A stretch of 61,487 nucleotides of DNA from Sandaracinobacter neustonicus (GTDB taxonomy: Bacteria > Pseudomonadota > Alphaproteobacteria > Sphingomonadales > Sphingomonadaceae), in NCBI RefSeq assembly GCF_006385875.1, contig NZ_VFSU01000018.1, positions 1 through 61,487 of the forward strand, read 5' to 3'. The notes under the pieces were generated by a model. The model saw nothing but the letters and a program-made list of their open reading frames with translations. It was not told where the DNA came from and did not search any database. The translations under genes and the position numbers were made by a program. This document shows positions 1 through 61,487 of the stretch, in pieces; position 1 is the first letter of the stretch; each line of letters starts with the position of its first letter.

Positions 1-765
1 GTAGAAGAATCGGGCTTCTTCCAGCCGCTCATAGATCGCGGGGATCGCGTAGGCGGCGTCAGCCCGGAAGAACCGGCCGCAAAGGTCGCGCTCCGCGTAG
101 CGGGCGATGACGGGGTCGAGAACGTCCCGCCAGCCATCGGCGCTGTGGACGTTGCCATGGCGCAAGGCGCAGCGCTCCAGCATGCCGAACTGGTTGAACA
201 AAAAGTTCGGGTGATAGCAGGTGCAGTCGAAATGCCCGTTCCAGGCCGCGCCCTCCTGATCGCCATGGGTGGGGCTGACCGAACTGTCCATGTCCAGAAC
301 GATGTACTTCAGCCCGTTACGGTCATGGAACCGGTCGATCCATTGGCCATTCAGGTCGGCCAGCGCGGCACGGTTCTCGGGCTGTGCCAGTGTCTCGGTC
401 TCGAACCGTCCCATCTGCGAGGCCGAGGCCGCTTGCGCATCGACAGCCCTTCCACCCACGACCTGGCGCATCACCGGATCGAGGGCCAGGCGGTCGGCGT
501 CGTTCACATCCTCGTATCCGGCCAGTCGCCCGAACACCGATTGCCGGAACAACCCGTCAAGCCGGTGGACCGTGTTCTTGCCGCGCCGGGTGTCGCGCAA
601 TGCTTTTGCCGCCAGATCGGACAGCCCGAGCGCGTCATCCAGCTCGCGCATCACCAGCAGGCCGCCGTCGGAACTGAGCTGCGCACCTCGGAACTCCACA
701 TGCACCCGGCGGTCGAACTCGACCCGATCTGCCCGCTTCGAACCCGCACCCTCTGGGTGATCCAT
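1..765 (-). CDS. IS1380-family transposase, 5' part (3' end outside window)
   Basis: Reading the minus strand from an ATG at 765 gives 255 codons open to the window edge with no stop. The N-terminus runs MDHPEGAGSKRADRVEFD, and the catalytic-core stretch KYIVLDMDSSVSPTHG followed by WNGHFDCTCYHP is the signature I recognise from IS1380-family DDE transposases; the first Asp cluster is in VLDMDSS (about residue 155-160). A purine-rich GAGGGGCG lies about 8 bases upstream of the ATG, and a TGA in frame at 778-780 limits the start. The rest of the protein lies to the left, so the second inverted repeat and intactness cannot be judged. I could not identify the right terminal inverted repeat with confidence; it should lie between 780 and the downstream gene at 882. 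Confidence 0.88.
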   Translation of the reverse strand, partial: MDHPEGAGSKRADRVEFDRRVHVEFRGAQLSSDGGLLVMRELDDALGLSDLAAKALRDTRRGKNTVHRLDGLFRQSVFGRLAGYEDVNDADRLALDPVMRQVVGGRAVDAQAASASQMGRFETETLAQPENRAALADLNGQWIDRFHDRNGLKYIVLDMDSSVSPTHGDQEGAAWNGHFDCTCYHPNFLFNQFGMLERCALRHGNVHSADGWRDVLDPVIARYAERDLCGRFFRADAAYAIPAIYERLEEARFFY

Positions 766-881
766 CAAACGCGCCCCTCACGGCCATCAACACCATGATT
801 TATATCGGAAATATTGAGATCCTGACAGCAAAATCAGCGATTTACTTGGGGAATGTGGGAACAAACGGACGCGAGACACCC

Positions 882-2030
882 ATGAACATCCGCCTTTTCG
901 CCACCCTCGCCGCAGGCAGCCTTGTGCTTGCCGCGCAACCCGCACTGGCCACCGCGCCGGTGGGCGATCCGCTGGGCGGCCTGCAAGCCATGCGCGAACT
1001 GAACGCAATCGTGTTCGGTGATACGCACGGCTGGCTGAGCGTGGAGGGTAAGACCTTCGTCGGCGGCACCGTGCAGAATGGCGGCGAGTTCGGCGGCGGC
1101 AACGCCAGCAAGTCCGAGGCGGCGTCCAGCCGCGCGATCCTGACGGTCGGCGGCAACAGCAATTCCTACACCCGCATCCTGAACGGCTCCAACGGCGGCA
1201 GCGGCAGCGTGGGCTCGCCTGCGACCGTGGACGTGGGCGGCAATGTTTCCAACCTCGCGCTGGGCACGAACAATGTCGCGGTGAAGATCGGCGGCACCGT
1301 CGCGCAAAGCTCGGCCTCGTCGGGCAGCACGGTGGAATCCGGCGGCACCGGTTCGGGCTGGCTGGGCGACAATGGCGGCAGCTTCGCCACTGGCAAAGGC
1401 GCAGGCTTCACCTCCGGCGTCACCAGCAGCATCAGCAGCGAAGCCGCGAAGCTGGAAGCCGATCTGACGGCGCTCTCCACCTCGCTCGCCGGGCTGGAGA
1501 CCACCGACGGCAACAGCATCACCAACAGCTATGGCGCGATGGTGTTCACCGCTGTCAGCGACGGCACCGGCAAGAGCGTGTTCAACCTGACGGAAGCCGC
1601 CTTCAGCGGCTGGCAGTGGACGCTGAACGCAGCCGACCCGACACTCACGATCGTGTTCAACGTCACCGGCGATGGCAGCTATTTGTGGAACAGCAACCTC
1701 GCGGGTGCCTTCTCGGCCTTTGCGGACCAGATCATCTGGAACTTCTCCGACGCGACGTCGCTGAACATCAACCAGACGGTTTATGGCTCGCTGCTGTCGC
1801 CCTTCGCCGATCTGCGTGCCAATTCGGCGATCCGCGGCACGGTGGTCGCCAAAGACCTGCAGGCGAGCAGCGGCGTGAAGATGGCCGCGTTCGACGGCAC
1901 GGATATCGGCCTTGCCGACCCGGCCCCGGAACCGGCGACCTGGGCGATGATGATCGCGGGCTTCGGGCTGGTGGGCGCAGCGCTTCGTCGCCGCGAACGC
2001 CGCGGGCGGATCGCGCACAGCAGCAACTGA
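882..2030 (+). CDS. choice-of-anchor A family protein with PEPxxWA C-terminal sorting signal
   Basis: 382-residue exported protein. Residues 1-23 form a signal peptide ending AQPALA. The mature start (DPLGGLQAMRELNAIVFG) and Gly/Ser/Asn-rich repetitive body fit the choice-of-anchor A (collagen-binding-like) domain. The C-terminus carries PEPATWAMM, a hydrophobic helix (IAGFGLVGAAL) and RRR, the PEP-CTERM tripartite signal handled by exosortases; the PEPxxWA variant is typical of sphingomonads. It is expected to be an extracellular or envelope-attached protein; its exact role is unknown. The ATG at 882 is chosen because it gives the signal peptide; the open frame extends upstream to 795. It is a tandem paralogue of the broken gene at 2170-3360. 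No exosortase gene is in the window. Confidence 0.85.
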   Translation: MNIRLFATLAAGSLVLAAQPALATAPVGDPLGGLQAMRELNAIVFGDTHGWLSVEGKTFVGGTVQNGGEFGGGNASKSEAASSRAILTVGGNSNSYTRILNGSNGGSGSVGSPATVDVGGNVSNLALGTNNVAVKIGGTVAQSSASSGSTVESGGTGSGWLGDNGGSFATGKGAGFTSGVTSSISSEAAKLEADLTALSTSLAGLETTDGNSITNSYGAMVFTAVSDGTGKSVFNLTEAAFSGWQWTLNAADPTLTIVFNVTGDGSYLWNSNLAGAFSAFADQIIWNFSDATSLNINQTVYGSLLSPFADLRANSAIRGTVVAKDLQASSGVKMAAFDGTDIGLADPAPEPATWAMMIAGFGLVGAALRRRERRGRIAHSSN

Positions 2031-2169
2031 TCTGTCGCAGCCATAACTCTGCGGCATGGCCCTCCGCCACGATTAACCAAAAGGTGGGACTGGAAACTGG
2101 CGTTCGAACTGTTTATGTGCAACACATTGTCAACTACTGACACATCTTGTGCATATAGGGGTCGGACCC

Positions 2170-3360
2170 GTGAAGACTTATATTCGGGCTGCGCTGTGCG
2201 CGGCGGCTGTTGGCGTTGCGACTTCTCCGGCACTGGCGGCCGGTGACGCGAGTGCTGGCCTGCAGGCCATGCGCGAGCTGAACCTGATCGTGTTCGGCAA
2301 CGTGCACGCGAACGGTCAGGAAGTCGAAGGCAAGAGCTTCATCGGCGGCGACCTCACTGGCGGCGGCACCAACTGGGGCATCGGCAACGGCAGCCAGGGC
2401 GCGGCCGTGTCGGATTGGCGCACCCTCACCGTCAACGGCAACAACAGCAATTCGGGGTAGGTGAACAACGGCTCGAACGGCGGTGTGGGGCAGGTTTCCA
2501 CCAACCCCGGCGCGCTGATCGGCGGCAACTCCACCAGCATGAACTTCAACTGGGCGGGGTCCGGCTTCGATGTCGGCGGCAATCTGACCGGCAACAGCAA
2601 TGTCGGCCCGGGGCAGACCTACAACATCGGCGGCAATGCGTCGGGCGTGAACGGCACAGGCGGCGCGACCGTGAAGGCTGGCGGCACGATCAGCGGCAAC
2701 CAGAATGGCGCGACCTTCGTGCAAGGCCTTGGCACCGGCTGGAACGCGGCCAGCACCAGCGACGTCACGGCTGCGGCGGCGACCTCGCTGGAAGCCGATC
2801 TGAAGGCGCTGTCCAATGCGCTCTATGGTCTCAGCTTCACCTCCAACCCCTCCACTGTTGTCGCAGGCAGCCAGGGTGCGATCTTCAACGCGGCGCTGGG
2901 CGGCAATGATTATGCGCTGTTCAACATCAACGCCTCGCAGCTTGGCAACGAGATCAACTTCAACCTGCTGGATTTCTCGGCCGGGGATGCGACCATCGTC
3001 ATCAACGTCGGCGGCACCAACATCACATGGCTGTCCAACCCGGTGGGCAATTACAACGGCAGCCTGAACCAGTCGATCATCTGGAACTTCTACGAAGCCA
3101 CCAACATCGATTTCCAGCGCATGGTGCACGGCTCCATTCTCGCGCCCTTCGCGCAGATCGCCAACAACACCGCGCTGGAAGGCACGGTGGTCGCGAAGTC
3201 GTTCAACATGAACGGCGAAGTGCATCTGGGCACAGATGATGGCAATCTGGGCTTTGGCGACGTGGTTCCGGAACCCGCCACCTGGGCGATGATGATCGCC
3301 GGTTTCGGCCTAGTGGGGGCCGCAGCGCGCCGCCGCCGCCGGATTTCCGCCGCAGCCTGA
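2170..3360 (+). pseudogene. second anchor-A/PEPxxWA-CTERM gene interrupted by an in-frame TAG
   Basis: Tandem paralogue of the preceding gene. A GTG start at 2170 preceded by AGGGG gives a signal peptide ending in SPALA, then GLQAMRELNLIVFG, matching the first gene. The frame is stopped by TAG at 2458-2460, immediately followed by GTG, and then continues in the same frame for 299 codons to PEPATWAMM and an RRRRR tail at 3360. Aligned to the paralogue, the stop falls inside a conserved stretch (NSNSG-stop-VNNGSNGG against NSYTRILNGSNGG), so one base change (for example TAC to TAG) explains it. No frameshift is needed. Possible readings are a recent nonsense mutation, a sequencing error, suppression, or restart at GTG 2461 (which would lack a signal peptide). 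Confidence 0.75.
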
Positions 3361-3378
3361 TCACCACAGCCTGACCGT

Positions 3379-3726
3379 TCAGCGCCGCCGCGCCCACCAC
3401 AGGGCTGCGGCGGCACCAATCCCCAACATCAGCGCCAGCGCGCCGGAATACAGCCCGGCGCGCGGCTTTTGCGCATCTGCGATCCACGCATCCAGATTGA
3501 CGCCCAAAGTCGCCAGCATCACCCCTGAGAACAGCCCCCAGCCCGCCGCGTGCAGCGCGGGCGTGGCCCGCGCGCCAGCCAGCGCCAGCCCCAGCAGCAC
3601 CGCCCCGGCCAGCAGATCGTCCCACGCCTTCGGCTGCGCCAAAACCGAGTCGCCGCGCCGCGCCACTTCTCCCGCCAGCAACAGCGCCCCGACCAGTCCG
3701 GCCAGAACTTGCATGAATCGCATCAT
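3379..3726 (-). CDS. small membrane protein, unknown function
   Basis: 115 residues from ATG 3726 (a second ATG follows at 3723). Four hydrophobic segments can be seen: around residues 5-20 (VLAGLVGALLLAG), 33-50 (LLAGAVLLGLALAG), 57-78 (AAGWGLFSGVMLATLGVNL) and 88-110 (GLYSGALALMLGIGAAAALWW), ending RRR. It therefore looks like a four-helix inner-membrane protein. It is convergent with the anchor-A gene (18 bp between stops) and divergent from ilvB, with 136 bp between starts. The frame is open further upstream, but that extension would run into the ilvB promoter and the ilvB start. I do not recognise a family. Confidence 0.6.
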   Translation of the reverse strand: MMRFMQVLAGLVGALLLAGEVARRGDSVLAQPKAWDDLLAGAVLLGLALAGARATPALHAAGWGLFSGVMLATLGVNLDAWIADAQKPRAGLYSGALALMLGIGAAAALWWARRR

Positions 3727-3795
3727 GATTGCGCCCCAAAAGACATAAATGAACAAAGAAAGTTCGAAAACGGCAATCTTCTGACAATTTCGCCG

Positions 3796-3824
3796 TTGAC
3801 AGCCCGGGGCGGCCTCCCTATGCC
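3796..3824 (+). promoter_or_regulatory. candidate sigma-70 promoter for ilvBN
   Basis: A perfect TTGACA at 3796-3801 is followed after 17 bases by TATGCC at 3819-3824, about 39 bases ahead of the ilvB ATG. The -10 match is poor (3 of 6). No leader peptide rich in Ile/Val/Leu codons and no attenuator hairpin is apparent before the start. Confidence 0.4.
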
Positions 3825-3862
3825 GCGCCCTCCAACTGAATTCGAGCACGAAGGATAAACGC

Positions 3863-5643
3863 ATGCAAGGCCGGGAGACGATGGGCCGGGATGGTGGCAG
3901 CAGGGAGATGAGCGGGGCGGACATCATCGTCCGCGCGCTCGTCGATCTCGGCGTCGACACCATTTTCGGCTATCCCGGCGGCGCGGTGCTGCCGATTTAC
4001 GATGCGCTGTTCCGGCAGAAGCAGATTCGCCACATCCTCGTCCGCCATGAAGCGGGCGCGGTGCATGCGGCGGAAGGCTATGCCCGCTCCACCGGCAAGC
4101 CCGGCGTGGTACTCGTCACCTCCGGCCCCGGCGCGACCAACGCCGTCACCGGCATCGCCGACGCGCTGCTGGATTCGATCCCCATCGTCGTGCTGACGGG
4201 GCAGGTCGCCACGCATCTGATCGGCTCTGATGCGTTTCAAGAGTGCGACACGGTGGGCATCACCCGCCACTGTTCCAAGCACAATTACCTTGTGAAAGAG
4301 ACGTCGCGTCTGGGCGGCACCATCCATGAGGCCTTCCATATCGCCACCACCGGCCGCCCCGGCCCCGTGGTGGTGGATATCCCGAAGGATGTGCAGGTGG
4401 CGACCGCCCGTTACGAGCGCCCTGCCCGCTTCGAACATAAAACCTATCGTCCCAAGGTGAAGGGCGATCTCGCCGCCATCGAAGCGGCGGTGGAAATGCT
4501 GGCGGTGGCCGAGCGCCCGATCCTCTATGTGGGCGGCGGCGTCATCAATTCCGGCCCCGGCGCGTCGCAACTGCTGCGCGATCTGGCCCGGCTGACGAAG
4601 GCCCCCGTCACGTCCACGCTGATGGGGCTGGGCGCCTTCCCGGCTTCCGATCCGCAGTTCCTCGGCATGCTGGGGATGCACGGCACCTACGAAGCCAATC
4701 TGGCGATGAACCAGTGCGACCTGATGCTGTGCCTGGGCGCGCGCTTCGATGACCGGGTGACGGGTAAGCTGGACGGCTTCAGCCCGCACAGCCGCAAGAT
4801 CCATGTCGATATCGATCCGTCCAGCTTCAACAAGACGGTGCGGGTGGACCTCGCCATCGAAGGCGATGTCGGCCATGTGCTGGAAGATATGGTGAAGCTG
4901 TGGCGCGCACGCGGGCATCAGGCGCAGCCGCAGGACGATTGGTGGAGCCGTATCAAGGGCTGGCGCGCCAAGCAAAGCCTCGCCTTCACACAGGAAGGTG
5001 AGAAAATTCAGCCACAGCACGCCATCCGCGCGCTGTGGGAGGCGACGCACAAGAAGAACCCGATCATCACCACCGAAGTCGGCCAGCACCAGATGTGGGC
5101 CGCCCAGCATTTCGATTTCGAACAGCCCAACAAATGGCTGACGAGCGGCGGGCTGGGCACCATGGGCTATGGCCTGCCCGCCGCCATCGGCGCGCAACTG
5201 GGCAATCCCAAAAGCCTCGTGATCGATATCGCGGGCGAAGCCTCCATCCAGATGAATATTCAGGAACTGGGCACCGCCACGCAATATGATCTGCCGGTGA
5301 AAGTGTTCGTGCTGAACAACGAATATATGGGCATGGTCCGCCAGTGGCAGGACCTGACCTATGAAGGCCGCCATTCGCACAGCTATTCCGACAGCCTGCC
5401 CGATTTCGTAAAACTGGCAGAGGCTTATGGCTGGAAGGGCATCCGCATCGAAACGCTAGACCAGTTGGAGCAGGGCATCGCCGACATGCTGGCGCATGAT
5501 GGCCCGGTGTTCGTGGATTGCATGGTGGAACGCCACGCCAACTGCTTCCCGATGATCCCGTCCGGGGCCACCCACACGGAAATGCTGCTGGGGCCGGATC
5601 AGGTCGCCGGCAAGGTCGATAAATCTGCGGAGGCGCTGGTCTG

Positions 5644-5644
<1 letters not shown>
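3863..5644 (+). CDS. ilvB: acetolactate synthase large (catalytic) subunit
   Basis: 593 residues, the normal size. The enzyme condenses pyruvate with pyruvate or 2-oxobutyrate, the first common step of valine, leucine and isoleucine synthesis, using ThDP, Mg2+ and FAD. The N-terminal ThDP (Pyr) domain has the catalytic glutamate E63 in RHEAGAVHAAEGYA. The central domain (about 200-340) carries LCLGARFDDRVTGK. The C-terminal PP domain has GGLGTMGYGLPAAIGA, IAGEASIQMN (in place of the textbook GDGS, which I recall as usual in alphaproteobacteria) and LNNEYMGMVRQWQ. The ATG at 3863 is preceded by GAAGGA; MSG at 3908 is an alternative. The stop overlaps the ilvN start (TGATG), so the two subunits are translationally coupled. 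Confidence 0.97.
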
Positions 5645-7270
<1,626 letters not shown>

Positions 7271-7288
7271 CCCCCGAAACCCAAGAAA

Positions 7289-7314
7289 GCGGTGCCCTCC
7301 CGTGGGGGCACCGC
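7289..7314 (+). terminator. hairpin after ilvC, possible terminator
   Basis: GCGGTGCCC at 7289-7297 pairs perfectly with GGGCACCGC at 7306-7314 around an 8-base loop, 19 bases past the ilvC stop. No strong T tract follows (CTTCCGG), so intrinsic termination is plausible but not certain. Confidence 0.5.
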
Positions 7315-7378
7315 CTTCCGGTCGGGCAGGGAGTCAGGACCTGCCGACTTCGATGTTCACCGACCCTGACTGCGCGCG

Positions 7379-7561
7379 TTAAACCTTGTCGCCCAGCGCG
7401 CCCTTGATCTTTCCGGCGACCTGCTGCGCCTCGCCCTTGCGCTCCTGCGCAATGCCTTCAGCCTTCAGCTTGTCATTGCCGGTCATCTTGCCGATGCCCT
7501 GCTTCACATTGCCGACCGCTTCATTGGCAAGGCCCTTGGTCCGGTCTTTCAGTTCGCCCAT
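7379..7561 (-). CDS. CsbD family stress-response protein
   Basis: 60 residues from an ATG at 7561, highly charged, with the CsbD pattern: KDRTKGLANEAVGNVKQGIG, then GNDKLKAEGIAQERKGEAQQ and KIKGALGD. Proteins of this family are small, soluble, general-stress-induced proteins of unclear biochemical role. The gene is convergent with ilvC and has its own upstream region. Confidence 0.9.
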   Translation of the reverse strand: MGELKDRTKGLANEAVGNVKQGIGKMTGNDKLKAEGIAQERKGEAQQVAGKIKGALGDKV

Positions 7562-7710
7562 CGGTTCGCTCCTTCAATCGCAGCGCGGGATTTCACCGCG
7601 CGGGTGCGTATTCAACCAGCGGCCCGCCGCATTGTTCCCGTTCCCTCGGTTCGCAATGCTGCGTTCAGCCGCCCCCGCCCATCGCCATCCCGCCCTTTGC
7701 GGAGCCTTTC

Positions 7711-8478
7711 ATGATCCAGCGCCCGACCTGCCTGTTGCTTCTCACGCTGTTGGCCGGCACCCCCGCCGCCGCGCAATCGCCGGGCGGCGCACCGCCCCCG
7801 CCGGGAACCGCGCCCAGATCGCCACAGGCCCCACAGGGACCCACCCCGCCCCAGCAGGGTCGCGTGCAGTTCATCGCCCCTTCCGGCGAGCCGTTCCGCG
7901 CGGAACCGGGCCAGCCCTACCCCGTGGCGGCATGGTTCGCCGCCGCAGACAGCAATCATGACGGCCGCCTGACCAGCGCCGAGTTTCTGGCAGACGCCAA
8001 CCGCTATTTCGACCTTCTGGATAGCAACAAAAACGGCCAGATCGACGCCGCAGAGGTGGATGCTTACGAGGCAGGCGTGCTCGCTCCGCTGAACCAGCGG
8101 CGCGGCGGCAATCCGGGTGGCGGCGCGCCCGGCGGCAGTGCTCCGGGCGGCGGCCCCGGAGGTGATCAGGGCACGAAAGCCCCCCCTGCAGGCGCGGGCC
8201 CGATGGGCCGCAAATCCCGCCCCCGCGCGGAAATGCCCAGCGGCGCAGGCATGTATGGCCTCATCAACAGCCCCCACCCCGTGAAGGCGGCAGACCGCGA
8301 CATGAACAGCCGCGTCACCCGCGAGGAATGGACGCGCACCCTGTCAGACCGGTTTACCATGCTGGATACGGAGCAGCGCGGCTATCTCACGCTGGAAACC
8401 CTGCCGCAGACGCCCGCGCAACTGCGGATGGGCGACAGTTCCGCGAAACCCAAGGGCCATCCGCCGGAACCGCGCTGA
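7711..8478 (+). CDS. exported EF-hand domain protein
   Basis: 255 residues. A signal peptide ends near GTPAAAQ (residue 22). Then comes a Pro/Gly-rich low-complexity segment, a pair of EF-hand loops (DSNHDGRLTSAEF at about 88 and DSNKNGQIDAAEV at about 108), a second Gly/Pro linker, and two degenerate EF-hands (DRDMNSRVTREEW and DTEQRGYLTLETL). It is expected to be a periplasmic or secreted Ca2+-binding protein. It converges on the MFS gene with only 7 bp between stops. The function is unknown. Confidence 0.8.
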   Translation: MIQRPTCLLLLTLLAGTPAAAQSPGGAPPPPGTAPRSPQAPQGPTPPQQGRVQFIAPSGEPFRAEPGQPYPVAAWFAAADSNHDGRLTSAEFLADANRYFDLLDSNKNGQIDAAEVDAYEAGVLAPLNQRRGGNPGGGAPGGSAPGGGPGGDQGTKAPPAGAGPMGRKSRPRAEMPSGAGMYGLINSPHPVKAADRDMNSRVTREEWTRTLSDRFTMLDTEQRGYLTLETLPQTPAQLRMGDSSAKPKGHPPEPR

Positions 8479-8485
8479 GCGCCCG

Positions 8486-9700
8486 TCAGGCGGCGGCGGC
8501 AGCCACCGGCTCCGGCCGCCGCCACAGCAGCAGAACCAGCAGCGTGCCCACGGCCACCGGGGCCAGCATCGCCGCATAGCCCGCGCTGCCCACCCCGGTG
8601 TCGAACACCCGGCCCGCGATCCAGCTGGACAGCGCCTGCGCCGGCGCGGTCGCCAGCGCCATGAACATCATCTGCGCGGTGGGCGTGCGATCATCGCCCC
8701 ACAGATGCTGGATGCCGCGCATCGCCCCCAGGAAGGTGCAGGCGAAGCTCAGCGCGTGCAGCGCCTGCACCAGCACCAGCAGCGGCAGGCCCGGCCCCGT
8801 CGCCATCAGCCCCCAGCGCAGCAGCGCGCCAAAACCGCCGATCACCATCAGCGTGGCCGGGCGCACATGCTCGATGCGCGGCGCGATCAGCATCAGGAAC
8901 AACGCCTCCATGATCACCCCGAAAGCGAAAATCCAGCCCGCCAGCGTGGCGGAAATCCCCAGCTCGTCGATCCACAGCTTGGTGCCGAAGATGTAGTAGA
9001 ACTGGTGCCCGGCCTGAATCAGCCCGCAGCCGAACATCAGCAGCGCGAATTCCGGCCGCTTCACCATCGCCAGCCCGTCCGCCAGCCGTTGCGCGAAGGG
9101 CGGCTGCACCACCCGGTTCACCGGCTCCGCCGCCATCATCATGCTGGCGGCCAGCAGCCCGGCCGTCGTCAGCGCCAGCCACCACCAGATGCCCACATTG
9201 CCCATCCAGTCCACCAGCATGCCGGTCGCCACATTGCCCACAACGAAGGCAAGGCTCGCCAGCCCACGCGCCAGCCCATAGTTCGGGAACTGGTCCGGCC
9301 GGCACAGCCGCAGCAGCGCCGCCTCAAGGAAGGCGATCATCGCCCAGAAGGTCACTTCGATCACGAAGGCGAAGGCGAACGACACCCCGAACGCGCTGGA
9401 AAACCACAAGGCACCCAGCGCCAGCAGCGAAATCGCCGCCAGCAGCTTGATCGGCGCGCGCCGGTCGCTGCGGCCATCGGCCCATGCGCTTGTCAACGGC
9501 CCGGCGACGATTCGCCCGATCCCCGCGAGCGAGATCACCAGCCCTAGCTGTTCGCCGGTGAAGCCCCGTTCCTCGATCAGCCAGATGGGAAACCACTGAA
9601 TCAGGCCGCCGAAAGCAGCGTAGAACAGACAGGCGGCGAGCATCGCGCGGGACGCGCGTATGTTGAGCTTGCGAGAGGCGCGGACATTGAGTGTGGCCAT
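8486..9700 (-). CDS. MFS transporter (MFS_1-like, PPP/HcaT-type)
   Basis: About 404 residues with twelve predicted membrane segments. The N-terminal segment AACLFYAAFGGLIQWFPIWLIEERG, given here as AACLFYAAFGG and LIQWFPIWLIEERG, and the first intracellular loop GPLTSAWADGRSDRRAPIK are typical of the MFS_1-like group related to the phenylpropionate permease HcaT. The substrate cannot be told. ATG 9700 is preferred, with ATG 9718 six codons upstream as the alternative. It is divergent from the SDR gene, with only 73 bp between starts, so the two may share a control region. Confidence 0.8.
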   Translation of the reverse strand: MATLNVRASRKLNIRASRAMLAACLFYAAFGGLIQWFPIWLIEERGFTGEQLGLVISLAGIGRIVAGPLTSAWADGRSDRRAPIKLLAAISLLALGALWFSSAFGVSFAFAFVIEVTFWAMIAFLEAALLRLCRPDQFPNYGLARGLASLAFVVGNVATGMLVDWMGNVGIWWWLALTTAGLLAASMMMAAEPVNRVVQPPFAQRLADGLAMVKRPEFALLMFGCGLIQAGHQFYYIFGTKLWIDELGISATLAGWIFAFGVIMEALFLMLIAPRIEHVRPATLMVIGGFGALLRWGLMATGPGLPLLVLVQALHALSFACTFLGAMRGIQHLWGDDRTPTAQMMFMALATAPAQALSSWIAGRVFDTGVGSAGYAAMLAPVAVGTLLVLLLWRRPEPVAAAAA

Positions 9701-9773
9701 GGACCTGACGTGAAGCATGCTTGTGCGCGAGCCGCAAGCGGGCCATCAGGCTATTGCAACGAAAGGGAGGAAT

Positions 9774-10544
9774 ATGGGCAGTTTGTTCGATCTCACCGGC
9801 CAGGTCGCCGTTGTTACCGGGTCTTCACGCGGCATCGGCAAGGCCATCGCCCACCGCATGGCCGAACATGGTGCCAGCGTGGTGATTTCCAGCCGCAAGC
9901 AGGACGCCTGCGAGGAAGTCGCCGCCGAACTGAACGCCGCCGTCGGCCGCGACGCCTGCGTGGCAAAGGCCGCCAACATCAGCTCGAAAGAGGCCTTGCA
10001 GGAGCTGGCCGCCTTCGCGCTGGGCCGGTTCGGCAAGGTCACAGCGCTGGTCTGCAACGCCGCTTCCAACCCCTATTTCGGGCCGATGGCGGGCATCGCG
10101 GACGAGCAATTCGTGAAGATCCTGATGAACAATGTCGTCTCCAACCACTGGCTGATTCAGGCTCTGGCTCCGCAAATGCTGGCGCGCGGCGAAGGCTCCG
10201 TCACCATCGTCAGCTCGATCGGCGGGCTGAAGGCCTCCACCATGATCGGAGCCTACAACATCTCCAAGGCGGCAGACCTGCAACTGGCGCGCAACCTGTC
10301 GGCCGAATATGGCCCGCAAGGCGTGCGGGTGAACTGCATCTGCCCCGGCCTGATCAAGACGGACTTCGCCAAGGCCCTGTGGGAAAACCCGGACATCCTG
10401 AAGCAGGCCACCGCCGGCAGCAGCCTGAAGCGCATCGGCGAACCGGATGAAATCGCCGGCATGGCGGTGTTTCTGGCCTCCAAGGCGGGGGCCTTCACCA
10501 CCGGGCAGGCGATGGTGATCGACGGCGGCGCGACGATTGTTTGA
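9774..10544 (+). CDS. SDR family NAD(P)-dependent oxidoreductase
   Basis: 256 residues of a classical short-chain dehydrogenase. It shows the cofactor motif TGSSRGIGKAIA at about residue 14, NAAS (NNAG equivalent) near 89, the catalytic Ser in SSIGGLKAS and the Tyr-Lys pair in YNISK, then the PG motif CPGLIKTDF and the C-terminal GGATIV. AAAGGGAGG sits 5 bases ahead of the ATG at 9774 and decides the start. The substrate is unknown. The proximity to a divergent permease suggests, as inference only, uptake and oxidation of one compound. Confidence 0.88.
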   Translation: MGSLFDLTGQVAVVTGSSRGIGKAIAHRMAEHGASVVISSRKQDACEEVAAELNAAVGRDACVAKAANISSKEALQELAAFALGRFGKVTALVCNAASNPYFGPMAGIADEQFVKILMNNVVSNHWLIQALAPQMLARGEGSVTIVSSIGGLKASTMIGAYNISKAADLQLARNLSAEYGPQGVRVNCICPGLIKTDFAKALWENPDILKQATAGSSLKRIGEPDEIAGMAVFLASKAGAFTTGQAMVIDGGATIV

Positions 10545-10556
10545 GGGCGCGCGCGC

Positions 10557-11165
10557 TCCTCAACACGTCACCCCGGACTTGATCCGGGGTCCAGCTGTTC
10601 TTCGGCGACGTTGCAGTTGAGGAGGCTCTGCCCCCTCAAACTCCCCCGGCAGGGGAATGTTTCCCCTGCACCCCCGGACTTTTTACTTAGCCCCTCCCGT
10701 TGACGCTTCGCGTCAGCTTCGCTTCGAGGGGAGGGGTTGGGGTGGGGGCCATCCGCCTGGCGCGAGGCTGGGGTTTATGGCCTGCGGCGCTTTGGGGGGA
10801 GTCTCCCGTTCTCCTTTCCCCGCTCAGGCTGAGCTTGTCGAAGCCCCATGTGGCTGACCCACCGGGCTCAGCCATTGCGCTTTCCCTTCAGGGGCTTCGA
10901 CAAGCTCAGCCTGAGCGGGATGGAGAGCGGGTTGGGGTAACGGAGGGTTTGTGAGGATGGTGTTGGATCAGACCCGGCGTCCCCCCCTGTCTCCACCTCT
11001 CTCCCCGGCCGGGAGAGAGAGCCTCCGTAGCGCCGCAGGCAATCGAATCTGATCACTCAAACGGCGTTGGAGTTGGTCCGCGACGCCAATCTAGAGGGTG
11101 CAGGGACATCATGTCCCTGCCGGGTGGCGGGCAGAGCCCGCCCCGCCGGAGGCAAGCACCCCTCG
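10557..11165. repeat. mosaic intergenic repeat block 1
   Basis: The 629-bp gap between two convergent genes holds no credible gene. In order it contains: a palindrome of the CACCCCGGACTTGATCC type (10567-10590); a GGCTCTGCCCCCTCAAACTC module (from 10617); a GC-rich module with TTGACGCTTCGCGTCAGC (about 10687-10775); an inverted pair of the 25-bp element (10820-10918); a pyrimidine-rich stretch ending GGGAGAGAGAGCC; a CGCCGCAGGCAATCGAATC module (11026-11056); and a GGTGCAGGGACATCATGTCC hairpin module (11095-11155). The same modules recur in the other blocks described below. Confidence 0.85.
10820..10918. repeat. inverted pair of 25-bp element (pair 1, outward arms)
   Basis: The element consists of the hairpin GCTTCGACAAGC followed by the near-palindrome TCAGCCTGAGCGG. 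It occurs in minus orientation at 10820-10844 and plus orientation at 10894-10918, so the arms can pair across a 49-bp spacer. The spacer (CCCATGTGGC ... CCGGGCTCAGCC ... TTGCGCTTTC) is also conserved in the pairs at 30540, 35678 and 40653, so the whole unit of about 100 bp is the repeating entity. Confidence 0.9.
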
Positions 11166-11173
11166 GCCAACCC

Positions 11174-11689
11174 TCACCGATCCTTCTTCGCCTGCGCCTT
11201 CTTCGTCTGCTGAGACACGGAGCCCACCTTCGCGCCCGGCACCTTGGTTGCGCGCTTGGGGTTGGTGATGCTGGATTTGCCAGCCGAAGCCGTGGGTGTG
11301 TTGGTGGGGCGGGTGGAGGTGGCGCGGCGCTTTTTCGCCAACGCGCGGTGTTGCGATTCCACGATGGTGCTGCGTGCGGCGGCGATTTCGCGGCGTTCCT
11401 TTTCGGAATTGATGCGACGGATCGCCTGCGCGAACACCTGCTTGCGTCGGCCCGGTCGTTCGTAGGTGCCGGGGAAGCTGCCGCCGCGCGGATCGGCTTT
11501 GCCTTGCGAAATGCGGCGCTTGGCGTGGCTCAGGTCGCGCTGCTTGTCGTGCAGGCCACGAAGGCGGGTGCGCGCGGCCGACAACTCCTTGTCGGACAGG
11601 GCCTTGATCTCCGGCTGGTGCGTGCCTTGCACCAGAGTCCATTCCTCATGGTCGAGCAGTGCCTTTTCGGCCTTGCGATTGATCGACAT
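11174..11689 (-). CDS. conserved basic protein, unknown function
   Basis: 171 residues from an ATG at 11689. The N-terminal half is helical and charged (LLDHEEWTLVQGTHQPEIKA, LHDKQRDLSHAKRRIS), and the C-terminal third is Lys/Arg/Thr/Ser/Ala-rich and probably disordered (TKVPGAKVGSVSQQTKKAQ). The high positive charge could fit nucleic-acid binding, but no motif supports that. It starts 67 bp after the folP stop and may be the last gene of that operon. I do not recognise the family. Confidence 0.6.
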   Translation of the reverse strand: MSINRKAEKALLDHEEWTLVQGTHQPEIKALSDKELSAARTRLRGLHDKQRDLSHAKRRISQGKADPRGGSFPGTYERPGRRKQVFAQAIRRINSEKERREIAAARSTIVESQHRALAKKRRATSTRPTNTPTASAGKSSITNPKRATKVPGAKVGSVSQQTKKAQAKKDR

Positions 11690-11756
11690 GCATCATGTTC
11701 CTTGTTTGACGGACAATCCCGTGTCTTTGCGCTGCCTGCCTGCCCGGCGCAAGTGA

Positions 11757-12548
11757 TCAGCGCCGGATCGCCGCCCACACGCGCAGCGCCTGCCGGGTTG
11801 CGGCCACGTCATGCACGCGCAGCCATGCCACCCCGGCCTCCGCGCCGCGCAGCGCCAGCGCGAGGCTGCCGGGCAGGCGCTCGGCAGCTGGCGTCGGGCC
11901 GACGATGGCGGGGATCACCGATTTGCGGCTGGCCCCCAGCAACAGCGGCACCCCCAGCGCGTGGAAATCCTCCAGCTGCCGCAGGATCGCCAGATTGTGC
12001 TCCGCGCCCTTGCCAAAGCCGATGCCGGGATCGGCGATCAGCCGCCCGCGCGCGATCCCCGCTGCTTCCGCCGCGGCGATGCGGTCGCTGAGATGCGCCA
12101 GCACCTCGGCCACCGGATCGTCATACTGCGCCAGTTGCTGCATCGTTTGCGGATTGCCCGGCATGTGCATCAGCACCACGTCCGCTGAACAGGCGGCTGC
12201 AACGCCCCTGCTCGCGGCGTCGGCCTGCAAGGCGGAGACGTCGTTCAGCATCACCGCGCCCGCCTCCACCGCGCGGCGCATCACCTCGGCCTTCATGGTG
12301 TCGATGGACACCGGCACGCCCGCCTTCGCCAGCGCCGCAACCACGGGAATGGTGCGCCGCAGTTCCTCGTCCAGCGGCACCGGAGCGGCACCGGGCCGCG
12401 TGCTTTCGCCGCCCACGTCCACCATGTCCGCCCCGGCTTCGTGCAGCGCCAGCCCGGCCGCCACCGGGTCGGCATGACGGCCGCCGTCGGAAAAACTGTC
12501 GGGCGTGACGTTCAATATCCCCATGATGCGGGGGATGGCGGCGCTCAT
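11757..12548 (-). CDS. folP: dihydropteroate synthase
   Basis: 263 residues. It joins p-aminobenzoate to the pterin pyrophosphate in folate synthesis and is the sulfonamide target. It has the N-terminal pterin-binding signature IMGILNVTPDSFSDGG (residues 8-23), the second signature GADMVDVGGESTRPGA (about 39-54), SIDTMKAEV, LNDVSALQ, ADPGIGFGKG and the GASRKS motif near the C-terminus. The ATG at 12548 lies 4 bp after the apt stop, so the genes are in one transcript. Confidence 0.96.
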   Translation of the reverse strand: MSAAIPRIMGILNVTPDSFSDGGRHADPVAAGLALHEAGADMVDVGGESTRPGAAPVPLDEELRRTIPVVAALAKAGVPVSIDTMKAEVMRRAVEAGAVMLNDVSALQADAASRGVAAACSADVVLMHMPGNPQTMQQLAQYDDPVAEVLAHLSDRIAAAEAAGIARGRLIADPGIGFGKGAEHNLAILRQLEDFHALGVPLLLGASRKSVIPAIVGPTPAAERLPGSLALALRGAEAGVAWLRVHDVAATRQALRVWAAIRR

Positions 12549-12552
12549 GGGA

Positions 12553-13077
12553 TCAGGCCGGATAGTGCAGCAGGCTCACCGGCTCCACACCCATCGCCCG
12601 CAGCCGCGCCGCGCCGGGCAGGCCGTCCAGCTCCATCACGAACATCGCCCGCTCCACCATGCCACCCGCCTTGCGCAACAGGGTGACGGCCGCTTCCGCC
12701 GTGCCGCCGGTCGCCAGCACATCATCCACCAGCAGCACGCGCGTGCCCGGCGCGAAGGCATCGGCGTGCAGCTCCAGCCGATCCGTGCCATATTCCAGAT
12801 CATAATCATGGCCGATGGTGGCGGCGGGCAGCTTGCCCGGCTTGCGCACGATCACCAGCCCCCGCCCCGTCAGCTGCGCCAGCGCCGCGCCGAACAGGAA
12901 GCCGCGCGCCTCCACCCCGGCGATCATGTCGAATTCGCCCGCGCGCTCTGCCAGCGCCGCCGTGGTCGCCTGAAAGGCCGGGCCATCGGCCAGCAGCGGC
13001 GTCAGATCGCGGAACTGGATTCCGGGCTTCGGGAAATCGGGCACCACGCGGATATGGGCGGAAATCGTGTCCAACAT
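12553..13077 (-). CDS. apt: adenine phosphoribosyltransferase
   Basis: 174 residues. It salvages adenine to AMP with PRPP. The PRPP-binding loop VLLVDDVLATGGTAEAA is clear at about residues 119-135, with the upstream adenine-site features PGIQFRDLTPLL and GVEARGFLFG. GAGGAG lies directly upstream of the ATG at 13077, which decides the start within a longer open frame. It follows mtnP by 7 bp. MtnP releases adenine from methylthioadenosine and Apt would recycle it, a coherent pairing. Confidence 0.95.
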   Translation of the reverse strand: MLDTISAHIRVVPDFPKPGIQFRDLTPLLADGPAFQATTAALAERAGEFDMIAGVEARGFLFGAALAQLTGRGLVIVRKPGKLPAATIGHDYDLEYGTDRLELHADAFAPGTRVLLVDDVLATGGTAEAAVTLLRKAGGMVERAMFVMELDGLPGAARLRAMGVEPVSLLHYPA

Positions 13078-13084
13078 GCGCTCC

Positions 13085-13948
13085 TCAGGCAAACAAACGC
13101 GGCGCGATGGCGCGCAGATGGGCGGCGGCCTGCGTCGGCCAGGCCGCGCGCGGGGTGACGATGGCATGATCCAGCGCCTGTTCCCAGCCTTCGCGGCTAG
13201 GGATCGGCAGCGGCGTTTTTGCCAGCCGCGCGCACAGCGCCGCCACCAGCATCTGCGATCGCGTGCGGTTGGCGGCCATCACCTCCAGCACGGCAGCGCT
13301 GGTCACGGCCTCGTCTTTCCAGCTGTCGAAATCGGTCACGAAGGCGGCCACCGCATAGGCCATCTCCGCCTCGCGGCACAGCGCGGCTTCGGGCATCGCC
13401 GTCATCCCCACGATGTCCATGCCTTCGGCCTTGGCCAACCGGCTTTCCGCCCGCGTGGCAAAGCGCAACCCCTGCACCGCCAGATAGGTGCCGCCCGCCT
13501 TCGCGGGCGCGCCGATGCCGGTGGCGGCCGCCATGATCGCATCGGCCAGTTCGGTGGCGATCGGATCGGCAAGGCTCACATGCGCCACCAGCCCGTCGCC
13601 GAAGAAGCTGCCAGCCCGGCCTTGCGTGCGATCCACGATCTGGTGCGGCACCGCCAGCGCGCCGGGCGGCAGATCGTCGGTGAAGCTGCCGCAAGCCGCG
13701 ATGGAGACCACCGCCGTGCAGCCCATCGCCTTCAGCGCGGCGACATTGGCGCGGTAGTTGATCTCGTGCGGGGCGATGGCGTGCCTCGGGCCGTGCCGGG
13801 GCAGGAACACCACCGGCAGCCCCTCGATCTCGCCCTCCAGCAACACGTCGGACGGCCAGCCCCACGGCGTTTCCTGCGCGTGCCGATGCGCGCCCTGCAA
13901 TTGGGAGAGGCCATAAAGCCCGCTGCCGCCGATGATTCCAAGCTTCAT
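13085..13948 (-). CDS. mtnP: S-methyl-5'-thioadenosine phosphorylase
   Basis: 287 residues of the PNP/MTAP family. It has the N-terminal phosphate site GIIGGSGLYG (residues 4-13), the phosphate-binding RHGPRHAIAPHEINYRAN region, given as RHGPRHAIAP and HEINYRAN, and the base-binding GMTAMPEAALCREAEM signature. It cleaves MTA, the by-product of polyamine and homoserine-lactone synthesis, into adenine and methylthioribose-1-phosphate. ATG 13948 is used; another ATG lies three codons upstream at 13957. It follows the nuclease gene by 10 bp. Confidence 0.94.
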   Translation of the reverse strand: MKLGIIGGSGLYGLSQLQGAHRHAQETPWGWPSDVLLEGEIEGLPVVFLPRHGPRHAIAPHEINYRANVAALKAMGCTAVVSIAACGSFTDDLPPGALAVPHQIVDRTQGRAGSFFGDGLVAHVSLADPIATELADAIMAAATGIGAPAKAGGTYLAVQGLRFATRAESRLAKAEGMDIVGMTAMPEAALCREAEMAYAVAAFVTDFDSWKDEAVTSAAVLEVMAANRTRSQMLVAALCARLAKTPLPIPSREGWEQALDHAIVTPRAAWPTQAAAHLRAIAPRLFA

Positions 13949-13958
13949 GCCGCCCATC

Positions 13959-14735
13959 CTATTTCGCCACCGGCGCGTCGAACAGCGCGTTCAGATAACT
14001 CGCCAGCCGCAGTCCGCCCTTGGTCAACTGGCGGCGCAGATTGTCATTCTGCTCATAGACATAGGCATAGCCAAGATCGGGATTGGCCGGATAGATCGTC
14101 TCGCGCACGACGATGCTGTCGGCGATCCACTGCATCGGATCGGCACTGGACCAGTCCCGCATCTGCGCAGGGCTGGCCGCCGCCAGCAGCCATGGCGTGA
14201 ACTCGCTGTAAGAGAGGTTCTGGTTTTCCAGCAGCAGCGTATCCCACACCGTGTGCAGATTGCTGGGGCTGCCGAAAAAGCTCACTTTCACATCATTGCC
14301 GCCCCGGTCCCCCTCGCGCCCCACATGCAGCGGCTGGGAGAGATCGCCGACGATATGGATCACGAAGCGCAGCGCCTGCTGCCGATCCGCAAGGCTGGCG
14401 CGCGGATCGCGCAGCACGGCGGAATATTTCGCCAGCGCCGTAACGGCATCGCCCTGCGGCGGCGCGCCGGAATAGCCCTTGCCGATGGGGATCGTCACAT
14501 AATGGAAGGGCGTGGAGTCCTTCTGCCAGAAATCCCCCGGCGCGGATCGCATGAAATCCGCCCATGTGGAGGCTTCGGCCAGCCCCTCCGTGCCCAGAAT
14601 CTCCATCAGCCCCGCGCGCGCCTTGGGGGAAAGATGCCGGTCTGCGATGGCCCCGGTGATGCGGTGGCCGTTCTGCCCCCAGGCAAGGGCGGGGGCAGCC
14701 GCGGTCAGCAACAGGGCGGCAAGCAGGTATCGCAT
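13959..14735 (-). CDS. S1/P1 family nuclease, exported
   Basis: 258 residues with a signal peptide cleaved before the mature N-terminal Trp (AWGQNGH), which in this family is itself a zinc ligand. Other zinc-site residues are visible: ASTWADFMR (Asp), PFHYVTIP (His), FVIHIVGDLSQPLHVG (His, Asp and His), GGNDVKVSFFG and NLHTVWDTLL (His and Asp). The protein should be a periplasmic or secreted trinuclear-zinc nuclease acting on single-stranded nucleic acids and releasing 3'-phosphate. GGAG sits 9 bases upstream of ATG 14735. It heads the operon with mtnP, apt and folP, suggesting a link to nucleotide salvage. Confidence 0.9.
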   Translation of the reverse strand: MRYLLAALLLTAAAPALAWGQNGHRITGAIADRHLSPKARAGLMEILGTEGLAEASTWADFMRSAPGDFWQKDSTPFHYVTIPIGKGYSGAPPQGDAVTALAKYSAVLRDPRASLADRQQALRFVIHIVGDLSQPLHVGREGDRGGNDVKVSFFGSPSNLHTVWDTLLLENQNLSYSEFTPWLLAAASPAQMRDWSSADPMQWIADSIVVRETIYPANPDLGYAYVYEQNDNLRRQLTKGGLRLASYLNALFDAPVAK

Positions 14736-14879
14736 GCAATTCATCTCCAACGGGCCATCGGTCGTTCAGGTCCCATGGCTTTACGGTCGAAAGCTGACAA
14801 TTGCACGTATCCCGTCCTTGCAGCCGGGCGCGCGGCAGTGGATATCAGCCATCACCATTCAACAGGGGAATCAACGAAG

Positions 14880-15479
14880 ATGAGCAACAATCTGATCGAA
14901 GCGCTCGGCGGCCTTGGTGGCCTGCAGCAGATCGCAAGCGAACTGGGCGTGGATCAGCAAACGGTCGCCACCGGGGCGGCGGCGCTGCTGCCCGCCGTGC
15001 TGGGCGGCTTCAAAAAGCAGGCGCAGGCGCAACCCACGGGTCTTGATGGCCTGCTCGGTTCGCTGGGCGGCCTTGGCGGCGGCGGCCTGCTGGATGCGGT
15101 GCTGTCTCCACAGGCGACGCCGGTGGATCAGGGGAATCAGGTGCTGGGGCAGATTTTCGGCACGCCGGATGTCAGCCGCACCGTCGCCGGGCAGGCAGCG
15201 GGCAGCACCGGCATCAGCCCGGATTTGTTGAAGAAGCTGCTCCCCATCGTCGCCATGGCGGCGGCGGGCATGATGGCGAAATCCGCCAGCGCCGGAACGG
15301 CGGCGGCCCCCGCGCAGGGCGGCCTCGGCGGCCTGCTGGGACAAGTGCTGGGCGGCCTCGGCGGCGGCCAGCCCGCAGCGGCAGGCGGCCTCGGCGGCCT
15401 CGCCTCCATGCTGGACCTCGACGGCGACGGGAATCCGCTGGACGACATCCTCGGCATGGCCTCAAAGCTGACGCGTTGA
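14880..15479 (+). CDS. DUF937 domain protein
   Basis: 199 residues. The first part (IEALGGLGGLQQIASELGVD, then TGAAALLPAVLGGFKKQ) matches DUF937, a helical YidB-like fold of unknown function. The remainder is Gly/Ala-rich with repeated GGLGGLLGQVLGG blocks, and a calcium-loop-like LDLDGDGNPLDDILGMASKL motif (as LDLDGDGNPL, DDILGMASKL) ends the protein. ATG 14880 is chosen. The open frame extends far upstream, but that extension is antisense to the nuclease gene. Confidence 0.8.
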   Translation: MSNNLIEALGGLGGLQQIASELGVDQQTVATGAAALLPAVLGGFKKQAQAQPTGLDGLLGSLGGLGGGGLLDAVLSPQATPVDQGNQVLGQIFGTPDVSRTVAGQAAGSTGISPDLLKKLLPIVAMAAAGMMAKSASAGTAAAPAQGGLGGLLGQVLGGLGGGQPAAAGGLGGLASMLDLDGDGNPLDDILGMASKLTR

Positions 15480-15607
15480 GGGGTTGGGGCTGAGGGGGCG
15501 CGGCCCCCTCAAACTCCCGGGTGGGACAGCGGGCCCCTACACCACAGAATAGCTGAGGCGGAGATGCTTTCCGCATCTGTGGCTAGCGCGGCAAGCTATC
15601 GTCCGGG

Positions 15608-15748
15608 GCTTCGACAAGCTCAGCCTGAGCGGTTTTGTGGCTCGCAGCCTGAGCGGCTTGGGATCGCAGGATCGCAACGAGGCAGAGGCACCGGCCGCCT
15701 TTCTCTATAATTCCCCTCTCCACCCGCTCAGGCTGAGCTTGTCGAAGC
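15608..15748. repeat. inverted pair of 25-bp element (pair 2, inward arms), 5' of GIY-YIG gene
   Basis: A plus-orientation copy at 15608-15632 and a minus-orientation copy at 15724-15748 face each other, ending 30 bp before the GIY-YIG start codon. A partial copy (CAGCCTGAGCGG) lies at about 15645-15656. The 298-bp gap from 15480 also holds a fragment of the GGCCCCCTCAAACTC module and otherwise no gene. The orientation is opposite to pairs 1, 4, 5 and 6. Confidence 0.85.
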
Positions 15749-15777
15749 CCCGGACGCCGTGGCACCTTTCGCTCTCA

Positions 15778-16098
15778 ATGGCCTTCCACACCTACATCCT
15801 GCGCTGCGCGGATAATTCCTACTACGTCGGCCATACCGACAACCTCGAACAACGCTTGGCCGAGCATCAGGCGGGCACGTTTGGCGGCTACACCGCGCAG
15901 CGACGCCCCGTTACATTGCTATGGGCGCAAAGCTTCCAGACCCGCGACGATGCGTTCGCGGCAGAACGCCAGTTGAAGGGATGGAGCCGGGCGAAGAAGG
16001 AAGCGATGATGGCCGGGGATTGGGAACTCGTCAGTGCCCTCGCGCGAGGCGGTGAGGTTGCTGCGCGATCCCCGGGGCCTTCGACAAGCTCAGGCTGA
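15778..16098 (+). CDS. GIY-YIG nuclease family protein, flanked by repeats
   Basis: 106 residues. The N-terminal GIY-YIG core is clear: YILRCADNSYYVGHTDNLEQ with the catalytic Arg in QRLAEH (about residue 26) and the metal-binding Glu in AAERQLKGWSRAKKEA (about residue 68). This is the minimal single-domain UPF0213-like type, with no DNA-binding domain attached. The domain ends around GDWELVSALA; the last residues, GPSTSSG and the TGA at 16096-16098, are encoded by the 25-bp repeat. Pairs of that repeat bracket the gene on both sides. ATG 15778 gives the family start; upstream codons are repeat-derived. The substrate is unknown. An association with the repeats is inference. Confidence 0.85.
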   Translation: MAFHTYILRCADNSYYVGHTDNLEQRLAEHQAGTFGGYTAQRRPVTLLWAQSFQTRDDAFAAERQLKGWSRAKKEAMMAGDWELVSALARGGEVAARSPGPSTSSG

Positions 16099-16211
16099 GC
16101 GGGTTGGGGGTAGCCTGAGTTTGATGGAGCGCGGCATTGGTAGAGCCTTTGTGTGGGTTGCGGCCCGCCCCGCCGCTCCTCTGAACCCGCTCAGGCTGAG
16201 CTTGTCGAAGC
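16078..16211. repeat. inverted pair of 25-bp element (pair 3, inward arms), 3' of GIY-YIG gene
   Basis: A plus copy at 16078-16102 (variant TCAGGCTGA) and a minus copy at 16187-16211 face each other. The plus arm supplies the stop codon of the GIY-YIG gene (16096-16098). The minus arm supplies the stop codon of the convergent amidase gene (16191-16193). Confidence 0.9.
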
Positions 16212-16934
16212 CCCAATCGCCTGCAACCTTTGCTCCTCCAACACCTGCAGCGTGAACAGCACCGCGCGGGTTTCGCCGTCCACCACGCCGTCCGGGTTGT
16301 TTTGGCGGAAATGTTGCTGGAAGGCGCGGGTGGCGGCTTCGGGGTTGGTGATGTCGTAGCCGAAGCGTTCCAGTGCCAGTCCGAAGGCGGCGTCTGTCCA
16401 GCCGGGATCGGCCAGCAGTTTTTCCGGCCGGGCCAGCGCGATGCGGTGGCGGGCGAGGCGGGGCCAGTCGAACAATTCGCCCGGGTCCTGCTTGCGGGTG
16501 GGGGCGATGTCGGCGTGGCCGGTCACGTCGGCGCGGTCCACCCGGTGGCGCACGCACAGCGTGGCCACCAGTCGCAGCACCTGCCGCATCTGCACGTCCG
16601 GGAAGGGGCGATACCCCCATTCATGCCCGGGATTCTGGATTTCGATGCCGATGGAACTGCTGTTCAGGTCCGTCTGCCCGCGCCAGCGGCTGTTGCCCGC
16701 GTGCCATGCGCGGTCCAGCTCCTCCACCATCTGGATGATGCGGCCATCCTCATGCACCAGATAGTGGGAGGAAACGCCGGACTCAGGGTTGCACAGCCAG
16801 TCCACCGCCGCTTCGCCATCCTCCATGCCGGTATAGTGCAGGATGATGTGGCGGATCGGCCGCTCGCCTTCGGGCACCACCCGGGCGTTGTAGTTGGGCG
16901 AGGGCCGCCATTCGATTTCGTCGGCAAGGCTCAT
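16191..16934 (-). CDS. N-acetylmuramoyl-L-alanine amidase (Amidase_2) with peptidoglycan-binding domain
   Basis: 247 residues, cytoplasmic or without a visible signal peptide. The Amidase_2 domain (about 20-160) has the zinc ligands in IILHYTG (His), the AWHAG motif (His) and TGHADIAPTRKQDPGELF (His, and the downstream Lys/Asp), as in AmpD/AmiD. The C-terminus (about 180-240, AFQQHFRQNNPDGVVDGETRA) is a PG_binding_1 domain. It cleaves the muramyl-peptide amide bond in peptidoglycan turnover or recycling. Its last residues, ASTSSA, and its stop come from the 25-bp repeat. It overlaps the EamA gene stop by 4 bases (ATGA). Confidence 0.92.
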   Translation of the reverse strand: MSLADEIEWRPSPNYNARVVPEGERPIRHIILHYTGMEDGEAAVDWLCNPESGVSSHYLVHEDGRIIQMVEELDRAWHAGNSRWRGQTDLNSSSIGIEIQNPGHEWGYRPFPDVQMRQVLRLVATLCVRHRVDRADVTGHADIAPTRKQDPGELFDWPRLARHRIALARPEKLLADPGWTDAAFGLALERFGYDITNPEAATRAFQQHFRQNNPDGVVDGETRAVLFTLQVLEEQRLQAIGASTSSA

Positions 16935-17806
16935 TGTGCCTCCGGCTCCACTGCCTTCTTTGCAGTCCTCAGGGTGATAATGGCCACCCCCAGCAGCGTC
17001 AGCGCGCCGCCCACCCACATCATCGGCGTCACCGGCGTTCCATAGACCAGCGTGGCGAACACCACCGCCAGCAGCGGCGTCGGCAAGGTGAATGGCGTAA
17101 TCAGCGTGACGGGGTAGCGCTGCACCAGCCAGCTCATCCCGGCATGGCCGATCAGCGACGCGCCCACGGCGGAATAGACGATCCAGCCGAACGCAGGCAG
17201 CGGCACGTCACGAAGCCCGGCGATGCCGCCCGGCTCGAAGAACCAGCTCGCCGCCAGCAGGAAGGGGATGGAGACAATCGCCTGCCAGCCATAGATGTTG
17301 AAGATGGGAATGCCGGTCAGCCGCTTGAACATCAGATTGCCTGCCGCCCAGCACAGCGACGCGCCAAAGGTCAGCAGGATGCCCAGCCGTTCATCGACGA
17401 TGCGCGGATCGAACACCAGCAGCATGACGCCTGCAATCGCCAGCACGATCCCCAGCGTCCGTCGCCAGGCGATGCGTTCGCCATCGATCAGGATCGCCAG
17501 CAACAGAGACAACGGCACCCCCAGCTGCCCGGCAATCGCCAGCGCGGAGAGGTTCGTCGTCACCTGATAGCTGTAACCGCCCAGCCCGAATTGCAGTGCG
17601 CCCGTCACCAGCCCCGTCAGCAACAGCAGCCGCATCCGCCCCGGCACGATCCGCACGGACGAGGCGCAGACGGCGAACACCACGAAATAACGCAGCGCCA
17701 CCGCCAGCAGCGGCGGCATCGCCAGCACCGCCTCCTTGATGGCGACGATGTTGAACGCCCAGAGCAGGTCGATGATCAGGATGAACAAAATGTGGATCGG
17801 GCGCAT
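16931..17806 (-). CDS. EamA family (DMT superfamily) transporter
   Basis: 291 residues with ten hydrophobic segments in two EamA halves. The first begins IHILFILIIDLLWAFNIVAI, and the second starts around GILLTFGASLCWAAGNLMFK. Proteins of this family export amino acids or metabolites; the substrate cannot be told. It starts 3 bp after the djlA-like stop and overlaps the amidase start by 4 bp, so the three genes form one operon. Confidence 0.9.
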   Translation of the reverse strand: MRPIHILFILIIDLLWAFNIVAIKEAVLAMPPLLAVALRYFVVFAVCASSVRIVPGRMRLLLLTGLVTGALQFGLGGYSYQVTTNLSALAIAGQLGVPLSLLLAILIDGERIAWRRTLGIVLAIAGVMLLVFDPRIVDERLGILLTFGASLCWAAGNLMFKRLTGIPIFNIYGWQAIVSIPFLLAASWFFEPGGIAGLRDVPLPAFGWIVYSAVGASLIGHAGMSWLVQRYPVTLITPFTLPTPLLAVVFATLVYGTPVTPMMWVGGALTLLGVAIITLRTAKKAVEPEAQ

Positions 17807-17809
17807 GGT

Positions 17810-18526
17810 TCAGGCCGTCTGCTTCATCAGCCGGGCATAGGCTTCGTTGATGGTCGCCATCCGCGCTTCGGCTACGCGGATGAATTCGGGCGGAGTTCCG
17901 GCGGCGATGTGTTTGTCCGGGTGATGCTGCCGCACCAGCCGCCGATAGGCTGCGCGGATATCCGCATCCGGCGAACCCGGTGCCACCCCCAGCACCGCCC
18001 ATGGATCATCCGCGCTCAGCGGCACGTAACGCGCCTGAATCGCCGCCCACTGGCGCGGGGTGAAGCCCATCAGCCCGGCCATCCGTTCCAGAAATTGCAG
18101 TTCGGCCGGATGCACGCCATCCACCGTGGCAATCATCAGCAACGCCTCCAGCAGATCCTCCAGCACCGGCGATCCGCTGCCCAGCAGGTCCGCCGCCTGC
18201 CGGGCATAAGCCTCCGCGCCGTCGGCGGACTGGCTGGCCAGCCGGTAAAAACGCCGCATATTTTCCTGTTCGCCCGCAGGTACATGGAACAGCCGCTCGA
18301 ACGCCTCGGCCTCTTTGTGCGAAGCATGGCCATCCGCCTGCGCCATCTTCGCCGCCAGCGCGATCGCGGCAATGGTGAAGGCCACCTGCCGCCGCCGCGG
18401 ATTTTGCGCCCGCACCGCGCGCACCCGTTCCACCGCGACGCCCACGGCAGCCCCGGCCAGCGCCCCCAGCGGGCCGCCCAGCGCCAGCCCCACGGCGCTT
18501 CCCATCAGCAGAGCCCAGATCGTCAT
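17810..18526 (-). CDS. TerB-DnaJ membrane co-chaperone, DjlA-like
   Basis: 238 residues. An N-terminal hydrophobic Gly/Ala segment (LLMGSAVGLALGGPLGALAGAAVG, about residues 6-30) is followed by a TerB-like helical domain (about 45-155; FTIAAIALAAKMAQADG, MIATVDGVHPAELQFLERM) and a C-terminal J domain (about 170-238) with AVLGVAPGSPDADIRAAYRR and the HPD motif in RQHHPDKH. The architecture matches DjlA. It should stimulate DnaK ATPase at the membrane. It is the first gene of the operon with EamA and the amidase. Confidence 0.88.
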   Translation of the reverse strand: MTIWALLMGSAVGLALGGPLGALAGAAVGVAVERVRAVRAQNPRRRQVAFTIAAIALAAKMAQADGHASHKEAEAFERLFHVPAGEQENMRRFYRLASQSADGAEAYARQAADLLGSGSPVLEDLLEALLMIATVDGVHPAELQFLERMAGLMGFTPRQWAAIQARYVPLSADDPWAVLGVAPGSPDADIRAAYRRLVRQHHPDKHIAAGTPPEFIRVAEARMATINEAYARLMKQTA

Positions 18527-18630
18527 GACGCACCAGCCTTAGCGTGAGAGCGGGCGCGGGACTATCCCTGTGCTTCGGGTAGCGGGCGGGAATCAAGCGA
18601 GAGGGTTTGCCCGCCGCCGCCCGCCGTCTT

Positions 18631-18860
18631 CCCCCGTCACCCGGACTTGATCCGGGGTGACGGGTGTGGGTGTGATGGGTCGTAGTGGATCAGGCCCGGC
18701 GTTGCTCCCCTCTCTCCACCTCTCTCCCCAACGGGGAGAGAGAGCCTCGTTGCGCCGCAGGCAATCGAATCTGATCACACGCACGAAGCTGGAGTTGAGG
18801 CGCGACGTGAATTTTGAGGGTGCAGGGAAATCATTTCCCTGCCCGCCGGAGGCAAGAGAC
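18631..18860. repeat. mosaic intergenic repeat block 2
   Basis: The 354-bp gap between two minus-strand genes contains the CCCGGACTTGATCCGGGGTGAC palindrome (18636-18661), the GGGGAGAGAGAGCCTC stretch, the CGCCGCAGGCAATCGAATC module (18748-18778) and the GGGTGCAGGGAAATCATTTC hairpin module (18816-18854), in the same order as block 1. I see no gene. Confidence 0.8.
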
Positions 18861-18880
18861 CCCTCGCCAAAGCCCCCAAC

Positions 18881-19123
18881 CTACCGCCGCGCCGCCCGTT
18901 TCCGCCCCTGCGGCTTTTCCAGCAGCAGCACGTGCTGGGCGGTCAGCCGGCCGTCTCCGGCCTGCACCAGTTCGAATTCCACTTTCACGCCCGGCTCCAA
19001 CGGGTCGGCTTCGCCGTCCACCAGTGCGGATGCGTGCATGAAGACGTCTTTCGGCCCCATGTCCGGGCGGATGAAGCCGAAGCCGCGCGCAGAATCGAAC
19101 CAGAGGATGGAGCCATGCGCCAT
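18881..19123 (-). CDS. cold-shock domain protein
   Basis: 80 residues. A single cold-shock OB fold with GSILWFDSARGFGFIRPDMG (the RNP1-like motif reads ARGFGFI) and KDVFMHASALVDGE (RNP2-like VFMH), followed by a basic tail GRKRAARR. It likely binds single-stranded RNA or DNA. ATG 19123 is chosen from within a longer open frame because it begins the domain (MAHGSILWFD). Confidence 0.9.
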   Translation of the reverse strand: MAHGSILWFDSARGFGFIRPDMGPKDVFMHASALVDGEADPLEPGVKVEFELVQAGDGRLTAQHVLLLEKPQGRKRAARR

Positions 19124-19136
19124 AGTGTCACATCTG

Positions 19137-19562
19137 TTACAAAGCCGCGACAGCGAAGGCAACGGGCGCGAATCCGCCTTCGATGGGCCGCCAGAGGGAT
19201 AAATCCTCCCCGGCGGCGATCAGCCACAGCCAGCTTTCGTCCGCAACGCCGTCCCGATCATGGCGGCTGGGGCGGGGGTTGCCGTTCGGGTGGCTGTGCC
19301 AGCAGCCGAGGATCGCCAGCGGCCCGGCGCGGGCGCGGCGATGGATGTCGAACAGGTGCGCCGGGTCGATTTCGAACCGGCGCGCCGGTTCGGGGGAGAT
19401 GTTGCGCGCCACCGTTGCCTCTGTAATGTGGCCCGGCGTGCCCAGCAGCAGGCCGCAGGCCTCATTGTGGCCCGATTGCCGCACGGCGGCACGGATTGCC
19501 GCCGCCGCCCGGTGATCGAGCAGAAGCGGGCTTGAACCGCGCGAATTGCACCCCAAGTCCAT
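19137..19562 (-). CDS. JAMM/Mov34 (M67) family metallopeptidase
   Basis: 141 residues from ATG 19562. The JAMM zinc-hydrolase motif is complete: Glu in NEACGLLLG (about residue 35), then CWHSHPNGNPRPSRHDRDG giving HSHP, Ser and Asp. Bacterial members remove ubiquitin-like or sulfur-carrier tails or cleave isopeptides; the target here is unknown. The start codon is 5 bp from the start of the divergent RluA-family gene, so the two promoters must overlap coding sequence. Confidence 0.88.
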   Translation of the reverse strand: MDLGCNSRGSSPLLLDHRAAAAIRAAVRQSGHNEACGLLLGTPGHITEATVARNISPEPARRFEIDPAHLFDIHRRARAGPLAILGCWHSHPNGNPRPSRHDRDGVADESWLWLIAAGEDLSLWRPIEGGFAPVAFAVAAL

Positions 19563-19567
19563 GGCCA

Positions 19568-20545
19568 ATGAATGGGGGCGTTATCCACACCGCACAAGAA
19601 GAAGCTGCCGATGTGCGTAGCGCCGCGCTCGCGCCCGAAGCCGCGGGCTGGCGGCTGGACCGCGCGCTGGCCGCCGCCATCCCCACCTTGTCTCGTGAGC
19701 GGCTGAAGGCACTGGTGTCGGCGGGCGCGGTGGAGGTGGATGGGCGCATGGAACGCGATCCCGCGCGCAAGATGAAGGGCGGAGAGGCGGTCTCCGTCGC
19801 CATCCCGCCCGCCCGCCCGGCCGAGGCGGTTTCGCAGGATATCCCGCTGGAAATCCGTTTCGAGGACGATCATCTGCTGGTGGTCGATAAGCCCGCCGGG
19901 CTGGTGGTGCATCCGGCGGCGGGCAATCTGGACGGCACGCTGGTGAACGCGCTGCTGCACCATTGCGCCGGGCGGCTCTCCGGAATCGGCGGAGTCGCGC
20001 GGCCGGGCATCGTCCACCGCATCGATAAAGACACCTCAGGCCTGCTGGTGGTCGCCAAGACGGATCGTGCCCATACGGGCCTTGCCGCGCAATTCGCGAA
20101 GCACAGCATCGGCCGCCGCTATCTGGCGGTGGTGTCGGGCCTGCCGGTGCCGCCTGCGGGCCGCATCGAAACCAATCTCGCCCGCTCCGAGCAGAACCGG
20201 CAGAAGATCGCGGTGGTGCATCCGCCCAGGGGCAAGCACGCCATCACCCATTACAAGCTGCTGGAACCGCTGGTGAAAGCGTCTCTGGTGGAATGCAGGC
20301 TGGAAACCGGCCGCACGCATCAGGTGCGGGTGCACATGGCGCACATCGGCCACCCGCTGGTGGGCGACCCCGTCTATGGGCAGGGCCGTCTGGCAGAGGT
20401 CTGCAAGCGGCTGGGCTTCCACCGGCAGGCCCTGCATGCCGCGCAGCTGAAATTCGAACATCCCATCAGCAAAGATATTCTCAGTTTCGAAAGCCCCGCG
20501 CCTGCTGATATTCAGCAACTGCTAACCGCGCTGCGTGAAGCCTGA
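19568..20545 (+). CDS. rluD: RluA family 23S rRNA pseudouridine synthase
   Basis: 325 residues. An N-terminal S4 RNA-binding domain (about 28-85; GWRLDRALAAAIPTLSRERL) precedes the catalytic domain with DHLLVVDKPAGLVVHPAAG and the catalytic Asp in HRIDKDTSGLLVVAKT, then GRTHQVRVHMAHIGHPLVGD. The layout fits RluD (U1911/1915/1917) better than RluA, which lacks S4, but I cannot separate RluC from RluD with certainty. ATG 19568 is used. It lies 27 bp ahead of rpoH. Confidence 0.9.
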   Translation: MNGGVIHTAQEEAADVRSAALAPEAAGWRLDRALAAAIPTLSRERLKALVSAGAVEVDGRMERDPARKMKGGEAVSVAIPPARPAEAVSQDIPLEIRFEDDHLLVVDKPAGLVVHPAAGNLDGTLVNALLHHCAGRLSGIGGVARPGIVHRIDKDTSGLLVVAKTDRAHTGLAAQFAKHSIGRRYLAVVSGLPVPPAGRIETNLARSEQNRQKIAVVHPPRGKHAITHYKLLEPLVKASLVECRLETGRTHQVRVHMAHIGHPLVGDPVYGQGRLAEVCKRLGFHRQALHAAQLKFEHPISKDILSFESPAPADIQQLLTALREA

Positions 20546-20572
20546 CGAAACCGCAAGCGCGAGGAGACCCGG

Positions 20573-21478
20573 ATGACCAAGAGCAACCTGCCCGCCACCA
20601 TTCCCGCGCTGGGGCCAGACGCCAGCCTGAACCGATATCTGTCGGAAATTCGCAAATTCCCGCTGCTGAAACCGGAAGAGGAATATATGCTGGCCAAGCG
20701 CTGGCAGGAACATGAGGACCCGCAGGCGGCGACGAAGCTCGTCACCTCGCACCTGCGCCTCGTGGCGAAGATCGCCATGGGCTATCGCGGCTATGGCCTG
20801 CCGGTGTCCGAACTGATCGCAGAGGGCAATATCGGCCTGATGCAGGGCGTGAAGAAGTTCGAGCCGGAGCGCGGCTTCCGGCTGGCCACCTATGCGATGT
20901 GGTGGATCAAGGCCTCTATTCAGGAATATATCCTGCGCAGCTGGTCCCTCGTGAAGATCGGCACCACCGCGGCGCAGAAGAAGCTGTTCTTCAACCTGCG
21001 CCGGATGAAGAGCAAGCTGGAAGCCATCGAGGATGGCGACCTGCACCCGGATGATGTGAAGAAGATCGCCACCGATCTGGGTGTGTCAGAGGATGACGTC
21101 GTCTCCATGAACCGCCGCATGGCCAAGGGCGGAGACACCAGCCTGAACGCCCCGCTGCGCGAAGACGGCGAAGGCGAATGGCAGGACTGGCTGGCGGATG
21201 ACGGCCCCACGCAGGACGTGACAGTCGCCGACAAGCAGGAGGCGGACATCCGCCACGACCTGCTGCGCGAAGCGCTGATGACCCTGAACGACCGCGAGCG
21301 CCACATCCTGACGCAACGCCGCCTGATCGACGAACCGCAGACGCTGGAAGACCTGTCCCAGGAATATGACATCAGCCGCGAACGGGTGCGGCAGATCGAA
21401 GTGCGGGCGTTCGAAAAGCTGCAAAAGGAAATGCTGCGGATTTCGCAGGACCGCAAGCTGATCGAAGTGGAGGCCTGA
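20573..21478 (+). CDS. rpoH: RNA polymerase sigma-32 factor
   Basis: 301 residues, the usual RpoH length. Region 1.2/2 is present (LNRYLSEIRKFPLL, LVTSHLRLVAKIA, GNIGLMQGVKKFEPERG, YAMWWIKASIQEYIL), and so is the RpoH box region (AAQKKLFFNLRRMKSKL). Region 4.2 is an HTH with ERVRQIEVRAFEKLQKEM. It directs heat-shock transcription. GAGGAG lies ahead of the ATG at 20573. Alphaproteobacteria often have two rpoH genes; only one is in this window. Confidence 0.96.
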   Translation: MTKSNLPATIPALGPDASLNRYLSEIRKFPLLKPEEEYMLAKRWQEHEDPQAATKLVTSHLRLVAKIAMGYRGYGLPVSELIAEGNIGLMQGVKKFEPERGFRLATYAMWWIKASIQEYILRSWSLVKIGTTAAQKKLFFNLRRMKSKLEAIEDGDLHPDDVKKIATDLGVSEDDVVSMNRRMAKGGDTSLNAPLREDGEGEWQDWLADDGPTQDVTVADKQEADIRHDLLREALMTLNDRERHILTQRRLIDEPQTLEDLSQEYDISRERVRQIEVRAFEKLQKEMLRISQDRKLIEVEA

Positions 21479-21525
21479 GGGCAGGCGGCAGCGCCCCACC
21501 GTGCCGCCTCGGCATGCCTTGCTTC

Positions 21526-21750
21526 GTCACCCCGGATCAAGTCCGGGGTGAAGGTTGTTGTTGTGGAGAGGGTGGTGGGTTTGGCCCGACGCTGAGACCC
21601 CTCTCTCCAACTCTCTCCCCGTGAGGGGAGAGAGAGTGTGCGTAGCGCCGCGGGCAATCGAATCTGATCACGTCCACGACGTTGGAGTTAGAGCGCAAAA
21701 CCAATGTTGAGGGTGCAGGGAAATCATTTCCCTGCCCGCCGGAGGCTCCC
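21526..21750. repeat. mosaic intergenic repeat block 3
   Basis: The 283-bp gap between convergent rpoH and the MobA-like gene contains the CACCCCGGATCAAGTCCGGG palindrome (21526-21551), the GAGGGGAGAGAGAGTG stretch, the CGCCGCGGGCAATCGAATC module (21641-21671) and the GGGTGCAGGGAAATCATTTC hairpin module (21709-21747). It is nearly identical to block 2. Confidence 0.8.
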
Positions 21751-21761
21751 GACCAAACAAC

Positions 21762-22343
21762 TCACCGCAAATCCCCCGGCGAATCCAAATCCCGGTGCAC
21801 ACCCGCATCGGCCACTGCCACCTCCACCACGCCCAGCGCATCCAGCAATCCGCGCGCGCCCTTGCCCCCCTCCAAAACCATCAACTGCGGCCATACACTC
21901 CGCGCGAACCCCGCCGGATTGCCGCGTCGGCCGCCCTGCACCGGCACCACGGCCATAGCTCCGCTCGCCAGCGCCTGCGCCAGCGCGCGCAACGTCTCCG
22001 CCTGCACGAACGGCATATCGCCCAGCACCACGAGCGCCGCGCCCCAATCGCCCGGCGCGGCGCGCAACCCCGCCTTCAGGCTTTCCGCCAGCCCCTGCGC
22101 ATAGGCCTCAGCCCGCACGAACGGCGCATCGCCCGCCACGGCCCGCACCGTCGCTTCATGCCCGCCCGTCACCAGCAGCAGCGGCAAACCCGCCTCCCGC
22201 ACCGCCGCCAGCGTGCGGGCCAGCATCGGCACGCCCTCCACGTTCAGCGCCAGCTTCGCGGAGCCCATGCGGCGGCTCTGCCCGGCCGCCAGCACGATGG
22301 CGCCGACCTGCTCCTGCGGTGCTGTCAACCCCGCGTCCGCCAC
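21762..22343 (-). CDS. MobA-like NTP transferase (molybdenum cofactor cytidylyl/guanylyltransferase type)
   Basis: 193 residues. The N-terminal nucleotide-binding signature AIVLAAGQSRRMGSAKLAL is intact, with LVVLGDMPFV (metal-binding Asp) and HRDLDSPGD at the C-terminus (Asp-Ser-Pro-x-Asp as in MocA). These enzymes add CMP or GMP to molybdopterin for xanthine-oxidase-type enzymes. The GTG at 22343 overlaps the xdhC stop by 19 bases; a TTG at 22328 is an alternative start. The XdhC and CoxG-like neighbours support the MocA reading. Confidence 0.85.
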   Translation of the reverse strand: MADAGLTAPQEQVGAIVLAAGQSRRMGSAKLALNVEGVPMLARTLAAVREAGLPLLLVTGGHEATVRAVAGDAPFVRAEAYAQGLAESLKAGLRAAPGDWGAALVVLGDMPFVQAETLRALAQALASGAMAVVPVQGGRRGNPAGFARSVWPQLMVLEGGKGARGLLDALGVVEVAVADAGVHRDLDSPGDLR

Positions 22344-23248
22344 GCCCGCACCATCCCAGCGGCAATGCTCAGCGCGATTTCCGCCGGGTTCGCCGCGCCG
22401 ATGGGCAACCCGGCAGGCCCCTCGATCCGCGCCAGCGCCTCGTCCGCGAACCCCATCGCCCGCAGCCGCTCCAGCCGCGCCGCATGGGATTTCCGGCTGC
22501 CCAGCGCCGCGACATAGAAAGCATCAGACCGCAAAGCCGCCGCCAGCGCCCCGTCATCCAGCTTCGGATCATGGCTCAGCACCACCACTGCGCTCGCCGA
22601 ATCCGGCCGCCACGCCGCCAACGCCTCGTCGGGCCAGCGCGCGTCCACCTCCAACCCGGTAAAGCGCGGACCAGCGGCAAACGCCCCGCGCGGGTCCACG
22701 ATCAGCACCTTGTGCCCCAGCGCCGCCGCCATCGGCGCCAGCGCCTGCGCGATATGCACCGCCCCCACGATCATCAGCCTGAGCGGCGGATCGAAACGAT
22801 GCACGAAATCGCCAGCCGCGCCTTCCGTCGCCCGCCCGTCCTGAAAATTGTAACCAATGCTCAACGCCTCGCCCGCGCCGCGCGCCGCCTCCAGCCGCTC
22901 CAGCAATTCGGGCGGAAAGCCGCTGCCATCCAGCGCCTGCACCAGCACCTCGATCTCGCCGCCGCAGGCCAGCCCCACTTCCCATGCCAGTTCGCTCGCC
23001 ACGCCAAAGCGCAGCAACTCGCCGCCGCCTTTGCCGATGCGCAGCTGCGCGGCCGCGATCACCGCCCCTTCCACACAGCCGCCGGACACGCTGCCTTCGA
23101 ACAGCCCGTCGTCGCGCACCAGCAACATTGCCCCCGGTCGGCGCGGCGCGGACCCCCATGTTTTCACCACCGTCGCCAGCGCCAGCCCATGCCCATCCGC
23201 GCGCCAGCGCCGCGCGGTGGCGAGCAGCACGCCGATCTCGTCCGTCAC
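22325..23248 (-). CDS. xdhC: XdhC family molybdenum-enzyme maturation factor
   Basis: 307 residues. The N-terminal XdhC/CoxI domain has LATVVKTWGSAPRRPGAMLL and GSVSGGCVEGAV, and the C-terminal Rossmann domain shows MIVGAVHIAQALAPMA and VVVLSHDPKLDDGAL. XdhC proteins sulfurate and insert molybdenum cofactor into xanthine-dehydrogenase-type enzymes. It starts with GTG 23248, overlapping the TGA of the upstream gene (GTGA). No molybdenum hydroxylase genes are in the window. Confidence 0.9.
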   Translation of the reverse strand: MTDEIGVLLATARRWRADGHGLALATVVKTWGSAPRRPGAMLLVRDDGLFEGSVSGGCVEGAVIAAAQLRIGKGGGELLRFGVASELAWEVGLACGGEIEVLVQALDGSGFPPELLERLEAARGAGEALSIGYNFQDGRATEGAAGDFVHRFDPPLRLMIVGAVHIAQALAPMAAALGHKVLIVDPRGAFAAGPRFTGLEVDARWPDEALAAWRPDSASAVVVLSHDPKLDDGALAAALRSDAFYVAALGSRKSHAARLERLRAMGFADEALARIEGPAGLPIGAANPAEIALSIAAGMVRAWRTRG

Positions 23249-23631
23249 CGCATCAGCGCCAGCAGCGTGGCCAGCACCATCAGCACCAGACCGCCGATCC
23301 ATGCCCAGCCCGGGAGGCCGGGGCGGTGCACGGCACGGGCCAGCTCCGCCAAAAACACCCGGATCTCCGCATCCACCTCGGCTGCCCCCGCCGCGTCGCG
23401 CAGGTCGGCCTCATAGGCCAGTTGCGTGCCTCCGTTCGTCGCATTCAGCAACCGAATATCCAGCCGGGTCAGCCGCCCGCCGCTCGCCACAACGGCTGCC
23501 AAATGGTCTTCGCCTGCCGTTTCCAACCGCTCCACGCCCTCGATTCCGCGCGATTCTCCCCCCATTCTGGCCAGCGCAGCCCATAATTCCGGCCTTGGCG
23601 CGTCGATCCGCACGTCTCCGCTCACACGCAT
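23245..23631 (-). CDS. CoxG-like SRPBCC domain protein with C-terminal membrane anchor
   Basis: 128 residues. MRVSGDVRIDAPRPELWAAL is the typical CoxG (carbon monoxide dehydrogenase subunit G) start, followed by a reduced SRPBCC fold and a C-terminal transmembrane helix (WAWIGGLVLMVLATLLALM). In CO dehydrogenase systems CoxG helps recruit the enzyme to the membrane. It is translationally coupled to xdhC. Part of the fold seems short compared with full CoxG (about 150 or more residues before the anchor). Confidence 0.75.
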   Translation of the reverse strand: MRVSGDVRIDAPRPELWAALARMGGESRGIEGVERLETAGEDHLAAVVASGGRLTRLDIRLLNATNGGTQLAYEADLRDAAGAAEVDAEIRVFLAELARAVHRPGLPGWAWIGGLVLMVLATLLALMR

Positions 23632-23773
23632 TATGACTGGACTTTCATAACCATGGTGTAAAAAACCCAAGCTTGCGTCATCCCAAAGCTGTGTTAGCGT
23701 GTCGCCAGCCGCAGGCAAGTTTGGCTATAACCTCGTCAGGCGGTTTGGCCGTCGAAGGAGTCGCAGAGCCTTC

Positions 23774-24370
23774 ATGGAAGGGAACAGGGCATTGATAAAG
23801 GAAGTCTCCGACAGCGAGGGGGCGGTCGAATCCGCATCCCGGACGGGGGGCGACGAGGTTGGCGAGCCGATTTCCGGGCGCGTCAAATGGTTCGACATGG
23901 TCAAAGGTTACGGATTCGTTACGCCCGACGATGGCGGCGGCGACATCCTGCTGCATTATAATCTGCTGGGCCAGATCGGCCGCAAATCCCTGCCGGAAGG
24001 CACGGCCGTCACCGTGGTGGCGCGCAAGGGCCCGCGGGGTCGGCAGGCCGTCACCATCATCGAACTCGATCTCAGCACCGCCACCGGCCCCGATCAGGAC
24101 AAGATGGAAGAACGCAGTTCCAACCGCGTCGATCCGCTGGCCTATCTGGAAGATGCCGGCGATTTCGAGCAGGTGGAGGTTCGCTGGTTCAACCGCTCCA
24201 AGGGCTATGGCTTCCTGCTGAGGGATGATGGTGTCACCCAGGTCTTCGTTCATATGGAAACCGTTCGCCGTGGCGGCTTCGAGGCATTGCTGCCCGGTCA
24301 GGCCGTCCGCGCCCGAATCCATGACGGGCCGCGCGGCGCGCTCTGCGTCCAGCTTGCGCCGCTGGGCTGA
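23774..24370 (+). CDS. cold-shock protein with two cold-shock domains
   Basis: 198 residues. The first cold-shock domain (about 35-105) reads GRVKWFDMVKGYGFVTPDDG with ILLHYNLLG. The second (about 130-195) reads VEVRWFNRSKGYGFLLRDDG with VFVHMETVRRGG. Both keep the aromatic RNP1 (KGYGF) patch. Two-domain cold-shock proteins are common in alphaproteobacteria, where one is induced in stationary phase. The 3' end overlaps the DUF192 gene by 50 bp in another frame. Confidence 0.92.
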   Translation: MEGNRALIKEVSDSEGAVESASRTGGDEVGEPISGRVKWFDMVKGYGFVTPDDGGGDILLHYNLLGQIGRKSLPEGTAVTVVARKGPRGRQAVTIIELDLSTATGPDQDKMEERSSNRVDPLAYLEDAGDFEQVEVRWFNRSKGYGFLLRDDGVTQVFVHMETVRRGGFEALLPGQAVRARIHDGPRGALCVQLAPLG

Positions 24371-24830
24371 AACCGCCGCACTGGCGCTTGCGCTGGCGGC
24401 ATTGCCTGCCGCCGCGCCCGCATACGCCACGGGTTCGATCGCCGCCGGGCGGCCGCAGACCGGCCTGAAAATCGTCCCCCTCACCATAGAGGCGGGGGGC
24501 AAGCGCCATGCCTATAAGGTGGAAGTCGCCCGGACAGACGCGCAACAGGCCCATGGCATGATGTTCCGCACGAAGATGGCGCCGAACACAGGCATGATCT
24601 TCCCGATGGACCCGCCCCGCCCGGCAGGCTTCTGGATGGAGAACACGCTGATTCCGCTGGACCTTCTGTTCATCGGCGCAGACGGACGGATTCGCAACAT
24701 CGTCTCCAACGCGGTGCCGAAATCGCGCGCCTCGCTGAATTCGGCAGGGCCGGTCGCCGCCGTGCTGGAACTGGCGGGCGGCGAAGCGGACCGCATCGGC
24801 GCGAAGCCGGGCGATAAGGTCAGCTGGTAA
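24321..24830 (+). CDS. DUF192 family exported protein
   Basis: 169 residues from ATG 24321. It has a signal peptide (ALALALAALPAAAPAYA), then the DUF192 domain (about 50-165) with EVARTDAQQAHGMMFRTKM, GMIFPMDPPRPAGFWMENT and PLDLLFIGADGRI. The family has unknown function. Its start lies inside the cold-shock gene, an arrangement that implies translational coupling. NDUFA12 follows 71 bp downstream. Confidence 0.88.
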   Translation: MTGRAARSASSLRRWAETAALALALAALPAAAPAYATGSIAAGRPQTGLKIVPLTIEAGGKRHAYKVEVARTDAQQAHGMMFRTKMAPNTGMIFPMDPPRPAGFWMENTLIPLDLLFIGADGRIRNIVSNAVPKSRASLNSAGPVAAVLELAGGEADRIGAKPGDKVSW

Positions 24831-24901
24831 GGGCTGTTTCAGGCGCGCAACGCCAGCTTGCAACCTTGCGCATCCCCCCTCCCACAAGCTAGGGGCAAGC
24901 C

Positions 24902-25273
24902 ATGGGCTTCAATCTCTTCACCTGGTGGTCCGGCAAGACCTTCGGCACATGGCTGCAGACGCTCCGCACGGGGCAGGAAGTCGGCCGCGATGGCGACGGC
25001 AACATCTATTATGAAGGTGGCGGCAAGCGCTGGGTGATCTACGCAACCGACAATGATTCCAGCCGGGTGCCGCCCGAATGGCATCTGTGGCTGCACAAAA
25101 CCCGCGCCGAAGCGCCCAGCCAGGTGCCGCTGCCGGTGAAGGCATGGGAAAAGCCATGGCGTCCCAACCCCACCGGCTCGGCTGCGGCCGAGCTTCCGCC
25201 GGGCGCGCTCAGCGCAGGCAAGGCCCGCGCGGCCTCGCCCGCCGATTACAACGCCTGGACACCGGGCAGCTAA
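24902..25273 (+). CDS. NADH:ubiquinone oxidoreductase subunit NDUFA12 family
   Basis: 123 residues. It has TWWSGKTFGTWLQTLRTG, VGRDGDGNIYYEGGGKRWVIY and PPEWHLWLH, the conserved NDUFA12/B17.2 core, and ends AWTPGS. It is an accessory complex I subunit (or assembly factor paralogue) shared by alphaproteobacteria and mitochondria, bound to the Q-module side. It is encoded away from any nuo operon. Confidence 0.93.
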   Translation: MGFNLFTWWSGKTFGTWLQTLRTGQEVGRDGDGNIYYEGGGKRWVIYATDNDSSRVPPEWHLWLHKTRAEAPSQVPLPVKAWEKPWRPNPTGSAAAELPPGALSAGKARAASPADYNAWTPGS

Positions 25274-25283
25274 GGCGGATCGC

Positions 25284-25808
25284 ATGCCCCAGATTTTCAA
25301 GGAACATGTGGTCGAAGCGCTCGCGGGGCTCGCTGTGCTGCTGATCGCGGCGTGGTTTCTCGCTTTCACGCTGGGCCGCACCGGCAGCGCGGGCGGCGGC
25401 AGCTATGAACTGAAAGCCAGCTTCCCCAACGCCGCCGGAATTGCCGTCGGTTCCGATGTCCGCGTGTCGGGCATGAAGGTGGGCAGCGTCACGGCGCAAC
25501 GGCTCGATCCGGCCACCTATCAGGCGCAGGTCACGCTTTCCGTCGCCAGCGATGTGAAGCTCCCGCTCGACAGTTCGGCGGCCATCACCTCCGAAGGCCT
25601 GCTGGGCGGCAGCTTCGTCGCGCTCATCCCCGGCGGAGACCCTGAGATGCTCGCCCCGGGCGAGGAAATCACCGACACGCAGGGCGCGACAGACCTGATG
25701 GGCCTGATCGGCTCCGTCATCAATCGCAGCGGCGGGGATGCGGCAGCAAAGTCTGAACCAGCCAAATCCGAACCTGCAGCAGGCGGGGCCGTCGGCGCCG
25801 CCGAATGA
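25284..25808 (+). CDS. mlaD: MlaD family phospholipid-transport protein
   Basis: 174 residues. One N-terminal transmembrane helix (LAGLAVLLIAAWFLAFTLG, about residues 13-31), then the MCE/MlaD domain (about 40-125) with KASFPNAAGIAVGSDVRVSG and SEGLLGGSFVALIPGGD, then an Ala/Ser/Lys/Pro-rich tail. It is the periplasmic lipid-binding ring of the Mla ABC system that returns phospholipids from outer to inner membrane. mlaE and mlaF are not in the window. It overlaps DUF2155 by 4 bp (ATGA). Confidence 0.9.
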   Translation: MPQIFKEHVVEALAGLAVLLIAAWFLAFTLGRTGSAGGGSYELKASFPNAAGIAVGSDVRVSGMKVGSVTAQRLDPATYQAQVTLSVASDVKLPLDSSAAITSEGLLGGSFVALIPGGDPEMLAPGEEITDTQGATDLMGLIGSVINRSGGDAAAKSEPAKSEPAAGGAVGAAE

Positions 25809-26446
25809 CGCGACGGCCCATCGCCCCGCTCGCAGCGGCGCTGCTGCTTCCGGCCGCGCTGCACGCCCAGCCCGCCACACCCGAAGCTGCGAAGGCCGCC
25901 CCGGCCAAGGCAGCTCCGGCGAAGGCAGCGCCCGTCCAGCGCCCCGCCGCAACCACCCGCGCCACCCCGCAGCCCACGCCCATGTCCGAACGCACCGCCG
26001 TGATCGGCGTGCTGGACAAACGGCTGGGCACAACGGGCGAATTCACCCTGAAACCCGGCGAGCGCTTCAGCTTCGGCCGCATCGCAGGCGTGCTGCAAGG
26101 CTGCGAGAAAACCCAGCCGTTCGAACGGCCGCAATCCGCCGCCTTCGTGCAGGTGTCTGAAACCCCGGCGCGGCTGCAGGGTAAGCCGCAGGAGCCGGTG
26201 AAACGGGTGTTTTCAGGCTGGCTGTTCGCCGAATCGCCGTCGCTGAACCCGTTCGTGCACCCGGTCTATGATGTCTGGCTTAAAAGCTGCACGATGCGCT
26301 TCCCGGATGGCCCCAAGGCCGCCAGCAGCGCGACAGGCAGCGCGGGCAAGGCCACCAGATCGCGGCCCGCTGCGCCGAAGCCCGCAACGGCAGCGCCCGC
26401 AGCCGCACCGGCCCCCGCAACGCCGGAGCCGACACCGGGCACCTGA
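25805..26446 (+). CDS. DUF2155 domain exported protein
   Basis: 213 residues. It has a signal peptide (PLAAALLLPAALHAQ), an Ala/Pro/Lys-rich segment, then the DUF2155 domain (about 65-155) with AVIGVLDKRLGTTGEFTLKPG, given in part, FSGWLFAESPSLNPFVHPVYDVWL and two conserved Cys (GCEKT, KSCTM). The tail is Pro/Ala-rich. The last 181 bp overlap the convergent aat gene on the other strand. The function is unknown; the order NDUFA12-mlaD-DUF2155-aat is one I recognise from related alphaproteobacteria. Confidence 0.85.
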   Translation: MTRRPIAPLAAALLLPAALHAQPATPEAAKAAPAKAAPAKAAPVQRPAATTRATPQPTPMSERTAVIGVLDKRLGTTGEFTLKPGERFSFGRIAGVLQGCEKTQPFERPQSAAFVQVSETPARLQGKPQEPVKRVFSGWLFAESPSLNPFVHPVYDVWLKSCTMRFPDGPKAASSATGSAGKATRSRPAAPKPATAAPAAAPAPATPEPTPGT

Positions 26447-27093
26447 GCCTCGCGGTCGATCCGCCCCCAGTCGCCGGATTTGCCCAGCGCCGCATCCAGC
26501 AGCGCCAGATACTGCGTCCGCTTCACCTCCATCGCCCCGAACTGCGCCAGATGCGCCGTCAGGAACTGGGTATCCAGCAGCTCGAACCCGCCCAGCCGCA
26601 GCCGCGCCACCAGATGCGCCAGCGCTGCCTTGCTGGCGTCGGTCGCCCGGCTGAACATGCTCTCCCCGAAAAAGGCCGAGCCCAGCCGCACGCCATACAG
26701 CCCGCCCACCAGCCGCCCGTCAGCATCCCATGTCTCGATGCTGTGCGCATGACCTTCCGCGTGCAGCCGGGAATAGCCGTCCAGGATGCTGGCGTTGATC
26801 CAGCTTTGCTCCCGCCCCGGCGCAGCTTCGGCGCAGGCGCGGATCACCTGCGCAAACGCCATGTCCTGCGTGTGAAAAAACCGCCCCTGCTTCAGCACTT
26901 TGGCCAGAGATTTCGGCAAGTGGAACTTCTCCAGCGGCAACAGCCCGCGCCGCCTCGGCTCCACCCAGAACACGTCGACGGCCTCCCGCGTGTCGGCCAT
27001 GGGGAACAGCCCGGCGGAATAGGCGCGCAGCAGCAGCGCGGTTTCCAGCCGCTGCGGCTGCCCCGTGCCGGGCCGTCTGGTCCGCGTCCCCAA
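26266..27093 (-). CDS. aat: leucyl/phenylalanyl-tRNA-protein transferase
   Basis: 275 residues. It transfers Leu or Phe from aminoacyl-tRNA to N-terminal Arg/Lys of proteins, marking them for ClpAP. The family core is clear: AYSAGLFPMADTR, VFWVEPRRRGLLPLEKFHLP, WINASILDGYSRLHAEGHAHSIE (in part), GGLYGVRLGSAFFGESMFS, ASKAALAHLVARL, LLDTQF. It starts with TTG 27093, one base past the amidase stop; no better codon is nearby. The C-terminus after residue 205 is an Ala/Gly-rich insert ending VQLLSQTS and lies antisense to the DUF2155 gene. Confidence 0.9.
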   Translation of the reverse strand: MGTRTRRPGTGQPQRLETALLLRAYSAGLFPMADTREAVDVFWVEPRRRGLLPLEKFHLPKSLAKVLKQGRFFHTQDMAFAQVIRACAEAAPGREQSWINASILDGYSRLHAEGHAHSIETWDADGRLVGGLYGVRLGSAFFGESMFSRATDASKAALAHLVARLRLGGFELLDTQFLTAHLAQFGAMEVKRTQYLALLDAALGKSGDWGRIDREAQVPGVGSGVAGAGAAAGAAVAGFGAAGRDLVALPALPVALLAALGPSGKRIVQLLSQTS

Positions 27094-27094
27094 G

Positions 27095-28564
27095 TCAGCC
27101 GCCGGCCCAGATCGCGGGCTTCAGCCGCGCCCATGGCCGCACCCGCTCGATGGCATAGGCCAGCTCCAGCAACAGCCGTTCCTGCCCCGGCCGCGCGGTG
27201 AATTGCAGGCCGATCGGCAGCCCGGCGGCAGACATGCCCAGCGGCAGCGAGATGGCCGGCGCGCCCGCCACATTCTCCAGCGGCGTATAGGCCACATAGG
27301 CCAGCACCCGCTCCAGCACCGTCTCGAACGGCAAGCCGGGGCCAAACCAGCCGATTTCGGCGGGCGGCTGCGCCAGCACCGGGGTCATCAGCAGGTCGAA
27401 CGAATCGAACTGGTCCAGATAGGCCGCCACCGAAGCCTCCAGCGCCGCCAAAGCCGCCCCGCGCTGCTCCTTGGACAGCGCCGCGCCGCGCGCCGCAAAG
27501 GCCAAAGTCACCGGCTCCACATCCTCCGGCCCTGCTGCCCGGCCCAGAAACTCGCCCACATCGCGCACCGCGCCTGCCGCGCCAAGGCTCCAGATCGCCA
27601 GAAACGCCTCGGTCGCGCGCGGCGCGTCATAGGGCGTGGGGGCCTCCACCGGCCGATGCCCCAGCCGCTTCAACAGATCGGTCGCGCTGTCGAACACCGC
27701 CAGCACATCGGCATGCGGGGCCATGCCCGGCCCCACCGCGCGCAGGCCGATGCGCAGCGGTCGCCGCGACGGCCCCGTCACCAGCCCCACGGGCTTATGC
27801 GGCCCGGCCTTCGCCTCCATCGCCGCCAGCCATGCGGCGCTGTCGCGCACGCTGCGGCTCACGCAGCCGTTCACGCTCACCGCCGTCACCCCTGTGCGGC
27901 CCTCCTCGCCAGACATCCGCCCGCGAGAGGGCTTCAGCCCCACCAGCCCGTTACAACTGGCCGGAATGCGGATGGAGCCGCCCCCGTCAGAGGCATGGGC
28001 GAAGGGCACAACGCCCGCCGCCACCAACACCGCCGCACCGCCAGACGATCCGCCGCCGCTGTGCGCCACGTTCCACGGGTTGCGCGTCGGCCCGCCCAGC
28101 AGCGGCTCCGTCGTCGGCAACAGCCCGAATTCGGGCGTCGTGCTCCGCCCCAGCGAAATCAATCCCGCCGCCGCCAGCGCCTTCGCCGTGCCGCCATCCG
28201 CCTTGCCCAGCCGCGCGGCATAGGCGCGGCACCCCTCGGTGTAGGCCCGGCCTGCCTCCTCGGTTAAATCCTTGGTAAAGGTGGGAATTCCCGCCACCGG
28301 CCCGGCCCTTTTCGCCGCTGCCAACGCCCGCGCGGCATCGGCATAGAGGAAGCGGCAGCCGTTCAGCGCGCCGTTCACCTTCTCCAGCCGCGCCAGCGCC
28401 TGCTCCACCAGCGCCGCCGACGTCACCCGCCCCTGCTTCAGCGCCAGCGCCATGGCCGCGGCATCCGCCGTGCCGCCCTCGAACGCGGCAGCCGCCGTTG
28501 CTGAACCTCCAGCCGAAAGCGCGGCCAGCGCCGCCATCTCCACGAACCGCCTGCGATCCAGCAC
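27095..28564 (-). CDS. amidase (amidase signature family), probably Tat-exported
   Basis: 489 residues. It has the Ser-cisSer-Lys catalytic triad: Lys in FTKD (about 97), the Gly/Ser-rich signature HSGGGSSGGAAVLVAAG (about 165-180) and the nucleophile in SDGGGSIRIPASCNG. The N-terminus, LDRRRFVEMAALAALSAG, resembles a twin-arginine signal followed by a hydrophobic stretch. The start is GTG 28564. The substrate is unknown. The aat gene begins immediately after its stop. Confidence 0.9.
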   Translation of the reverse strand: MLDRRRFVEMAALAALSAGGSATAAAAFEGGTADAAAMALALKQGRVTSAALVEQALARLEKVNGALNGCRFLYADAARALAAAKRAGPVAGIPTFTKDLTEEAGRAYTEGCRAYAARLGKADGGTAKALAAAGLISLGRSTTPEFGLLPTTEPLLGGPTRNPWNVAHSGGGSSGGAAVLVAAGVVPFAHASDGGGSIRIPASCNGLVGLKPSRGRMSGEEGRTGVTAVSVNGCVSRSVRDSAAWLAAMEAKAGPHKPVGLVTGPSRRPLRIGLRAVGPGMAPHADVLAVFDSATDLLKRLGHRPVEAPTPYDAPRATEAFLAIWSLGAAGAVRDVGEFLGRAAGPEDVEPVTLAFAARGAALSKEQRGAALAALEASVAAYLDQFDSFDLLMTPVLAQPPAEIGWFGPGLPFETVLERVLAYVAYTPLENVAGAPAISLPLGMSAAGLPIGLQFTARPGQERLLLELAYAIERVRPWARLKPAIWAGG

Positions 28565-28750
28565 GCTACCGTCCCCCTCGCTCGCCCTCTTTGCGGGGCC
28601 ATCACATGCTGGAAGCGGTCGCCGCGTTTGTCAAAGGCCGCGCCGCCCGTTCAGCATCGCTTCAACGCGCACCCGATAGCCGCCCTTGCAACAGGCCCGC
28701 CAAACCCCGATCTGGCAGGCGACATCAACGGGAAGGAGCAGCCCCCGCCC

Positions 28751-30235
28751 ATGAAGGCACGTTCAATCGCCCTGCTTGCCGCAGGCCTTGCAGGGGGAGT
28801 TGCCCTCGCGCTCTCCTTCAACAGCTGGAACGGCAGCGGCACGCTGTCCGCGCAGGAAGCCGCCACGCTGGCCCGGCAGGCCGGTGGAGAGCCGGATCGC
28901 GCCGTCCCGCAATCGGCGGCGCAGGTGAACCTGTCCTTCGCGCCCGTCGCCCGGCAGGTGCAACCGGCGGTCGTCAACATCTTCACTGCCCGCGTGGTGC
29001 GCCAGCGCCAGCAGATGGGCGGCTTCTTCGCCATGTTCGACAGCCAGCCGCGCGTGGAAAACGCGCTGGGCTCTGGCGTGATCGTCGATGCGGGCGGCCT
29101 CGTCATCACCAACAACCATGTCGTGCAGGGCGCAGACCAGATCCTCGTCGCGCTGGCGGACCGGCGCGAATATCCCGCCAAGCTGATCTTCGCCGAACCC
29201 CGGCTGGACCTTGCGCTGCTGAAGATCGAACCGGCGGGCGCCGCCCTCCCCGTTGCGAAACTGGGGGACAGCGATCGCGCGCAGGTCGGCGATCTCGTGC
29301 TCGCCGTCGGCAACCCCTTCGGCGTGGGGCAGACGGTTACGCAGGGCATCGTCTCCGCCACCGCCCGCACCGGCATCGGCGTGTCCGATGCGCAATTCTT
29401 CATCCAGACAGACGCCGCCATCAATCAGGGCAATTCGGGCGGCGCGCTGGCGGCCATGAACGGCGAGGTGATCGGCATCAACTCCGTCATCCTCTCGGGC
29501 GGGCGAGACGGCGGCAACATCGGCCTCGGCTTCGCCATCCCCTCCAACATGGTAAAAACCTTCCTGCGCGGGGCCAGCAGTGGCCGCTTCGTCACGGCAT
29601 GGATCGGCGTGGAAGGCGAACCGCTCACCACCGATTCCGCCGCCAAGGCCGGGCTGGATCGTCCCACCGGCATGCTCGTCACCGGAGTCTCCCCCGGCTC
29701 CCCCGCCGCCGCCGCTGGCCTGCGCCCCGGCGACATCGTCTACGCCGTCGACGGCAAGGATGTGATCGACCCCTCCAACCTGCGCTACCGCATCGCCACC
29801 CAACCGGTGGGCGACAGCGTCACCCTCACCATCCTGCGCGGCGGCGCGGCCAGCAACCTGCAGATGAAGCTGGTCGCCCCGCCCGAATCCCCGGCCCGGC
29901 AGCTGACGCAAATTCCCAATGGCAACATCCTCGCCGGAGTCTCCATCGCCAACCTCTCTCCCGCGCTCGCGCAGGAACTGGGCGCGGGCCTGCCCGAACG
30001 CGGAGTCGTCGTGGTGCAGGTGCCGCCGCAGGCCCCAGCCGCCCGAACCGGCTTCCCCCGCCCCGGCGACATCGTGGAAAGCGTGAACGGCAACCGCGTC
30101 GCCAGCGTGTCCGACGTGCAGGGCGCGCTCACCGCCAACCCCAACCGAACCCTGTTCGGCCTGAACCGGGGCGGCCAACGCGTGGAATGCCTGTTCCAGG
30201 CGCCGGGGAATTTCGGCTGCCGCCCGGCGGCTTGA
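28751..30235 (+). CDS. degP: Do-family periplasmic serine protease with two PDZ domains
   Basis: 494 residues. A signal/anchor (SIALLAAGLAGGVALAL) is followed by the trypsin-like domain with the triad His in ITNNHVVQGA, Asp in RLDLALLKIE and Ser in QGNSGGALAAMNGEVIG. PDZ1 (about 290-370; VTGVSPGSPAAAAGLRPGDIV) and PDZ2 (about 400-490; VVVQVPPQAPAARTGFPRPGD) follow. It degrades or chaperones misfolded envelope proteins. ATG 28751 gives the signal peptide; a GAAGGAG lies about 14 bases upstream, rather far. I cannot separate DegP from DegQ by sequence reading. Confidence 0.92.
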   Translation: MKARSIALLAAGLAGGVALALSFNSWNGSGTLSAQEAATLARQAGGEPDRAVPQSAAQVNLSFAPVARQVQPAVVNIFTARVVRQRQQMGGFFAMFDSQPRVENALGSGVIVDAGGLVITNNHVVQGADQILVALADRREYPAKLIFAEPRLDLALLKIEPAGAALPVAKLGDSDRAQVGDLVLAVGNPFGVGQTVTQGIVSATARTGIGVSDAQFFIQTDAAINQGNSGGALAAMNGEVIGINSVILSGGRDGGNIGLGFAIPSNMVKTFLRGASSGRFVTAWIGVEGEPLTTDSAAKAGLDRPTGMLVTGVSPGSPAAAAGLRPGDIVYAVDGKDVIDPSNLRYRIATQPVGDSVTLTILRGGAASNLQMKLVAPPESPARQLTQIPNGNILAGVSIANLSPALAQELGAGLPERGVVVVQVPPQAPAARTGFPRPGDIVESVNGNRVASVSDVQGALTANPNRTLFGLNRGGQRVECLFQAPGNFGCRPAA

Positions 30236-30263
30236 TCGCGCCTACCCTCTCCTCATCCACGCC

Positions 30264-30860
30264 GTCACCCCGGGCTTGACCCGGGGTCCGGCTTGTTCTG
30301 CCGCAACGTCGGAGTTGAGTGCGGCAACCTCGGAGTTGAGGAGGCTCTGCCCCCTCAAACTCCCCCGGCAGGGGCGTGACGCCCCTGCACCCCCGAACTT
30401 TTTACTTAGCCCCTCCCGTTGACGCTTCGCGTCAGCTTCGCTTCCAGGGGAGGGGTTGGGGTGGGGGCCATCCGCCGGGCGCAAGGCTGGGTGTTTATTG
30501 CCTGCGGCGCTTCTGGGCAGTGTCCCGTCACCCCTCCCCCCGCTCAGGCTGAGCCTGTCGAAGCCCCATGTGGCGTATCCCCGGCCTCAGCCGTTGCGCT
30601 TTCACGTTGGGGCCTTCGACAAGCTCAGCCTGAGCGGGTTGAGGTAAACGGCGGGTTTTGGGGTGAGTTTGTGGGGAAGGTGGTGGATCAGGCCAACCGG
30701 TGACACCCCCTCTCCAACTCTCCCCCTTGCAGGGGGAGAGAGCTTCGTAGCGCCGCAGGCAATCGAATCTGATCACCCGCACGGCGCTGGAGATTGGGCA
30801 CGACACAAATGTTGAGGGTGCAGGGCAGAGCCCTGCCCGCCGGAGGCAGAAAGCCCCCAC
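30264..30860. repeat. mosaic intergenic repeat block 4
   Basis: The 688-bp gap between convergent degP and the small membrane gene repeats block 1 almost module for module: palindrome (30264-30287), GGCTCTGCCCCCTCAAACTC module, TTGACGCTTCGCGTCAGC module (about 30419-30490), inverted 25-bp pair (30540-30637), pyrimidine/AGAGAG stretch, CGCCGCAGGCAATCGAATC (30746-30776) and the GGGTGCAGGGCAGAGCCCTG hairpin module (30814-30848). No gene is supported here. Confidence 0.85.
30540..30637. repeat. inverted pair of 25-bp element (pair 4, outward arms)
   Basis: Minus copy at 30540-30564 (one substitution, GAGCCTGTCG) and plus copy at 30613-30637 (CCTTCGACAAGC variant). The spacer matches pair 1 (CCCATGTGGC, CTCAGCC, TTGCGCTTTC). 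Confidence 0.88.
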
Positions 30861-30923
30861 AAACGAAAAGGGCCGGTGCGCCGCACCAGCCCCATCAGAA
30901 CGCCGGGATTTCCCTGTGCGCGA

Positions 30924-31154
30924 TCAGGCCGGCAGCAGCCCGGTGGCGGGCAGGCTCGGGGCGCGGCGATTGGGGGCGGTTCCGATGCCGTTGCCGATGG
31001 CAAGGCTGAAGATGCCGGCCAGTGAAACGCTGATCACCCAGAAGTGGGGTGAGACCAGAGTCTCGAAAGAGAGGCCCGAAAGGGCTGCCATGGAAATTGC
31101 CGTCAGCATCACGGAAGCGGCAAAGGCGACACTATATTTTGCGACCATCGACAT
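30924..31154 (-). CDS. small membrane protein, unknown function
   Basis: 76 residues with two hydrophobic helices (YSVAFAASVMLTAISMAALSG, partly quoted as AFAASVMLTAISMAAL, and FWVISVSLAGIFSLAIGNGI) and a Pro/Arg-rich tail. ATG 31154 is chosen because GGGAG lies 7 bases upstream; ATG 31160 and ATG 31148 are alternatives. It lies downstream of pccA on the same strand, 194 bp away. No family is recognised. Confidence 0.55.
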   Translation of the reverse strand: MSMVAKYSVAFAASVMLTAISMAALSGLSFETLVSPHFWVISVSLAGIFSLAIGNGIGTAPNRRAPSLPATGLLPA

Positions 31155-31348
31155 TTTCATTCTCCCGGCTTCGTTTTTGTTGCCCTTTATTTGGGCTCCG
31201 AGTGATTTCGTTTTTTCGGCAGCGACCTTTGCCGTTGTCAGCATATTGCGCATTCGCCCGCCGGGATGCAACGGCGCTATTGTGAAGGAATGCAACGGTT
31301 AACGGCGCTTCACCAACGCCGTTCCGCAGCCCGAATTTTCAGGATAAC

Positions 31349-33361
<2,013 letters not shown>

Positions 33362-33487
33362 CAAAGTCGGCACATACGAATGCAGGCCCCGGTCAAAGAC
33401 GAGCCATCGCCCAGCGTCAAGCCATGGCGCCTAATCCATTGATGAGGTGCGGCTGCGGCATGACAGCCATGCAGCGGTCGGGACGCC

Positions 33488-34048
33488 TCAGGCGTGGCCC
33501 ATTTCCGGCGAGAGCAGCCGGGCGTCGATCCCTGCCGCGCGGAAGCCGTCCAGCCAGCGCTGTGCCGTCCGCACGTCCCAGATCAGCCCCACCGTGGCCG
33601 GGGTGCTGAACCAGCCGTGCATTCCCAGTTCCATTTCCAGCTGCCCGGCCGACCATCCGGCATAGCCCAGCGCCGCCACCCACTGGCGCGGGCCGCGCCC
33701 GGCCGCGATGGCGGCCAGCACATCGCGCGATCCCGTCAGCGCCCAGCGCCCGGCGACATGGCGGGTATCCTGCCCGCCCCAATCCGGCGAGTGCAGCACG
33801 AATCCGCGCTGCGCATCCACCGGGCCGCCCATCAGCACCGGCAGCGCCGGGGTTTCGCCCGGATCGATATCCAGCTGCCGCATCAGATCGGGCACCGTCA
33901 TGTCGGCCAGCGGCTCGTGCAGGCAGATACCCATCGCGCCGCCCGCGTCATGCGCGCACATCGCCACCACGCTCCGCTCGAATCGCGGATCGCCAATTCC
34001 CGGCATGGCCAGCAGAAACTGGCCGGGAAGGTAGGGCGCGTCAGTCAT
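33488..34048 (-). CDS. YqgE/AlgH family protein
   Basis: 186 residues. It begins PGQFLLAMPGIGDPRFERSV, then HDAGGAMGICLHEPL, VLMGGPVDAQRGFVLH and ALGYAGWSAGQLEMEL, all typical of the DUF179 fold. The function is not established, though the family is linked to alginate regulation and stress. It is divergent from the peroxiredoxin gene (107 bp between starts). Confidence 0.93.
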   Translation of the reverse strand: MTDAPYLPGQFLLAMPGIGDPRFERSVVAMCAHDAGGAMGICLHEPLADMTVPDLMRQLDIDPGETPALPVLMGGPVDAQRGFVLHSPDWGGQDTRHVAGRWALTGSRDVLAAIAAGRGPRQWVAALGYAGWSAGQLEMELGMHGWFSTPATVGLIWDVRTAQRWLDGFRAAGIDARLLSPEMGHA

Positions 34049-34155
34049 GTCAAAATCCCTACGCCGCGCAGCCTGTCATGAACAGGCGCTAGACGTGGTG
34101 AACCGCCCGCATTAACGCCGATTTTCGACGAACCGATAGCAGAGGGAGAAAAGCC

Positions 34156-34638
34156 ATGACGATCAAGGTCGGCGATGCCGTTCCGCATGCCACGCTCACC
34201 AAGATGACCGAGGCCGGGCCGTCGCCCGTGGACACCGACGAGCTGTTCAAGGGGCGCACCGTTGCTCTGTTCGCGGTTCCGGGCGCCTTCACCCCCACCT
34301 GCTCCGCCAAGCATCTGCCCGGCTTCATCGAAAAGTCCGGCGAGATCGGTGCGAAGGGCGTGGACGAGATCGTCTGCCTGTCCGTCAACGATGCCTTCGT
34401 GATGGGCGCATGGGCGAAATCCTCCGGCGCGGAAGGCAAGATCACCATGCTGGCAGACGGCAATGGCGATTTCGCCAAGGCGCTGGGCCTGACGATGGAC
34501 GGCTCCCGCTTTGGCATGGGGCTGCGCGCGCAGCGTTTCTCCATGCTGGTGAAAGACGGCAAGGTGACCGAACTGAACGTGGAAGAGCCGGGCGCGTTCA
34601 AGGTTTCGTCTGCCGAACATCTGTTGGCGCAGCTGTAA
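34156..34638 (+). CDS. peroxiredoxin, Prx5 type
   Basis: 160 residues. The peroxidatic Cys is in PGAFTPTCSAKHLPGF (about residue 49), with the downstream Arg in AQRFSMLV; the FTPTCS context is characteristic of Prx5/AhpE-like thiol peroxidases. It reduces H2O2 and alkyl hydroperoxides, with glutathione or glutaredoxin as the usual reductant. The dienelactone hydrolase gene follows after 12 bp, probably in the same transcript. Confidence 0.93.
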   Translation: MTIKVGDAVPHATLTKMTEAGPSPVDTDELFKGRTVALFAVPGAFTPTCSAKHLPGFIEKSGEIGAKGVDEIVCLSVNDAFVMGAWAKSSGAEGKITMLADGNGDFAKALGLTMDGSRFGMGLRAQRFSMLVKDGKVTELNVEEPGAFKVSSAEHLLAQL

Positions 34639-34650
34639 GGGAACGGAGCC

Positions 34651-35367
34651 ATGGATCTTGAGTATTTCGACGGCGACCAGCGCTGCCTCGGCGTGCTGGA
34701 GCTGCCCGATCCGGCGAAATTCCCGGGGCCGCGCCCCGCGGTCGTCGCCGTGCACGAGGCATGGGGCCTTGGCGATCAGGTGAGGCGGCGGGCGAAGATG
34801 CTGGCCGATCTGGGCTATGTGGCGCTCGCCGCCGATATCTTCGGTGATCGCTACATCCCGCTGGACCCGCCGGAAGCGTTCAAGATCATCGGCGATCTGG
34901 CCGCGGATGCGCCGAAGCTGCGCGCCCGCGTGGCGGCGGCAGTCGCCGCGCTGAAAGCGGTGCCGCAGTGCGACGGCCGGATCGCCGCCATCGGTTACTG
35001 CTTCGGCGGCCGCACGGTGCTGGAACTGGCCCGCTCCGGCAATCCGGACGTGCGGGCGGTGGTGAGCTTCCACGGCGCGCTGGACACGCCTGCGCCGGCC
35101 GAAAAGGGCAAGGTGATGGCCAGCGTGCTGGTCTGCCACGGCGCGGAAGACGAACTGGTGCCGCACGCGCATCTGAACGCCTTTCTGGACGAGATGGCGG
35201 CGGCAGAGGTGGATTGCCAGACCATCGCCTATACGGGCGCGAAGCATGCCTTCACCAACCCGGAGGCGAAGGGGCAGCTGATGTCCACCATCATCTTCCA
35301 TGAGCGGACAGACCGGCGGTCTTGGGCGGCGATGCAGGCGTTTTTTGCGGATGTCGGGTTGGGTTGA
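34651..35367 (+). CDS. dienelactone hydrolase family protein
   Basis: 238 residues of an alpha/beta hydrolase with the DLH catalytic triad: Cys nucleophile in GYCFGGRTVLEL (about residue 117), Asp in HGAEDELVP (about 169) and His in KHAFTNP (about 200). The early VVAVHEAWGLGDQVRRRA stretch carries the conserved Glu. The true substrate is unclear, as most members are not catabolic dienelactone hydrolases. It is probably co-transcribed with the peroxiredoxin. Confidence 0.92.
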   Translation: MDLEYFDGDQRCLGVLELPDPAKFPGPRPAVVAVHEAWGLGDQVRRRAKMLADLGYVALAADIFGDRYIPLDPPEAFKIIGDLAADAPKLRARVAAAVAALKAVPQCDGRIAAIGYCFGGRTVLELARSGNPDVRAVVSFHGALDTPAPAEKGKVMASVLVCHGAEDELVPHAHLNAFLDEMAAAEVDCQTIAYTGAKHAFTNPEAKGQLMSTIIFHERTDRRSWAAMQAFFADVGLG

Positions 35368-35499
35368 GGCGCGGGGCTGGCGGGGATGTTCTCCGCCAGC
35401 CGCTGCCTTTGCGCGCTCAACCACATTGGTTATTCCGCGTGGAATATTGCCCTACAATTTGAAATCAACGGCTTGCGTGTAGGGATTGTTGGGTTTGTT

Positions 35500-35985
35500 G
35501 GAACTGTTCCACGCGATGGGGGCTGCGCGGGGCGTTGCAGGCCATAAACCGCGACCTCGCGCCAGGCGGATGCCCCCCACCCCAACCCCTCCCCTGCAGG
35601 GGAGGGGCTAGCTGCATGGAAATCCTGTTCCTTGCAAATCCATAGGCTTTTCGTCCTTTGCCACCACTGCCCTCCGCCCGCTCAGGCTGAGCTTGTCGAA
35701 GCCCATAGGGCATGTCCCGCCAGCCTCAGCCGTTGTGCTTTCGCGTTTGGGGCTTCGACAAGCTCAGCCTGAGCGGGGGAGAGGACGGGCAAGCGATGCC
35801 CAATTGCAGAGGAAAGAATCACCAAAAAGTTCGGGGGTGCAGGGGAATCATTCCCCTGCCCGGGGTCCCCATGAACTTGTTCATGGGGGTGGGGACGGGG
35901 GAGTTTGAGGGGGCAGAGCCTCCTCAACTGCAACATTGCCGAAGAACAGCTGGACCCCGGATCAAGTCCGGGGTGACGGGTGTGG
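35500..35985. repeat. mosaic intergenic repeat block 5
   Basis: The 649-bp gap between two convergent genes holds, in inverted and rearranged order relative to block 1: GCGCCAGGCGGATGCCCCCC and CCCAACCCCTCCCC (about 35560-35612), an inverted 25-bp pair (35678-35776), a GTTCGGGGGTGCAGGGGAAT module, a GAGGGGGCAGAGCCTCC module (to about 35930) and a CCCCGGATCAAGTCCGGGG palindrome (35954-35977). Positions 35368-35500 are not recognisably repeat and show no gene. Confidence 0.8.
35678..35776. repeat. inverted pair of 25-bp element (pair 5, outward arms)
   Basis: Minus copy at 35678-35702 and plus copy at 35752-35776, both matching the consensus. The spacer again carries CCCATAGGGC, CCTCAGCC and TTGTGCTTTC as in pair 1. 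Confidence 0.88.
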
Positions 35986-36016
35986 TGGCAAGTTCGGGCT
36001 AACAGGTGTGAAGAGG

Positions 36017-36424
36017 TCAGTTGCCCACGCGGGTCCATGTTTCAGAGCGGCAGCCCGTGTTGCGCACCAGACAGCCGCGCACCGTGATCGTCTTCGGATT
36101 GTCCACCGTCAGCGTGCCGTTGAAGCGGCGATTGATGTCTGGCACGAACACCCGGCCCTGAAACTGGTTGGGGCCGGTGCGGCTGAAATCCTCGAACAAA
36201 TTCATGCCGATCAGGTTCGGGTGGCCGCCGCGCGCGGCATCCGCCTTCGCCCGCTCGCTGGCCCATGCCACTTTGCCGCAGATATTCTGCCCGCATTTGG
36301 AAATGCGGATGCGGGTGTTGCCGCCGGGGCTTTGCCACACGCCCGTCGGTGTCACCGGCTTTTGCGCCAGCACCGGGGTTGCAACCAGCAGGGACAGCAG
36401 CAGAGTTACGGGCACGCGCATCAT
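36017..36424 (-). CDS. DUF2147 family exported protein
   Basis: 135 residues. It has a signal peptide (TLLLSLLVATPVLAQ), then the DUF2147 beta-rich domain: GVWQSPGGNTRIRISKCG, ICGKVAW, LIGMNLFEDF and the C-terminal GTLTVDNPKTITVRGCLV. The family has unknown function. It is the last gene of a minus-strand group with dapD and the HAD phosphatase, 77 bp after dapD. ATG 36424 is preceded by AAGGTG. Confidence 0.88.
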   Translation of the reverse strand: MMRVPVTLLLSLLVATPVLAQKPVTPTGVWQSPGGNTRIRISKCGQNICGKVAWASERAKADAARGGHPNLIGMNLFEDFSRTGPNQFQGRVFVPDINRRFNGTLTVDNPKTITVRGCLVRNTGCRSETWTRVGN

Positions 36425-36501
36425 TGGCACCTTTCGTCGAGTCGCACGACGATGCCGCTGTGCGCTGAAGCCCGCCGCCCCGCAAGGTGGCGATTGCCGG
36501 A

Positions 36502-37341
36502 TCAGTCGCGCAGCAGCTCGTTGATGCCGGTTTTCGCCCGCGTCTGCGCATCCACCCGCTTCACGATCACCGCGCAGGCAAGGCTCGGCCCCGGCGTGCC
36601 ATCCGGCAGCGGCTTGCCCGGCAGCGCGCCCGGCACCACCACGGCATAGGGCGGCACTTCGCCGATGAAGATTTCGCCGGTCTGCCGGTCCACGATCTTG
36701 GTGGAGGCCCCCAGAAACACGCCCATGGAGAGCACCGCGCCTTCGCGCACGATCACGCCTTCGGCCACTTCGGATCGCGCGCCGATGAAGGCCCCGTCCT
36801 CGATGATCACCGGCCCGGCCTGCAGCGGCTCCAGCACGCCGCCGATGCCTGCGCCGCCGGAGATGTGCACATTCGCGCCGATCTGCGCGCAGCTGCCCAC
36901 GGTGGCCCATGTGTCCACCATGCTGCCCTTGCCCACATGCGCGCCGATGTTCACGAAGCTGGGCATCAGCACCACGCCCGGCGCCACATAGGCCCCGCGC
37001 CTGACCACCGCGCCCGGCACCATGCGGAACCCGGCTTCGGCGAAGCGATTGTCGCCCCAGCCCAGCGTTTTCAGCGGCACCTTGTCATAGGCAGGCGCGC
37101 CGACACCATCGGCCGGGGCGTTGGCAGACAGCCGGAAGCTCAGCAGCACCGCCTTTTTCAGCCACTGGTTCACCACCCACTGGCCGTCGGTCTTGCGCTC
37201 GGCCACGCGCACCGCGCCCGAATCGAGGCCCGCCAGCGCCGCTTCCACGGCGGCGGCCACGCCGCTGTCGCCCGGCGTCAGCGTGTCGCGCGCGTCCCAT
37301 GCGGCTTCGATGGCACTTTGCGTGGCAGTCCAGTCCGTCAT
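36502..37341 (-). CDS. dapD: tetrahydrodipicolinate N-succinyltransferase
   Basis: 279 residues, the usual length. It succinylates tetrahydrodipicolinate in lysine and diaminopimelate synthesis. The N-terminal helical domain is followed by left-handed beta-helix hexapeptide repeats ([60 protein letters not shown]) and a C-terminal [12 protein letters not shown]. Its ATG overlaps the stop of the HAD gene upstream (ATGA), so the two are coupled. Confidence 0.95.
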
Positions 37342-38063
37342 GCAGTCAACTCCTCAAGCCAGTCCGTCAGGTCGGCGATCTCATGATCGATGAAGTCGGG
37401 CGAATGCCCATGGTCGCCCCGTTCGGAGCCATTGTTCACCCAGCCCGTCACCATCCCCAGTGCGTGCGCGGGCTTCAGGTTATGCGCCATATCATCCACG
37501 AAAAAGGCCCGCGCCGGATCGACCCCATGCGCCGCGCACAGCCCGGAATAGGCGCGCGGATCGGGCTTCGGGTGGTAATCCATGGCGTGGATATCATGGA
37601 TATCCTCGAAGCAATCGAGGATGCCCAGCGCCGTCAGCACCCGTTCGGCATAGGGCCGGTCGCCGTTGGTGAAAACGATGCGGCGGCCCGGCAGCCGCAT
37701 CAGGCTGGCGTGCAGGCGCGGATTCACATCCAGCACGGATGTATCGATGTCATGAACGGCGGCAAGGAAATGATAGGGATCGACGCCATGGCTCAGCATC
37801 AGCCCTTTCAGCGTGGTTCCATGCTCGTGGAAGTAGCGCTTCTGCAGCAGCCGCGCCTCCTCCCGGCCCAGCCCCAGCAGTTCGCCGACATAGGCTTCCA
37901 TCTTCCTGTCGATCTGCGCGAACAAATTGGCGCTGGCCTGGTATAAACTATTGTCCATGTCGAACAGCCAGCAGTTGACGCCCGCAAGACGCCCCGGCAG
38001 GCTGCGCTGCAACGAGAAGCCCTGCAAAGGGGCGGTTCCTCGGGGTGTCGCGGGGCTTGGCAT
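37338..38063 (-). CDS. HAD pyrimidine 5'-nucleotidase family hydrolase
   Basis: 241 residues. HAD motif I is LFDMDNSLY (about residue 33), motif II VFTNGDR (about 130), and motifs III/IV are KPDPRAY and [10 protein letters not shown]. The Sdt1/PhoG-like pattern (DMDNTLY-type start, helical cap) fits pyrimidine 5'-nucleotidases. ATG 38063 is chosen; the frame is open far upstream through the protease gene on the other strand, but that part is an artefact. It is divergent from the subtilase gene, with only 27 bp between starts. Confidence 0.9.
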
Positions 38064-38090
38064 CGGCCGCCCATAGACGAGGACGAACGG

Positions 38091-40385
38091 ATGAGGCCAG
38101 TTCCACGTTGGCGGGCCGCGCCATTTTGCCGGGTTCACGGGCAAAGCACGCGGCTGCGCGGGCTGCTGCTGAGCAGCGCCGGGCTGGCGCTGGCGGCTTG
38201 CGGCGGCGCTGGCGGCGGCGTCACGCCGGTGTCCTCCACCCCGGCCACTGTCACGCCCACACCCACGCCAACACCAACGCCCACCCCGGTGAATTATGAC
38301 ACCGCGGAATATCGCCGCTCCGGCGCGGCCACCGCTTCGGGGGCGATCACCGCATGGCAATCCGGGGCCACCGGGCAAGGCGTCACCATCGCCTTCATCG
38401 ACAGCGGGATCGACAGCGCCAGCGCCGAATTCGCGGGCCGCATTTCCGCCGCCAGTCGCGACGTCTCCGGGCTGGGGCGCGGCGTGGTCGATGGCTCCGG
38501 CCATGGCACGGCCGTCGCCGCCGTCGCGGCGGCTGCGCGCAACGATTCGCAGATCATGGGTGTCGCCTTCGATTCGACCATTGCTGTCTTCCGCGCGGAC
38601 AATGGCAATTGCACCGATGGCTGCCGCTACACCGATTCGTCCATCGCCGCCGGGGTGGATGCCGCCGTGAGCGCCGGGGCACGCGCCATCAACATTTCGC
38701 TGGGCGGTTCCTCTGCCAACGCGCCGCTCCGCTCCGCCTTCGTGCGCGCCACCAGCCAGGGCGTCGTGCTGGTGATCGCGGCCGGGAATGAGGGGCTTGC
38801 CAACCCCGATCCGCTGCCGCTGGGCGCGCTGACGGCGGCCGGGCCATCCGCCGTCATCATCGTCGGATCGGTGGAGGCAGACGGCGTCATCAGCGACTTT
38901 TCCAACCGCGCGGGCAGCGCCGCCAATAACTTTCTCGTCGCGCTGGGCGAAGGCGTGCGCAGCTTCGACAACAGCGGCACCGCCTATCTCTACACCGGCA
39001 CCAGCTTCTCCACCCCCACCGTCACCGCCGCCGTGGCGCTGCTGGCGCAGGCCTTCCCCACGCTGACGGGCGCGCGCATCACCGAAATCCTGCTCACCTC
39101 CGCCGATGATCTGGGCGATCCCGGAACAGACGCCATCTATGGGCGCGGGCGGCTGAACATCAGCCGCGCCATGGCCCCGCTGGGGCAGACGAGCCTTGCG
39201 GGCACCGCCATCCCCGTTTCCGCCACCAGCAGCGGCGCGCTGGGCAGCGCCTTCGGAAGCGGGCTGTCCACCGCCTCCGGCCTTGCTGACGTGCCCGTTA
39301 CCGATGCGTTCGACCGGCTTTACAGCTTCGCGCTGAACAGCCGCTTCCGCGCTGCCTCCCCCGGCCGCCTTGCCGGGCGGCTCTCTGCCGCCGGGCTGGA
39401 AAGCGCGGACACCGAACTTGCCACCGGCCCCTTCAAGGCCGCGTTGACGCTGCGCGCCGCGCCGTCGCGGGACCGCCCCGGGCAGGACTGGTTCCGCGAC
39501 GACGACAGCCAGACCGCGCATCTGGGCTTCGCCCAGCGCGGCGTGGACAGCCGCGCCGCCAGCCGCAACCCGTTGCGCGAAACCCGCCTGACGCTGCGGC
39601 AGGGCGATCTGGGCCTCAGCCTCGCCAGCGGCCGGCTCGCTCGCGAAGCGCTGCCCGGCAGCGCGCCCGCCGGGTTCGCCGCAGACGACGGCCTGACCCC
39701 GGACGACGCCACCGGCACGCAAAACCGCCAGCTGCTGATGGCGGACTGGCGCGGCAAAGACCTCACCCTCGCCGTCGCCGCCAGCAACCGCCGCCTCACC
39801 CTGCCCCGGCTGGACGGCCTCACCACAGACAACCGGCAGAGCCAGCTGCTGCTCGCCGCCAACTGGGCGCGCGGGCCGCTCGCCCTCACCCTGCACGCCG
39901 CCGACACGCAGGAAAGCGGCGCCTTCCTCGGCACCCGCCTCTCCTCCACCTTCGGGCTGCTGGGCGGGCACAGCCGCTCCCTCGCCGCCGCGCTGGACCT
40001 TTCGCATCAGGGCTGGGGCCTGAGACTGGCGGGCACGCAGGGCCTCTCCACCCCGCGCTTCCACGGTGGCAGCCTGTTGCAGGCCGATGGTGCGCTCAGC
40101 GTGCAAAGCTGGTCCGCCACCGCCCACGCCCCGCTCGCCCTGCTGCCCGGCCGCGCAGGCCGCCTCTCCCTCACGCTGGCGCAGCCCATCGCCGTCACCG
40201 CCGGGCGGTTGCGCCTCGCCAACGGCACTCCACTCTCCGCAGCCGTCACCGCCCGCGAAACCGCCGCCGAACTGGGCTGGTCGAGCGGGCCGCTCTCCCT
40301 CGCGGCCTTCCATCGCCGCAATGCCGGGAATCTGCCGTGGGTGGTGGATAACGGCGCGGCGGTTAGCTGGCGGGCGGCGTTTTAG
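38091..40385 (+). CDS. S8 subtilisin-like serine protease, putative lipoprotein
   Basis: 764 residues. A lipobox-like LALAACGG (about residues 32-39) follows a long basic n-region. A Thr-Pro repeat (about 52-66) acts as a spacer. The peptidase S8 domain (about 85-365) has Asp in FIDSGID, His in GSGHGTAVAAVA and Ser in GTSFSTPTVTAA. The last 370 residues show alternating hydrophobic strands (LTLRQGDLGLSLASG, LTLAVAASNRRLTL, GLRLAGTQGLS, LSLAAFHRR) and end in Phe, suggesting an outer-membrane beta-rich or autotransporter-like domain (inference). A combination of lipid anchor and barrel would be unusual. Confidence 0.85.
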   Translation: MRPVPRWRAAPFCRVHGQSTRLRGLLLSSAGLALAACGGAGGGVTPVSSTPATVTPTPTPTPTPTPVNYDTAEYRRSGAATASGAITAWQSGATGQGVTIAFIDSGIDSASAEFAGRISAASRDVSGLGRGVVDGSGHGTAVAAVAAAARNDSQIMGVAFDSTIAVFRADNGNCTDGCRYTDSSIAAGVDAAVSAGARAINISLGGSSANAPLRSAFVRATSQGVVLVIAAGNEGLANPDPLPLGALTAAGPSAVIIVGSVEADGVISDFSNRAGSAANNFLVALGEGVRSFDNSGTAYLYTGTSFSTPTVTAAVALLAQAFPTLTGARITEILLTSADDLGDPGTDAIYGRGRLNISRAMAPLGQTSLAGTAIPVSATSSGALGSAFGSGLSTASGLADVPVTDAFDRLYSFALNSRFRAASPGRLAGRLSAAGLESADTELATGPFKAALTLRAAPSRDRPGQDWFRDDDSQTAHLGFAQRGVDSRAASRNPLRETRLTLRQGDLGLSLASGRLAREALPGSAPAGFAADDGLTPDDATGTQNRQLLMADWRGKDLTLAVAASNRRLTLPRLDGLTTDNRQSQLLLAANWARGPLALTLHAADTQESGAFLGTRLSSTFGLLGGHSRSLAAALDLSHQGWGLRLAGTQGLSTPRFHGGSLLQADGALSVQSWSATAHAPLALLPGRAGRLSLTLAQPIAVTAGRLRLANGTPLSAAVTARETAAELGWSSGPLSLAAFHRRNAGNLPWVVDNGAAVSWRAAF

Positions 40386-41085
40386 CGGGCGGCGGCGGGT
40401 TTTGCCTCCGGCGGCCAAGGGCTTTGCCCTTGGAACCCAGCAGGGAAATGATTTCCCTGCACCCTCAACATTTGCGTTGTGGCCCACTCCGATGCTGTGT
40501 GAGTGATCGGATTCGATTGCCTGCGGCGCTACGTGGCTCTCTCTCCCCGTTGGGGAGAGAGGTGGAGAGAGGGGAGCAACGCCGGGCCTGATCCACTGAC
40601 CTCGCCACAAACACACAGTCTCCCCAACCCGCTCAGGCTGCACCCCTCCAACCCGCTCAGGCTGAGCTTGTCGAAGCCCGGGACGAGAACGCGCAATGGC
40701 TAAGCCCGGACTTATTCCACACGGGGCTTCGACAAGCTCAGCCTGAGCGGGAGAGAATGACGGGACGCGAGCCAAAAGCCGCCGCAGGCTATAATCGATG
40801 CCCCCCGTACCTCCAACCGTCACCCCGGACTTGATCCGGGGCGACGTGTGGAGAGATGGGTGGGGCACTCCCCCAAAGCGCCGCAGGCAGTAAGCCCCCG
40901 ACCTCGCGCCAAGCGGATGGCGCCCACCCCAACCCCTCCCCTAAAGGAGGAGGGGCTAAGAAAAAGTTCGGGGGTGCAGGGGCGTCACGCCCCTGCCGGG
41001 GGAGTTTGAGGGGGCAGAGCCTCCTCAACTCTGCCCTCTCCGCAGAACAACTGGACCCCGGATCAGCTCCGGGGTGACGTGTGGT
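40386..41085. repeat. mosaic intergenic repeat block 6 (inverted)
   Basis: The 772-bp gap between the protease and gltX holds the modules of block 1 in reverse order and orientation: TTTGCCTCCGGCGG and the hairpin CAGGGAAATGATTTCCCTG (to about 40468), GATTCGATTGCCTGCGGCG (40503-40533), CTCTCTCCCCG stretch, partial 25-bp copy (about 40628-40641), inverted pair (40653-40750), CACCCCGGACTTGATCCGGG palindrome (40819-40845), GCGCCAAGCGGATGGCGCCC module, GGGGGTGCAGGGGCGTCACG module and another palindrome (41055-41078). No gene is seen. Confidence 0.85.
40653..40750. repeat. inverted pair of 25-bp element (pair 6, outward arms)
   Basis: Minus copy at 40653-40677 and plus copy at 40726-40750. The spacer is the reverse complement of the pair 1 spacer type (GCGCAATGGC, TAAGCCCGG, ACGGGGC), so this whole unit is inverted relative to the others. 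Confidence 0.88.
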
Positions 41086-41157
41086 GAGGATGGCGCTCCC
41101 CCCCACCCGCACAATGCCCGTTTGCCTGCGAGCGCGCGGGGGATTAGGGGGGCGCGC

Positions 41158-42477
41158 ATGATCGTTACCCGTTTCGCCCCGTCGCCGACGGGCCGGCTGC
41201 ATGTCGGCAACGTCCGCACCGCCCTTTTGAACTGGCTGCTGGCTCGCAAGGCTGGTGGGAAATTCCTCTTGCGTCTGGATGATACGGACGTCGCGCGCTC
41301 GACAGAGGAATATGCCCAGTCCATCCGCGACGATCTCGTTTGGTTGGGGATGTCGGCCGATGCCGAGGAGAAGCAATCGGCGCGGCTGGCGCGTTATGAG
41401 GAGGTGTTGGGGCAGCTGGCTGCCGCCGGCCATGTCTATCGCGCTTATGAAACGCCGGACGAGCTGGATCTGAAGCGCAAGGTGCTGCTGGGGCGCGGGC
41501 TGCCGCCCGTGTATGACCGCGCCGCGCTGGCGTTGACGGAGGCGGACCATGCCCGGTTCGAGGCAGAGGGCCGCAAGCCGCACTGGCGCTTCAGGCTGGA
41601 CCCGGCTTTGCCGCATGAATGGACCGACCTGATCCGCGGGCCGTCGAAGATCGACCCGGCCTCTTTGTCCGACCCGGTGATCCGCCGCGCGGACGGCAGC
41701 TGGCTGTATATGCTGCCCTCTGTGATCGACGATGTGGACATGGGCGTGACCGATGTGGTGCGCGGCGAGGACCATGTGACCAACACCGGCATCCAGTTGC
41801 AGATGTTTGCCGCCATGGGGGCTGCGTTCCCGCACTTTGGCCATGCCGCGCTGCTGACGGGCGCGGACGGGGCGTTGTCGAAGCGGCTTGGCTCGATCGG
41901 CGTTTCGGAATTCCGCGATCGCGGGATCGAGCCGATCGCGGTGAAGGCGCTGCTGGCGCGGCTGGGCACCTCTTTGTCGGTGGAGCCGGTGACGTCTGAC
42001 GCGCCGCTGCTGGACGCGTTCGACATCGGCCATCTGGGCCGCGCCACCGCCCGCTTCGATGAAGCCGAACTGGAGCGGCTGAACGCCAGCATCCTGCACC
42101 AGACGCCTTATGCAGCGGTGGCGGATCGCGTGTCGCTGTCGGAAACGGGCTGGAACGCGGTGCGCGGCAATATCCACAGCATCGCCGAAGCCAATCAATG
42201 GGCCGCCGTGATCGACGGCCCGCTGCCCGCCCCGGCGCTGGAGGCGGAAGACAAGACCTTTGTGAACGAAGCCGCGACCATGCTGGCTGCCCTGCCGTTC
42301 GACGATGGCGTGTGGGGGGCGCTGACGGAGGCGCTGAAGGCCACCACCGGCCGCAAGGGCAAGGCGCTGTTCATGCCGCTGCGCCTGGCGCTGACGGGCC
42401 AGCCGCACGGCCCCGACATGGCCGCGATGCTGCCGCTGATTGGACGGGACGAAGCGTTGAAGCGGCTCGGGGCTTAG
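41158..42477 (+). CDS. gltX: glutamate-tRNA ligase
   Basis: 439 residues of a class I aminoacyl-tRNA synthetase. The HIGH motif is LHVGN within FAPSPTGRLHVGNVRTA (residues 6-22). The KMSKS loop reads ALSKRLG (about 237-243), the form I associate with the shorter GluRS type of alphaproteobacteria. The C-terminal anticodon domain ends LIGRDEALKRLG. Organisms of this group often carry two GluRS genes, so this may be one of a pair. ATG 41158 is the domain start; the upstream frame runs into repeat block 6. Its stop overlaps the stop of the convergent P450 gene. Confidence 0.93.
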   Translation: MIVTRFAPSPTGRLHVGNVRTALLNWLLARKAGGKFLLRLDDTDVARSTEEYAQSIRDDLVWLGMSADAEEKQSARLARYEEVLGQLAAAGHVYRAYETPDELDLKRKVLLGRGLPPVYDRAALALTEADHARFEAEGRKPHWRFRLDPALPHEWTDLIRGPSKIDPASLSDPVIRRADGSWLYMLPSVIDDVDMGVTDVVRGEDHVTNTGIQLQMFAAMGAAFPHFGHAALLTGADGALSKRLGSIGVSEFRDRGIEPIAVKALLARLGTSLSVEPVTSDAPLLDAFDIGHLGRATARFDEAELERLNASILHQTPYAAVADRVSLSETGWNAVRGNIHSIAEANQWAAVIDGPLPAPALEAEDKTFVNEAATMLAALPFDDGVWGALTEALKATTGRKGKALFMPLRLALTGQPHGPDMAAMLPLIGRDEALKRLGA

Positions 42478-43733
42478 CCCCAGCCCAGCCGATAATGCCG
42501 GGGGAAGGGCGTGCCCTCCCCGTCTGGCTTGGCGAATTGTTTCAGGCCCGGTTTCGCCAGCAGCGGGGTGAGCATGGCGGGCAGGATCGCCTTGTTGATG
42601 CGGTCCCCCCAGCAGAGGTGCAGGCCTTCGCCCCAGAGCGCATAGACGTTCCATGGGCGGCCCGCGATGAAGCGGTTGGGGGTGGGCACGGCTGCTTCGT
42701 CGAACATGGCGGACAGGTTGGCGGGCAGCACCATCGTGCCCGCCGCCACTTCGGTGTCGCCGATATGCGTGGCCTGCGCGGCGCGGCGATAAAGGATGGG
42801 GTTCACCGGCGAGAAGCGCAGGGCTTCCCACAGATAATCGGCCACGCCCGCTTCATCCCCCGCAGCCGCCAGCGCCTGCGCCTTTGCCAGTTCGGCCGGG
42901 CGGCGCAGCAATTCCTCCACCGCGAGGCAGCTGGCCTTCGACAGCGTGGGGATCGCGCCGATGACAATGCCGATGATGTTGGCGCGGATGCCGTCCGCAT
43001 CGAAGGCGGCGGTGCCCGCTTTGCCCGAGGCCACTGCCCGGCCCAGCAGCGTATCCGGGCCTGCGGTGGGGGCGCTGGCGTCTATCGCGGCGTTCACCCG
43101 GTCTTTCGCGGCCATGGCGGCTGCCATCACCTTCGGGTCGGCCTGAAGATCGGCGAACAGGAAGTGGAACATCACCGTCGCGTCTGCGATCAGCTGGTCC
43201 GTCTCCATCTGCACACCGAAATATTGCTGCACCATCAGCGCTGGAATCCGGGCGGAGAGCATCGGCGGCAGGTCCACCTCTGCCCCCGCCAGCGCGGCGG
43301 CTGCTTCGCTGCGCGCCATCGCCATCACCGGCTTCAGATCATCCGCCTTCACGATGGAGCGCATCGCATCGGTGTCGCGCCGGTAAGCGGTGCCGTCCTG
43401 CATCCCGAGGAAGAAATCGCGCCCGCCCGTCAGCAGGCGCATACGCGGGCCATAGACGACTTCGAATTCCGCCTGCCGCTCGATCACGGCGTGGAAATCG
43501 GCGGCGTGGGTCAGCAGCAGCGTGCCGTTGCCGTCATAGGATTTGATGAGGTCTTGCTTCAGGTGCAGCCGGGGCTTGGCGAAGCGCAGCACCGCCATGG
43601 CGTCGCGCTGCCCGGCGGGACTGGCGAGCACGGCGGCGATGCGGGATTTCAGCCCGCCTTGCGCGGCGATCACCCCGCCGCCGATGCCCGCGACGCCGTC
43701 GATGGCGGCCTGGAAGCGCGAAAACCAGCTCAT
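42474..43733 (-). CDS. cytochrome P450
   Basis: 419 residues. The ExxR pair is E303/R306 in LWEALRF, the PERF-like region is PTPNRFIAGRPWN, and the haem loop GEGLHLCWGDRINKAI puts the proximal Cys at about 374. The loop lacks the canonical FGxGxHxCxG Phe (LWGEGLHLCWG). The I-helix (IGIVIGAIPTLSKA) lacks the usual acid-alcohol Asp/Glu-Thr pair, as in P450s that rearrange peroxides rather than activate O2 (inference). No membrane anchor is seen. It is the last gene of the four-gene cassette, 67 bp after the Dyp peroxidase. ATG 43733 is used. Confidence 0.87.
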   Translation of the reverse strand: MSWFSRFQAAIDGVAGIGGGVIAAQGGLKSRIAAVLASPAGQRDAMAVLRFAKPRLHLKQDLIKSYDGNGTLLLTHAADFHAVIERQAEFEVVYGPRMRLLTGGRDFFLGMQDGTAYRRDTDAMRSIVKADDLKPVMAMARSEAAAALAGAEVDLPPMLSARIPALMVQQYFGVQMETDQLIADATVMFHFLFADLQADPKVMAAAMAAKDRVNAAIDASAPTAGPDTLLGRAVASGKAGTAAFDADGIRANIIGIVIGAIPTLSKASCLAVEELLRRPAELAKAQALAAAGDEAGVADYLWEALRFSPVNPILYRRAAQATHIGDTEVAAGTMVLPANLSAMFDEAAVPTPNRFIAGRPWNVYALWGEGLHLCWGDRINKAILPAMLTPLLAKPGLKQFAKPDGEGTPFPRHYRLGWG

Positions 43734-43754
43734 GTCGGGTCCGAATCCTTTCCT

Positions 43755-43816
43755 TGCGCGCCCCGTCAAGTCGGGTCGACGCCCCTTTCTGCGCGCCCCG
43801 TCAAGTCGGGTCGACG
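43755..43816. repeat. 35-bp tandem duplication covering the Dyp gene 3' end
   Basis: The 27-bp sequence beginning TGCGCGCCCCGTCAAGTCGG occurs at 43755-43781 and again at 43790-43816, a 35-bp period with CCCCTTTC between. The right copy contains the last codons and stop of the Dyp peroxidase gene (VDPT and TGA on the minus strand); the left copy duplicates that end into the gap before the P450 gene. Confidence 0.9.
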
Positions 43817-45384
43817 ACACCAGTGCCGATCATCCTGAGCGCCGTCATCGAAGGGGCGAAGAAATACTCCCCGCCGCGCGTGCTGACGAACTGCGGGATG
43901 CCCGAGGCGATGAAGGGCGGCTTGCTGTCGTCCGGGGCGGCGATCACGAAGCGCGCGCCGGGCGGGTGGGTGCCGACGATGGGGCAGCTATCGTTCCCGG
44001 CGTTGAAATCGAGGCCGTAGTTCATCCACTGCTGCTGCACGAATTCGAACTGGCGGAACAGGCTGGCGCAATGCGCGAGCAGCACGATTCCATGTTCGGA
44101 ATCCGCCCGCCCCGCCTCGCCATAGGGCAGGCCGCGGCGCAGGATGCGGCGGCGGTTGTTCAGTGCGGAGCCCATTCGCCTGTCTGCGCCCTGATCCCAC
44201 AACGGGTCCAGCATGTCCCGCGTGTTGGCGCGGCGGATGTGCGAGGTGACGGGGCATTTCGCGCCGTCCAGATCGTCCAGAAAGCCGAAATGGGTGATGG
44301 CTGCCAGCCATTCCTTGCTGCCGGGTGCAAGGCGTTGGTTGAACGCCGCATGGGCTGCGGGCGTAGGGGCCAGCAGCAGCGGCACGCCATCGGGCCAGCG
44401 CCCGGCCATCTTCGCCTTCAACAGGGCGATGGCCGTGGGCAGGTCTGCGATCTCCCATGTGGCGGCCAGATCCTTCGCGCGCGCGGCGACCCAATCGTCC
44501 CACGCGTCCAGATGCTGGTGCAGCTTGCGATAGGCGAAGAAGCTGCCGTTGCGGCTGAAATCCAGCGGCATCGCCCCGCCCGCGACCTCTTGCGCCTCGT
44601 CTGTCCAGCCCAGGATGAATTCGCCCGGCGCCAGCGGCCGCCAATTGCCCTTTCCGTCCACCGCGCCCTGCCCCACGCAGCGCAGCTTTTCCTCGCCGCC
44701 GGGATATTGGCCTTCGAACACCGGGTCTCCGATGGCGTCGACGAAGCCGAAATGTTCGGTGGGTTGCGGCTGCGGCTTGCCGTCTGCGCCCAGCGCATAG
44801 ATGGCGGAGAGGTCCTGCCAACGCGGATCGTCGCCCTTATGGCCTTGCAGCAGGGTGACGCCATTGGCGGCGGCGGCCTTCAGAACGAAGTCCGTCATGT
44901 CCGCCAGCGCAGGCAGCGGGTTGCCGTCTGCATCGGCCCGGGCGTTCAGCATGATCAGGATGTGCGGCTTGGGCAGGCCGGGTTTCCACACGTCGTCCCA
45001 ATGGTCTGCGCCATTGTCCTGCACATCATCGCCCAAAATCGGCGCGCGCACGCCCATGCCGTCGATGAACTCGTCCGGCAGGCCGCGCAGGGTGCGGGTG
45101 GGCACATCCAGCGCGAACAGGCCCCAGAAGGTGAAGGCGATGTTCAGCGTGCAATCCGGGCGGCTGACGGGGCTGCTGCCGGTGGAAATGCCCTTGCTGC
45201 TGGGCCAGCGCCGGGCGGTGGTGATCTTCGGGCGCAGCGCCTCTACGAAGGCGCGGCCGCCCTTGGGGGTTTCCACATGGAACAGGATGTAACGCGCCTT
45301 GGGGAACCCCAGCTTGCCATAGGCGGAGAGGATTCCGCCCTGCAGGTCGCCCAGTTCCAGCTCGACGGGAAGCGGAGCACTCAC
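43801..45384 (-). CDS. Dyp-type haem peroxidase
   Basis: 527 residues, a long Dyp form. The distal Asp is D215 in FGFVDAIGDP (the usual GxxDG is changed to VDAIG), the proximal haem His is H382 in SHIRRANTRD, and the distal Arg lies in RRRILRRGLPYG (about 412-421). There is no signal peptide, so it should be cytoplasmic. The start is GTG 45384, which overlaps the stop of the upstream membrane-protein gene (GTGA), so the two are translated together. It sits between a membrane protein and a P450. The substrate is unknown. Confidence 0.92.
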   Translation of the reverse strand: MSAPLPVELELGDLQGGILSAYGKLGFPKARYILFHVETPKGGRAFVEALRPKITTARRWPSSKGISTGSSPVSRPDCTLNIAFTFWGLFALDVPTRTLRGLPDEFIDGMGVRAPILGDDVQDNGADHWDDVWKPGLPKPHILIMLNARADADGNPLPALADMTDFVLKAAAANGVTLLQGHKGDDPRWQDLSAIYALGADGKPQPQPTEHFGFVDAIGDPVFEGQYPGGEEKLRCVGQGAVDGKGNWRPLAPGEFILGWTDEAQEVAGGAMPLDFSRNGSFFAYRKLHQHLDAWDDWVAARAKDLAATWEIADLPTAIALLKAKMAGRWPDGVPLLLAPTPAAHAAFNQRLAPGSKEWLAAITHFGFLDDLDGAKCPVTSHIRRANTRDMLDPLWDQGADRRMGSALNNRRRILRRGLPYGEAGRADSEHGIVLLAHCASLFRQFEFVQQQWMNYGLDFNAGNDSCPIVGTHPPGARFVIAAPDDSKPPFIASGIPQFVSTRGGEYFFAPSMTALRMIGTGVVDPT

Positions 45385-46391
45385 AGCGTCATGGCCTTTC
45401 CTTGCGCGTCCACCTGTTTGTCTGTCACCAGTTCAGGGCGTTCCAGCTGCACCCCGTCAGAGCGGATCACGCCGGGGGCCTGTGTGGGGCTTTCGACATC
45501 TGCGGGGCGGACGCCCGCCAGCCACTGGCCGAAGCTGTTGTGCAGCGCATCCGCCTCCATCCCCTGCACGGCTTCGGCGAAGAAGGCGAAGCGCTGTTGC
45601 ACGTGCAGCGCCTTCAGCACGCTGGGCAGATCGCTGTCTGGCGCAGGCGGGAACGGAGCCTTGCCCTTCGTCCACAGCATCCGCAGCACGAGCCCGATGC
45701 CGAGCACAAGGCCGATCAGCGCGACGGGCAGCGCCCACCAGCCCCAGCCGAGCAGCAGCGCGAGAGCCGCCAGCACCACCGCCGGGGCCAGCGCGCGCGC
45801 CAGCAGGCCGTTCAGCGACGGCCCCTTCAGCGGCGGGCGTTCGGGCCAGTAATCGTTGAAGCTCATGGTGGTTTCCACCTGACAGCGCGCGACATAATCG
45901 GCGAACTGGCTGGCGGAGTTCACATCTTCAAAGCCGTGGCAGTGGGTGAAGATGGCGCGCATTTCCGCTTCCGTGCGGGTCCATAGCGCTTCGGCCCAGC
46001 TGCGCAGGCCTTGGTCCGGCTCGTTGGGGCGAAGGTCGAAATCGGCGGAGAGCACCAGCCATGGCCGGGACAGCGTGTCGAACGGCTGATGCACCAGTTG
46101 ATCGCGTTTCTTGATGATGTTCCACAGCGGATCAATCGAATCGCGGCCGTTGAACATCGGCTGATCGATCACGAACAGCCGCAGGAAATGCGTGCGGCGG
46201 CAGCGGGCGAACGGGCTGATCAGCCCGGTGTCGATGGAGACCGGGCTTTGCATCGCGGTGGGCAGATTTGCCAGTTCCTCGCGCAGCAGATTGCCGTGCG
46301 TCGTCACCACGCCGCCGTCCGTCACCGGCTCGCCGGTTTTCACCGGGGCAAGCAGGGTGAGGAAATAATGGCCGCCGTCTATGTTGGGCAT
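45381..46391 (-). CDS. membrane protein of the Dyp/P450 cassette, unknown function
   Basis: 336 residues from ATG 46391. It has a soluble N-terminal part (about 1-190) with GGHYFLTLLAPVKTGEPV, RRTHFLRLFVIDQPMFNGRD and RPWLVLSADFDLRP, two adjacent transmembrane helices (about 199-238, VVLAALALLLGWGWWALPVA, LIGLVLGIGLVLRMLW) and a C-terminal tail with QQRFAFFAEAVQGMEADALH. I do not recognise a named domain. The stop of the upstream gene overlaps its start (TAATG), and its own stop overlaps the Dyp start. This strict coupling suggests that the proteins act together. Confidence 0.7.
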   Translation of the reverse strand: MPNIDGGHYFLTLLAPVKTGEPVTDGGVVTTHGNLLREELANLPTAMQSPVSIDTGLISPFARCRRTHFLRLFVIDQPMFNGRDSIDPLWNIIKKRDQLVHQPFDTLSRPWLVLSADFDLRPNEPDQGLRSWAEALWTRTEAEMRAIFTHCHGFEDVNSASQFADYVARCQVETTMSFNDYWPERPPLKGPSLNGLLARALAPAVVLAALALLLGWGWWALPVALIGLVLGIGLVLRMLWTKGKAPFPPAPDSDLPSVLKALHVQQRFAFFAEAVQGMEADALHNSFGQWLAGVRPADVESPTQAPGVIRSDGVQLERPELVTDKQVDAQGKAMTL

Positions 46392-47068
46392 TATTTGTCT
46401 CCCGTTTTCGCGCCGCCGCGCGGGGCCCAGCGCGCCAGCACGAGGGGCTGGCGATTCAGATCGGCGCGGGCGGTGTCGTTGGAGGCGACGGGGGCGAAGC
46501 CGGGCGAGCCGAGATCGTTCTGGATTGTGCGCAATTCCTTCGCCCATGCGGCCTTGAACGCATCCGGCCCGGCGGCATGCGCCTGTTCCAGCCGCAGCAC
46601 CGCGCGCCTGACCCTCAGCGCCGCCTTGATGTCGCGTTGCGCCGCGCCCGGGGTGGCGTTGTAATAATGATCGGTGTCGATCTGGTTGGCGCGGATATAG
46701 GCCTTGAACGGGCTGACCGGAATCGACTTCGGATATTTGGTGGCGGCATACCAGAAAAGGTCCAGCCCCGACGGCAGGCCATCGGCGAAGGCATCGATAT
46801 ACTGATCCCAGGTGCCGTTGAAGTTGGAAATGAAGATCGTGTAATCGTTCAGCAATTCCTCTTTCGGCTGGCCGAGATCGGGCCATTCATCCTGCTTCAC
46901 GATCACCCATCGGGCGAAATGGATGATGGACAGCCCCAGCAGGCCCATCAGCCGTTCCGGCAGCGCGCGCGCCGCGTAGAACAGGAAATGGTTCACCCGG
47001 CTGCCCAGCCCCGGGCGCATGGGTGTGACCACGTTCATCGCATAGGCCTTGCCGGCGACGTTCGACAC
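46391..47068 (-). CDS. first gene of the Dyp/P450 cassette, conserved unknown protein
   Basis: 225 residues. The central block IIHFARWVIVKQDEWPDLGQ, NDYTIFISNFNGTWDQYIDAF, GLDLFWYAATKYPKSIPVSPF and YIRANQIDTDHYYNATPGAAQRDI is strikingly well formed, and I have a sense of having seen it in other bacteria beside peroxidases, but I know no function or Pfam name. No signal peptide or membrane helix is clear beyond a weak segment near residues 25-50. The start is GTG 47068, preceded by GGGGGA at good distance; ATG 47038 is an alternative. It is divergent from the prepilin peptidase gene. Confidence 0.7.
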   Translation of the reverse strand: MSNVAGKAYAMNVVTPMRPGLGSRVNHFLFYAARALPERLMGLLGLSIIHFARWVIVKQDEWPDLGQPKEELLNDYTIFISNFNGTWDQYIDAFADGLPSGLDLFWYAATKYPKSIPVSPFKAYIRANQIDTDHYYNATPGAAQRDIKAALRVRRAVLRLEQAHAAGPDAFKAAWAKELRTIQNDLGSPGFAPVASNDTARADLNRQPLVLARWAPRGGAKTGDK

Positions 47069-47186
47069 GTTGCTATCCCCCCGATCTGACCCCGGCCGGT
47101 TTATTGACGGATATTAACAGTGTTGCAAGTCGGGCCGGACCTTTCCCGGCCTTTACATTTGCCGCGCCCTACCGGACGCGTGCCGG

Positions 47187-47924
47187 ATGGCGATGCTGAT
47201 CTGGCCGAGTCTGGGCGCCCTGCTGGGGCTGATCGCCGGGTCTTTTCTGGCGACCTTGGTGCTGCGCTGGCCGCGCGGCGAGCCGCTGTCGGGGCGGTCC
47301 CGCTGCGATCATTGCGGCGCGGTGGTGAACTGGTTCGATCTGGTTCCGCTTTTCGGATTCCTCTGGCTGCGCGGGCGCTGCCGGGCCTGTGGCGGCGCAA
47401 TCGACCGCACGCATCCGGCGTTCGAGGCGGCCGCCGCGCTGATCGGGGCGCTGGCGTTCGTGGCGGTGCCGGGGCCGCAGGGGCTGTGGGGGGCGTTGCT
47501 GGGCTGGGGGCTGCTGGCGCTGCTGGCGCTGGACCTTGAGCATTACTGGCTGCCCGACAGGCTGACGCTGCCGCTGCTGGCGCTGGGGCTGGCGGGCGGT
47601 GTGGGCAGTTTCCCGGATCGGCTGCTGGGAGCGGCCATTGGCGGTGGGGCGCTGTGGGCGCTGGCGCTGGGCTATCGCGCCATTCGTGGGCGAGAAGGGC
47701 TGGGGATGGGCGATGTGAAGCTGATGGCGGCGCTGGGCGCATGGTTAAGCTTCATTTGGATCGGGCCGTTGCTGTTGCTGGCCTCTGTGGCGGGGCTGTT
47801 GTTCGCGGGCGTTTCCCGCTGGCGCGGAGAGAGCAGCGCGGATGGGCCGTTGCGGGTGCCGTTCGGGGCCTGTCTGGCTCTGGCCGGGTTTCCGATCTGG
47901 CTGGCCGCGACGGCGGCTGTTTAG
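47187..47924 (+). CDS. gspO: prepilin leader peptidase/N-methyltransferase
   Basis: 245 residues. The cytoplasmic zinc motif has Cys40/Cys43 (CDHC) and Cys65/Cys68 (CRAC). The aspartyl protease residues are in LDLEHYWLPDRL (about 116-124) and GMGDVKL (Asp176). Six to eight hydrophobic helices are present. It cleaves and N-methylates the prepilin-like proteins GspG, I, J and K encoded downstream. It is 250 bp ahead of gspC on the same strand and probably serves this secretion system. ATG 47187 is used; ATG 47193 also possible. Confidence 0.93.
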   Translation: MAMLIWPSLGALLGLIAGSFLATLVLRWPRGEPLSGRSRCDHCGAVVNWFDLVPLFGFLWLRGRCRACGGAIDRTHPAFEAAAALIGALAFVAVPGPQGLWGALLGWGLLALLALDLEHYWLPDRLTLPLLALGLAGGVGSFPDRLLGAAIGGGALWALALGYRAIRGREGLGMGDVKLMAALGAWLSFIWIGPLLLLASVAGLLFAGVSRWRGESSADGPLRVPFGACLALAGFPIWLAATAAV

Positions 47925-47970
47925 TTTGCCGCGACGGCGGCTGTCTGAGTGGCGGCAAATGCAGTCGTTT

Positions 47971-48162
47971 GAATCGGTTAGGAATCGGATAAGCGGAGCA
48001 GAGGGTGGGGGACAAGCGCTTGAAACGAATCGGTAACAGCCTTACGCCATGGGCTTCGGCATCCCGAAAATCGAGCCTTGAGGCCAGTTTGACTCTGTTT
48101 CCGTGCAACCATTCCGGCCTGTTGGGCGTATCTCTCCGGGCGGGTTCCGGCGTAACCGATTC
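47971..48162. promoter_or_regulatory. four GAATCGG(T/A)(T/A)A motifs ahead of gspC
   Basis: The 250-bp gap between the prepilin peptidase and gspC holds GAATCGGTTA at 47971-47980, GAATCGGATA at 47982-47991, GAATCGGTAA at 48027-48036 and the exact reverse complement TAACCGATTC at 48153-48162. Two copies are 11 bp apart, one helical turn. This could be an operator for the secretion genes, but the protein is unknown. Confidence 0.45.
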
Positions 48163-48174
48163 CGGGTTTTCGGC

Positions 48175-48807
48175 GTGACGGCATCGCGATTCAATCCGGG
48201 CCATTTGCTTCTGGGCCTGCTGCTGCTGGTTGTGCTGGCGCTGGGCTGGCGCGCGGTGGCGCTGGCCACGAAACCCTTCCCCTCGGCGCCGCCGTTTCAG
48301 GCCCCATGGCTGGCAGACCGGGCGCTGCTGGCGCGATTCGATCCCTTCTTCCCCGCCCGCGCAGACAGCGGGGAGGGCCTGCCGGTAACCGCCCTGCCCT
48401 TCACCCTGCACGGCGTGCGCGCCGATTCGGCGACGGGCCGGGGCAGCGCGATCATCGCGGGCGGAGACGGGATGCAGAAGGTCTATGCCGTGGGCGAAAC
48501 CCTTGCCGACGGCGTGTCGCTGGCGGCTATCGCTGCGGATCATGTGGTGCTGGAACGTGGCGGCACGCGCGAGGCCCTGTGGCTGGATTCGGGCGGCGGG
48601 GAAGCGGTGCAGCGCTTCGATCCCGGCCCGCCCCCGCCGCCGCCCGGTATGTCGCGGCAGCAGGCTGGGGCAGGCAATGGAAGCGGTGAAGGGCTGACCC
48701 CGGAAAACGCGCCGCCTTCGGTGATGCCCGGAGACGAGGATGAGCAACCCGCCCCCGCGCGCGCCGTTCGGCAGCAGGCGCAACAGGCGGACGAGCCGCA
48801 GCCATGA
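48175..48807 (+). CDS. gspC: type II secretion system protein GspC
   Basis: 210 residues from GTG 48175. There is a short cytoplasmic N-terminus, one transmembrane helix (LLLGLLLLVVLALGWRAVALA), a homology region (about 60-130: LPFTLHGVRADSATGRGSAII, KVYAVGETLADGVSLAAI, VVLERGG), then a Pro/Gln/Ala-rich tail with no PDZ domain. It links the inner-membrane platform to the secretin GspD. It overlaps the gspD start by 4 bp. The upstream open frame from 48103 would put extra residues before the helix. Confidence 0.88.
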   Translation: MTASRFNPGHLLLGLLLLVVLALGWRAVALATKPFPSAPPFQAPWLADRALLARFDPFFPARADSGEGLPVTALPFTLHGVRADSATGRGSAIIAGGDGMQKVYAVGETLADGVSLAAIAADHVVLERGGTREALWLDSGGGEAVQRFDPGPPPPPPGMSRQQAGAGNGSGEGLTPENAPPSVMPGDEDEQPAPARAVRQQAQQADEPQP

Positions 48808-50882
48808 GGCGCGGCATCCCTCTGTGGCGGCATGCCGTGGCCGCAATCGCGCTGATGGCGGCGATGCCCTCGCCCGCGCAGACGACGGTGAACCTGCGCG
48901 AAGCCGATATCCGCGCCTTCATCGACGATGTGGCGCGGGTGACGGGCGCGACCTTCGTGATCGACCCGCGCGTGCAGGGCAAGGTTTCGGTGGTGTCCGA
49001 AAAGCCGTTGGGGCGCAGCCAGTATTTCGAGCTGTTTCTGGCGACGCTGAGGGCCAATGGCTATGTCGCGGTGCCGTCCGGCACGGGGCAATATCGCGTC
49101 CAGCCGGCCGAGGCCGGGGCCGGTGTGGGCGGCGCGCGCTTTTCCACGGCGGTGATCCAGCTGACCAATATCGACGCACAGCAGGCGGTCGATTCGCTGC
49201 GCCCGGTGCTCAGCCGCAATGGCTCAGCTTCGGCCAACCGCGCGGGCAATGCCGTGATCGTCACGGACTTCGCCGACAATATCAGCCGCGCGCGGCAGGT
49301 GCTGCGCGACGTGGACCGCGACCGCTCCACCACGCAGGTGGTGCAGTTGCGCAACGCCGGGGCGCGCGATCTCGCCACGTCGTTGCAGCAATTGGTGCGG
49401 CAGCCGGGCGGCACCGATGGCGCCACGGCGACGGCGGTGTCCGTGGTGCCGGTGGATGCCTCCAACGCGATCGCCATCCGGGGCGAGCAGACGCAGGTGG
49501 CGCGGGTGGCGAAGATCGCCCGCGATCTGGATCAGAAGGCGGCGGGCGGGTCGGAATCGCGGGTGATCTTCCTGCAGCATGCCGATGCCAGCGCGGTGAT
49601 GCCGGTGCTGCAACAGCTGATGGGGCAGACGCCGACGCCGGTGCAGAGCAGCACGGGGATTCAGGGGCTGGCGGGCACGCCGTTCGGCAACCGCCAGCAG
49701 CAGGCGCAGCAACAGGCCGCCGCCGCGCCGGTTGCCGCCACGGCCGCCAATGTGGGGGTGGCCGCCGGGAACAGCCGCCGCCGCGCTATCATCACCCGTT
49801 ATGAAGGCGCGAACGCGCTGATCATCGCGGCCCCGCCGGAAATCCAGCGCGAGTTGGGTGAGGTGATCCGCCAGCTGGATACCCGCCGCGCGCAGGTGCA
49901 GGTGGAAGCGATCATCGTGGAGATTTCCGACACGGCGGCGCGGCAGCTGGGCGTGCAGTTCATGCTGGCCGGGAAAGACGGCACCGTGCCGCTGATCTCC
50001 TCCAACTTCTCCAACGCGGCCCCCAATCTGCTGGCGATTGCGGGCGCGGTGGCGGCGGAAAAGGGCGTGATCACCGGCGACGCGGCGGACCAGTTCAAGG
50101 AGGCCGCCGTCACCTCTTTGCTGGGCACCACGGGCCTCACTTCCGGCATCGCCAGTCTTGCGGGCAACACGATTTTCGGCTTCGTCATCAACGCCGTGAA
50201 AAGCGACGTGAATTCCAACGTGCTCTCCACCCCTTCGATCCTGACGCTGGACAATCAGCCCGCGCGGATTCTGGTGGGGCAGGAAATCCCGGTGACCACC
50301 GGCGAAGCGCTGGGCAACAATCTGGACAACAGCTTCCGCACGGTGTCGCGGCAGGATGTGGGCATCCAGCTGGCGGTGAAGCCGCAGATCAACGCGGGCG
50401 GCACGGTGACGCTGACGATCAACCAGATCGTCTCCTCCATCGCCGCGACGGTGGCGGACACGGATTTCATCCTGAACAAGCGCGAGCTGGAAACCGCCGT
50501 GACGGTGGGCGACGGGCAGATCTTGGCGCTGGGCGGCCTGCTGGACGACAATGAACGGAAATCGCTGCAGAAAATTCCCCTGTTGGGGGATATTCCGGGG
50601 CTGGGCGTGTTCTTCCGTTCCACCGGCAAAAGCCGGGTGAAAACCAATCTGATGATCTTCATCCGCCCCACCATCATCCGCTCGCAGGCGGATGGCGACG
50701 CGGTGACGGCGAACCGCTGGGACAGCATCCGCGAATCGCAGGAGGCGATGCTGGGCTTCAGTTCGCTCGATGCGATGGCGTGGGATTATCTACGGGTGGC
50801 GCCGCCCTACAAGCCCGCGCCGTTCCCGCCGCCCGCAGCGACAGCACAGCCGGCCCCCGCGCCCGTTCAGAAGAAGCGCTGA
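48804..50882 (+). CDS. gspD: type II secretion secretin GspD
   Basis: 692 residues. A signal peptide ends MPSPAQ. The N0 domain (TTVNLREADIRAFIDDVARV) and N1-N3 domains follow (TAVIQLTNIDAQQAVDSLRP, STTQVVQLRNAGARDLATSL, SRVIFLQHADASAVMPVLQQ, with a Gln/Ala-rich loop), then the secretin barrel with ALIIAAPPEIQRELGEVIRQ, PARILVGQEIPVTTGE, VGIQLAVKPQI and IPLLGDIPGLGVFFRS. It forms the outer-membrane channel. No separate pilotin gene is seen nearby. Confidence 0.95.
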   Translation: MRRGIPLWRHAVAAIALMAAMPSPAQTTVNLREADIRAFIDDVARVTGATFVIDPRVQGKVSVVSEKPLGRSQYFELFLATLRANGYVAVPSGTGQYRVQPAEAGAGVGGARFSTAVIQLTNIDAQQAVDSLRPVLSRNGSASANRAGNAVIVTDFADNISRARQVLRDVDRDRSTTQVVQLRNAGARDLATSLQQLVRQPGGTDGATATAVSVVPVDASNAIAIRGEQTQVARVAKIARDLDQKAAGGSESRVIFLQHADASAVMPVLQQLMGQTPTPVQSSTGIQGLAGTPFGNRQQQAQQQAAAAPVAATAANVGVAAGNSRRRAIITRYEGANALIIAAPPEIQRELGEVIRQLDTRRAQVQVEAIIVEISDTAARQLGVQFMLAGKDGTVPLISSNFSNAAPNLLAIAGAVAAEKGVITGDAADQFKEAAVTSLLGTTGLTSGIASLAGNTIFGFVINAVKSDVNSNVLSTPSILTLDNQPARILVGQEIPVTTGEALGNNLDNSFRTVSRQDVGIQLAVKPQINAGGTVTLTINQIVSSIAATVADTDFILNKRELETAVTVGDGQILALGGLLDDNERKSLQKIPLLGDIPGLGVFFRSTGKSRVKTNLMIFIRPTIIRSQADGDAVTANRWDSIRESQEAMLGFSSLDAMAWDYLRVAPPYKPAPFPPPAATAQPAPAPVQKKR

Positions 50883-50884
50883 GC

Positions 50885-52429
50885 ATGGCGGAAACGCCCC
50901 CCACGGCAGGCGGGCCGAGGATGGGGCCTCTGCTGCTGCTGCCCTATGCCTTTGCCCGCGCGCAGGGCGTGCTGATCGCGCCCGGCAGCGGGCGGCTGGC
51001 GGTGCGGCGCGGGGCGAAGCCCGCCGCCCTGCTGGAAGCGCGGCGGGTGGCGGGGCAGCCGATCCAGATCGACACGCTCAGCGACGAGGCGTTCGACCGG
51101 CTGCTGTCTGAAACCTATGCAACCGACGGGCTTTCGGCGGCGGCCGATGCGGCGGCTTCGTCCAACCTCGCCACGCTGGCGCGCGACACCGCCGACTTGC
51201 TGGACAATGACGACGCCGCGCCGGTGATCCGGCTGATCAACGCGCTGGTGGCGCAGGCGGTGCAGCAGGGTGCCTCCGATATTCACCTTGAACCCCAAGA
51301 AGATGGCATGGCTGTTCGGCTGCGGCGAGACGGGGTGATGGAGGAAGTGCTGCGCCTCCCCGCGCAGGTGGCGCCGATGCTCGTCAGCCGGGTGAAGGTG
51401 ATGGCGCGGCTGGATATCGCGGAGAAACGCCTGCCGCAGGACGGGCGGATTTCGCTGACGCTGGGCGCGCGCGCGCTGGACGTGCGGGTTTCCACCCTGC
51501 CCGCGCGCGGCGGTGAGCGGGTGGTGATGCGGATTCTCGACCAGTCCTCGGTGGGGCTGGAGCTGACTGACCTTGGGCTGGACCCGACGACGCTGGGCGC
51601 GCTGACCGAGGCGCTGGGCGCGCCGAACGGAATCGTGCTGGTGACGGGGCCGACGGGGGCTGGGAAAACCACCACGCTGTACGCCGCGCTGAAGCTGCTG
51701 AACGACGGCAAGCGCAACATCCTGACCGTGGAAGACCCGGTGGAATATGCCGTGCCCGGCGTGGGGCAGACGCAGGTGGACACCCGCGTGGGCCTGACCT
51801 TCGCGCAGGGGTTGCGCGCCATCCTGCGGCAAGACCCGGACGTGGTGATGGTGGGGGAAATCCGCGACCGCGAGACGGCGGAGATCGCCGTGCAGGCGGC
51901 GCTGACGGGGCACCTCGTGCTGTCCACCGTGCACGCCAATTCAGCGGCCGGGGCCATCACCCGGCTGCGCGATTTCGGGGTGGAGACCTTCCTGATCGCC
52001 GCCACGCTGCGCGCGGTGGTGGCGCAGCGGCTCGCCCGGCAGGTGTGCCCGGTGTGCGTGGGCGAGGAGCCGCTCGCGGCACCGCTGGCCGGGCGGCTGG
52101 GGCTTCCGGCGGGCATTCCGGTGGCGAAGGCGAACGGCTGCCCCAGCTGCCGCCAGACCGGCTATCTGAAGCGGCGCGGGCTGTTCGAGCTGATCACGGC
52201 GGATGGGCCGGTGCGCAATCTGATCAACGAAGGCGCGGGCGAAGGGCGGCTGGAAGCGGCGGGCCTGCACCGCAGCCTGAAGGAATCCGCGCGCGAGGCC
52301 GTGCGGGCGCGTCGCACCACCCCCACCGAAGTGCTGCCGCTATTTCAGGGCGAACCCGCGCGGGACCTGAGCCATGCGGGCGTGGCGGGCGGGATCGACC
52401 CGGCGGCGATCCGGTCTGACAGGCCGTGA
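50885..52429 (+). CDS. gspE: type II secretion ATPase GspE
   Basis: 514 residues. The N1E-type domain (about 1-100) is followed by QGASDIHLEPQEDGMAVRLR, Walker A GPTGAGKTTTLY (255-266), the Asp box VEDPVEY, Walker B LRAILRQDPDVVMVGEIRD (in part) and the His box LTGHLVLSTVHAN. The C-terminal zinc motif is CPVC ... CPSC. It powers pseudopilus assembly. ATG 50885 follows the gspD stop by 2 bases. The 3' end overlaps gspF by 4 bp (GTGA). Confidence 0.96.
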   Translation: MAETPPTAGGPRMGPLLLLPYAFARAQGVLIAPGSGRLAVRRGAKPAALLEARRVAGQPIQIDTLSDEAFDRLLSETYATDGLSAAADAAASSNLATLARDTADLLDNDDAAPVIRLINALVAQAVQQGASDIHLEPQEDGMAVRLRRDGVMEEVLRLPAQVAPMLVSRVKVMARLDIAEKRLPQDGRISLTLGARALDVRVSTLPARGGERVVMRILDQSSVGLELTDLGLDPTTLGALTEALGAPNGIVLVTGPTGAGKTTTLYAALKLLNDGKRNILTVEDPVEYAVPGVGQTQVDTRVGLTFAQGLRAILRQDPDVVMVGEIRDRETAEIAVQAALTGHLVLSTVHANSAAGAITRLRDFGVETFLIAATLRAVVAQRLARQVCPVCVGEEPLAAPLAGRLGLPAGIPVAKANGCPSCRQTGYLKRRGLFELITADGPVRNLINEGAGEGRLEAAGLHRSLKESAREAVRARRTTPTEVLPLFQGEPARDLSHAGVAGGIDPAAIRSDRP

Positions 52430-53568
52430 ACGCGCCGCTGAAGGCCGCGAAGGGCGCTGAGCAGCTGCCCTTCTGGAAGCGGCCAATCCAGATCGGCGGC
52501 CAGAAAGCCGATCCCACCGCACCGAAGCTGGGGGCGCAGGCGCGGGCGACATTGATCCGGCAGATGGCGACGCTCGCCGCCGTGATGCCCATTTCCGACG
52601 CGGTCGCCACGCTGGCGCGCCAGCCGGGGAAAGAGAATGAGCGGCTGGTGCTGCAACGCACGAACCGGGCGTTGCAGGCGGGCAGTTCGCTGGCCGCCGC
52701 CCTGCCCGCCTCCGCCTTCCCGCCGGAAGTGAAATCCACCGTGGCGGCGGGCGAGGCATCCGGCCGGTTGCCGCTGCTGCTGAACCGGCTGGCGGATACG
52801 CTGGAAGCGCAGGTGGCGCTGCGCTCGCGGCTGATCGCCTCGCTCGCCTATCCGGCGCTGCTGATGCTGGTGGCGCTGGGGGTGATCGTGGCCATGCTGC
52901 TGTTCGTGGTGCCGGCCATCGCCGAGCAGCTGACGGGATCGGGCCAGCCGCTGCCGCTGCTGACGCGCATCATCCTTGCCATTTCCGGCTTCGTGCAGCG
53001 ATGGTGGTGGCTGATGCTGGCGATCCCGCTGCTGGCGGCGGCGGCGCTCTGGCAGTGGCGCAAGCAGCCGGACAACCGGCTGAAGATGGACCGCTGGCTG
53101 CTGGGCCTGCCCGGCGTGGGCGGCTGGCTGTCCGCGCTGGAGGCGGTGCGCTGGTCGCGCCTGCTCGCCACCATGCTGGGGGCGGGGCTGCCGCTGGCGG
53201 AGGCGTTGCAGATCACCGCGCCGACGCTGGGCAACAGCGCATGGCGCGAGGCGACGACGAAGATGGTGGCGCAGGTGCGGGCGGGCACCTCCCTTTCCGC
53301 CACGCTGCCGCTGTTGCCGAACCCGCCGGGGCTGCTGGTGTCTCTGGTGCAATCGGGCGAAAGTTCCGGGCGGCTGGCCCCGCTGCTCGATTCGGCGGCG
53401 ACCAGCCTCGACCGGCAATTGTCCGACCGCAGCCGGACGCTTCTGGCGCTGGCGGAACCGGCCATCATCGTGATACTGGGCGGCATGGTGGGTGTGATCA
53501 TCCTTGCCGTGCTGCTGCCCATCCTTGAACTCAACACCCTAGCCGGTGCACCGCTTGGAGCCCATTGA
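52426..53568 (+). CDS. gspF: type II secretion inner-membrane platform protein GspF
   Basis: 380 residues with two T2SSF helical domains. The first (about 45-165) has IRQMATLAAVMPISDAVATL and the second (about 245-365) WSRLLATMLGAGLPLAEALQ and VSLVQSGESSGRLAPLLDSA. Three transmembrane helices are seen, at about 140-165, 190-210 and 350-375. The start is GTG 52426, coupled to gspE. A tag LEPIDM frame directly downstream leads into gspG. Confidence 0.95.
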   Translation: MNAPLKAAKGAEQLPFWKRPIQIGGQKADPTAPKLGAQARATLIRQMATLAAVMPISDAVATLARQPGKENERLVLQRTNRALQAGSSLAAALPASAFPPEVKSTVAAGEASGRLPLLLNRLADTLEAQVALRSRLIASLAYPALLMLVALGVIVAMLLFVVPAIAEQLTGSGQPLPLLTRIILAISGFVQRWWWLMLAIPLLAAAALWQWRKQPDNRLKMDRWLLGLPGVGGWLSALEAVRWSRLLATMLGAGLPLAEALQITAPTLGNSAWREATTKMVAQVRAGTSLSATLPLLPNPPGLLVSLVQSGESSGRLAPLLDSAATSLDRQLSDRSRTLLALAEPAIIVILGGMVGVIILAVLLPILELNTLAGAPLGAH

Positions 53569-53569
53569 C

Positions 53570-53995
53570 ATGTCTGCCCCCGCCATCCGCCGCCGCCCGC
53601 AATCGGAGCAGGGCTTCACGCTTGTGGAACTGCTGGTCGTGCTGGCGATCATCGGCCTGCTGACGACCGTGGTGGTGATCAACGTGCTGCCGATGCAGGG
53701 CCGGGCGCAGGTGCAGAAGGCGCAGGCCGATATCGCGCTGATCGAGCAGGGGCTGGAGTTCTGGCGCATTGATGCGGGCCGCTATCCCACGCCCGAGGAA
53801 GGGTTGGCGGTGCTGGCCGCGCCCGGGCCGATGGGGGCGAAGCTGAAGAATCTGCCGAACGATCCGTGGGGCAAGCCCTATGGCTATGCCGTGCCGGGGG
53901 CGAACGGGCAGCCCTATGTCGTCTATTCGCTGGGCGCCGATGGCGCGGAAGGCGGCGACGGTGAGAATGCGGACCTGCGCTCTGACACGAAATAG
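53570..53995 (+). CDS. gspG: major pseudopilin GspG
   Basis: 141 residues. The prepilin leader ends at Gly15 (SEQG) and the mature helix begins FTLVELLVVLAIIGLL with Glu at position 5. The C-terminal domain shows the GspG hallmarks DIALIEQGLEFWRIDAGRYP, TPEEGLAVL, LKNLPNDPWGKPYGYAVPG and SLGADGAEGGDGENADL, including the calcium-site region. It is the major subunit of the periplasmic pseudopilus. It starts 1 base after the gspF stop. Confidence 0.96.
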   Translation: MSAPAIRRRPQSEQGFTLVELLVVLAIIGLLTTVVVINVLPMQGRAQVQKAQADIALIEQGLEFWRIDAGRYPTPEEGLAVLAAPGPMGAKLKNLPNDPWGKPYGYAVPGANGQPYVVYSLGADGAEGGDGENADLRSDTK

Positions 53996-54008
53996 GCGTT
54001 TCACGCGT

Positions 54009-54407
54009 GTGAAGTCGGCGGAGGCCGGATTCACACTCGTTGAAATGCTGGTCGCCATGCTGATCCTCAGCCTTGTCGGGCTGACGCTGGCGCGGTTTCA
54101 GAGTTTCCAGATGCGCAGCACCGCCTCTCTGGCGGTGGGCGCAGCCGGGCGGCTGGCGGCGGACAATCTGGCGATCGACCTGCTGGTGGCCCCGGCCGCG
54201 CCCGCCGCCGCCACAACCGGCGTGACGGAAGTGGCCGGGCGGCCATGGTATTGGCAGGTGACGCCGCAACCCGCGCCGGACCCGGTGCTGATGCCGGACC
54301 TTGTGCGGCTGGATGTGGCCGTCAGCGCGACGGAGGGGGGAGAACCCATCGCCACCCGCAGCCTGCTGCGCCCGCGCGGCACCCCGCCCGTGGTGAGCCA
54401 GCGATGA
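54009..54407 (+). CDS. gspI: minor pseudopilin GspI
   Basis: 132 residues from GTG 54009, which leaves a 7-residue leader (VKSAEAG) before FTLVEMLVAMLILSLVG. An upstream ATG at 53967 overlaps gspG by 29 bp and would give a 21-residue leader. The body (MRSTASLAVGAAGRLAADNL, then WYWQVTPQPAPDPVLMPDLV and RLDVAV) has the short GspI type of fold. The position after gspG would normally be gspH; I see no gspH between them, and this protein fits GspI better. It overlaps gspJ by 4 bp. Confidence 0.82.
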   Translation: MKSAEAGFTLVEMLVAMLILSLVGLTLARFQSFQMRSTASLAVGAAGRLAADNLAIDLLVAPAAPAAATTGVTEVAGRPWYWQVTPQPAPDPVLMPDLVRLDVAVSATEGGEPIATRSLLRPRGTPPVVSQR

Positions 54408-54970
54408 GGCGCAGTGCTCGCCCGAACGGCTTCACGCTGGTGGAGATGCTGGTGTCGCTGCTGATCTTCAGCATCATCGCCAGTATCGCGACGGCAATGA
54501 CGGTGGGGGCGACGCGCAGCTTCGCCGCCTCCAGCACGGCGCTGGCCGCCCTTTCCGATCTGGACCGCACCCGCTCCGTGCTGGCCGCCGATCTGGGGCA
54601 GGCGGCTGAGCGGCCCAGCCTTGCCGCAGACGGCAGCCCGATGCCCGCCTTCACCCTGACACCCGATGGTTTTGTATTGGTGCGATACCGCGCGGGCGAT
54701 GTGCTGCCGGGGATTGAGAAGGTGGCGTGGGGGGTGGTGGACGGGCAACTGCTGCGCCAGCCCTTCCCTGCCATCGACGGCGCGCCGCCCGGCGAGCCGC
54801 TGGCGATGCTGGAGGGCATATCCGCCGTGCGCATCCGCGTGGCAGACCGCAACGGCTGGCGCGACGACTGGGCTCCGCGCCAACCCGAGGAATTGCCGCG
54901 CGCGGTGGAGATGACGCTGATCCGCGCGGGCGGTGTGCCGGTCACGCTGAAATTTCTGGTGGCGGCATGA
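54404..54970 (+). CDS. gspJ: minor pseudopilin GspJ
   Basis: 188 residues. Leader MRRSARPNG, then FTLVEMLVSLLIFSIIASIA with Glu5. The body has LDRTRSVLAADLGQAAERPS, FVLVRYRAGDVLPGIEKVAW (hallmark GspJ strand) and ISAVRIRVADRNGWRDDW, ending VPVTLKFLVAA. GspJ, I and K form the pseudopilus tip. It overlaps gspK by 4 bp (ATGA). Confidence 0.88.
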   Translation: MRRSARPNGFTLVEMLVSLLIFSIIASIATAMTVGATRSFAASSTALAALSDLDRTRSVLAADLGQAAERPSLAADGSPMPAFTLTPDGFVLVRYRAGDVLPGIEKVAWGVVDGQLLRQPFPAIDGAPPGEPLAMLEGISAVRIRVADRNGWRDDWAPRQPEELPRAVEMTLIRAGGVPVTLKFLVAA

Positions 54971-55884
54971 AGGCCCCCGCATCCGAACGCGGTGCGGCGT
55001 TGCTGGCTGTGCTGGCGATGGTGGTGTTGCTGGCGGGCTTCGCGACCATGGGGCTATCCCGGTTGAAGGCCGCCGGGGACCGGATCAGCGAGGCGCAGAC
55101 GCAGGCGGAGGCGCAGTTGCTGGCGGGCGCGGGCGGCACGGCGGCGGTTTCGGTGATCGGCCAGTTGAAGGCGCGGGCGCGCACGAACCCCGAACTGCTG
55201 ACGGAGCCGCTGAAGCTGGAGCTGCAGGGCGGCACGGTGGAGGCGCGTTTTGCCGATGGCGGCAATTGTTTCAACCTGAACAGCCTCGCTCGCCCGCCCG
55301 CGCGCACCAGCACCGGCGAGGTGCCCGCCGCCTCCCGCCCGCAGGATTTCGCCCGGCTGCTGGTGGCGACGGGCATCCCGACCTTGGAGGCCAACACGAT
55401 CGCGCAGGCCACCGCCGCGCGGCTGGCGCAGACTGGGCAGTTGTGGGCTGACGCCAGCGAATGGGCCGCCATCCCCGGCGTGACGGCGAAGCATTGGGCG
55501 CTGGCCGGGCCGCTGCTGTGTGCGCTGCCCAGCCGCGAAAACAGCGCGGTGAATATCAACAGCCTGACCGCCGCGCAGGCCCCGCTGCTGACGGGGATGG
55601 GGCTGGGCGCGGACGAAGCGCGCCGCGCCATCGCCGCCCGCCCTGCCGCCGGATGGGGCTCTGCCTCTGACTTCATGAATTCGTCTGGCAGCAACCTTGA
55701 TCAGAATGGCGAAGCGGCGGAGCGAATGGGCACTTCCACCCGCTGGATGCGGCTGAGCATCGTGGCGGAGACGCCGCGGGCGCGGGTGGCGCGCGAGCTG
55801 TTGATCGACACCCTTGAACAACCGGCGGCAGTGGTATCTTCCCGCTGGCGTGCCGTAGAAGCTCCGGTAGAAGGAGCATTATGA
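54967..55884 (+). CDS. gspK: minor pseudopilin GspK
   Basis: 305 residues. A short leader (MKAPASERG) precedes AALLAVLAMVVLLAGFATMG, which lacks the position-5 Glu as is usual for GspK. The body has FADGGNCFNLNSLARPP, FARLLVATGIP, and two helix-hairpin-helix-like stretches (NINSLTAAQAPLLTGMGLGA). GspK caps the pseudopilus tip and has the large alpha domain. It overlaps the gspL start by 4 bp. Confidence 0.9.
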   Translation: MKAPASERGAALLAVLAMVVLLAGFATMGLSRLKAAGDRISEAQTQAEAQLLAGAGGTAAVSVIGQLKARARTNPELLTEPLKLELQGGTVEARFADGGNCFNLNSLARPPARTSTGEVPAASRPQDFARLLVATGIPTLEANTIAQATAARLAQTGQLWADASEWAAIPGVTAKHWALAGPLLCALPSRENSAVNINSLTAAQAPLLTGMGLGADEARRAIAARPAAGWGSASDFMNSSGSNLDQNGEAAERMGTSTRWMRLSIVAETPRARVARELLIDTLEQPAAVVSSRWRAVEAPVEGAL

Positions 55885-57212
55885 CCCTGTTGCTGGAAAC
55901 CGAGGACGGCGTGCGCCAGTTGAGCGCGGAAGCAGCCGACGCCGATGCGGACGGCCCGCTGATCGCCGTGCTTCCGGGCGACGACATCGCGTTGCACCGC
56001 CTGCAACTGGCCGAGGGCGACGCCCGCGCCCGGCACGAGGAAGCGGTGATGCGCATCACCGATCTGGCCGCGCAGCCGGTGGAGGATCTGCACATCGCCA
56101 TCGGCCCGGCGGATGATGCGGGCCACAGCTGGGTCGCGCTGATCGACCGGCAGCGCATGGCGGACCATCTCGCGCATCTGAAGGCCGCAGGGGCCGAACC
56201 GGCGCATATCGTGCCCGCCGCCCTGCTGCTGGCCGAGCCGGAGTCCGGCCCCAGCATGGCCCGCTTTGGCGACCGCGTGTTGCTGCGCACCGACGAACTG
56301 GCCGGGCTGGTGGAACCGGCGCTTGCCTCTGCGCTCAGCGGGCGCAGCCTGCTGGGGCGGTTCGTGCAACTCTCTGAATTCGCGCCCGCCGCCGTGCCGG
56401 AGACACTGCCGCTGGACCTGATGCAAGGCGATTTCGGGCCGAAGCAGCGCTGGTGGAAAAGCCGCCGCTTCCTGCTGTGGGCGGGCGTGCTCTCTCTGCT
56501 GGCGCTGCTGCTGGCGATTGCGCCTGTGCTGATCGACCGGGGCCGTGCGGCGGCTGCGGTTGCGGCCTATGATCAGGCGGTGATCGAACTGGCCGCGCAG
56601 ACGCTGGGGCAGCGCCCCGCCAGCGCCGAAGCCGGGGCCGAAGCGCTGGCCGCAGCCCGCCGGGCAGCCGAAGGCGGCGCGCTGGGCGCGCGGCTGAGCT
56701 TCGCCGCGCGCACCCTTGAATCCATCCCCGGCGCGCGCTTCGACAGTGTGAAGCTGCTGCCCGATGGCGCGCTAAGAATCGCGCTGGGCGGCCCGGCCGA
56801 CGCCATCAACATCACCGCCACACGCATGGCGGGCGGGCCGTTCCACAGCGAGGCAGCCGGCACCATCGTGACGATGGGAGACCGGGTGGCGGGCCGTCCC
56901 AGCAACGACACGGCCCTGTCCCACGCCATGCTGCGGCTGGTCGCCGCCCGGCAGGACGCCGCGCTGGCGGCATCCGCCAAGGCGCGCGGCCCGGCGATGA
57001 AACCCGCCGACGTGAGCGCGGCGCTGGTGACGGCGGGGCTGGCCGATCCGGCTGCTGCCGCCAGCGGACGCATCGCTATCCCGGCCGCCCGATCCACCAC
57101 GCTGCTGCCGCTGATCGCCGATCTTGAGCTGAAAGGCGCGCGCTTCTCCGCCGCCGAAATCACCCGCAACGCCGACCAGACACTGTCGGCCACGCTGGAG
57201 GTGAAGCCATGA
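55881..57212 (+). CDS. gspL: GspL, apparently fused to a GspM periplasmic domain
   Basis: 443 residues. The cytoplasmic actin-like domain (about 1-190) reads LIAVLPGDDIALHRLQLAEG and AHIVPAALLLAEPE. One transmembrane helix (about 194-218, FLLWAGVLSLLALLLAIAPVL) follows, and then the periplasmic GspL domain (about 255-335) with LSFAARTLESIPGARFDSVK. The extra C-terminal segment (about 350-443), including LRLVAARQDAALAASAKARG and LLPLIADLELKGARFSAAEI followed by TLSATLEVKP, matches the GspM C-terminal ferredoxin-like fold in pattern. No separate gspM gene with its own helix is present. The length is about 80 residues above usual GspL. Confidence 0.8.
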   Translation: MTLLLETEDGVRQLSAEAADADADGPLIAVLPGDDIALHRLQLAEGDARARHEEAVMRITDLAAQPVEDLHIAIGPADDAGHSWVALIDRQRMADHLAHLKAAGAEPAHIVPAALLLAEPESGPSMARFGDRVLLRTDELAGLVEPALASALSGRSLLGRFVQLSEFAPAAVPETLPLDLMQGDFGPKQRWWKSRRFLLWAGVLSLLALLLAIAPVLIDRGRAAAAVAAYDQAVIELAAQTLGQRPASAEAGAEALAAARRAAEGGALGARLSFAARTLESIPGARFDSVKLLPDGALRIALGGPADAINITATRMAGGPFHSEAAGTIVTMGDRVAGRPSNDTALSHAMLRLVAARQDAALAASAKARGPAMKPADVSAALVTAGLADPAAAASGRIAIPAARSTTLLPLIADLELKGARFSAAEITRNADQTLSATLEVKP

Positions 57213-57595
57213 TGCTGGTGCTGGCCGCCGCCGCCGCATCGCTGATGGGGCTGACGGAACTGCCGCCACAAGCGGCAGCGCCGGGCCGCTGCCGCACCTT
57301 CCTGTGGACGAAAACCGAAACCCCCTTCCGCATCGCCATGCTGGACGAAAGCAGCCAGACGCTCCGCATGCGGCGCGGCAAGCAGATGTTCGACATCGCC
57401 CAGTTCGCGCCGGGCGAATATGGCGGCCATGGCTATCGCGTGGCGCTGCACGTGGAATATGCCAGCAGTGGCCAGATCCGGAACGGGCAACTGATCACCT
57501 CCGGCTCGATGCGGATCGAACAGGTGGATGCCAAGGGCGCACCCGCCGGGGAGTCTGTTTCAGTGCCGGTTGGGGGGATGCGCGCCTGCGGCTGA
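57209..57595 (+). CDS. small exported protein at the end of the gsp operon
   Basis: 128 residues with a short N-terminal hydrophobic stretch (MMLVLAAAAASLMGLTELPP) that could be a weak signal peptide. The body has two Cys (GRCRTFLWTKTE, MRACG near the end), and beta-like segments (RVALHVEYASSGQIRNGQL, SMRIEQVDAKG). It sits where gspM or gspN would be but shows neither fold. It is coupled to gspL by a 4-bp overlap (ATGA). It could be a T2SS accessory protein; no family recognised. Confidence 0.6.
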   Translation: MMLVLAAAAASLMGLTELPPQAAAPGRCRTFLWTKTETPFRIAMLDESSQTLRMRRGKQMFDIAQFAPGEYGGHGYRVALHVEYASSGQIRNGQLITSGSMRIEQVDAKGAPAGESVSVPVGGMRACG

Positions 57596-57719
57596 GGGCT
57601 GCGGGCGGGGCCTGCCGGTTGCAGCGCCGGATCACGCCTGTCGGCTCGGTCCCTGATGTTGGCGCATGGCGTGCCACCGCACTGGCCAACGCCCCGAATC
57701 GGGCCTAGCGTCTCAACCC

Positions 57720-58907
57720 ATGTCATTTGATCCGGCAGCGGCGACGGCCGCCTACATCGACTCGCTTGGCCCTGAGGCGCTGGCGAAGGCTGAAGCCTAT
57801 ACTGTGGGCGGGCATTGGATCCTGTTGTGGGGCGTGCTGGTCGGCGCGCTGGTCACATGGCTGATCGTGCGATCCGGCCTGCCGGACAGACTGCAACTGC
57901 GGCTGCGCGGAAAGCCTGTGAGGGCAGCCTTCCTTGTCAGCGCGCTGGTGCTGGCGCTCAGCAGCCTGCTGACGCTGCCGTGGACGCTTTACACCGATTA
58001 TTTCCGCATGAAGGCCTATGGCCGCACCAGCCAGCCGCTGGGGGATTGGCTGGGGCAGATGGCGCTTTCCACCGCCATCTCTATCGTGCTCGGGGCGCTG
58101 TTTTTTCTTGGCCTCTACACGCTGATCCGCAAGGCCGGGAAAAGCTGGTGGGTCTGGTCAGGCGGCCTCGTGGCGGCGGTGATTGCCCTGATGCTGCTGG
58201 CAGGCCCGGTGCTGATCGAGCCGCTGTTCAACGAGTATAAGCCGCTGCCCGCGGGCGAGGTTCGCACCGCGCTGGAGGTTCAGGCCGCGAAGGCGGGCAT
58301 CCCGGCGGACCGCATTTTCGTCTATGATGGCTCGCGCCAATCGAACAATTTCACCGCCAATGTGTCGGGCGTGTTCGGCTCGGCGCGGATCGCCATTTCC
58401 GATGTCGCGCTGCACGGGGCCAATCTGAATGAAGTGAAGGCGGTGACGGGCCATGAAATCGGCCATTACGTCAGCGGCCATATTTGGCGCGGCGTGGCGC
58501 TGTTCAGTGCGCTGGCGATGCTGTTCTTCTTTCTGGCAGATCGGCTGTTCCCACGCCTTGCCCGGCTGTTCGGCAGCAAGGCCAGCATCGGCGATCCGGC
58601 GGGCCTGCCGATCCTGCTGTTCTTCGCCAGCCTTGCCGGGCTGCTGGCCCAGCCGATCAGCAGCAGCTTTTCGCGCTGGAGCGAGGCCGATGCGGACCGT
58701 TACAGCCTGGAAACGGTGAACCTGCCGGATGCGCTGTCTTCCGCGCTGGTGAAAACGGCGGAGTATCGTTACCCCCGGCCTGGCCGTCTGGAGGAAATCC
58801 TGTTCTATGATCACCCTTCGGTGGAACGGCGTGTGCGCACGGCGATGGAGTGGAAAGCGGCGCATCCGTCGACCCCGGATACAGCGCGCGACGAAGGCGG
58901 CAGTTGA
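57720..58907 (+). CDS. M48 family CaaX-prenyl-protease-like metallopeptidase (Ste24 type)
   Basis: 395 residues from ATG 57720. An N-terminal Ste24-type region with several membrane helices and LPWTLYTDYFRMKAYGRTSQ precedes the peptidase M48 domain with zinc site GHEIGHYVSGH (about residue 242) and the third ligand Glu in EADADRYSL (about 320), then LEEILFYDHPSVERRVRTAM. Such enzymes cleave membrane proteins in bacteria. A weak purine-rich region precedes the ATG. Positions 57596-57719 show no gene. Confidence 0.92.
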   Translation: MSFDPAAATAAYIDSLGPEALAKAEAYTVGGHWILLWGVLVGALVTWLIVRSGLPDRLQLRLRGKPVRAAFLVSALVLALSSLLTLPWTLYTDYFRMKAYGRTSQPLGDWLGQMALSTAISIVLGALFFLGLYTLIRKAGKSWWVWSGGLVAAVIALMLLAGPVLIEPLFNEYKPLPAGEVRTALEVQAAKAGIPADRIFVYDGSRQSNNFTANVSGVFGSARIAISDVALHGANLNEVKAVTGHEIGHYVSGHIWRGVALFSALAMLFFFLADRLFPRLARLFGSKASIGDPAGLPILLFFASLAGLLAQPISSSFSRWSEADADRYSLETVNLPDALSSALVKTAEYRYPRPGRLEEILFYDHPSVERRVRTAMEWKAAHPSTPDTARDEGGS

Positions 58908-58940
58908 TTTCCGCCCCCATCCGCGCCTAGGGCTTCACCC

Positions 58941-59222
58941 ATGCGAAAGGCCCGAATCTATCAGCGCGGCGCGCCCGCCACCCAATCCGGCAAGGCCCGG
59001 GCAGACAGCTGGATTCTGGAACCGGAACCTGTCGAGAAAAAGCGCCCCGATCCGCTGATGGGCTGGGTGGGCAGCGGTGACACCGAAACCCAGCTGCGGC
59101 TGGTGTTCCCCTCGCTGGAAACGGCGCTGGCCTATGCCGCGCGCGAAGGCTTCGAGCCGGAGGTGGAACAGGCCCCGGCGAAACGGCTGATCCTGCAAAG
59201 CTACGCGGATAATTTCCGCTGA
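58941..59222 (+). CDS. NDUFS4-type complex I accessory subunit (ETC_C1)
   Basis: 93 residues. ARIYQRGAPATQSGKARADS followed by WILEPEPVEKKRPDPLMGWV and GSGDTETQLRLVFPSLETAL are the conserved NDUFS4 (18-kDa/AQDQ) features. In mitochondria this subunit stabilises the N-module. It is on its own transcript or follows the M48 gene by 33 bp, away from any nuo genes, and converges on lrgB with 4 bp between stops. Confidence 0.92.
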   Translation: MRKARIYQRGAPATQSGKARADSWILEPEPVEKKRPDPLMGWVGSGDTETQLRLVFPSLETALAYAAREGFEPEVEQAPAKRLILQSYADNFR

Positions 59223-59226
59223 AGTC

Positions 59227-59919
59227 TCAGCGCAGCAGCGCGAAAACTGACAGCAAGGCGGAGGTGGCGATGGCGTTCAGCGCCATGCCAAGGCTGGCGA
59301 ACGCCCCGGCCGTTGCATCCACCTGAAACGCCCGCGCCGCGCCGACGCCATGCGCCGACACGCCCACTGCAAAGCCGCGCGCGCGGTAATCGGCGATGCC
59401 CATCCGGTTGAGCAGCGGGGTCGCCGTCATCGCGCCGACGATCCCCGCGAACAGCACGATCACAGCCGCCAGCGCGGGGATTCCGCCCAACTGCTCCGCC
59501 ATGGCCATGGCGACAGGCGTGGTGGTGGCGCGCGGAGCCATGGAGGCGAGGATTTCGCGCGGCGCGCCGAACAGTATCAATATGCCGACCGCGCTGGTGA
59601 TCGCCGTGACTGCGCCCGCCGTCAGCGCCAGCGCAACCGGCACGGCCATGCGCCGGATCAGTCCGCGCAGCCGCCAGATCGGCACCGCAAGCCCCACCAC
59701 GGCGGGGCCGAGCAGGAAGGTCAACATCGCCGTCGCCTCATGATAAACGGGGTAAGGTGTGCCGCTGAGCAGCAGCAGGCCGATCAGCACAGGGGTCGCC
59801 AGCAGCACGGGGTGGCACAGGGGATGGCGGTTGCTGCGCCGGGAAATCCGGTCTGCCAGTTCGAACAACAGCAGGGTGGCCGCAAGCCACAGGATCGGCG
59901 TGGCGAGCAGCTCCGTCAT
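59227..59919 (-). CDS. lrgB: LrgB family membrane protein
   Basis: 230 residues with about six membrane helices. The LrgB pattern is clear: PVLIGLLLLSGTPYPVYHEA, FLLGPAVVGLAVPIW, PRATTTPVAMAMAEQLGG and YRARGFAVGVSAHGVGAARA. Related proteins control murein hydrolase activity or export small organic acids such as pyruvate or glycolate. It overlaps lrgA by 4 bp (ATGA). Confidence 0.93.
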   Translation of the reverse strand: MTELLATPILWLAATLLLFELADRISRRSNRHPLCHPVLLATPVLIGLLLLSGTPYPVYHEATAMLTFLLGPAVVGLAVPIWRLRGLIRRMAVPVALALTAGAVTAITSAVGILILFGAPREILASMAPRATTTPVAMAMAEQLGGIPALAAVIVLFAGIVGAMTATPLLNRMGIADYRARGFAVGVSAHGVGAARAFQVDATAGAFASLGMALNAIATSALLSVFALLR

Positions 59920-60272
59920 TGCGGCATGTCCGCGCCGCTGCGCTTCAGCGCCCAGCGAAACACCAGCACCGTCACCATCATCGTCAGGATGGTGGAAACC
60001 ACGGTCGCCAGCACCAGCGCCAGCCCGTGGCGGGAGAGGATCTGCCCTTCTTCCATCACCCCTACGGCGGCGGGCACGAACAGGATCGCCAGATGCGCCG
60101 TCAGCCAGCCCGTCACGGCCTCCAGCCCCGGCCGTTCCCGCCGAACCAGCGCCAGCCAGCCCAGCAGCAGCAGCAAGCCGATCACCGGCCCCGGCAGCGG
60201 CAGGCCGGTCAGCCGGTGCAGGGCTTCGCCAAGCAACTGGCAGACGAACAGCAATGCGATGGCATCGATCAT
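59916..60272 (-). CDS. lrgA: CidA/LrgA family membrane protein
   Basis: 118 residues with four hydrophobic helices. ALLFVCQLLGEALHRLTGLP, PLPGPVIGLLLLLGWLAL and LFVPAAVGVMEEGQIL are the LrgA/CidA holin-like motifs. ATG 60272 is chosen. The open frame runs further upstream through the antisense of the tRNA gene, which is not coding. It is the first gene of the lrgA-lrgB pair, with about 156 bp to the tRNA. Confidence 0.92.
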   Translation of the reverse strand: MIDAIALLFVCQLLGEALHRLTGLPLPGPVIGLLLLLGWLALVRRERPGLEAVTGWLTAHLAILFVPAAVGVMEEGQILSRHGLALVLATVVSTILTMMVTVLVFRWALKRSGADMPQ

Positions 60273-60428
60273 GACGGGCAGCCCCAGCGGTTCCGGGCCA
60301 AGGCGGCCGACGGTTGCGAACCCCGGAAGCCATAGACGCCGCCGCCACTTATTCAAATCCGGCTTTGAGCAACGGAGGCGCAGCGGGCTTTCCGAACCGC
60401 CCCGCAATCCGCTAGGGAGATGCGCGCA

Positions 60429-60505
60429 GCGCCTGTAGCTCAGCTGGATAGAGCATCCGCCTTCTAAGCGGAATGTCGCAGGTTCGAGTCCTGCCGGGCG
60501 CGCCA
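60429..60505 (+). tRNA. tRNA-Arg (anticodon TCT)
   Basis: 77 bases. The acceptor stem GCGCCTG pairs with CGGGCGC before discriminator G and encoded CCA (60503-60505). The D stem is GCTC/GAGC. The anticodon stem TCCGC/GCGGA encloses loop CTTCTAA with anticodon TCT, reading AGA. The T stem GCAGG/CCTGC encloses TTCGAGT. All stems are complete. A recombinase relic directly abuts its 3' end. Confidence 0.98.
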
Positions 60506-60780
60506 TTTTCGAACACAAGAGAGAACCATGGACGTGGTTTTGGCCACGCCTGTTGCGGCACTTCCGGCCAGTGCGGCTTTGGAGCCGCCGACGCAGACCT
60601 CGTTGAGCAGCAGCCTGATATAGGCCTGACGCAGATCAGACGGGCCGTGGCGCAGCTTGTGGCGCGCAGGGGCAGCTCCAGCTTCTGGCGCATCGAAGCG
60701 TCCTCGGCATCCATCAGCCCTTTCCCGACCAGTTCCAGCAGTCGCCTCGGCTTCCTTATAGCCGTGCTGCAGCTCTTTCA
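60506..60780 (-). pseudogene. relic of a serine-recombinase C-terminus reading into tRNA-Arg
   Basis: On the minus strand the segment AYIRLLLNEVCVGGSKAALA and then CVRKWRARQDSNLRHSA (the last part antisense to the tRNA) matches the typical C-terminal end of large serine recombinases, whose genes end at a tRNA attachment site. Upstream, the coiled-coil-like LELVGKGLMDAEDASMRQKL lies in another frame, so there is a frameshift near 60650, and the catalytic N-terminus is missing, replaced by the IS4-type element. It is a decayed integration remnant. The identification rests on pattern memory and has no catalytic residues to confirm it. Confidence 0.5.
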
Positions 60781-60890
60781 ATTACCCACAAGTGGTCGCG
60801 AGCGTGATTCCGTTGGCCGCATGAGCATTGCCCGTCTGGAATCAAGCATGATTCATTCCCTGGCACCTGAATCGGTTGGCGGGGTGCAAC

Positions 60891-61487
60891 GTGGAGACGT
60901 CCGTTTTCGATGCGGCAGGATGGGCTGACGGGGAAGTCGATCCCGCCGCCTTTCGTGATAAGCGACTGGGCGAACGGCTTCGAACGATGCTTAAGCAGAT
61001 GGCAGGAGCGATTGGCGCACCGATACCGATGGCGTGTCAAGACTGGGCCAATACAAAGGCGGCCTACCGTTTTTTGTCTAATGGCTCGGTGAACGAGGGA
61101 GACATACTTGCCGGGCATTTTCAGGCGACACGGACACGCGCGGCGGCGCTTGAGGGGTTCATCCTGGTTTTACAGGACACCACCGAATTCTCCTATCAAA
61201 GGCGCAATCCTGAAACGATTGGCGCCATCGGGCTTGCGCCGAGCCGGCGTGATGAGAATGGTCGGCTTCGGCTTCATACGGTCTGCGGCCTGCTCATGCA
61301 CTCCAGCCTTGCGATCACGACTGAGGGATTGCCACTGGGTCTGACAGCGGCGAAATTCTGGACCCGCACCAAGTTCAAGGGCGCCAACGCGTTGAAGCGG
61401 CGGATCAATCCCACGCGCGTGCCGATCGAGGAGAAGGAGAGCTACCGCTGGCTCGAGAATATGCGTCAATCGACCACCCTGCTAGGC
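60891..61487 (+). CDS. IS4/Tn5-like transposase, 5' part (3' end outside window)
   Basis: 199 codons open to the right edge. The N-terminal Tn5-like domain shows WADGEVDPAAFRDKRLGERL and CQDWANTKAAYRFLSNGSVN, followed by the first catalytic Asp in FILVLQDTTEFSYQ (about residue 97), then HTVCGLLMHSSLAITTEGLP and WTRTKFKGANALKRRINPTR. GTG 60891 is taken as the start; TTG 60876 is an alternative, and an in-frame TGA at 60849 limits the frame. A Tn5-end-like CTCTTTCAATTACCCACAAG lies near 60772, possibly the terminal repeat. The remaining gap (60781-60890) shows no gene. Confidence 0.85.
   Translation, partial: METSVFDAAGWADGEVDPAAFRDKRLGERLRTMLKQMAGAIGAPIPMACQDWANTKAAYRFLSNGSVNEGDILAGHFQATRTRAAALEGFILVLQDTTEFSYQRRNPETIGAIGLAPSRRDENGRLRLHTVCGLLMHSSLAITTEGLPLGLTAAKFWTRTKFKGANALKRRINPTRVPIEEKESYRWLENMRQSTTLLG

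Follow-up and report, generated by a model that had tools for sequence, protein, structure and literature searches.

A GIY-YIG nuclease gene bracketed by a dispersed palindromic repeat in Sandaracinobacter neustonicus: a candidate counterpart of the REPtron

Many bacterial genomes abound in short palindromic repeats, and the GTAG class of these repeats (REPs) has a known partner enzyme, RAYT. GIY-YIG enzymes include homing nucleases, some of them free-standing, and UvrC-like GIY-YIG nucleases act on damaged or structured DNA. The link between RAYTs and GTAG-tagged REPs is described in the available portions of three papers (PMC3733652, PMC6006769, PMC8266576), of which the last two give accounts of REPtrons and REP recognition. 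For a different class, the CGTC-tagged REPs, a dedicated transposase is apparently lacking, according to the available text of Di Nocera et al. 2013 (PMC3733652). The same text describes these repeats as head-to-head dimers, mostly alphaproteobacterial, with a CGTC tag, an 8-9 bp stem beginning AT, a 4-5 nt loop, and a CCA-like tail. The string GIY is absent from the available parts of PMC6006769 and PMC8266576 and from the available main text of PMC3733652, and the string "palindrom" is absent from the corresponding part of an article on the GIY-YIG superfamily (PMC1564403). Among accessory genes, PMC9465073, in its available portion, has separate entries for a GIY-YIG gene and a RAYT gene. 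A literature search that covered mostly sources other than subscription papers and bioRxiv, with the element text entered as one strand, never joined GIY-YIG enzymes to REPs.

The locus described here lies on contig NZ_VFSU01000018.1 of Sandaracinobacter neustonicus, in a stretch of 61,487 nucleotides that was analyzed as a whole and is called the window. An initial annotation had identified the open reading frame at 15778-16098 (plus strand) as a GIY-YIG nuclease gene, and a Pfam match to PF01541 (E 3.3e-19) agrees. The encoded protein has 106 amino acids, with no second domain in the Pfam search and no NCBIfam model above threshold, and the only solved structures that it matched by sequence are the UPF0213 proteins 1ywl and 1zg2. 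Y6, G18, R26, H30, and E63, which we take to be the catalytic residues of the domain, do not vary across 27 aligned relatives. The gene therefore belongs to the GIY-YIG nuclease superfamily, with the conserved Tyr, Arg, and Glu in place. Among pairs of related genes, the median dN/dS is 0.08 (59 of 74 pairs gave a finite dS), which shows the nuclease to be under purifying selection.

The gene is bracketed by copies of an element of about 25 bp, TTCGACAAGCTCAGNCTGAGCGG. The inner left copy (15724-15746, minus strand) and the inner right copy (16080-16102, plus strand) both have the tag pointing outward, and the last codons and stop codon of the gene fall within the right one. An additional copy lies further out on each side (15610-15632, plus; 16187-16209, minus), so that the order at the gene is plus, minus, gene, plus, minus. 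Four dispersed head-to-head pairs, each minus then plus, are found elsewhere in the window at 10820-10918 (copies starting at 10820 and 10896), 30540-30637 (30540 and 30615), 35678-35776 (35678 and 35754), and 40653-40750 (40653 and 40728). All of the copies claimed in the initial annotation, four around the gene and four further pairs, were thus located. Its statement that the pairs point inward only around the nuclease proved to be an artefact of grouping, because each outer copy had been paired with its inner neighbor; the two copies next to the gene run minus then plus, as the dispersed pairs do. The inner elements at 15724 and 16080 form terminal inverted repeats, a feature by which insertion sequences and MITEs are recognized.

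Twelve copies of the element occur in the window at up to three mismatches (mean of 0.00 matches in 100 shuffles of the window), and the whole genome holds 172 copies at up to two mismatches, with zero genome-wide matches to a reversed control pattern. In the stretches of this genome that were read, 21 of 22 distinct minus-then-plus pairs have a spacing of 73-78 bp, and the ten letters lying just inside the left element at the gene, GCCCCGGACG, stand at an end of the spacer in nine of the 22 pairs when counted by eye. Most of 17 aligned single copies from this genome sit within longer composite intergenic repeats (for example, L267:9330, with 160 bp flanks), and many of these repeats also contain a CGTC-type REP, a palindrome rich in CTCTCTCC, and ends that look complementary (GCCTGCGGCGC and GCGCCGCAGGC). 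Single copies had been considered as plain products of transposition; this was set aside, and they were not used as evidence of insertion, because most of them are parts of composite repeats. Single copies often share one orientation per contig. A replication-strand bias was dropped as an explanation of their orientation, since agreement with GC skew was 13/20 (p 0.26). Runs on one strand in other genomes were left out of account, as they seem to stem in part from the order in which matches are given. A search of the window for known RNA families returned one tRNA at the gathering threshold and no family corresponding to the element. Eight sub-threshold matches between 15400 and 16400, mostly to miRNA-precursor models and far under their gathering scores, were judged to be chance. 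A different repeat of about 70 bp, at 11084-11156, has many matches across several contigs of a congener.

The shape of the element was assessed with 195 distinct flanking elements that have an 11-nt loop, compared with shuffles. Stem pairs 1 and 2 are each kept in 192 of 195 elements (shuffle maxima 181 and 162), pair 3 in 186 (118), pair 4 in 178 (102), pair 5 in 167 (155), and pair 6 in 124 (118), while pair 7 is not kept (33/195, against a shuffle mean of 42.5). Pairing is thus maintained over 5-6 bp in this set. The window element has a 4-6 bp stem and an 11-nt loop; the stem covaries and the loop is conserved. Because the stem changes together with its partner strand, recognition of a folded strand is favored; half-sites bound by a protein dimer would covary too. 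The hairpin rests on covariation, because the four gene-side copies of the window, when folded as DNA, gained no stability over shuffled sequences (z -0.83 to 0.28). At the outer end of the 195 elements, columns 9-11 read C in 192, G in 157, and G in 158, a consensus that is not GTAG.

To see how far this arrangement extends, 149 genomes of the family were searched with the 106-aa protein. Subfamily A was delimited at E <= 4.5e-25 and takes in 72 matches from 49 genomes; the cut was chosen after a gap in the E-values had been seen, with the next matches starting at E 4e-13. All 72 subfamily-A loci were read, together with the next 38 rows of the match list, which are paralogues. Under a generalized rule for the element (loop TCGRC-N2/3-GCTC, stem of at least 3 bp), it lies within 200 bp of the gene at 66/72 subfamily-A loci compared with 0/38 paralogue loci. 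The commonest order, at 42 of the 72, is minus, gene, plus, and exact inverted repeats of at least 12 nt between the 200-bp flanks occur at 56 of the 72. In named genomes at least 565 stretches matched; of the best 80, 62 have the element under that rule, 44 of them as minus, gene, plus. The flanked loci among these best 80 include two in Gallionella and two in Methylobacter. A metagenome-assembled genome (MAG) contig labeled Chloroflexota is also flanked, and one labeled Thermodesulfobacteriota is flanked on one side only, although MAG labels may be wrong. Two homologues on Methylobacterium plasmids, one of them frame-broken, have inverted repeats of similar build, of 17 and 28 nt. The pairing thus appears, from sequence comparison, to reach Gallionella, Methylobacter, Methylobacterium, and, if their labels are right, MAG contigs of Chloroflexota and Thermodesulfobacteriota.

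Some loci carry variants of the element. On visual inspection, the Rudaea locus and others show the loop TCGATACCTC. A long nested version, with one hairpin enclosed in the loop of another, was likewise seen by eye at six loci and others. The long version was found at 0/38 paralogue loci. The subfamily-A loci come to 152 rows when the best 80 of at least 565 named-genome matches are included, or 145 distinct genes after removal of seven duplicates. With TCGATACCTC and the long nested versions counted, 131 of these 145 have an element within 150 bp; 15 rows were left over, most with the long element version by eye. The expectation that homologues would mostly be flanked is therefore borne out for this set. 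A plasmid copy in Sphingomonas paeninsulae has no flanking repeat (longest inverted repeat 7 nt). That copy is a subfamily-A gene with an internal stop, and it sits between rnc and era.

Repeat number and repeat type both go with the gene. The median number of core copies is 25 in the 49 gene-bearing genomes versus 0.5 in the 100 gene-less ones, in a comparison that treats genomes as independent and counts the copies beside the gene; because of the assumed independence a within-genus contrast was added, in which, across 19 genera represented by one gene-bearing and one gene-less genome, the gene-bearing one is richer in core copies in 17. Repeat number is thus not independent of the gene, as the initial annotation had anticipated. 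Its further expectation that genomes lacking the gene would be poor in repeats holds for the median, but 18 of the 100 gene-less genomes have at least 10 core copies. Conversely, 16 of the 49 gene-bearing genomes have fewer than 10, in part because other element types are present. When element types were counted instead, at least 10 typed copies were likewise found in 18 gene-less genomes. In ten of those 18, an A-type element lies within 300 bp at 0 of 28 GIY-YIG loci, and the repeats there therefore look like orphans. Orphan repeat families with 28-71 typed copies and no subfamily-A gene were noted in seven genomes.

Three element types were counted in all 149 genomes, with coarse typing (1 mismatch, 150 bp), with the copies flanking the gene itself included in the counts, and with genomes again treated as independent. 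For type 1, the mean is 21.6 and the median 8 in the 14 genomes whose subfamily-A gene is flanked by that type, versus 0.9 and 0 in the 35 other genomes bearing a subfamily-A gene. The corresponding values are 44.2 and 22.5 (20 genomes) versus 6.6 and 0 (29 genomes) for type 2, and 36.7 and 26 (15 genomes) versus 6.0 and 0 (34 genomes) for type 3. The typing is leaky, and some genomes with a subfamily-A gene hold many copies of types that do not flank it (up to 25, 58, and 125). On the gene tree, which includes the best 80 of at least 565 named-genome matches, element type changes 24 times, compared with at least 59 changes in each of 500 shuffles, so that repeat variants follow protein variants, as had been proposed. 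Inverted REPs on both sides of the gene, with dispersed copies of matching type in the host genome, are a feature shared with the REPtron, in which a RAYT gene stands between its own REPs.

The 38 paralogues had been picked as a negative control but turned out to be unsuitable as a neutral one: the A-type element is absent, and their genes often lie between copies of a different inverted repeat in the same gene-flanking layout. Exact inverted repeats of at least 12 nt in the 200-bp flanks occur at 29/38 paralogue loci and at 12/17 small GIY-YIG genes in the orphan genomes, against 22/1000 and 8/543 random intervals and 144/1406 combinations in which paralogue flanks were mixed from two different loci. 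Outside the family, a search with a paralogue profile gave such repeats at 50/79 loci compared with 3/456 random intervals. These 79 loci were taken down the score list with a few rows left out, and one of 80 was excluded because its flank was short; the counts retain three loci, out of 90 phylum-wide, whose reading frame has an internal stop. The role of negative control passed to 26 GIY-YIG genes that are more distant and belong to three other families (f38, f43, and f45, which we take to be YhbQ-type, enteric or pseudomonad), with such repeats at 0/26. A UvrC comparison set yielded a single usable locus, whose identity as UvrC is doubtful.

Many of the repeats beside this second subfamily resemble the CGTC-tagged REPs in having the CGTC tag, a stem starting AT, and a CCA tail. 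A strict regular expression for such REPs (for example, CGTCATTCCCGCG...GCGGGAATCCA) matched at 11 of the 38 paralogue loci and at 0 of the 152 subfamily-A rows, the best 80 of at least 565 included. In a larger set of 128 paralogue loci, four of which were read twice, strict CGTC hairpins stand with the tag outward on both sides at 34, versus 0/371 random intervals and 0/72 subfamily-A loci. At least one side has such a hairpin at 65/128, versus 31/371 and 7/72, and the tag points inward on both sides at 10/128. At the remaining paralogue loci the repeats are of another kind, degenerate, or absent. The paralogue tree has 32 changes of stem type (at least 34 in 200 shuffles), a weaker signal than that of subfamily A. 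One common CGTC repeat reaches at least five copies in 12 of the 79 genomes that have a strong paralogue (E <= 1e-17, a cut chosen after seeing the data) versus 5 of 220 others, with genomes treated as independent. By sequence comparison, CGTC-tagged REPs are thus frequent partners of the second GIY-YIG subfamily, at part of its loci.

Both pairings are seen in S. neustonicus. A second GIY-YIG gene, on contig 24 and outside the window, is bracketed by CGTCACCCCGGGCTTGACCCGGGGTCCAGC in the same layout, so that in this genome each of two GIY-YIG genes has a repeat of its own. Its CGTC-type version starts AC rather than AT. The window itself holds the same 26 letters as beside the second gene at 30264-30289 (plus strand) and close versions at 10567-10592 (plus), 35952-35977 (minus), and 41053-41078 (minus). 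The window's 25-bp element belongs to another class than these CGTC REPs, with its 4-6 bp stem, 11-nt loop, and other tag.

The position of the unit was compared with that in a congener. On the congener's contig 18, a homologue of 15724-16102 extends from element to element at 79% identity, and no other window stretch above 100 bp aligned to the 53 kb that were read on either side of the gene in the congener. The window neighbors of the gene are DUF937 and an amidase. In the congener these two genes lie together on contig 15, separated by 1372 bp that hold an unrelated reading frame but neither an element nor an element pair at this one orthologous site. The gene unit thus occupies different sites in the two species. 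In the same comparison, no clean empty site was found for the gene unit or for the dispersed pairs; across 180 kb read from the congener, alignments of at least 150 bp fall only between window positions 3076 and 21433. Across the REP-bearing gap at 10545-11417 the order and orientation of genes shift with respect to the congener, which marks a rearrangement breakpoint.

The 152 subfamily-A rows (seven duplicates; the best 80 of at least 565 named-genome matches included) fall into 62 site groups, 49 of which are single sites. The largest group (52 rows) lies between nrdR and an RNA methyltransferase gene and the second (16 rows) beside yqeY and dnaG, with gene names taken from one locus each and one annotated record. 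Shared and scattered site groups together indicate that the gene is held in place in some lineages and scattered in others, and the frequent nrdR neighborhood is as compatible with residence as with mobility. The gene stands in opposite orientations at the same site in 17 row pairs from two site groups, one locus being counted twice. Such cases, four pairs of loci being noted in particular, may reflect inversion between the flanking repeats.

Compared with described systems, the window unit resembles a REPtron in that a small nuclease gene is bracketed by inverted copies of a tagged, dispersed palindromic repeat and in that enzyme lineages are tied to repeat types. However, its enzyme is a PF01541 GIY-YIG protein, while that of a REPtron is an HUH Y1 transposase (PF01797), and the element has no GTAG consensus beside it. 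Because the enzyme family and the tag differ, the unit is not a member of the REPtrons, though by analogy it may work like one. The UPF0213 proteins and Bacillus YazA share the domain and size class; they differ in that neither the 26 distant genes nor Bacillus yazA (longest inverted repeat 8 nt) is flanked by an inverted repeat of at least 12 nt. A free-standing GIY-YIG homing endonuclease would share the catalytic domain and a gene seated in a repeated, target-like site, whereas the window protein has no further Pfam domain and coexists with many gene-less pairs.

Several other accounts of the locus have to be weighed. The gene could be a selfish homing endonuclease of this kind that inserted into its target, a head-to-head REP pair, with the repeats spread by other means. 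Its place inside a minus-plus pair resembling the dispersed ones, the membership of homing nucleases in the superfamily, and the different sites of related genes are compatible with such an origin. We consider it unlikely, since this genome retains dozens of pairs that lack a gene, which a cutting enzyme would hardly tolerate, since there are only 72 genes over 49 genomes, few per genome, and since copy number tracks the presence of the gene. A domesticated, structure-specific nuclease is a somewhat better candidate, though still a doubtful one: it would clear or resolve REP hairpins or cruciforms, or cut REP-bearing RNA, with flanking copies that regulate its own expression and repeats dispersed otherwise. 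Purifying selection, residence at the nrdR site (52/152 rows) and the yqeY/dnaG site (16), again with the best 80 of at least 565 included, the activity of UvrC-like enzymes on damaged or structured DNA, and the orphan repeats would all suit a house-keeping role. Mirror elements on both sides would be unusual for simple autoregulation, however, the unit sits at different sites in congeners, and no Y1 enzyme to which dispersal could be assigned was found in this genome (PF01797 being the transposase model searched).

That last result also bears on the RAYTs themselves. RAYTs are tied to GTAG-tagged REPs, and 26 of the 149 family genomes have a Y1 match, so that movement of the repeats by RAYT-type transposases would have a precedent. 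We give this hardly any weight, because the genome that holds 172 copies, a 99.42%-complete draft, has no PF01797 match at E <= 0.001 and because the outer-end consensus of the element is not GTAG. Very improbable, too, is a passive association in which the repeats are merely preferred landing or recombination sites. The elements are common in the intergenic DNA of this genome, and the gene-order breakpoint relative to the congener falls in a REP-rich gap, both in keeping with such an association. Yet element type matches gene type. In a genome that holds both classes of repeat, each gene has its own, and across relatives the A-type element is absent from all 38 paralogue loci and the CGTC expression from all 152 subfamily-A rows. 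Random intervals, which are not random genes, have inverted repeats only at the low rates given above (3/456, 8/543, and 22/1000).

We therefore favor, with a probability of roughly 0.6, the reading that the window gene encodes a dedicated REP-associated GIY-YIG nuclease, that the two inner elements are its cognate sites, and that the whole is the analogue of a REPtron. Comparisons among genomes give good support to the pairing of nuclease and repeat, which is wider than the initial annotation had claimed. That annotation had likened the locus to a RAYT system with a GIY-YIG enzyme in place of Y1; the association tests that it proposed were passed, whereas dispersal of the repeat by the nuclease is something that we infer. 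Likeliest, the nuclease would cut, move, or maintain the repeat. It may recognize the folded element, either as a hairpin in single-stranded DNA at replication forks or as a cruciform, through the loop and the tag, and could then nick beside it. Nicking might allow head-to-head pairs to be copied to further intergenic positions, or might sustain their high copy number. The gene unit would sometimes move, or flip in place, through the same ends, and in some lineages would stay fixed at one site. Two observations count against dispersal by the nuclease: some genomes have the repeats as orphans without the gene, and a clean footprint of insertion was not found.

While the GTAG class has its RAYTs, the data suggest that GIY-YIG nucleases are partners that spread or maintain palindromic repeats. 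It is a little more probable than its opposite, in our estimation, that they form a second, independent class of REP-mobilizing or REP-maintaining enzymes, unrelated to RAYTs, whose subfamilies serve different classes of repeat, CGTC-tagged ones included, with two pairs possible in one genome. If so, a recurrent GIY-YIG partner would bear on the transposase that, in the available text of PMC3733652, the CGTC class apparently lacks. Two unrelated nuclease folds would then have come to live with REPs. Both pairs provide a small enzyme and a defined DNA site, with natural variants of either, and the two pairs of S. neustonicus would serve as specificity controls for each other.
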